IMG/VR virus record: IMGVR_UViG_3300029266_001744
Coordinates: 1 to 25,784 of that record
DNA from: a virus
Length of the DNA stretch: 25,784 nt
Strand: one strand, 5' to 3'
This document shows positions 1-25,784 of the stretch, in pieces (the stretch's first letter is position 1; every line of letters begins with the position of its first letter). The position numbers were made by a program, and so were the translations under genes. A model generated the notes under the pieces. It saw only the letters and a program-made list of their open reading frames with translations. It had not been told where the DNA came from and ran no database searches.

Positions 1-53
1 GGGGGTATTCCTGCTAGTTCTTGAAATCTTTCTTTTATTAGTTGTTTTGCCAT
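1..53 (-). CDS. Start of an unidentified protein, cut by the window edge
   Basis: Only the first 17 codons are inside the window. They read MAKQLIKERFQELAGIP and begin at an ATG that follows an A-rich leader with AATAAAATAAAATG spacing and no Shine-Dalgarno. The gene is 6 bases downstream of the HExxH protein gene and in the same direction, so it belongs to the same transcription unit. The short basic/amphipathic start ending in LAGI resembles N-termini I associate with small head-associated proteins of marine T4-like phages, but the fragment is too short to assign a function. Confidence 0.55.
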   Translation of the reverse strand, partial: MAKQLIKERFQELAGIP

Positions 54-59
54 TTTATT

Positions 60-455
60 TTATTTTTGATTTGTTTGTTTATAATTTTTATACCAATCTT
101 CCCAATCTCTAAAAAGTAAATTACCCTTTAAATATGCTTCCATTTCCATTTTTCTCATGTGTTTGTCATCTTGAGCGTATGTTGGGCTAGATGAATCACC
201 TAATTCTAAATCACCTCTTTCATTTTGGTGGTGATGTATTAATTCGTGTGCAAATGATCTACAAATGTCTTTATTATGTCTTTTTGTAATATATAATACA
301 ATAGACATATCTGTTGGACTATAATATGCTGTTTTACCAAAGATGCCTTTAGCATTTTCTTCATCATGTTTTAAATGGAGTTTAGGAGTATTTTGAATGT
401 CAAATTGCTCCTTTGCTTTTTTATATATTTCCTTTAAGGCTTCTTTTAGTTCCAT
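60..455 (-). CDS. Small HExxH zinc-metallopeptidase-like protein
   Basis: A 131-residue protein with the zinc-peptidase motif HELIH at residues 70-74 inside a helix-like context (FAHELIHHHQ). A second acidic helix, MEMEAYLKGN at 103-112, could supply the third zinc ligand (Glu104 or Glu106), as in gluzincin-type enzymes. There is no signal peptide or membrane segment, so it would act in the host cytoplasm or be packaged. The start overlaps the stop of the preceding gene by one base (TAATG), which suggests coupled translation. Similar short HExxH proteins are common in marine myovirus genomes without a known role. It is not the usual prohead protease, which in T4 (gp21) is a serine peptidase. 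The motif is clear; the substrate is unknown. Confidence 0.75.
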   Translation of the reverse strand: MELKEALKEIYKKAKEQFDIQNTPKLHLKHDEENAKGIFGKTAYYSPTDMSIVLYITKRHNKDICRSFAHELIHHHQNERGDLELGDSSSPTYAQDDKHMRKMEMEAYLKGNLLFRDWEDWYKNYKQTNQK

Positions 456-877
456 TATGCTTCTGGTTCGTCTGTTGGTTCGTCTGGTTCTGTTACTGCA
501 TCATCACTCGCATCTGTTGACGCTTCTTCGCCACTAGACACTGGAATAGAAGCCGTTAATATTTCTGAATTTAATAATGCAATTGCCGCATTTGCTTCTC
601 TTACATCATCAATAAAGAAAGATTTACTTTTAATTACTGCTCTTATTCCTATTTGTTCAATGTATAAATCAATAAATTGATTATTGTGAAAAAATACTCT
701 GTATGATGGTGGTACTGTGTTTACTGCTTTTAAAGTAGCTACATACCTTATTAATGGATTTAACTTAAGATCTTTTACCAAAGCATTAGTAATTTCAGGT
801 GGAGCAGGATAATATTTCATTTCCTTCTCCATTAAGGTTTTAAGCTCTTTTTTTATTTGTTCTCTAAGTTGTTTCAT
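455..877 (-). CDS. Hypothetical protein with basic N-terminus and acidic tail
   Basis: A 140-residue protein I do not recognise. It starts with an amphipathic basic stretch (MKQLREQIKKELKTLMEKE), has a compact middle part (about 25-105) with alternating hydrophobic strands, and ends in a low-complexity acidic tail rich in Glu, Asp, Pro and Thr (about 115-140). The N-terminal stretch resembles the starts of the 755- and 82-residue proteins nearby. Both ends overlap neighbouring genes by one base (TAATG), which places it firmly in the same operon. Position suggests a head- or virion-associated protein, but this is inference only. Confidence 0.6.
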   Translation of the reverse strand: MKQLREQIKKELKTLMEKEMKYYPAPPEITNALVKDLKLNPLIRYVATLKAVNTVPPSYRVFFHNNQFIDLYIEQIGIRAVIKSKSFFIDDVREANAAIALLNSEILTASIPVSSGEEASTDASDDAVTEPDEPTDEPEA

Positions 878-1683
878 TATCTTTCAAATGTAAGTATTAA
901 TTTGATAGGATTAATATTAAAGATTAAATCTCCATCCGTAAGTGTAGCTGTACTAGAAGCTCCAGCTGCTAAAAGAACTGAAGTAGCATCAGGTATAGTA
1001 CCTACAGTACCTATGTCTATTATTGTTCCATCATCCTCTGAAGCATCATATGCTTTAATTCTATCACCAGGAGCTAATATTTTTCTTGCGTCTGTACCAT
1101 CACAAGTTAAATCATTTCCTGTTCCCGATGCAAATGCTAAATTACTGTCAAAATTAGGAGTGCCTATTGCTGTAGCTCCTACATAAAAAGTATGTAAACC
1201 ATTATCAGGAGTTAAACCATAATTCTCAAATATTAATGGTGATTGGCCCGTTAATCCCGCTGTTGCTCCTGTACTAGCATGGTATCCTGTTGTACCTACA
1301 GTAAAACCTCCTTCATTAGCACCCGCTGTACTAAAATTATCTGCTGTTAATTTTGAATGTCCAATTATTTGATTCCAATAAGCATTAGCTGGATTAATAG
1401 TGGGATCAGCGTGTTGAGTTCCCATAGAAACAGGAGCTGTGCCATTTGCTATGTCCCCCATATTAAATGCGGATTTTGCAAAGAATAAATCCATAGGACA
1501 TACTTGGTCTGTACCATCATTACCTCTAATTACTGCTGTAATTCCTACTAATCTACTTCCTCCTTGAGGTAGTGTAAAAGCAGTCCAATCAAATAATAAA
1601 TCATTTGCTGTAAAAGCCTGCAGAAAGCCTATAGCAGGACTAACTTCTGGTTTTACTTCTCTTGTAATATATCTTCCTAACAT
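877..1683 (-). CDS. Unassigned virion-type protein
   Basis: A 268-residue protein, rich in Gly, Ala, Thr and Asn and poor in Lys, without signal peptide or membrane segments. The composition and many short hydrophobic segments separated by Gly/Asn turns suggest an all-beta structural protein such as a head decoration or coat-associated protein. The C-terminal part (about 205-268) has a region around GDRIKAYDASEDDG, which looks like a small beta-barrel. The ATG at 1683 follows an A-rich leader of AAATAAATAATTATG type with no Shine-Dalgarno. I know no family name for it; the virion role is inferred from composition and neighbours. Confidence 0.55.
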   Translation of the reverse strand: MLGRYITREVKPEVSPAIGFLQAFTANDLLFDWTAFTLPQGGSRLVGITAVIRGNDGTDQVCPMDLFFAKSAFNMGDIANGTAPVSMGTQHADPTINPANAYWNQIIGHSKLTADNFSTAGANEGGFTVGTTGYHASTGATAGLTGQSPLIFENYGLTPDNGLHTFYVGATAIGTPNFDSNLAFASGTGNDLTCDGTDARKILAPGDRIKAYDASEDDGTIIDIGTVGTIPDATSVLLAAGASSTATLTDGDLIFNINPIKLILTFER

Positions 1684-1705
1684 AATTATTTATTTATTTT
1701 TATTT

Positions 1706-3973
1706 TTATTTTAACCCTGATGCTAATTGTTTTTCTTCCGTTGAGGGTTCCATTCCTTCTTCGGTATTGTTAACCATTTTAGATGTTGAATTTCTATATT
1801 CTTTTTCACCCATTTCTAATTCAAGTTTCATTTTTTTCATTCCCTCATACGTTTTTCTAGTTTTAGAAATAAACGCTTCAGGAACTGTTGTTCCTTTTTG
1901 AGCATATTCTTGAACAATTTCTTCGTCTGTCTTACCCATATCAAACATTTCAAAGAATTTTTTCATGGCACCTTCCATTAATATATCTCTTTTTTTATGT
2001 TTATTTACATTTTCCATTAAATCATCTTGACTGTTTGTCATTTCATAGTCTAAATAATGAAAAACACCAGATATATAATCAGAAGCTTTTGTAATTTTAG
2101 ATTGAACCCAAGAAGGTAATTGAGTCATATTATCCATCATTCGAGCTAATTTAATTGAATATTCAGCTGCTTTTTTAAGTTGCATTTTAGCATGACGACC
2201 TTCATGATCATCAAAATTATCTCCACCCATGTTATCTGGAGAGTTTATATGCATTTCGTTTTTTCCTTGATCATCCATTGCTTTTTCTATAGCAGATCCT
2301 CTAGTTTTTTCATAACTAGATAGTTTACCATCTTTATTTAGATCAGCTTTTTTAGGATTTTTTAATTTTGTCATATCTTTCATATCTTCTTTTTCTATTT
2401 CTAAAGTTACTGATTTACCCATTGCTAAATCTTTTTTTGCATCTTCTTTTTCAGGACCCTGTAAAGTTTGAAAATCTGTGTCCTTCATCATATCAGGTAT
2501 TGCTTTTTTACCAGCATATTTTGCTTCTTCTAAATCTGCATCTGTTATACCTGCTAATTTAGCTATATCTTGATATCCCATTTGATCTGTTTCGCTAGCC
2601 TCAAAATCCTTTAAAAGATCTTTTATAAAATCATTTGCAGTCATTCCCTTTTCTTTTGCTTTTGCTTCTATAGCATTATAGTATGGGTTGTTTGATGCTT
2701 CTGCTAATTTATTAGTAGCGGCAATTGTATATTCATCTTTAGTGTTTGCTAATTCTTGAGCTTTAGGAAGAGATAAATCTTGAGAAATTATTTCACCATT
2801 ATTATTTGTGTCAATAACATTATATAATCCAAAGCTACGATAATTTGGATTAGGTGTTTTGGCAGTAACTGGTGCTTCTTTTACAGCACCTCGTTTATTA
2901 AATTGACTTAAATTTACTGTTTCATCATTGTCTAATGTTAAAATAAAGCCATCATTTTTTTCTATTTTACGAGATGTACCTAAATATGTTACTGTTTTAC
3001 CAGGTTGTAATTTAGGATTATTTTTAAAATTATCTGGTTTTATTTTATCACCAGGTTTTTTCTCAAAATCAAGCATTTCATTAACTGAGTCTCCTAATTC
3101 AAATTCCTTAAATTTATTTAAATCGTTTAAACTTTTTAATTCAACTCTTTTACCATCACTATCTAACCCGTAAATTTTACCATCATACTTACCCATTCCA
3201 TCAGAACGTTTACCTTTTAATTTTTGTTTTAATTCAGCTCCAGCTCTTTTTTTACTAATTGTACTTGTACGTACTTCATTAACTGATTCGTTTCTCATTC
3301 TTGGTTGGGATGATAATCCATATCCTATTCTACCAGTATCTGCTTTACCTCTGTAGTAATCTGCTTGTGCTTTTGCTTCTCTACTTAATGCTTTTCTTGC
3401 TGCAGCTTCATTTTTTATTACCATTGGTTTTAACTGTGACCAGATTTCAGCTAACATTGAAGTGTCTAAATCTTTCCAAGTTTCTACGTCTAAAATGATA
3501 GGATTATTTGGTTTTATATCTTCACTACCGAATGATGAGTTATCATAATAGCTTAAAGCTGATAATTTATGAGCACCATCCTCATTTAAACTTAAACCAA
3601 ATCTACCACCCCATTTTGCACCACCATGGTCCCATTGAAATTGAAATCCACCTGTACCATCATCAAATCTAAATTCCTTATATTCTACATCCTTATTATA
3701 TGTGTCTTCTAATATACCTGTAATTTCTCTAACCTCTCCTATAATCCTATCTACTTCACTTTGATCAAATACTTTTGACTGATCAATTCTAGATTCCATC
3801 ATACCGGTTGCTGTTCTTTTAGGTCTTTTAGAAAATGGATATTCGTCTGTAGGTGCAACAGCAGTTGTAGAGCCTAAAGTGCTTGGTTGTTCACGGTTAC
3901 CATAAAAGGTTGTGTGTGAGTTATTTTCTTTAATTGATTCTTTAACTAATTGTATAATGTCTTTCTTTTTCAT
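1706..3973 (-). CDS. Large mosaic virion-associated protein with EF-hand-like loops
   Basis: A 755-residue, charged, mostly soluble protein that looks modular. Residues 1-16 (MKKKDIIQLVKESIKE) form a basic amphipathic start. About 65-200 is a globular domain with a WDHGGAKWGGRFG core. About 255-360 is beta-rich and may contain SH3-like strands. A loop at 388-399 (DTNNNGEIISQD) and a canonical EF-hand loop at 544-555 (D544, N546, D548, E555) could bind calcium. About 590-645 is a helical domain containing SWVQSKITKASDYI, a motif I associate with marine phage proteins. Sites of the type hydrophobic-x-Glu-(Ala/Gly/Ser) occur between the blocks (VKEA at 364-367, LAEA at 423-426, LEEA at 481-484, LMEG at 665-668), as in the 1169-residue neighbour. 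Function unknown; packaged or neck-associated cargo is plausible. Confidence 0.65.
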   Translation of the reverse strand: MKKKDIIQLVKESIKENNSHTTFYGNREQPSTLGSTTAVAPTDEYPFSKRPKRTATGMMESRIDQSKVFDQSEVDRIIGEVREITGILEDTYNKDVEYKEFRFDDGTGGFQFQWDHGGAKWGGRFGLSLNEDGAHKLSALSYYDNSSFGSEDIKPNNPIILDVETWKDLDTSMLAEIWSQLKPMVIKNEAAARKALSREAKAQADYYRGKADTGRIGYGLSSQPRMRNESVNEVRTSTISKKRAGAELKQKLKGKRSDGMGKYDGKIYGLDSDGKRVELKSLNDLNKFKEFELGDSVNEMLDFEKKPGDKIKPDNFKNNPKLQPGKTVTYLGTSRKIEKNDGFILTLDNDETVNLSQFNKRGAVKEAPVTAKTPNPNYRSFGLYNVIDTNNNGEIISQDLSLPKAQELANTKDEYTIAATNKLAEASNNPYYNAIEAKAKEKGMTANDFIKDLLKDFEASETDQMGYQDIAKLAGITDADLEEAKYAGKKAIPDMMKDTDFQTLQGPEKEDAKKDLAMGKSVTLEIEKEDMKDMTKLKNPKKADLNKDGKLSSYEKTRGSAIEKAMDDQGKNEMHINSPDNMGGDNFDDHEGRHAKMQLKKAAEYSIKLARMMDNMTQLPSWVQSKITKASDYISGVFHYLDYEMTNSQDDLMENVNKHKKRDILMEGAMKKFFEMFDMGKTDEEIVQEYAQKGTTVPEAFISKTRKTYEGMKKMKLELEMGEKEYRNSTSKMVNNTEEGMEPSTEEKQLASGLK

Positions 3974-3974
3974 A

Positions 3975-4223
3975 TTACATTCTTGTAAATCGTGTTCTAT
4001 TTGGGTTACCTACTCGTTGGGTTTTTTCCATTCCTTTTGTTTGGTGACCTTGCCCACCATATACATTTTTATCTGTGTAATTTTCTATTTCGTCTTCACT
4101 ATTATGAAAGGGCCTAGGAGAAGTAATATCATTACCATCAGTAGCATTTCCTCCGCTACTTCCGGTACCAGTATATTCTTTTATTACTGATCTAATTAAT
4201 TCTTTTAATTCTCTTTTAGTCAT
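3975..4223 (-). CDS. Small hypothetical protein
   Basis: An 82-residue protein. The first 17 residues (MTKRELKELIRSVIKEY) form a basic amphipathic helix like the start of the downstream 755-residue protein. The remainder is polar and rich in Gly, Asn, Thr and Asp, probably disordered, and ends in a basic Arg-rich tail. Its ATG overlaps the upstream stop codon by four bases (ATGA) and its own stop lies one base before the start of the 755-residue gene, so translation is probably coupled. The tail contains EKTQR, echoing the linker of the mosaic protein. Plausible packaged small head protein, but without family evidence. Confidence 0.6.
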   Translation of the reverse strand: MTKRELKELIRSVIKEYTGTGSSGGNATDGNDITSPRPFHNSEDEIENYTDKNVYGGQGHQTKGMEKTQRVGNPNRTRFTRM

Positions 4224-4789
4224 TTATTTTTTTCTATATGTTTACGACGTGTTTTAGAAGCTTCTTTTACCTGTTTAGTAAGTTCTATTTTATCAATACC
4301 ACCAACCCATCTTTCAACAACACCATCTTCTGACACAAATCCAGAATTTGATGTGTTTATTGCATCTAATAAATATGACTCCATTTCATTTACTATATCA
4401 AGAGAATTTTTAGTTTTAAGTTTTTTAATATAATTATCGTATTCACCCCTAATTTTTAATTTATGTTCAAATTCTATAACGCAGTCATGGCATTTTTTAT
4501 GAATTTTATAATTAGGCTTATCTAATCGTTTTTTCATTATTTTATTACAATTAGGACAACTTAAAGGCATAAACACCTCCTTTTTAATTGCATCTAATTT
4601 AGACACTGTCTGTTTTATACCATTTTTAATGGTCCAGGTTTTTCTTCCCTCTGTCCAAACATCACCTTCTTTATGATCTTCTTGTTTTGTACTGTAGCCT
4701 ATTTGTACACCTGTTGACGCATTAGTTTTTCCCGTAAGTAAATTACGAGCTCTGTTTACATCCTTTCTTTTAAATTCTTTTTTTAACAT
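4220..4789 (-). CDS. Zinc-finger hypothetical protein, conserved in marine T4-like phages
   Basis: A 189-residue protein with one four-Cys zinc site, C78-x2-C81 and C100-x2-C103, in a treble-clef or ribbon arrangement. The N-terminus is basic (MLKKEFKRKDVNRARNLLTG). Residues about 40-75 contain the motif HKEGDVW and a TWTIKNGIKQTV strand that I associate with conserved hypothetical proteins of marine T4-like phages. The C-terminus holds VKEASKTRRKH, the same kind of linker that separates modules in the 1169-residue protein. It may bind nucleic acid or another protein; no catalytic motif is visible. The stop overlaps the next start by four bases (ATGA). Confidence 0.7.
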   Translation of the reverse strand: MLKKEFKRKDVNRARNLLTGKTNASTGVQIGYSTKQEDHKEGDVWTEGRKTWTIKNGIKQTVSKLDAIKKEVFMPLSCPNCNKIMKKRLDKPNYKIHKKCHDCVIEFEHKLKIRGEYDNYIKKLKTKNSLDIVNEMESYLLDAINTSNSGFVSEDGVVERWVGGIDKIELTKQVKEASKTRRKHIEKNK

Positions 4790-4797
4790 AACTTATT

Positions 4798-5787
4798 TTA
4801 ATCTATTGATCTTCCTGCTTCTCTTTCTGAATCTATGAATGATTTTTTTGCTGTATCTGATTTATCTTGTGCTGCTTTAAATTCATCACCCATTATTTTT
4901 ACTTTATCAAACCAAACGTCAGCTTCTGGTTTTAATTGAACTTGGACATTTCCAAATTTTTCCATTGTATTAGCTTTCCAATTATTAAAGTCGCTTTCGT
5001 TTCTTACTCTTAATAAAGAGTCATCGGCATTAGGAAAAGCTATAGGATTTTTATTTTCATATTCATCTTTAAAAACTTTAGTTACCATATCGAAAGTTAA
5101 ATCTTTTAAGTTAACCCCAATTGATTCATTTAAATATCCTAACTCAGTAGCTATTTCTTCTAATGATAAGTCTTTTATTTTATCTTCATATAGATCATCT
5201 GGATTTAACTGACCTACGTTTTTTCTACTACTTTGAAAAGGATTTTCTGTGTCCGAAAAATCGTCAAATGTATCTATAACATCAGTATTGTGGCGTTTTA
5301 AAATTTTATAAGTCATAGAACTAGATAATCCTTCAAGTCCTAAAAATCTAGTAGCATCATCTAAAGACATTCCTTCAATTTGTTTTAAGTAATATTCTAT
5401 GTCTTCGGGATTTTCCTTTGTTTTTTCGCCTTGGTCTGTGTAGTATCCTAAAGGTTCATATCCCATAGAGTTTATAGCTTCTTTTACATCTTTTTCTTTT
5501 TTTGGTTTGGTTATGAAGGTGTATCCTGATTTTTCTAAATCTTTTTTTAACATTGCAATTACATCTCTAGTTACATCATTACCATCTTTGTCTGTAACTT
5601 TCATTTCGCCCAATTTTCTTGGATCTTCTTCTTTACCTAAAAGTTTTTCTAATTCGCCATCCATCATTTGTTGTACAAAAGCTGCTTTAGGGTTTTCAGG
5701 TAATGTGTCTATTAATCCTGCTTTTACCATACCCATAAAATATAGTTTAGCTTTTTGATCTAATGATAAGTTTTTTATTCTATCCAT
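4798..5787 (-). CDS. Hypothetical protein, helical, possibly virion-associated
   Basis: I choose the ATG at 5787 (329 residues, starting MDRIKNLSLDQKAKLYF). It lies 4 bases after the upstream stop and has an A-rich leader; an in-frame ATG at 5820 would overlap the upstream gene by 29 bases. The protein is charged and mostly helical, with two matching segments, IKNLSLDQKAKLYF near the start and IKDLSLEEIATELGY in the second half, which could be paired helical repeats. VKEA and LNES occur between blocks, as in neighbouring mosaic proteins. There is no recognisable enzyme motif. Its place directly after the polyprotein-like gene suggests it works with it, but function is unknown. Confidence 0.6.
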   Translation of the reverse strand: MDRIKNLSLDQKAKLYFMGMVKAGLIDTLPENPKAAFVQQMMDGELEKLLGKEEDPRKLGEMKVTDKDGNDVTRDVIAMLKKDLEKSGYTFITKPKKEKDVKEAINSMGYEPLGYYTDQGEKTKENPEDIEYYLKQIEGMSLDDATRFLGLEGLSSSMTYKILKRHNTDVIDTFDDFSDTENPFQSSRKNVGQLNPDDLYEDKIKDLSLEEIATELGYLNESIGVNLKDLTFDMVTKVFKDEYENKNPIAFPNADDSLLRVRNESDFNNWKANTMEKFGNVQVQLKPEADVWFDKVKIMGDEFKAAQDKSDTAKKSFIDSEREAGRSID

Positions 5788-5791
5788 TTTT

Positions 5792-8700
5792 TTATTTTTT
5801 TGCACCAGGTTTCCCGGCATTGAAATTATTTTTACTAAATTCTAATCTGTCAACCAATTTAATGCCACTTTCTGTGTGGTCAACTGCTACAAATCCTTCT
5901 GCTTTAGTTACACTTAAAGTACCATCTTCATTGTCGATAAAGTGTTTTGTTGCTACTGCCTTATCGTACTTGGCAATAAATATATTCTTTGCTTCAGAAA
6001 GCAACTTACTTACTTTAAATAAATTAATTACAGTGTCTTTAGCTCCTATAAAAGTTTTTAATTTGTCGGTTAGTTGTTTTCTTTTTTGATCTTGGTTTTT
6101 AGGTGAAATTTTAGATACTACTTTTTCTATTTTTTCTTTATACCAATTTACAAAAGTTTCAAATGATTTATTAGGGTCAGTAATAAATTCTCCTTTTCTT
6201 ATTTCTTGATTTAAATAAGTGTTTAATAAATTTATTTTTGCTCTTGAAGAAATTTCGTCTGGTAAATCACCATAATTTACATTTAATGAATCTGCCTCTT
6301 TAATTTTTTCTAATACAAAAGCTTCTTCTTTATCATTTAATAAAATACCTGTGTCATCTTTAAAATAAGCATTGTCAAACCAAACATTACTTGATTCATT
6401 TAAACCACTTGTATCCGCCCCAAATGAAGCCCCACCACCACTTAAATCACTGTAAGTTGTGTGGAATATAATTCCTATTTTAGCATTTAATATTCTTTTA
6501 CCTATTTTAGAATTTGCTTCAACAGCATATCTAATTGTATTTGGTTTAAAAGTGTAATGTGTAGCTCCATCTATATCATCTGTTTTAACATCATCGCTGT
6601 CAAACATAAAGTCGCCTTGTAAGATTCCTTTTATTCCTACAGATGGTAAATATTCTAATGCTAATTTTAATTTTTTAGCTAAACCCGCTGCATGTCCATG
6701 ATTTTTATCTATGTCTTGAGAAGTGTAATTGATTTTTGGTTCTTTATTAAATACTGATTTAGTACCTACAAAAAATTGCCCATTGTCAGGGTTAATACCT
6801 GTAAAAATAGCTGGCGCACCATCCCATTTTACAGAAACATTTTTAATTGTATTGTCTTGTCCCTTTAAATTTTTAATTAATTCATATAAGAAATTTTTAG
6901 CTTGATTAAAACCATCTTGTCCTTGAGTTAATACTAATTCTTCAAGGTGTGTTAAATGTGTGTTGGCTTTAGTTTCTGTTAAAACTTCTGTTAGTTGTTC
7001 TTTCCACCAATTTTTAGTGAAAGCATTTTCGTTTTTCATTCGTTGTGTTTTTTCCTTAGAAGCTTCTTTAACTTTTATAGTTCCAACCATATCACTTCCT
7101 AAATGAGGATCACAATGATAATTATAAATTCCAGATTTACTAAATTTAACAGTAAAAGTCCACCCTTTACCTACTTGGTTTTTAAAGCTTCCAGGATTAT
7201 TTTTATTTCGGGGATGAGATTTATCTCCATTCACATTATGAATTCCCTCTTTATTAATAAATTTTATAGTATCTCCTTTATTTATTGTAATACTTTTAGG
7301 TATAAACTCTAGACCTTTAGCTATTACTTCATGTGTCGTATTTATTTTTTCATTTACTGGTTTATATCCAGAACCAAAAGGAGATGATTTACCATCATGG
7401 TTAGGAGCTACATTTTCTTTTTTCAATCGTTGAGTTTTATTCTTAGATGCTTCCTTACGTTTTTTAATGTATTCAAAAGCTGACCTTAAACGTTTTTTTA
7501 CTTCTGGATCTTTTGCTCTATTTAAAGCCGCCCTAACTCTCTGGTGGATTAAATTTATAATTTGAGACTGACGTTTGTGTGGTTTACTTTTAAAAGATGA
7601 TTTGTTTAAAGTGTCTACTATGTCTTGTCTTGTAGAAAATTTAATACTTACTGTGTCTGACGGATTTTCGTCTGTATATAATCTTCTGCCTGATCCCTTT
7701 GGTTTCTTGCCTGTTCCTTTTTTAGGGTCTTTTTTTTCTAAATAACCTAATTTTTTAGATTTTTGAACATCTCTAGTAAATACATCACTTGCTTTATATC
7801 TTGTTTGTTGTACTTGGTTTGCTTTGTAAGGTGGAAAATTTTCATTTATAGGTGTGTTATCATGATTACATTTATGGCAAATGTATAAATCATGACCACC
7901 ATCTACTATTTTCCAAGTCCAACCACAATTATCGCAAACTATACTATCACCTACTACTGCTTCTTTAACATTAGTTGTAGTTTTTAATGTTTTAGCTAGC
8001 GTTAGTGCTTTATAATATTTTTGATTTTTTTCACTTCTGTTTTTCATTTTTTTCAGACGTGATATTGCTTTATTTATTCTTGATAAAGGTATTTTTTCTC
8101 CATCTTTAATTTTAAGTCTTTTTCTAACTGTACCTTGTTTTAAATTGCCTGCTTTTTTACCTTTAGCCGCCATTTTTTCATAGGTGTCTCCCTCCATAAG
8201 TGATGAAAATTTAGCTTTAACATCATCAAGTAAGTTTTCATTAAATTCTATACCATGTCTAAATTTAAACTGCTTAATTAACCTATCAACTGAAAGATCT
8301 TTACTTTTTAATAAAAGATATGCTCCTAAATCTGCTTCTAATTCATCTTTGTCTGAACGTGGACCCGAATGGTTTAATATTAAATGGGAAATTTCGTGTG
8401 CCTCAACAAACTTTAAATCACTAAGTGTTAAATCAGAATTTATAAATTCTTCTCCATTAATTATTATTGTTTTACTTTCGGGAGCATAAAAACCATATCC
8501 ATATCCTTTAAATAAAGACTTTAACTCATCATATTTTTCATATTCCTTAAAAACTACTGTAATGTTAATTTGAGGTGCAAATGTACTAGAATATGAATGT
8601 ACTTCTACATCTTTTTCATCTGCTTCATACATTCCTCCATAACCCATTCCTCCACCAGAATACATTCCTCCTCTTCTATATTTATATCCGGGGGGAATGT

Positions 8701-9301
8701 CGTCTTCTTTTGAATAACCAGCTTTAAATTCACTACTTTTCATGTAATCTAAAACATGGTCGTTTGGGTTATATAAATCTTCTTGAATATTATCTAATAC
8801 TATATTCCAAATTTTATCTTTATCTATATGGTCGGGTAAATATTTTTGAAAAAGATCTTTTTGATCATTCATAATGAACTCTCTCATTTTAGTACCGGAC
8901 ACACCCCCTGCCTGTGGTGGAATTGGTATTTCAATTACTTTTACATCTTTTGGGTTGTATTTTTTATAATTGTCTGGTTTGAATGAGGGGTCTGTTAGTA
9001 CTTTAAAACGTGGGTAATCTTTTTCCCCCGTGCCTACATAAATTGTATCTTCTTCTGTAGCTTTTTCTTCTACATATTTAAAAACATCTGCTATGGGAGA
9101 ATCTGAAGCAGCTGGTTCAGCTTCAATACCATATATATCCCATATTTTAATGGACATAGCTTGTGTTATACTACCTCTTTCTTTTGATCCTACTCTAACT
9201 AAAACTTCTGCTTTCGATTTTTGAGAAAGATATTTAGCCACAGCATAGTGCCCAGCATGGGGTGGTTTAAATCCACCAGGTAAAAGTGCGATGTTTGCCA
9301 T
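5792..9301 (-). CDS. Mosaic seven-module protein: HxGH nucleotidyltransferase, HExxH peptidase, zinc ribbon, plastocyanin-like and KxDG ligase-like domains
   Basis: A 1169-residue protein. Modules in order: (1) residues 1-177, HxGH nucleotidyltransferase with PGGFKPPHAGHY at 8-19 and SGTKMR at 135-140, as in adenylyl/cytidylyltransferases; (2) Gly/Met-rich linker 211-226; (3) about 228-369, HExxH peptidase of ImmA/M78 style (HEISH 302-306, likely third ligand Glu322); (4) about 372-441, basic domain resembling what I know as DUF5872; (5) about 450-482, zinc ribbon (C456, C459, C475, C478); (6) about 500-613, basic domain resembling DUF5824; (7) about 656-745, type-1 copper domain (H688, C730, H733, M738); (8) about 780-1100, KxDG nucleotidyltransferase/ligase-like domain (K825-W-D-G), then a tail of about 65 residues. 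DUF names are from memory. Short Glu-containing linkers separate the modules. The frame is open throughout. Probably a packaged, processed polyprotein; this is inference. Confidence 0.85.
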   Translation of the reverse strand: MANIALLPGGFKPPHAGHYAVAKYLSQKSKAEVLVRVGSKERGSITQAMSIKIWDIYGIEAEPAASDSPIADVFKYVEEKATEEDTIYVGTGEKDYPRFKVLTDPSFKPDNYKKYNPKDVKVIEIPIPPQAGGVSGTKMREFIMNDQKDLFQKYLPDHIDKDKIWNIVLDNIQEDLYNPNDHVLDYMKSSEFKAGYSKEDDIPPGYKYRRGGMYSGGGMGYGGMYEADEKDVEVHSYSSTFAPQINITVVFKEYEKYDELKSLFKGYGYGFYAPESKTIIINGEEFINSDLTLSDLKFVEAHEISHLILNHSGPRSDKDELEADLGAYLLLKSKDLSVDRLIKQFKFRHGIEFNENLLDDVKAKFSSLMEGDTYEKMAAKGKKAGNLKQGTVRKRLKIKDGEKIPLSRINKAISRLKKMKNRSEKNQKYYKALTLAKTLKTTTNVKEAVVGDSIVCDNCGWTWKIVDGGHDLYICHKCNHDNTPINENFPPYKANQVQQTRYKASDVFTRDVQKSKKLGYLEKKDPKKGTGKKPKGSGRRLYTDENPSDTVSIKFSTRQDIVDTLNKSSFKSKPHKRQSQIINLIHQRVRAALNRAKDPEVKKRLRSAFEYIKKRKEASKNKTQRLKKENVAPNHDGKSSPFGSGYKPVNEKINTTHEVIAKGLEFIPKSITINKGDTIKFINKEGIHNVNGDKSHPRNKNNPGSFKNQVGKGWTFTVKFSKSGIYNYHCDPHLGSDMVGTIKVKEASKEKTQRMKNENAFTKNWWKEQLTEVLTETKANTHLTHLEELVLTQGQDGFNQAKNFLYELIKNLKGQDNTIKNVSVKWDGAPAIFTGINPDNGQFFVGTKSVFNKEPKINYTSQDIDKNHGHAAGLAKKLKLALEYLPSVGIKGILQGDFMFDSDDVKTDDIDGATHYTFKPNTIRYAVEANSKIGKRILNAKIGIIFHTTYSDLSGGGASFGADTSGLNESSNVWFDNAYFKDDTGILLNDKEEAFVLEKIKEADSLNVNYGDLPDEISSRAKINLLNTYLNQEIRKGEFITDPNKSFETFVNWYKEKIEKVVSKISPKNQDQKRKQLTDKLKTFIGAKDTVINLFKVSKLLSEAKNIFIAKYDKAVATKHFIDNEDGTLSVTKAEGFVAVDHTESGIKLVDRLEFSKNNFNAGKPGAKK
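7037..7070 (-). repeat. Linker repeat, copy after the copper domain
   Basis: Encodes KEASKEKTQRM between the copper domain and the ligase-like domain. It is 28/34 identical at the DNA level to the copy at 7424-7457. The encoded VKEAS is a candidate prohead-protease-type cleavage site. Confidence 0.7.
7067..7336 (-). other. Plastocyanin-like (type-1 copper) domain inside the mosaic protein
   Basis: These codons are residues 656-745 of the mosaic protein. The segment has the pattern expected of a small cupredoxin: an opening FIPKSITINKGDTIKF strand pair, first ligand in GIHNV (His688), then after 42 residues YHCDPHLGSDM, giving Cys730, His733 and Met738 in the exact C-x2-H-x4-M spacing of plastocyanin. 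Such domains carry single electrons via copper. Type-1 copper proteins normally work outside the cytoplasm, yet no signal peptide precedes this one. All four ligands are present, so it could bind copper if released or exposed. Confidence 0.88.
7424..7457 (-). repeat. Linker repeat, copy before the copper domain
   Basis: Encodes KEASKNKTQRL after the second basic domain. Together with the copy at 7037-7070 it flanks the copper domain module, a layout that would allow the module to be gained or lost by recombination between the copies. Confidence 0.7.
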
Positions 9302-9313
9302 TAATTACTATAG

Positions 9314-9328
9314 TTTATTATAAATATA
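9314..9328 (-). promoter_or_regulatory. Candidate phage promoter upstream of the mosaic protein gene
   Basis: The minus strand reads TATATTTATAATAAA, 12 bases before the ATG at 9301, in the 32-base gap after the primase gene. Near-identical 15-mers occur 11-13 bases before two other starts (12017 and 15608). The shared position and sequence support a real element, but a translation-enhancing A-rich leader is an alternative. Confidence 0.4.
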
Positions 9329-9333
9329 AACCT

Positions 9334-10257
9334 CTACGACAAGGCTAGCCTTTTTTTCATTAGAATAGAAGTCGTAAGTTCTGTTGCGTTGTGGAGAAGT
9401 TTTGTAAATGTTTCAAAACCAAGTTCAGATGGGTCCTTATCTCCCATTTCTATAAGATAAACTTGTTTTCCATAAGACATAAATGTTTTTGCATGATTAA
9501 AGGCATCCTTTAAAGCATCTTCATCTAAAGCAAGATATATCTTTTTTACATTAGATTTAATAATTTTTGTCATTAAAGAATCAGAAATACGTTTTCCAAA
9601 TAAAGGAATTGCATTACGTTTTATAGCCATGGCATCGAATGCACCTTCACATAAAACAATGGGCAAGTCCCAATTTATATACATTTCAAAACCAATTATG
9701 TCCTTAGTACTGGAAGCTAATTTATGTTTAATGTATGCATTTTTGTCAAACGAACGACCTACATAATAATTTAAAAAACCATCTTTATCGTATGAAGGAA
9801 TAATAACCATATTTTTAAGTTCTCCCTGTTCACAGTAGTGTAAGTCATATTTTACTACGTCTTGTTGGGTGATTCCTCTTTGATCTAAATAATGTAAAGC
9901 GTGTTTTGACAAGATCGCTGAAGAAGACATTATCGGCGTTACACCCTGAGGTAAATGCAAAGAACCCGACGGTGCTTTAGCGATGGTTGATTTTTTAAAA
10001 CTATATTGAACATCTATATCTTTTAATATATCATACGCTTTTAAAGAAGCACTTACCTGTTTTAATAATTTAAAAGCACGGTGGCCTTTATAACCACAAA
10101 CCCAACATTGAAATTTTTGTGTTGATAAGTTAACTGTTAGTTTCTTTTTACGATGGTTGCAAGACGGACAATTAAATACAGCTTCCTCACCTCCACGAGC
10201 TGACTTACTTCCGCCTAAAATAGATTCTAATAGTCTTTTTAATAAATCTTCTTTCAT
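9334..10257 (-). CDS. DNA primase, DnaG/T4 gp61-type
   Basis: A 307-residue primase that would make RNA primers for lagging-strand synthesis with the phage helicase and polymerase. It has an N-terminal zinc-binding domain with C30-x2-C33 and C51-x2-C54 (FNCPSC...QCWVCG), a central basic region (about 148-180, with IIPSYDKDG and YYVGRSF), and a Toprim domain with the catalytic Glu204 in CEGAFDA and the metal-binding LDEDA at 244-248, followed by DKDPSELG as in DnaG proteins. At 307 residues it is close to T4 gp61 and much shorter than bacterial DnaG, lacking a long C-terminal helicase-binding domain. The ATG overlaps the stop of the GIY-YIG gene by four bases (ATGA). The assignment as a primase is firm; which T4 lineage it belongs to is less sure. 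Confidence 0.9.
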   Translation of the reverse strand: MKEDLLKRLLESILGGSKSARGGEEAVFNCPSCNHRKKKLTVNLSTQKFQCWVCGYKGHRAFKLLKQVSASLKAYDILKDIDVQYSFKKSTIAKAPSGSLHLPQGVTPIMSSSAILSKHALHYLDQRGITQQDVVKYDLHYCEQGELKNMVIIPSYDKDGFLNYYVGRSFDKNAYIKHKLASSTKDIIGFEMYINWDLPIVLCEGAFDAMAIKRNAIPLFGKRISDSLMTKIIKSNVKKIYLALDEDALKDAFNHAKTFMSYGKQVYLIEMGDKDPSELGFETFTKLLHNATELTTSILMKKRLALS

Positions 10258-10682
10258 CTAAAATCTTTGTCGAAAAATTTACCTAATATGTTATCGTTAA
10301 GATATAATTTGTCTTCTAATACCTCTAATATAAATTGATATTTACATTCTAAATATGTAAGTTCTTTTTTATTGTAAGCTATTTGTAGGATTTTTCTTTC
10401 TAAATCGTCATCATTAGCATCTTTAATAAATGCATGAGAACCATAGTAGGTTTTCCAATCGCTTTCTTTTAACACTCTTTTAAATGTTGGTGGGCGACCT
10501 TTGCCTTCATATAGGGCTTTTTCTTTTTTACCTAATTTTTTCTTTAAATTGTAAATTAAAGATTTTTTACCAATGTATCGTTTACCCGTTGGGGTGTGAG
10601 TTGTTTGATAAATAAAACCAAATGCACCTTCTGGGAGGTCATTGATTTCTTGTATAAGTTCGTTTTGATAGTACCATTGCAT
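10254..10682 (-). CDS. GIY-YIG family nuclease
   Basis: A 142-residue protein from the ATG at 10682. A TTG five codons upstream lies next to the terminator and is a poor start. It has the GIY-YIG signature as GFIY at 22-25 and YIG at 36-38, followed by basic residues, WKTYYGS at 76-82, and a helix with Glu112 in the place of the metal-binding catalytic Glu. Members of this family cut or nick DNA; phage versions include Seg homing endonucleases and restriction-like enzymes. No separate DNA-binding domain is visible, so it is a minimal form. It is first in the two-gene unit with primase, so a role in phage DNA processing or host DNA breakdown is as likely as homing. Confidence 0.8.
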   Translation of the reverse strand: MQWYYQNELIQEINDLPEGAFGFIYQTTHTPTGKRYIGKKSLIYNLKKKLGKKEKALYEGKGRPPTFKRVLKESDWKTYYGSHAFIKDANDDDLERKILQIAYNKKELTYLECKYQFILEVLEDKLYLNDNILGKFFDKDFR

Positions 10683-10694
10683 AGTACTAATATA

Positions 10695-10726
10695 CAAAAA
10701 AGGCCCTGGAAAACCAAGGCCTTTTA
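10695..10726 (-). terminator. Intrinsic terminator closing the tail/baseplate block
   Basis: On the minus strand AAAAGGCCTTGG and CCAGGGCCTTTT form a 12-base-pair stem around a TTTT loop, followed by further T residues (six in total). The single imperfect pair is a T-G wobble only on the minus-strand RNA; on the plus strand it would be a C-A mismatch, so the element acts in the direction of the genes. It separates the fibre gene from the nuclease/primase genes. Confidence 0.88.
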
Positions 10727-10751
10727 ATATTTTAGAAATTAATTATTGTTA

Positions 10752-12017
10752 TTATGATGTTGGTGTTCCAAAAAATCTAAGAAGAAATTTACCTGCATCG
10801 TAAGTACCTGCTGTGGTTCCTCCATGAGTTAAGTAAATAAAATCATCTTGGATACCTCCTGAAGGTATTGTAAATGCAGTTTTTAAAGCTAATGTATGAA
10901 CACCACTATTAGCTAATACATGATGAGCACCAGTTTCCCCATCAGCATCTTCTGCGAGTGTACCAGTTGCATGTGCAACTACATTAACATCTGGATCTCC
11001 TGTTGTTGGTACTTCTAAACAAACTATTTCACCTGCATATATCATACCATTAATTGCTGTTGTCATTTTTGTAACAAAAGCATTTGCAACTCCATCTTCT
11101 CCAATTACATCTCCTTCTCCACCACTTGATAAAATTAAACCTGCACCTATGTCTATAAAGACTTCAGTTACAATATCTCTACCAATTCTAGAAACATTTA
11201 TTTCAGGTGATACGGCATCTATTCCTGTACCAGCTGCTGTACCAGTGGCTGATGTTACAGTTAAAGATGTTGTATTTAAAGTGGTTCCTGCTGTTACGTC
11301 TATATCTAAAATACCCGCATCAATGTCTACAATTGAACCTGCGTTTGCATCTGCATCAAGATGAAAAGCAACTCCTGCTGTGTGAGCAGTAACTATAGAT
11401 ATATTACTAGCTGCTCCTGCGGCATCAATAGTAACGGCACCTGAAGTATCTATATCTAAGGCGGCTGAATTTATATCCATTGTGCCTGTGGTAGTTAAAT
11501 CTAATTCGCCTGATCCAGCTCCAATTGCAACTCCTACAGCATCTAAAGTAGCTGCCCCTTGAATATCTATATCTATAATACCTGCGTCAATGTCTAATAT
11601 TGAGCCTGCAGCTGCATTAGCGTCAATTAAAATTGATTGACCTGCTGTGTGTGCTGAATGTAGTGTTATAAGACCATCTGCTGTAGAAGTTGTTAATGCA
11701 ATGTCATCTGCTGCATCTAATGTAATATTATCTGAAGCATCTATGTCTACTGTTACTGCATTGATATCAATATTAGCGTCAGAAGTTAAATCTAATTCTT
11801 CACCGGTTGTTGATTGGAAGCTATTTGCAATAATAGTTCCTGAAGCACTAATGTTTCCACTTGCTGTTATGTGACTACTAAAAATAGCAATTCCTGCTAC
11901 TGTTCCACCGTCTGTTAGGTTTAATCCACTGTCAATTAAATTTGCAAATTGAGCTTCTGTAGGTTTATCACCCGTATTAAAATGCCCTTTTAGGGTTGAT
12001 CTTGATTCTGCTGACAT
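10752..12017 (-). CDS. Repetitive tail fibre-like protein
   Basis: A 421-residue protein. The N-terminus (SRSTLKGHFNTGDKPTEAQF at 5-24, then NLIDS) matches a short attachment module I associate with fibre proteins of marine and flavobacterial phages. Residues about 74-252 are low-complexity beta repeats rich in Asp, Ile, Ala and Thr, containing two diverged copies of a roughly 90-residue unit (ELDLT at 74 and 171; AHTAG at 122 and 211; then AGSI..DIDAGI), which would suit a trimeric beta-helix shaft. Residues 270-421 are more complex and probably form the distal knob, ending LLRFFGTPTS. It is the last gene before the terminator. Likely role: host recognition at the cell surface. No chaperone or peptidase domain is visible. 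Confidence 0.75.
   Translation of the reverse strand: MSAESRSTLKGHFNTGDKPTEAQFANLIDSGLNLTDGGTVAGIAIFSSHITASGNISASGTIIANSFQSTTGEELDLTSDANIDINAVTVDIDASDNITLDAADDIALTTSTADGLITLHSAHTAGQSILIDANAAAGSILDIDAGIIDIDIQGAATLDAVGVAIGAGSGELDLTTTGTMDINSAALDIDTSGAVTIDAAGAASNISIVTAHTAGVAFHLDADANAGSIVDIDAGILDIDVTAGTTLNTTSLTVTSATGTAAGTGIDAVSPEINVSRIGRDIVTEVFIDIGAGLILSSGGEGDVIGEDGVANAFVTKMTTAINGMIYAGEIVCLEVPTTGDPDVNVVAHATGTLAEDADGETGAHHVLANSGVHTLALKTAFTIPSGGIQDDFIYLTHGGTTAGTYDAGKFLLRFFGTPTS
11262..11798 (-). repeat. Beta-repeat region of the fibre gene
   Basis: Codes for residues 74-252 of the fibre, with two copies of a roughly 90-residue unit and many shorter LDID/DIDAG sub-repeats. Repeats of this type allow shaft length to change by recombination. 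Confidence 0.65.
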
Positions 12018-12030
12018 AATTTTATTTTAT

Positions 12031-12045
12031 TTTATTATACATATA
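12031..12045 (-). promoter_or_regulatory. Candidate phage promoter upstream of the fibre gene
   Basis: The minus strand reads TATATGTATAATAAA, 13 bases before the ATG at 12017, differing at one base from the element before 9301. It is followed by an A-rich leader (AAATAAAATAAAATT). Confidence 0.4.
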
Positions 12046-13857
12046 TTAAGTGTCCCACCTCAGTACGAAAGTGGTATCTGTTTCATCTGACGTTCTTACA
12101 GGTTGTCCTAACTTTCCTACAACAAGTAATTCATTGTTTTCATTGTATAAACCTACTGTAGTTACATATGGTTTAAAAAGTGAGCTTGTTGCAAAATTTG
12201 CTATGTCTCCTGAGTCTCTTGATTTTATTTTTCTGGCTGATATGTTTGTAGTGTCATTAAACTCATACTCATCAACTGTACATTGATATTCATTTTCATA
12301 AATTAAATGTGATCCTTGAAATTTTAATTGGGTAATGTGATTTTCACCCACTGCAAAACTTTCACCTACTACAAAATCTCCTATTCCCCCCAAAACTACT
12401 TGATATTGAGGATGAGTAATAGTAGCTAATCCATTTTGATAAAAAATATTTCCAACATATGGAGACCCATTACTACTACTATAATGGTTTAAAACTTGAG
12501 TATCAGACAATGCTTTATCAAATATGTTTATTTGGCTTAAGGATCCCGTTAAAAAACTTGTATTTCCTCCTTTATTACCAATGTAAACATTAGCTTGGTT
12601 TTGTGTTTGGTTAATAGATTGATCTATAGCTGTTGTTCCACTTGCCACCCCATTTATATATATTTTCATTTCTGATGATGAAACTCTACAAGAAACTTGT
12701 TGCATAGAGCTTGTGGTAAAGGAGGAACTTACTGTAGTTGTAATGTCTCCATCTGATCTTCTAAAAAATAGTTGGGGTGTGTTTGCTGTGTTATTTTTAA
12801 TAAATACTTCAAATGGGAATTGTGGTTTAGAGGGAATATCTTTTGACTGTAGTGATCCTGTTTTTTGTAAATTTACGGAGGTTCCTATAGATGTAGTTTC
12901 AGAAGGGACTACAGTTCGAGTAGTTGATTTTGAAATAAGATAACAAGATTCATATCCTTCCCCCACTCTAAAAATGGGATCTTCTTCACCCACTTTCATT
13001 TCTCCTATACCTTCTTCCCCAAACCAATCTGCATTAGCCCAGAAATTAATGGTGAAATCATCTCCTTTGTTAAAGTTAAATTTTTCATCATGACCCAACA
13101 TTAATTCAGATTGAAAACCATCAAAATCAATTCCCGAAAAACTACTGCTGTCAAATAATGTCTTTTTAGAAAAATTAACATTACTATATTTAAGTAAATT
13201 AAAATAATAACTATCGTCAAATTCATCTCCAAAATGAGGTGTATTATAAGAAGATAATCTATTTACTCTAAGTGAACCATTTCTATAAACAGTACTTGGT
13301 GAATAATCATTATACGATAAAAAACCCTCGTATGTGTTTAAGTCATATTTTTTAAATCCTTTAACAGGTCCAATGTTTAAAAGATTTGAACGAATGTCTG
13401 TTTCAAAATTATCTAAATTAGTTCCACTGATTATTAAATTTCCATCACTATCATCTACTACTTTATATATACTAGAAGAAAGAAACAATGTACTTGGTTT
13501 TACTTCAAAACCATATAATCCCGCGGGGATTGAAAGTATATTAACATTTTCGTATAACTCTCTTTTTTGGTTTAAATAATGATTGTTACCAAATCTATTA
13601 GATATATCTCTTTTAAAATCTTTATAAAAAAGATGATCTAATTGTCTATATTTTACCGCATTAATACTGTCAGCTGGTAAACCATAAGAGGTACTAGCAG
13701 AACTATAAAGATCTATAGATTCAGAAGTCCATCTTGAACGAAAAACATTTACACTGTTTGAGGAAGCTGAACCTGAATCAAAGTTATATTGTTTATGGGC
13801 ATTAAATGGTACTACTGCTATATCTTGGGTTGTAAGTTTTTTATAAACTGTTGACAT
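12046..13857 (-). CDS. LamG-like lectin-domain virion protein
   Basis: A 603-residue protein, rich in Ser, Asn and Tyr. Residues about 262-460 look like a concanavalin A-like/LamG fold: DDFTINFWANADWFG, then MKIYINGVASG at 397-407, then VYIGNKGG and a closing INIFDKALSDTQV, the usual strand order of such domains. A NIFYQNGLATITHPQYQ segment follows at 470-486. The last 90 residues (about 515-603) form a module shared with the next gene upstream: EFN-x-TTN, then PYVTTVGLYN, then KLGQPV. The LamG domain suggests binding to host surface glycans, and the shared C-terminal module is probably the attachment part. It is likely a tail or baseplate appendage; the exact T4 counterpart, if any, is unknown. 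Confidence 0.7.
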   Translation of the reverse strand: MSTVYKKLTTQDIAVVPFNAHKQYNFDSGSASSNSVNVFRSRWTSESIDLYSSASTSYGLPADSINAVKYRQLDHLFYKDFKRDISNRFGNNHYLNQKRELYENVNILSIPAGLYGFEVKPSTLFLSSSIYKVVDDSDGNLIISGTNLDNFETDIRSNLLNIGPVKGFKKYDLNTYEGFLSYNDYSPSTVYRNGSLRVNRLSSYNTPHFGDEFDDSYYFNLLKYSNVNFSKKTLFDSSSFSGIDFDGFQSELMLGHDEKFNFNKGDDFTINFWANADWFGEEGIGEMKVGEEDPIFRVGEGYESCYLISKSTTRTVVPSETTSIGTSVNLQKTGSLQSKDIPSKPQFPFEVFIKNNTANTPQLFFRRSDGDITTTVSSSFTTSSMQQVSCRVSSSEMKIYINGVASGTTAIDQSINQTQNQANVYIGNKGGNTSFLTGSLSQINIFDKALSDTQVLNHYSSSNGSPYVGNIFYQNGLATITHPQYQVVLGGIGDFVVGESFAVGENHITQLKFQGSHLIYENEYQCTVDEYEFNDTTNISARKIKSRDSGDIANFATSSLFKPYVTTVGLYNENNELLVVGKLGQPVRTSDETDTTFVLRWDT

Positions 13858-13869
13858 TCATGATATATT

Positions 13870-14904
13870 TTAATAATCTAGTTTTACTCTAATAAGTGCT
13901 TCTTTTGTAAAATCTTTAGTTACGGGTTGACTTAACTTTGCAACAGCAACTAAATCACCACTGTCATTATACAATCCTACTGTTGTAATAAATGTTGTAG
14001 GATTATCTATCATTGATGTAAAATTTAAATTTCCTACATTGTCTATAAATGATGGATTTGTTGTATAATTAAATTCTGTATTTGTAGCTCTAGTAAAATA
14101 AAATTGTGAGCTTACTTTTTCTTCACTATCTACTATAAAATGTCCTGAACGTGATATATGGTCCTTTAAAGTTTCGTGATTTTTACCATTAGTATGTGAT
14201 GCTACTGATGATGTTATCCCAATAGCAGAAGTATCTGTTAAAGCTTGTGGGTTTAAGATTATAAATCCACTGTCTGGATAAAAAAGACCATATGAACCTG
14301 TGTTAGTAACTTGGGTTAAAAGACTTCCTGACATAGTTCCTAATGAACCTGACACTATATTAAATTGCCTACCTGCATTTGTGATAGTTGAAGATCCTGT
14401 TGTTGTTACACTATCATCTGTTAAATGGATTGTTCTTGCATCCCCCGCTGAACCAGATAATCTTAAATCTAAAGATCCAGGTTTTAAATTATGTTTATAT
14501 CTTGATCTGTTGATATTAATAACATAAATGTCATCAGGAGTAAAGCCATCAAAACTAAAGTTTGAAGTTTCATCCCCAAATACTAATTGACGATATTGAC
14601 TGTAGATGTTAGATGATGGACTTTTTCCAAGAGCTCCAGTGTCATTTGTAAAATCTAAAGAACCTGATCCTTTTTTGTTTCCGTAAGCAATAGCATATTG
14701 TGATACTGCTGTTGTGTCTGATGTAGCTTTATTAAATACTTCTATAAAATGTGCTCCTGAACTTGTAGCTGTAGTGTATACTGCTTGTGTGGAAGAAGTA
14801 AAAGCTACTTGTAAGTTGTTAGTATTATCTGACCATGTAGATGTTGTTGTCTTACTTGTGTCATTTACTACATCAGTGTCATTATATCTTATTAAATTTG
14901 CCAT
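13870..14904 (-). CDS. Baseplate/tail appendage protein sharing a C-terminal module with its neighbour
   Basis: A 344-residue protein, rich in Thr, Ser and Asn. Residues 1-250 show alternating short strands and no recognised domain. Residues about 255-344 carry the same C-terminal module as the downstream 603-residue protein: TEFNYTTN at 276-283, TFITTVGLYN at 303-312 and KLSQPV at 323-328, ending in a charged strand and Asp-Tyr. It has no signal peptide or membrane segment. The ATG at 14904 follows an A-rich leader (AAATAAAATAAAAAATG). The shared end suggests both proteins dock to the same partner in the tail. A structural role is inferred from position and composition. Confidence 0.6.
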   Translation of the reverse strand: MANLIRYNDTDVVNDTSKTTTSTWSDNTNNLQVAFTSSTQAVYTTATSSGAHFIEVFNKATSDTTAVSQYAIAYGNKKGSGSLDFTNDTGALGKSPSSNIYSQYRQLVFGDETSNFSFDGFTPDDIYVININRSRYKHNLKPGSLDLRLSGSAGDARTIHLTDDSVTTTGSSTITNAGRQFNIVSGSLGTMSGSLLTQVTNTGSYGLFYPDSGFIILNPQALTDTSAIGITSSVASHTNGKNHETLKDHISRSGHFIVDSEEKVSSQFYFTRATNTEFNYTTNPSFIDNVGNLNFTSMIDNPTTFITTVGLYNDSGDLVAVAKLSQPVTKDFTKEALIRVKLDY

Positions 14905-14912
14905 TTTTTATT

Positions 14913-15608
14913 TTATTTTAATGTTATTCCTGTTACTCCTTGAGTAGCTGAGGTTGCAATTACTTCTTTAGAGATTTCAACTGGAATTGTAGTTCTAGCA
15001 CCTGAATCTACTCCCTCAATTGTTATAGTTGTTAATAATTTATTATTAGTTCCAAATAATGAAGTGCTGTTAATAGCAGACAATTGAATGCTAGTACCTA
15101 TTACAGTTTCACTTACTGCGGTTGAAGTGTAGGGTCTAGAAGTTGATGTACTTTGTTGTCCTATTCCTGCACCTACAAAATTAATTAGTAATCTTCTATC
15201 AGCAATGGTAGCCATATATCCACCTCTTTCTGTTAAATTAGCTGATCCGTTATAATTGTTAGTAGTTGGATTGATTACAAATGATGAACCAATAGTTAAT
15301 GTGATTTTAGATACGTTGGCCGTTACTATTGGTAATTTAGACGTACCTCTTGGTAAAGTTATTAACTTATGGATCATTATATTATTTTCATCGGGAACTG
15401 CTTCAATAAGAGGCATATTTTCAATTGCTTCTCCTGCGAATTGTGATCCGTTTGGATGACTTTCATTGAATAAAGTATAATCTACTTCATCATCCCCTAA
15501 GGCAAATTGTGTAATTCTAAAAGAACCATCATTTCTGGAAAGAAGTTCGCGTCCTCTTTTTGTTAAAATTGCATCTACTGTAATGCTGCTATTGTCTAAG
15601 TATCCCAT
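14913..15608 (-). CDS. Conserved virion-type protein
   Basis: A 231-residue protein starting MGYLDNSSITVDAILTKRGR. The N-terminal third (about 1-80, with ITQFALGDDEVDYTLFNESH) is a compact, distinctive domain that I recall from uncultured marine phage structural proteins. The remainder is Thr/Ser/Ile-rich beta sequence. No enzyme motif is present. It opens with its own candidate promoter motif upstream and sits among baseplate/tail genes, so a baseplate or tail-collar component is likely. I cannot match it to a numbered T4 protein. Confidence 0.6.
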   Translation of the reverse strand: MGYLDNSSITVDAILTKRGRELLSRNDGSFRITQFALGDDEVDYTLFNESHPNGSQFAGEAIENMPLIEAVPDENNIMIHKLITLPRGTSKLPIVTANVSKITLTIGSSFVINPTTNNYNGSANLTERGGYMATIADRRLLINFVGAGIGQQSTSTSRPYTSTAVSETVIGTSIQLSAINSTSLFGTNNKLLTTITIEGVDSGARTTIPVEISKEVIATSATQGVTGITLK

Positions 15609-15619
15609 TATTGTTATGT

Positions 15620-15634
15620 TTTGTTATAAATATA
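15620..15634 (-). promoter_or_regulatory. Candidate phage promoter upstream of the 231-residue virion protein gene
   Basis: The minus strand reads TATATTTATAACAAA, 11 bases before the ATG at 15608, in a 43-base gap, one of the longer gaps in the window. It differs at one base from the element before 9301. Confidence 0.4.
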
Positions 15635-15651
15635 TATGTTTTTTAGAAATA

Positions 15652-16356
15652 TTATTTTCCTTTAGGTGGTGCTTTAGTTTTTGTTGTTTTATCTATTAAA
15701 CCTGCTTTTTCTAAATAGTATTCTAAATTAAGTCTAACTTTTTTATGTGTTTGTTCTGGAATTATTACAAATCCCTTTTCTCCAATTCCATTAAAACATT
15801 CTGACTCTTTAGCTAAATTAATAATTACTGTAGGTTCATCTCTTAAAACTGACAGTTGGTGACTTGAGAAAGGATAAAAATAAGCACAATCATAAGTTCT
15901 TGAAGCAGAAAAAGATAAACCATGACCGTCTGCATGTATTCCATCGTGCAATTCGTAATGAAATGATCTTGTAGTAGAAAGAGAACTAGTTATGGTTGAT
16001 TGGAAACCTCTTGTTCCCCTAAGTTGTGTTGCTGTAATAAAACCATTATTTGGTTCTGAGGTTACTGTGTCTGTTATTTCATCATTTTGGAGAAAAGCAT
16101 CATATCCCGCACCCGCTCTATTAGTCGTATAATCATTAGCAGTGGCTAAACTTCTACTTACTTTAGGGTAATTTATTTCTGATGTGGCTATAGATTCCAT
16201 TTTATTGTTAGGAAGAGAATATAATCCCTTCATAAAAGTTACAAAAAATTTATTTCTGTCAGCAGCTATTTCATAATATACAATGTCATCATAAAACGCC
16301 TTTAAACTACTACTTTGTTGTAATACGAAAAAACTAGATACATTTTGATTTGCCAT
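15652..16356 (-). CDS. Unassigned virion-type protein
   Basis: A 234-residue protein. The N-terminus (SSFFVLQQSSSLKAFYDDIV) is hydrophobic/aromatic but is not a signal peptide. The middle contains FHYELHDGIHADGHGLSF, a His-rich segment that could bind metal, and the end is basic (KTKAPPKGK). No family is recognised. It lies between two other unassigned baseplate-region genes with short gaps on both sides, and its ATG has an A-rich leader (GATAAATAAAATAACATG). A minor baseplate or tail component is the simplest reading. Confidence 0.55.
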   Translation of the reverse strand: MANQNVSSFFVLQQSSSLKAFYDDIVYYEIAADRNKFFVTFMKGLYSLPNNKMESIATSEINYPKVSRSLATANDYTTNRAGAGYDAFLQNDEITDTVTSEPNNGFITATQLRGTRGFQSTITSSLSTTRSFHYELHDGIHADGHGLSFSASRTYDCAYFYPFSSHQLSVLRDEPTVIINLAKESECFNGIGEKGFVIIPEQTHKKVRLNLEYYLEKAGLIDKTTKTKAPPKGK

Positions 16357-16371
16357 GTTATTTTATTTATC

Positions 16372-17280
16372 TTAATTTTTATTAGATGGAGCATTACCTG
16401 AACTTCCTCCTGCTCCTGTTCCACCTGTTGTACCATCATCAAAATCGCCTACAGTTGCTGGGAATGTTGGGAGTGTTGGTGCACTAGCATCAAATGACTG
16501 TGTTATTAAATTTAATTCTGATCCTAATCTAAGTGCATTTACTGGTGGGTTTTTGGACAGCATTACATCACCTGAATATCTAGATAATTCTGACGGTAAA
16601 TTAGCTACAAAATCTATAGAATTAGTATTAAATAAAGAAGCACTTATTGGTCCCTGTGTTCCATCAATAAATATACTTCCATATCCAAACATCCCTTTAT
16701 AGGGTGTTTCATCTGATCCGGACAAATTGTCTAAAAACTGACCTGATTGTGTTCTTGCTCCAACTCCACCAAATACCCCATCTTCAAAACCACCAGTATT
16801 TGCTGTGTAAGCATATATTTTTTGCAAAGATCCTCTATTAAATTTAACAGCGTGTACTGGTTTTAATGCATTTTCTGTTGAAAAGTCTAATAATTTAAAA
16901 TTAATACCTGATCCCTCAGGTAAATCTCTGTCTATAAAACGTTTAAAAGCTATTGGATCTGTATTTTGTCTGTCTATTATTTGAACACTATCATCACCTA
17001 AATTTATTAATAATATTTTATCAATAGTAGCATAACTGTGATCTGTTATTTCTGTGTATGCATTTTCTTCCCCATCACCTCCAATTAAAGTATTTCCCAC
17101 ATATAGGGCTAATATTTTATTTTCTATAACAGGATTTGATCCAAAAGTTATATCTCCGGCTGTAAATTTATTTATTTTTGCTCCTGTTAGTTTAGATCCA
17201 TCATAGCGAGGATTTTTCCATCCTTCTAAATCTAAAAGTGCATCATCAAATTCTACGTCAAAACTTCGTGTAACCGCCAT
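16372..17280 (-). CDS. Unassigned virion-type protein with Gly-rich tail
   Basis: A 302-residue protein starting MAVTRSFDVEFDDALLDLEG. About 1-270 is a mixed, probably beta-rich domain with segments such as KILLINLGDDSVQIID and PVHAVKFNRGSLQKIYAY. Residues about 270-302 are a low-complexity Gly/Thr/Asn tail. The gene starts 3 bases after the stop of the 1230-residue wedge-like gene, so it is probably translated with it. There is no recognisable catalytic motif. Position suggests a baseplate component; identity unknown. Confidence 0.55.
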   Translation of the reverse strand: MAVTRSFDVEFDDALLDLEGWKNPRYDGSKLTGAKINKFTAGDITFGSNPVIENKILALYVGNTLIGGDGEENAYTEITDHSYATIDKILLINLGDDSVQIIDRQNTDPIAFKRFIDRDLPEGSGINFKLLDFSTENALKPVHAVKFNRGSLQKIYAYTANTGGFEDGVFGGVGARTQSGQFLDNLSGSDETPYKGMFGYGSIFIDGTQGPISASLFNTNSIDFVANLPSELSRYSGDVMLSKNPPVNALRLGSELNLITQSFDASAPTLPTFPATVGDFDDGTTGGTGAGGSSGNAPSNKN

Positions 17281-17283
17281 ATC

Positions 17284-20200
17284 TTAATAATCTGTTTCTT
17301 TACCATTTCTATCTAAACTACGATAATATATACGAGATTTTTTACCGTTCACAGCATTTCCTAATAATACATTTGAACTTTTTTCTACATATCCCGCAGG
17401 TTGAGTTGTTGTAAAAGGTCTAATAGGTGCTTGTGAAATATTTTGTACTAAACGTGGCAAATAAGTGTCCATGTCTATAGTAATATTAGTTCCTTTTTCT
17501 TGTCTTTTACCAGTTGTACTACCTGTTACTGATGATAGGATGTTTGTAGTTATAACACTTGAACCATCCAAGCTAAATTGCCGTTCAGGATCAATTTGAA
17601 AATCAAAAGTTTGATATGATCCTTGAGTCATTGTAGTACCATAATCTACTACTGGTATTTCTCTTGCAAATTTATTTCTTTCTAAATAATGTGGTTCAAT
17701 TAATAAACCTGTTTTTAAATTAGCTTTCATTGGAACAAATTGTTCTACTAATTTAAATAATGTATGATCTATATATTGAATTAATTTTGTATAATCCCAA
17801 TAGTTATATCTATTTTTTACTCGTTTAAAATATTCATCTTTTATACTTTTTAAATCTGAATAATTTGTTGATGATTGGGCTGAAGGTAAAGGTGAACCTA
17901 TAAAATCATCTAATCTAAAAGCTCCCAATTGATAAACTATATCTTCATTTATTTCAGTTGTAGGAGAGAAAAATACTCCTAAATCTTCAAAGTCTTGAGG
18001 TTGTCTGTCGAGTGCTGATGTTTCTGATTTTTTTACAACTGACAATATATTATCATCTATAACACCTGTGTCTAATCTTACTTTTTCACTAGTCATAGAA
18101 GCACCTACTGTGTCAGGAGTAGGTAAATGGTGTGTTTCTACTACTTCTTCAAAGGTTTGATTAGTTAAATTACTTAATATAGGTGGTGAAGTTGTGCTAT
18201 AACTTCCAACTACAAATCCACTTCCAATTGCAGAAGAACCTACTCCACCTAATGATTCTAGATAATTTACATCTATATTAGGGTGGAAACTTGAGCTGTC
18301 TTGTTGGTCATTACTTCCTAAAGGTAATCTTAAAACTACATGATTAAAAGATGAAGAAATTGAATTACCGGCATACATAAAGGGTTCAAGTGCATGTTTT
18401 TTAAAAGTACTATCTGACAATAATTCACCATAATAATATCTAATTTCTTGAAATGAACCTGAATATCTTAATGTGTCTACTGTGTTATATGCTGCGTTAC
18501 CATTAGATGGTACGCCCCCAAAATAAGCATGATCAGCTCCGCCTATATCCGCTCCCCCACTAATAAACGGATCTCCAAAAGTTAAACTTCTATCTACTTC
18601 TGTTTGGGAGCTTTGAGTTACATATTTAAATATATTTTTATTAAAGTTAGCTTGATAAGCACCAAATTTTATATCAGCACTACTTCCTGAGGTTCCTGAG
18701 GTTCCTATATGAATATTCCAAAAATCACCATTATAAATAGGGAATTTTTCAGTTGATTTAACTACAGAATTATTAATATATAAATCTATTTTACCATATG
18801 AACCTGAATCTCCAGAAGAAGATATATCAGTTCCTGTATGTGGGGTTAAAACTAAATGAGGATCTTTAGTTGCATTACTTCCGGATAAGCCAAATAAATG
18901 ATAAGCGTTTTCTGATCTAAGTGGTTTTATTCTAAATTCAACTGTTTTAGCTGATGATGATAAAGCATTTGTGTTATCAGTGTGCCAAGGTGTTTTAATA
19001 AAAAATCCAGTAGATGTTCCTGAATCGCCCTTTAAAGCTAATCCTGATTTTTCGTAGCTAAATGTTTTAAATGTTGATTTATCAGATGTAGATCCTCCAT
19101 ATTCTTTTACATTTAATAATGTAGAAGGAATTCCATAACAACTCATTAATGCTCTTAATCCTCTTTCTGTTCCTTTAGTTTTTAAAAGATAAGGTGCATT
19201 GTGGTATAAACGTTTCCAAATGTTTTTAGTAATTTCTCCTTTAGGAACTGAACCAGCATTTGAGGAAGTAACTAATGTTTCATTAAATACAGTGTCGTAA
19301 AAGTTTTGGTCATTTCCTCCTATAGAAAATGTTCCTACTTGTAATCCCCCTACTGTGTTATTAGATTTACTTTTTCCTAAAATATATTCTGTTAAGTCAC
19401 TGTTTTCAAATTGATCGAAAGCTTCTATTCCCAAGCTTTTTAATTGATGATAAACTAAATCTTTTGAAATACCTCTTGTATGGTGTGTATCATTTATTTC
19501 TGTTATATGTTTTATGTGAGTCCACACATGGTCAAATTGTTGACCTATCATATCAGTAAATAAGGAAAAATTATTATTGTCTGAATTTTCTTTTATGTGA
19601 GTAGGTAATAAATTGCTTATTTTATGAACATTATCTCTATCATATAATGAAGCAGATAATAACTGTCCACCATAATTAGGATATTGGGATCTTTCTTCCC
19701 CCAACCAAGTTAATGCATTAGAAGAGGTTACTGAATATAAAGTGTGAGGATAAATGGAATTTTGTTTAGGCCATGTATAAACACTGCCCGATGTATTATA
19801 TAAAAATCTTTCATACCCATCAAATCCCTTAATTAAACTTTCTTTTTTCTTATATATGTTATTTTTATCTGTTAAAACAACAGTAGAACCCGAAGTAGGA
19901 CCCGTAATAGTATTTATTTCACTTACCTGATTATCATATAATTCTATTAATTTTAATTTATATTCAAAGTTTTTTAAACGTTCTGTGGCGCTACTAAAAT
20001 GAATAAAATTTTCAAAATGGTAAGATGGATTATCATCCTCTAATGAACTTGAAATTGATTTTATGTATGTGTAATCTATTTCGGGTACTTCTTTAGTTTC
20101 AAGTTGATTTAAAAGTTGTTCATAGGAAGAAGTAGAATTATATTCTAATATATTATTATAATTTTTAAATGCTGAGGGTACACTATTATTCAACCTAGTG

Positions 20201-20976
20201 TCTATTTTAAAGTTAGGACCTCTTAAATTTATTGTATCTTCTTCAATAGGATCAAAACCTAAATCTACATTTACATTTATTTTATCAACTATGTTTTCAG
20301 CTACACTAAATGAATCTGTAGTACTGATGGAAGAAGGTAATGGATCATATAATTTAAAAAGAGCCTCATATTTTTTAGTTCTTTTATTTAAACTTACATT
20401 AACACAAGTAGCTAATTGATCATCTCCAAAATTAAGAACTAAATCCTTAAAGAAAGGGTTAGTAGCTAATTCAACTAAAACATTTTTTAAATTGTCTTCT
20501 AGGTTTCTATTTGAAATAGTTGGAGTTACAGCTCTTAATTCTGTTCGAGAGGGGGATATTTCTTTTAAAACAAATAATTTTAAAAAAGAATTTACTATTT
20601 TTTTCTTTAAAATGTTAAATGATAATCTATATTGTCCTGATGTAAACCCATTGTCTTGAAGAATTTTTACGGGATCCATATTTAATTCAGAAGTAAGAAG
20701 TGTTCCATCTCCCCCATAACCAACGTCAACTATTCCTAACTTATCTACGTCTGTTACTTCCGGTGTAGGTGTGTTTGTATTGGATATATTATTTTTTTCG
20801 GGAAAAGTATAGTCAGTAAAATCTTCATCTGAAAATAATATTTCTCCTGAATTATTATATACATGTAATTCTACATAATCTTCTGGCCTACCAAATCTTT
20901 TATTTAAGGTTCTAGTTGATACTCCACTAAGTATTAAGCTTTTTTCTGATGATATGTCTATATTTTCGTTAGCCAT
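17284..20976 (-). CDS. Large baseplate wedge-like protein (gp7-like position) with tail-protein-I motif and LamG-like domain
   Basis: A 1230-residue protein, the largest in the window. Residues about 470-625 contain a region with FDHVWTHIKHITEIND, SKDLVYHQLKSLGI and then APYLLKTKGTERGLRALMSC (594-613), resembling the P2 tail protein I family, which in T4 is part of the baseplate wedge protein gp7. Residues about 640-870 look like a concanavalin A/LamG-type insertion (KTVEFRIKPLRS, KIDLYINNSVV, FWNIHIG, FQEIRYYYGELLSD). The C-terminal part (about 1010-1110) has YNYWDYTKLIQYIDHTLF and FVPMKANLKTG, motifs I recall from uncultured marine phages. Three genes after gp6, its place and size fit gp7 (about 1030 residues in T4). 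The gp7 equivalence is inference; a baseplate role is likely. Confidence 0.72.
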   Translation of the reverse strand: MANENIDISSEKSLILSGVSTRTLNKRFGRPEDYVELHVYNNSGEILFSDEDFTDYTFPEKNNISNTNTPTPEVTDVDKLGIVDVGYGGDGTLLTSELNMDPVKILQDNGFTSGQYRLSFNILKKKIVNSFLKLFVLKEISPSRTELRAVTPTISNRNLEDNLKNVLVELATNPFFKDLVLNFGDDQLATCVNVSLNKRTKKYEALFKLYDPLPSSISTTDSFSVAENIVDKINVNVDLGFDPIEEDTINLRGPNFKIDTRLNNSVPSAFKNYNNILEYNSTSSYEQLLNQLETKEVPEIDYTYIKSISSSLEDDNPSYHFENFIHFSSATERLKNFEYKLKLIELYDNQVSEINTITGPTSGSTVVLTDKNNIYKKKESLIKGFDGYERFLYNTSGSVYTWPKQNSIYPHTLYSVTSSNALTWLGEERSQYPNYGGQLLSASLYDRDNVHKISNLLPTHIKENSDNNNFSLFTDMIGQQFDHVWTHIKHITEINDTHHTRGISKDLVYHQLKSLGIEAFDQFENSDLTEYILGKSKSNNTVGGLQVGTFSIGGNDQNFYDTVFNETLVTSSNAGSVPKGEITKNIWKRLYHNAPYLLKTKGTERGLRALMSCYGIPSTLLNVKEYGGSTSDKSTFKTFSYEKSGLALKGDSGTSTGFFIKTPWHTDNTNALSSSAKTVEFRIKPLRSENAYHLFGLSGSNATKDPHLVLTPHTGTDISSSGDSGSYGKIDLYINNSVVKSTEKFPIYNGDFWNIHIGTSGTSGSSADIKFGAYQANFNKNIFKYVTQSSQTEVDRSLTFGDPFISGGADIGGADHAYFGGVPSNGNAAYNTVDTLRYSGSFQEIRYYYGELLSDSTFKKHALEPFMYAGNSISSSFNHVVLRLPLGSNDQQDSSSFHPNIDVNYLESLGGVGSSAIGSGFVVGSYSTTSPPILSNLTNQTFEEVVETHHLPTPDTVGASMTSEKVRLDTGVIDDNILSVVKKSETSALDRQPQDFEDLGVFFSPTTEINEDIVYQLGAFRLDDFIGSPLPSAQSSTNYSDLKSIKDEYFKRVKNRYNYWDYTKLIQYIDHTLFKLVEQFVPMKANLKTGLLIEPHYLERNKFAREIPVVDYGTTMTQGSYQTFDFQIDPERQFSLDGSSVITTNILSSVTGSTTGKRQEKGTNITIDMDTYLPRLVQNISQAPIRPFTTTQPAGYVEKSSNVLLGNAVNGKKSRIYYRSLDRNGKETDY

Positions 20977-20992
20977 TAACTATTTTTTAATT

Positions 20993-21892
20993 TTATGAAT
21001 ATCCTCCACTTCCAGCTGGAGTTGATCCACCATTACTAGTACTACTTATATTTCCTGTCTCTATCCCGGGGTTACGTGCGGGAGCCAACTCAACTCGAGC
21101 AGAATTTGAAGTGTCAGCTACTTGTTTTTCGTCTATTATTAATCTTAATATTTCTAATTCAGCTTCATCTACGTTTATTTGATCTAAATTATTTCTTAAT
21201 TTATTAAAAGTAAGAATGTCTGTGGGTGCTTGAAAATTATAATCATTAAAATCTTCTATTCTTCTAATAGAAGGGCCGTCTGGTATACCACTTACAGGTG
21301 CATAATTGTCCGCTTCGTCGAAAAAATAAGAGTTATCCTGTAAATCTCCATTTCTATAATATGGGTTTGCCGCATACCATTTACGAAAAATAGAATCTGG
21401 TATTTCTCTTTTTCTACCACCCATCATTATCCAATAACCTGTTTCATGTATAACAAGAAGACTTCCGTCAGCATAAAAAGGATGTTGTTGGGTGGTAAAT
21501 TCTTGCTCTATTCGTTCTTGTAGTGATTCTATTTTATTATTTAAAATTAATATTGTTGTGTCTTTAGGATCAACATAATCTTCTACATAATTTTTAGATT
21601 CTTCTATAAGTGTAGAGTGTGATTGGTCTCCTCTTCTTGGAATGTCATAAAATATTTCTCTATAAATTTGAAAAAACTGTTCAATATCTTCATCTATAGG
21701 TGGTCTTAAAAATTCTGAAAAACCAGTCTTAATATTATTTTTTAAAGAACTAGCTATATATGTTTCCTTTTTTAAAATAAAAGAATTAGGCACAGAAGTT
21801 TCCTCAGGTTGCTGTGTTCCTTCTCCATTTAAATTTGTTATCTCTGTGGGAGGAGTTTGATTATTATCTGTACTATAATTTCTGTAGGCCAT
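20993..21892 (-). CDS. Unassigned baseplate-region protein
   Basis: A 299-residue protein. Residues 1-40 are polar and probably disordered, about 60-135 are helical (an ILNNKIESLQERIEQEF stretch at 115-131 could be a short coiled coil), about 145-180 hold the compact GYWIMMGGRKREIPD segment followed by RKWYAANPYY, and the end is Ser/Gly-rich. The start overlaps the previous stop by one base (TAATG). The position between the DNRLRE-like protein and the gp7-like protein suggests a baseplate wedge or linker component. I do not recognise the family. Confidence 0.58.
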   Translation of the reverse strand: MAYRNYSTDNNQTPPTEITNLNGEGTQQPEETSVPNSFILKKETYIASSLKNNIKTGFSEFLRPPIDEDIEQFFQIYREIFYDIPRRGDQSHSTLIEESKNYVEDYVDPKDTTILILNNKIESLQERIEQEFTTQQHPFYADGSLLVIHETGYWIMMGGRKREIPDSIFRKWYAANPYYRNGDLQDNSYFFDEADNYAPVSGIPDGPSIRRIEDFNDYNFQAPTDILTFNKLRNNLDQINVDEAELEILRLIIDEKQVADTSNSARVELAPARNPGIETGNISSTSNGGSTPAGSGGYS

Positions 21893-23055
21893 TATCTAAC
21901 TACTTTAAAATGGTAATTATTATCATACACTCTAACACCTTCGTTGTTAATGTGTTTAAATAATATTCTATAATATCTTTCGGGTTGTAAACCTTTCATA
22001 TATAATTTAAAATGCATACCCTCACTGTCTGCACTTAATTTTGTAAAATCGTCGTCAAAAGGAATGATTTCTTCTTCTGTATGTGCATCTCTTACACTAT
22101 AAAAAGATGATGTTGTAAAATATCCTGGATTTAAAAAGTTAGAAGAAGAAGCAAATTGTCTTATAGGATATTTGTCTCTTACATTTATTCTAAAAATAGC
22201 TTCAGAATTTTGATTGTATTCTTCTTGGTTTCTATATAATGAAACATTTAATTCTCCACTTTGTTTTGCAGATGATTGTTCATTATGTAAATGATCCTTC
22301 CATTTAAAACATAATTTTGGTGGGTAAATTGTATGTGTGTCTGTGGAAAAATATTTCATTTCGCCAAAACTACTAGATGTACTAGTTTCAACAGAATCTG
22401 GTTGTTTTATTAAAAAACCAAAATTATCAATTCCCGTTGGGTAAGTTTGATTAACAAATAAACTTGCTGAATGTTTTTGAACTATTGTAGTTACATTTAT
22501 GTCTGTGTCTAAATTATCCCCCTGTAAAAATTGTTGTGATCCTTGAAAAGCACTACCTGTATACCAAACTCCACCCCCTTGAGTTATTCCGGATGCAACT
22601 ATAGACCCAGTAGAACCATCTCCAAAACTACTTGTTATCCATTCAGTTTTAGTTGTATCATTGTCTCTATAAGTCCAACTTACACCATTAGAACTTGTAG
22701 GTAAATTTGAAAATCTTCCTGTTCCCTCATCCCACGATTGTGATACAGCAAACGCCTCTAGATTTAAAGTACTTGTTAAATTTTTATGTTCTTCAGTGTG
22801 TAGTTGTAATGTTGTTTTTGAAATACTTTCTAAAGGGCTATTAAATATAGTAGATCCTATTATATTTGAAATTGTATCTTTAATTTCTTCATTTTTAAAT
22901 TTAATTAAAATTCTTGAAGGATAATATATTTGATCTGAACTTCCCCTTTCTTTTACAATTTCAAGGATTTCATCATGTCCTGTGTTCATTTCAAGTCTGT
23001 CAGGGTGACTGTATATTGTTGCGTCTATTTCGGGAAATAAAAAATAATATGCCAT
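21892..23055 (-). CDS. DNRLRE-like virion protein next to gp6
   Basis: A 387-residue protein starting MAYYFLFPEIDATIYSH. An early FPEIDATIYS segment and a central SWDEGTGRF / NGVSWTYRDND pair (107-133) resemble DNRLRE-type beta-jelly domains, which open with a D-x-T strand and contain a W-x-E-G / V-x-W pattern. The rest is beta-rich, with YYPSRILIKF at 44-53 and a closing YRILFKHINNEG / YHFKVVR. It begins one base after the gp6 stop and overlaps the next start by one base, so it is translated with the wedge genes. T4 has gp7 and gp8 after gp6; this protein may fill a gp8-like place, but I see no direct similarity. Confidence 0.58.
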   Translation of the reverse strand: MAYYFLFPEIDATIYSHPDRLEMNTGHDEILEIVKERGSSDQIYYPSRILIKFKNEEIKDTISNIIGSTIFNSPLESISKTTLQLHTEEHKNLTSTLNLEAFAVSQSWDEGTGRFSNLPTSSNGVSWTYRDNDTTKTEWITSSFGDGSTGSIVASGITQGGGVWYTGSAFQGSQQFLQGDNLDTDINVTTIVQKHSASLFVNQTYPTGIDNFGFLIKQPDSVETSTSSSFGEMKYFSTDTHTIYPPKLCFKWKDHLHNEQSSAKQSGELNVSLYRNQEEYNQNSEAIFRINVRDKYPIRQFASSSNFLNPGYFTTSSFYSVRDAHTEEEIIPFDDDFTKLSADSEGMHFKLYMKGLQPERYYRILFKHINNEGVRVYDNNYHFKVVR

Positions 23056-23056
23056 T

Positions 23057-24949
23057 TTAATATGTTGTTACACGTCCCCTAATGTCTGCATTAGGAAACT
23101 TTAATTCAAAAATACTTGGATCTAGCGAAGGATAAATTACTCCTTTTCTTGTAGCTGATTCAAAATCATACTTATATTGTGAATAACCTGCGGATTCTCC
23201 ACTTTTGTTAGTTAATTCTACATTTTCTACCGTTTGTACCCCTAATGTTCCCCCTAATAAATTCATAATTTCTGATATTATAATAGGTTGATTAACTTGC
23301 CACTTATCTATGTTAAAATAATCTTGTAATTCTGTTATACAATTAAGTATAACTTCTTGATTATTATATGTTTTAAATGCTGTTATTTCGAATTCTACTG
23401 CAAAATTAATTACAAATGCATCCTTAACATTAATAGCATCTGTTAACATTCTAAATTGTTCTAAATAAGTAGACAAATTTTGTTTTGTAGCTGAATTTAA
23501 GGTTGTTAGGTTTTTATTATTATTATAACCTAAAGTGTATAAATTTAAAGCTAAAGGGTTAGGTATACGATTAGGTTCTGTTGTTAAGGGTGATATTTGA
23601 TCATCTTGTGTTATGTAAGCTTTAGCAATCCTACCAAATTTAGCAGGTAATGATAAAGTTCTTATTAAATAATCTTCTTTTGTAACTGTTCTTTGTTGAG
23701 TAGAAAAATTAGCCATAGCATTCATTCTAATTTCTTCTACTGAATCGCCTGCTCCTCCACCCACAGCTGCTTCGGGATTAGCTACGGTAATTGAACTTTT
23801 TACAAAACCAAGTAATCCTTGATTTAAACCAGTATTAGCTATTGTTGATATGTTTTCTATTTCTGTTATAGTGTTTGAAGGCACATTAGCTTGTAATCCC
23901 CCACCCTTAATATATGTTACAGTTAATGTTGTGTTTGTAGGAACTTGACCATATGCTTTAGTAAATAAGAAATTTGATGGATCATATGCTTCATTTAATT
24001 TACTTCTTCCATCCTTAATTCCTAATCCTATATTATCTGGGTTAGGAATAATATCTTCATCTGCTTTATCACTTGTACCTGCTCCAAATTGTAATTCTAA
24101 TGTATTGTCTGTTTTAAATCTTGTGACAAATCTTCTTGGTACTTTTTTTACTTTTAAAAGATAAGGTGTTTGACCATTAAACCCCATTAATTCGGGATCA
24201 TTAGCTCCTGTGTTTTCTAATTCTTCAAAAATTGTATCTTGTGCCAAATAAGGAACTTCATGATATTCATTACCGTCAGAATCTGTCATAGATTCTATAG
24301 AAATTATATCGTTATCAAATAATTCTAATGTTAAAAATTGTTCAGGACCACCTACGTTAAATGTTTTTGTTACTGTTTCTCCTGAAATTACATTAACTTT
24401 TTTAGTTAATAAATAATATTGAGGATTTTGATTATCATCATACTGATAAATATTAACTGTAGTAGGTGAAAAAGAACTTGAAAAATTAAAGTTTGTATCA
24501 TTTGACGTATAAAATATAGTTCCATCTGTTGATCTAAAAGTTGAATTTTCATTTATTTTTAAAGCATAATTGTAATCAGGTATATAAGCATTATTTACTA
24601 CTTTTGATGGAACTAATTGAAACACATCTAAATCCGTTGTTGCAGCTGTAGTTGTTTTAGGTTTATAACCCATTGCATAAGCTAAATTATATAAATTTTC
24701 TTGTTCTTGGGCTAAACTTAAAAAAGATTCTCTTAATTGAGTGTCTGTGTAAAAAGACAAAACATCTCCCACATACGACACCATTTCCATAAACATTAAT
24801 CCGGGAGACCCTTCACTAAAATCATTATAAGTATTAGGATAATATATTTGAGCAAATTCTATTAATTGGTCTTTAAACGAATTAAAATCTTTACTTAAAT
24901 ATTTTACGTCTTTATCTTGTGTTTTATTTGATACTTTACTATAAGCCAT
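23057..24949 (-). CDS. gp6: Baseplate wedge protein, T4 gp6 family
   Basis: A 630-residue protein close in size to T4 gp6 (660 residues). In T4 gp6 dimers form the inner ring of the baseplate wedges and hold the hexagonal plate together during the dome-to-star change. The N-terminal signature is clear: YLSKDFNSFKDQLIEFAQ, then NDFSEGSPGLMFMEMVSYVG and DVLSFYTDTQLRES (about 42-75), the most conserved part of the gp6/gpJ-type baseplate family. The middle has a long beta-rich insertion, and about 395-445 (GGAGDSVEEIRMNAMANFST, then TKEDYL) is the conserved core that follows. It is placed directly after gp25, as in T4-like phages. No truncation is visible. Confidence 0.92.
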   Translation of the reverse strand: MAYSKVSNKTQDKDVKYLSKDFNSFKDQLIEFAQIYYPNTYNDFSEGSPGLMFMEMVSYVGDVLSFYTDTQLRESFLSLAQEQENLYNLAYAMGYKPKTTTAATTDLDVFQLVPSKVVNNAYIPDYNYALKINENSTFRSTDGTIFYTSNDTNFNFSSSFSPTTVNIYQYDDNQNPQYYLLTKKVNVISGETVTKTFNVGGPEQFLTLELFDNDIISIESMTDSDGNEYHEVPYLAQDTIFEELENTGANDPELMGFNGQTPYLLKVKKVPRRFVTRFKTDNTLELQFGAGTSDKADEDIIPNPDNIGLGIKDGRSKLNEAYDPSNFLFTKAYGQVPTNTTLTVTYIKGGGLQANVPSNTITEIENISTIANTGLNQGLLGFVKSSITVANPEAAVGGGAGDSVEEIRMNAMANFSTQQRTVTKEDYLIRTLSLPAKFGRIAKAYITQDDQISPLTTEPNRIPNPLALNLYTLGYNNNKNLTTLNSATKQNLSTYLEQFRMLTDAINVKDAFVINFAVEFEITAFKTYNNQEVILNCITELQDYFNIDKWQVNQPIIISEIMNLLGGTLGVQTVENVELTNKSGESAGYSQYKYDFESATRKGVIYPSLDPSIFELKFPNADIRGRVTTY

Positions 24950-24959
24950 TATATATTAT

Positions 24960-25391
24960 TTATCCGTTCATTCCCGGGGATGATTGATTTATGTTTATCT
25001 GAATTGAATCTTGAGTATTGTCCAATATAAAACTATACACTAATGTAATAAATATTAAATGTCTGTCTACATCCGTATCTACCAAAACATTATCTATATT
25101 TACTTCGGGTACATAAGTTTGTAGTTGTTCATTAATTCTACTAGCTATTTCTTCCTGATCAATGTCATTTTCAAATAACACATTTTTAAGACCCGCTCCA
25201 AAATCTGGTTGATTGATTCTTTCTCCCTGTTGAGTTAATAATACATTTAGTATGTTAGTTTTTACTTGTTCTTTTAAAGTAAAAGATTGCTGAAAAATTC
25301 CATTATCCATTAAAGGAAAAACCACCCCTATCGCAACATTTTTATTGAGATCTAATGGATTTATACTTATATCAGAATTATTAACTGGCAT
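24960..25391 (-). CDS. gp25: Baseplate wedge protein, T4 gp25 (GPW/gp25) family
   Basis: A 143-residue protein matching the GPW/gp25 family in length and layout: DLNKNVAIGVVFPLMDN near the start, then FTLKEQVKTNILNVLLTQQG with the characteristic GERINQPDFGAGLKNVLFEN (56-75), and a C-terminal strand pair ending in IQININ. In T4 gp25 joins the wedge to the sheath and starts sheath polymerisation. It lies 10 bases upstream of gp6, a gene pairing common in contractile tail systems. The ATG at 25391 follows an A-rich leader without Shine-Dalgarno. Older descriptions call the family lysozyme-like; its role is structural. Confidence 0.93.
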   Translation of the reverse strand: MPVNNSDISINPLDLNKNVAIGVVFPLMDNGIFQQSFTLKEQVKTNILNVLLTQQGERINQPDFGAGLKNVLFENDIDQEEIASRINEQLQTYVPEVNIDNVLVDTDVDRHLIFITLVYSFILDNTQDSIQININQSSPGMNG

Positions 25392-25394
25392 TTA

Positions 25395-25784
25395 TTATAC
25401 TTTTTTTTTCTTATTAATTGCTTTCATTAAACTACTATAATCTCTTGTTACTGCATTTGCTACTGAATCCGGCATTCCCGCTGTGTCCATGGGTAAGGGA
25501 GCTCCAGTTGCAAAAGGTTGGGCTAAATTTACAGGAGCTTGGGCTGTTTGTGTATTTGTGCTACCTGCGGCTGTTTCGTTTAATAAATCATTTAACATAC
25601 CATCTGCTACAAAATTTTGCTTAGAGCGTTGTTTTATAGGTGTATTACCCATAATTGTTTCTCTTAAAGATGTTTTTGAAACTTCTGGAGCTTTTACTGT
25701 TTCTATAGTGTGTTCTACTATTGTTGGTTTAGCTTCATCACGTAAATCTTCTTTAAGTGTTTTAATTTCTCTGCGTAACGCATA
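25395..25784 (-). CDS. Unidentified protein, N-terminus beyond the window edge
   Basis: The frame stays open from its stop at 25395 to the window edge (129 residues visible). An internal ATG at 25652 gives an 85-residue version, but the 44 codons upstream are open in the same frame and look coding (YALRREIKTLKEDLRDEAKP at the edge), so the real start is probably outside. The visible part has a charged helical, possibly coiled-coil start, an Ala/Pro/Thr-rich middle (AGSTNTQTAQAPVNLAQP) and a basic end (NKKKKV). It lies 3 bases before gp25. I do not recognise it; a minor tail or baseplate-hub protein is plausible from position. Confidence 0.6.
   Translation of the reverse strand, partial: YALRREIKTLKEDLRDEAKPTIVEHTIETVKAPEVSKTSLRETIMGNTPIKQRSKQNFVADGMLNDLLNETAAGSTNTQTAQAPVNLAQPFATGAPLPMDTAGMPDSVANAVTRDYSSLMKAINKKKKV

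Follow-up and report, generated by a model that had tools for sequence, protein, structure and literature searches.

Phage late sigma factors and the compact promoters that they serve are already known from T4 and its kin. Late transcription in T4 involves gp55, gp33 and gp45, and T4 gp55 carries, after its region 2, a helix-loop-helix and a clamp-binding tail (PMC7892883). The late promoters of 44RR, KVP40, S-PM2 and Aeh1 retain the T4 octamer, unchanged or nearly so, and the review that described them in 2010 asked about a fused late-transcription sigma, of which no example had then been found (PMC2988020). On the host side, the primary sigma factor of Bacteroidota reads a -33 TTTG box and a -7 TAHHTTTG box (PMC6847099, PMC9723704), and in F. 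johnsoniae adenines at -12/-13 promote initiation (PMC6847099). Our literature search returned no late promoters described for T4-like phages of Bacteroidota; coverage of subscription journals was thin in this search, leaving their absence unproven.

The stretch of DNA analysed here, which we call the window, is a viral contig of 25.8 kb (25,784 nucleotides) that carries baseplate wedge genes, a DNA primase and large structural-looking proteins, every gene being coded by the minus strand. A DNA-level search of phage records with the window gave no match. Among its closest named relatives are the Flavobacterium immuto phages, with 44% identity in the primase and 46% in the baseplate wedge protein, and Microcystis phage Mel-JY01, with 47% in the wedge protein. 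One relative, whose primase is 74% identical to that of the window, sits inside a Flavobacteriales metagenome bin; there the motif considered below occurs in the corresponding position, 12 nt from the ATG that follows, with a single mismatch. A marine Flavobacteriales host is therefore probable, and we take it as a lead; the virus itself is most likely a T4-related (Immutovirus-like) myovirus infecting marine Flavobacteriales.

The initial annotation had pointed to three 15-mers, each at most one base off a consensus, placed in three of the few real intergenic gaps at 12, 13 and 11 nt from start codons, and our recount agrees with it in every one of these particulars, all three lying on the minus strand. 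The first predicted late promoter element, TATATTTATAATAAA (9314..9328, minus strand), lies 12 nt before the ATG at 9301 of a 1169-aa gene (5792..9301, minus strand) with a C-terminal phrog_455 part and plastocyanin-like and metalloprotease-like segments. The second, the predicted variant TATATGTATAATAAA (12031..12045, minus strand), lies 13 nt before the ATG at 12017 of a 421-aa gene (10752..12017, minus strand) that has no PHROG match. The third, TATATTTATAACAAA (15620..15634, minus strand, likewise predicted), lies 11 nt before the ATG at 15608 of a 231-aa gene (14913..15608, minus strand), which is related to immuto gp107, a neighbour of the baseplate and tail genes; its counterpart in immuto (90659) is preceded by TATATTTATAATAA. 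Four intergenic gaps in the window are longer than 25 nt (9302-9333, 10698-10751, 12018-12045 and 15609-15651), and the motif occupies three of them; the fourth, the sole large gap lacking it, holds a strong terminator-like hairpin followed by a T run (10698..10725, minus strand, -20.2 kcal/mol, z -4.6).

Matches with at most one mismatch number three in the window against 0.18 expected, and none of 100 dinucleotide shuffles reached three. At up to three mismatches the count, 18, is no higher than the 17.9 given by chance, so that only near-exact copies are meaningful; for the same reason one 26 kb fragment cannot show enrichment, and relatives are needed. A scan of the window for E. coli sigma-70 promoters was not enriched (29, against 36.9 in shuffles), nor was the T4 octamer TATAAATA enriched upstream in the window family (0 of 4 in the window, 1 of 20 in the relative G001). 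A T4 octamer read on the opposite strand, TATTTATA being the reverse complement of TATAAATA, was considered and rejected, as that strand carries no gene and the reverse complement TTATAAATA shows no upstream enrichment in the window family.

The relatives were sampled as 80 loci retrieved through the primase and 80 through the baseplate wedge protein, and upstream regions of orthologues were picked by protein match with the motif disregarded. Upstream of the 231-aa gene, exact TATTTATAAYAAA was present in all 26 sampled orthologues, and upstream of the 1169-aa gene in 39 of 50, the other 11 having one mismatch; at up to one mismatch, then, TATTTATAAYAAA precedes these two well-sampled genes in 76 of 76 sampled upstream regions, and before 15 other window genes it was found in 0 of 318. 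The footprint at the 9314 and 15620 sites is essentially fixed from -1 to +12, apart from +7 (A/T, at the first site) and +9 (C/T), and has sharp edges, most flanking positions being variable. Given upstream sequences only, a de novo motif finder returned TATATTTATAAtAA for the window family; for immuto it returned TTCgTATATTTAGG. A related 15-base pattern matched 24 times in eleven records of window relatives, the reversed-pattern control matching 0 times. Judged from these comparisons, the motif is under strong constraint. The count at three mismatches, equal to expectation, would suit a chance likeness of AT-rich intergenic DNA, an idea to which we give next to no weight in view of the orthologue footprint and the whole-genome enrichment described below, which together rule out chance for the 9314 and 15620 sites. 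At 12031, four of the five orthologue upstream regions sampled for this gene share the T-to-G variant TATGTATAA; resting on few orthologues, this copy is the weakest and least certain of the three.

The initial annotation had suggested looking for further copies before genes, and these are plentiful in three relatives of 160-167 kb, namely Flavobacterium phage immuto and two metagenomic genomes (162 and 167 kb). Copies of TATTTATAAYAAA lie at most 60 nt 5' of an ORF in 7 of 8, 8 of 9 and 10 of 12 cases (25 of 29 when pooled, nearly all on the coding strand), far above the 4-5% expected (p 1.6e-9 to 2.8e-12) and unlike a motif equally frequent inside coding sequence. Control words and the reverse complement were much less enriched, or not at all, in the same test. 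From this position and strand bias, together with the constraint on orthologous sites, we are highly confident that the 15-mers act as promoters on the coding strand.

Could the motif instead work in the RNA, as a translation enhancer, a protein-binding site or a processing site within the leader? Within the window family the motif keeps an almost constant distance from the ATG, and in the window its A-rich 3' end comes to lie around -12/-13 relative to the start codon, positions at which adenines aid initiation in Flavobacterium. However, the fixed distance proposed at the outset holds only for the near relatives, in which it is mostly 11-13 nt (range 8-20); it varies across the wider clade and is thus not a defining feature of the motif. 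It varies widely in immuto, where the terminal AA stays with TATTTATAA at all these distances, and the A-rich end therefore belongs to the promoter. Moreover, only three window genes have the motif although all genes need translation, the three sites fold no better as RNA than shuffled sequence does, and the motif sits in gaps where transcription would restart. An RNA-level role is, on this evidence, very unlikely. One observation that counts against the promoter reading is a copy of the motif in G001 only 3 nt away from a called ATG.

If the motif marks promoters, as we favour, the question becomes which sigma factor reads it, and here the long relatives separate two classes of sites, which we call early and late according to promoter type and gene content. 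Of the 13 late-type sites in immuto, 11 fall in the morphogenesis half of the genome, where they precede genes such as those for the portal, tail sheath and tail tube, and all 20 early-type (host-type) sites fall in the other half (Fisher p 4e-7). The motif finder, run on the two halves of immuto, returned TATTTATAAtaAA from the morphogenesis half and TTCtTATATTTAGg from the rest. Across immuto, G012 and G013 the late element is [AG][CA]TATTTATAA-n-n-AA, with the downstream TAA-n-n-AA conserved in the late class only; the early class, found in immuto and one long relative, is TTG-N(19-21)-TATATTTAG[GA]TA. A TTG at a spacing of 19-21 accompanies 20 of 20 early sites in immuto and 17 of 17 in G013 (4% at random), which is as expected for the primary sigma of Bacteroidota, and the early class, TTG box included, looks like host-sigma promoters. 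In late-type sites a TTG box at the -33 place occurs in only 3 of 13 and 1 of 14, the upstream columns are nearly flat, and by reading none of the three window sites has a TTG-type -33 box. The initial annotation's proposal of candidate late promoters of a type distinct from the T4 octamer is thus well supported by the orthologue upstream regions, the genome-wide enrichment and the bias towards the morphogenesis half, late timing being judged from gene content.

The same comparison bears on whether the host primary sigma might read these sites. On that view TATATTTA would be a -7 box in which A replaces the last G of TAHHTTTG, put to late use by an activator or an altered RNA polymerase, and a phage sigma would be superfluous. 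The Bacteroidota -7 box (PMC6847099) does have the TA and TTT of this sequence, a likeness (TA..TTT) visible in the window 15-mer itself, and the early class of immuto has the sequence too. Against this, the TTG box present in all early sites is missing from most late sites, and the final G of the -7 box is missing at all three window sites. The base before TATTTATAA in the three long genomes is C or A, most sites having no TA pair there; since [AG][CA] rather than TA precedes TATTTATAA in immuto, G012 and G013, the -12/-11 TA of the host box is not kept. The late class also keeps its additional downstream TAA-n-n-AA, and a phage sigma candidate exists. We regard reading by the host sigma as unlikely, and consider with good confidence that a phage sigma, not that of the host, reads the motif.

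The candidate is KNV73_gp118 of immuto. In immuto and in the relatives of the window, a gp118-like gene stands directly upstream of the baseplate genes, the G001 counterpart (7925-8686) encoding a protein 47% identical; Mel-JY01 has a more diverged counterpart, also 5' of the baseplate genes. In the window's virus the gene would, by synteny, lie beyond position 25784. The profile of the T4 late sigma (phrog_234) picks out immuto gp118 weakly (E 0.008), and when 24 aligned gp118 relatives were scanned singly, the two PHROG families hit most often were sigma families, one by 10 members (best E 0.017) and the other by 8 (best E 0.0016). Each single sigma match of the family is weak. An hhalign comparison pairs the gp118 family collinearly with eight gp55 proteins over 103 columns (probability 87.7, E 3.4e-6). 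Neither phrog_12791 nor Pfam yielded a helpful sigma hit for the family, and nothing credible came back when the sigma alignment was searched against the sequences of solved structures. The predicted structure of gp118 has a mean pLDDT of 74.7. Foldseek matches of this model are weak (E above 0.3), and the structural case is made by a second alignment and by the sigma factors that fill its match list, not by the Foldseek E-values: residues about 33-139 superpose on the region-2 domain in the solved structures of many sigma factors (rmsd mostly 2.4-3.3 A, Z 8-9), and almost every match listed is to a sigma factor. For helical folds, Z values of 8-9 can be reached by chance. Past region 2, gp118-like proteins have a helical C-terminal domain of 92 residues (pLDDT 87), which alone matches only general helical or HTH folds (SRP M domain, AlpA, homeodomain, TFIIB); we therefore make no claim of a region 4. 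Taken together, the profile and structure matches give gp118 a sigma region-2 domain distantly related to T4 gp55. The gp118 homologue is the best candidate for the reader of the motif and probably does read it. A simple pairing is opposed by Mel-JY01, which encodes a relative of this sigma and lacks TATTTATAA, and therefore it would have another late element or put the sigma to another use.

We thus find it reasonably likely that a T4-related myovirus uses the three 15-mers as late promoters, read by a gp118-like phage sigma together with the host core RNA polymerase. In this model the core element, (A/C)TATTTATAA-n-n-AA on the coding strand, would take the place of the -10 box without a -35/-33 box, and in the late stage of infection the core RNA polymerase of the host, bearing the clade-conserved sigma encoded just 5' of the baseplate genes, would melt the DNA at the element. 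RNA would start a few bases 3' of TATTTATAA, with late 5' ends predicted 3-8 nt downstream of TATTTATAAnnAA, whereas genes of the early type in immuto and one long relative would instead use a host-sigma-like promoter, with 5' ends predicted downstream of TTG-N20-TATATTTAGG. The very short leaders foreseen in the initial annotation would apply to the window family, where they would measure about 10-16 nt, and less so to more distant relatives; with the element at the -10/-7 box place, the window leaders would be short but not leaderless.

Such promoters would resemble those of T4 (PMC2988020, PMC7892883) in being compact AT-rich elements at the -10 place with no -35 box, in having AT-rich DNA downstream and in standing 5' of morphogenesis genes, and gp118, like T4 gp55, would be a small diverged phage sigma with similarity in region 2. 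They differ in the element itself, which is TATTTATAA-n-n-AA in this clade and TATAAATA in T4, and the sigma candidate differs from gp55 in its extra helical C-terminal domain of about 90 residues. As for 44RR, KVP40, S-PM2 and Aeh1, an in silico consensus is tied to phages with a gp55 homologue; unlike them, this clade does not keep the T4 octamer. From the primary-sigma promoters of Bacteroidota (PMC6847099, PMC9723704), which the early class of immuto fits well, the late class departs by having neither TTG box nor final G and by its downstream TAA-n-n-AA. In contrast to the gp55/gp33/gp45 system of T4, no sliding clamp of the T4 or bacterial type was detected by PF02916 or PF00712 in immuto, G012, G013, G001 or Mel-JY01; PF02916 finds the clamp of T4, diverged clamps may escape both profiles and G001 is a fragment, so this absence is suggestive. 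A one-piece late sigma, in which a gp55-like region 2 is joined to a C-terminal domain standing in for gp33 or sigma region 4 and reads TATTTATAA without a phage clamp, is a tentative and rather doubtful extension of the model.

For an abundant, largely uncultured clade of marine phages, these findings provide a testable transcription programme from sequence alone, in which host-type early promoters would be followed by a phage sigma that has a late promoter of its own, and the motif marks the expected start points of late transcripts. Flavobacterium phage immuto, as a cultured relative, makes direct tests feasible. The candidate sigma opens a comparison with T4, for which it has long been asked why gp55 and gp33 are separate and why the system depends on the sliding clamp; a one-piece sigma, if true, would unite what gp55 and gp33 do and dispense with a phage clamp, and a 2010 review remarked that such a design had not been found (PMC2988020).

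The early-type promoters of two long relatives form a uniform set of host-type sites, TTG-N(19-21)-TATATTTAG[GA]TA, found 20 times in Flavobacterium phage immuto and 17 times in the metagenomic relative G013. In both genomes they lie in the early-type region, in front of small genes for hypothetical proteins. The word TATATTTAG is absent from the metagenomic relative G012, from which the motif finder, run de novo on sequences upstream of genes, recovered the related TATCTTTAGG instead. Therefore, early promoters drift among close relatives, whereas the late element does not.

Within the window, only one large gap is missing the promoter motif, and this gap holds a strong terminator hairpin with a T run (10698-10725, minus strand), between the gene for a 421-aa protein and a phrog_447 ('NAD synthetase')/homing-endonuclease-like gene. 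In G001, a genome fragment related to the window, one TATATTTATAAT copy (18486-18502) leaves only 3 nt between the core word TATTTATAA and the ATG assigned as the start of a 1200-aa gene. Such a copy could mean that the RNA is leaderless, that the start is wrongly called, or that the copy is unused. As a separate matter, the 1169-aa protein (5792-9301, minus strand) joins a phrog_455 C-terminal part with plastocyanin-like (664-745) and metalloprotease-like (241-340) segments, an odd fusion for a phage.

JABGXK010000303.1, a contig within a Flavobacteriales metagenome bin, includes a stretch related to the primase region of the window, a lead that Flavobacteriales may host the window virus. Mel-JY01, a relative with Microcystis as its recorded host, and the Flavobacterium phages have in common the baseplate genes and the sigma candidate, an immuto gp118-like protein. 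TATTTATAA was not found in Mel-JY01, and TcgTATATTTgTAT was recovered de novo upstream of its genes. Because TcgTATATTTgTAT resembles the Bacteroidota -7 box, the recorded Microcystis host of Mel-JY01 is worth checking.
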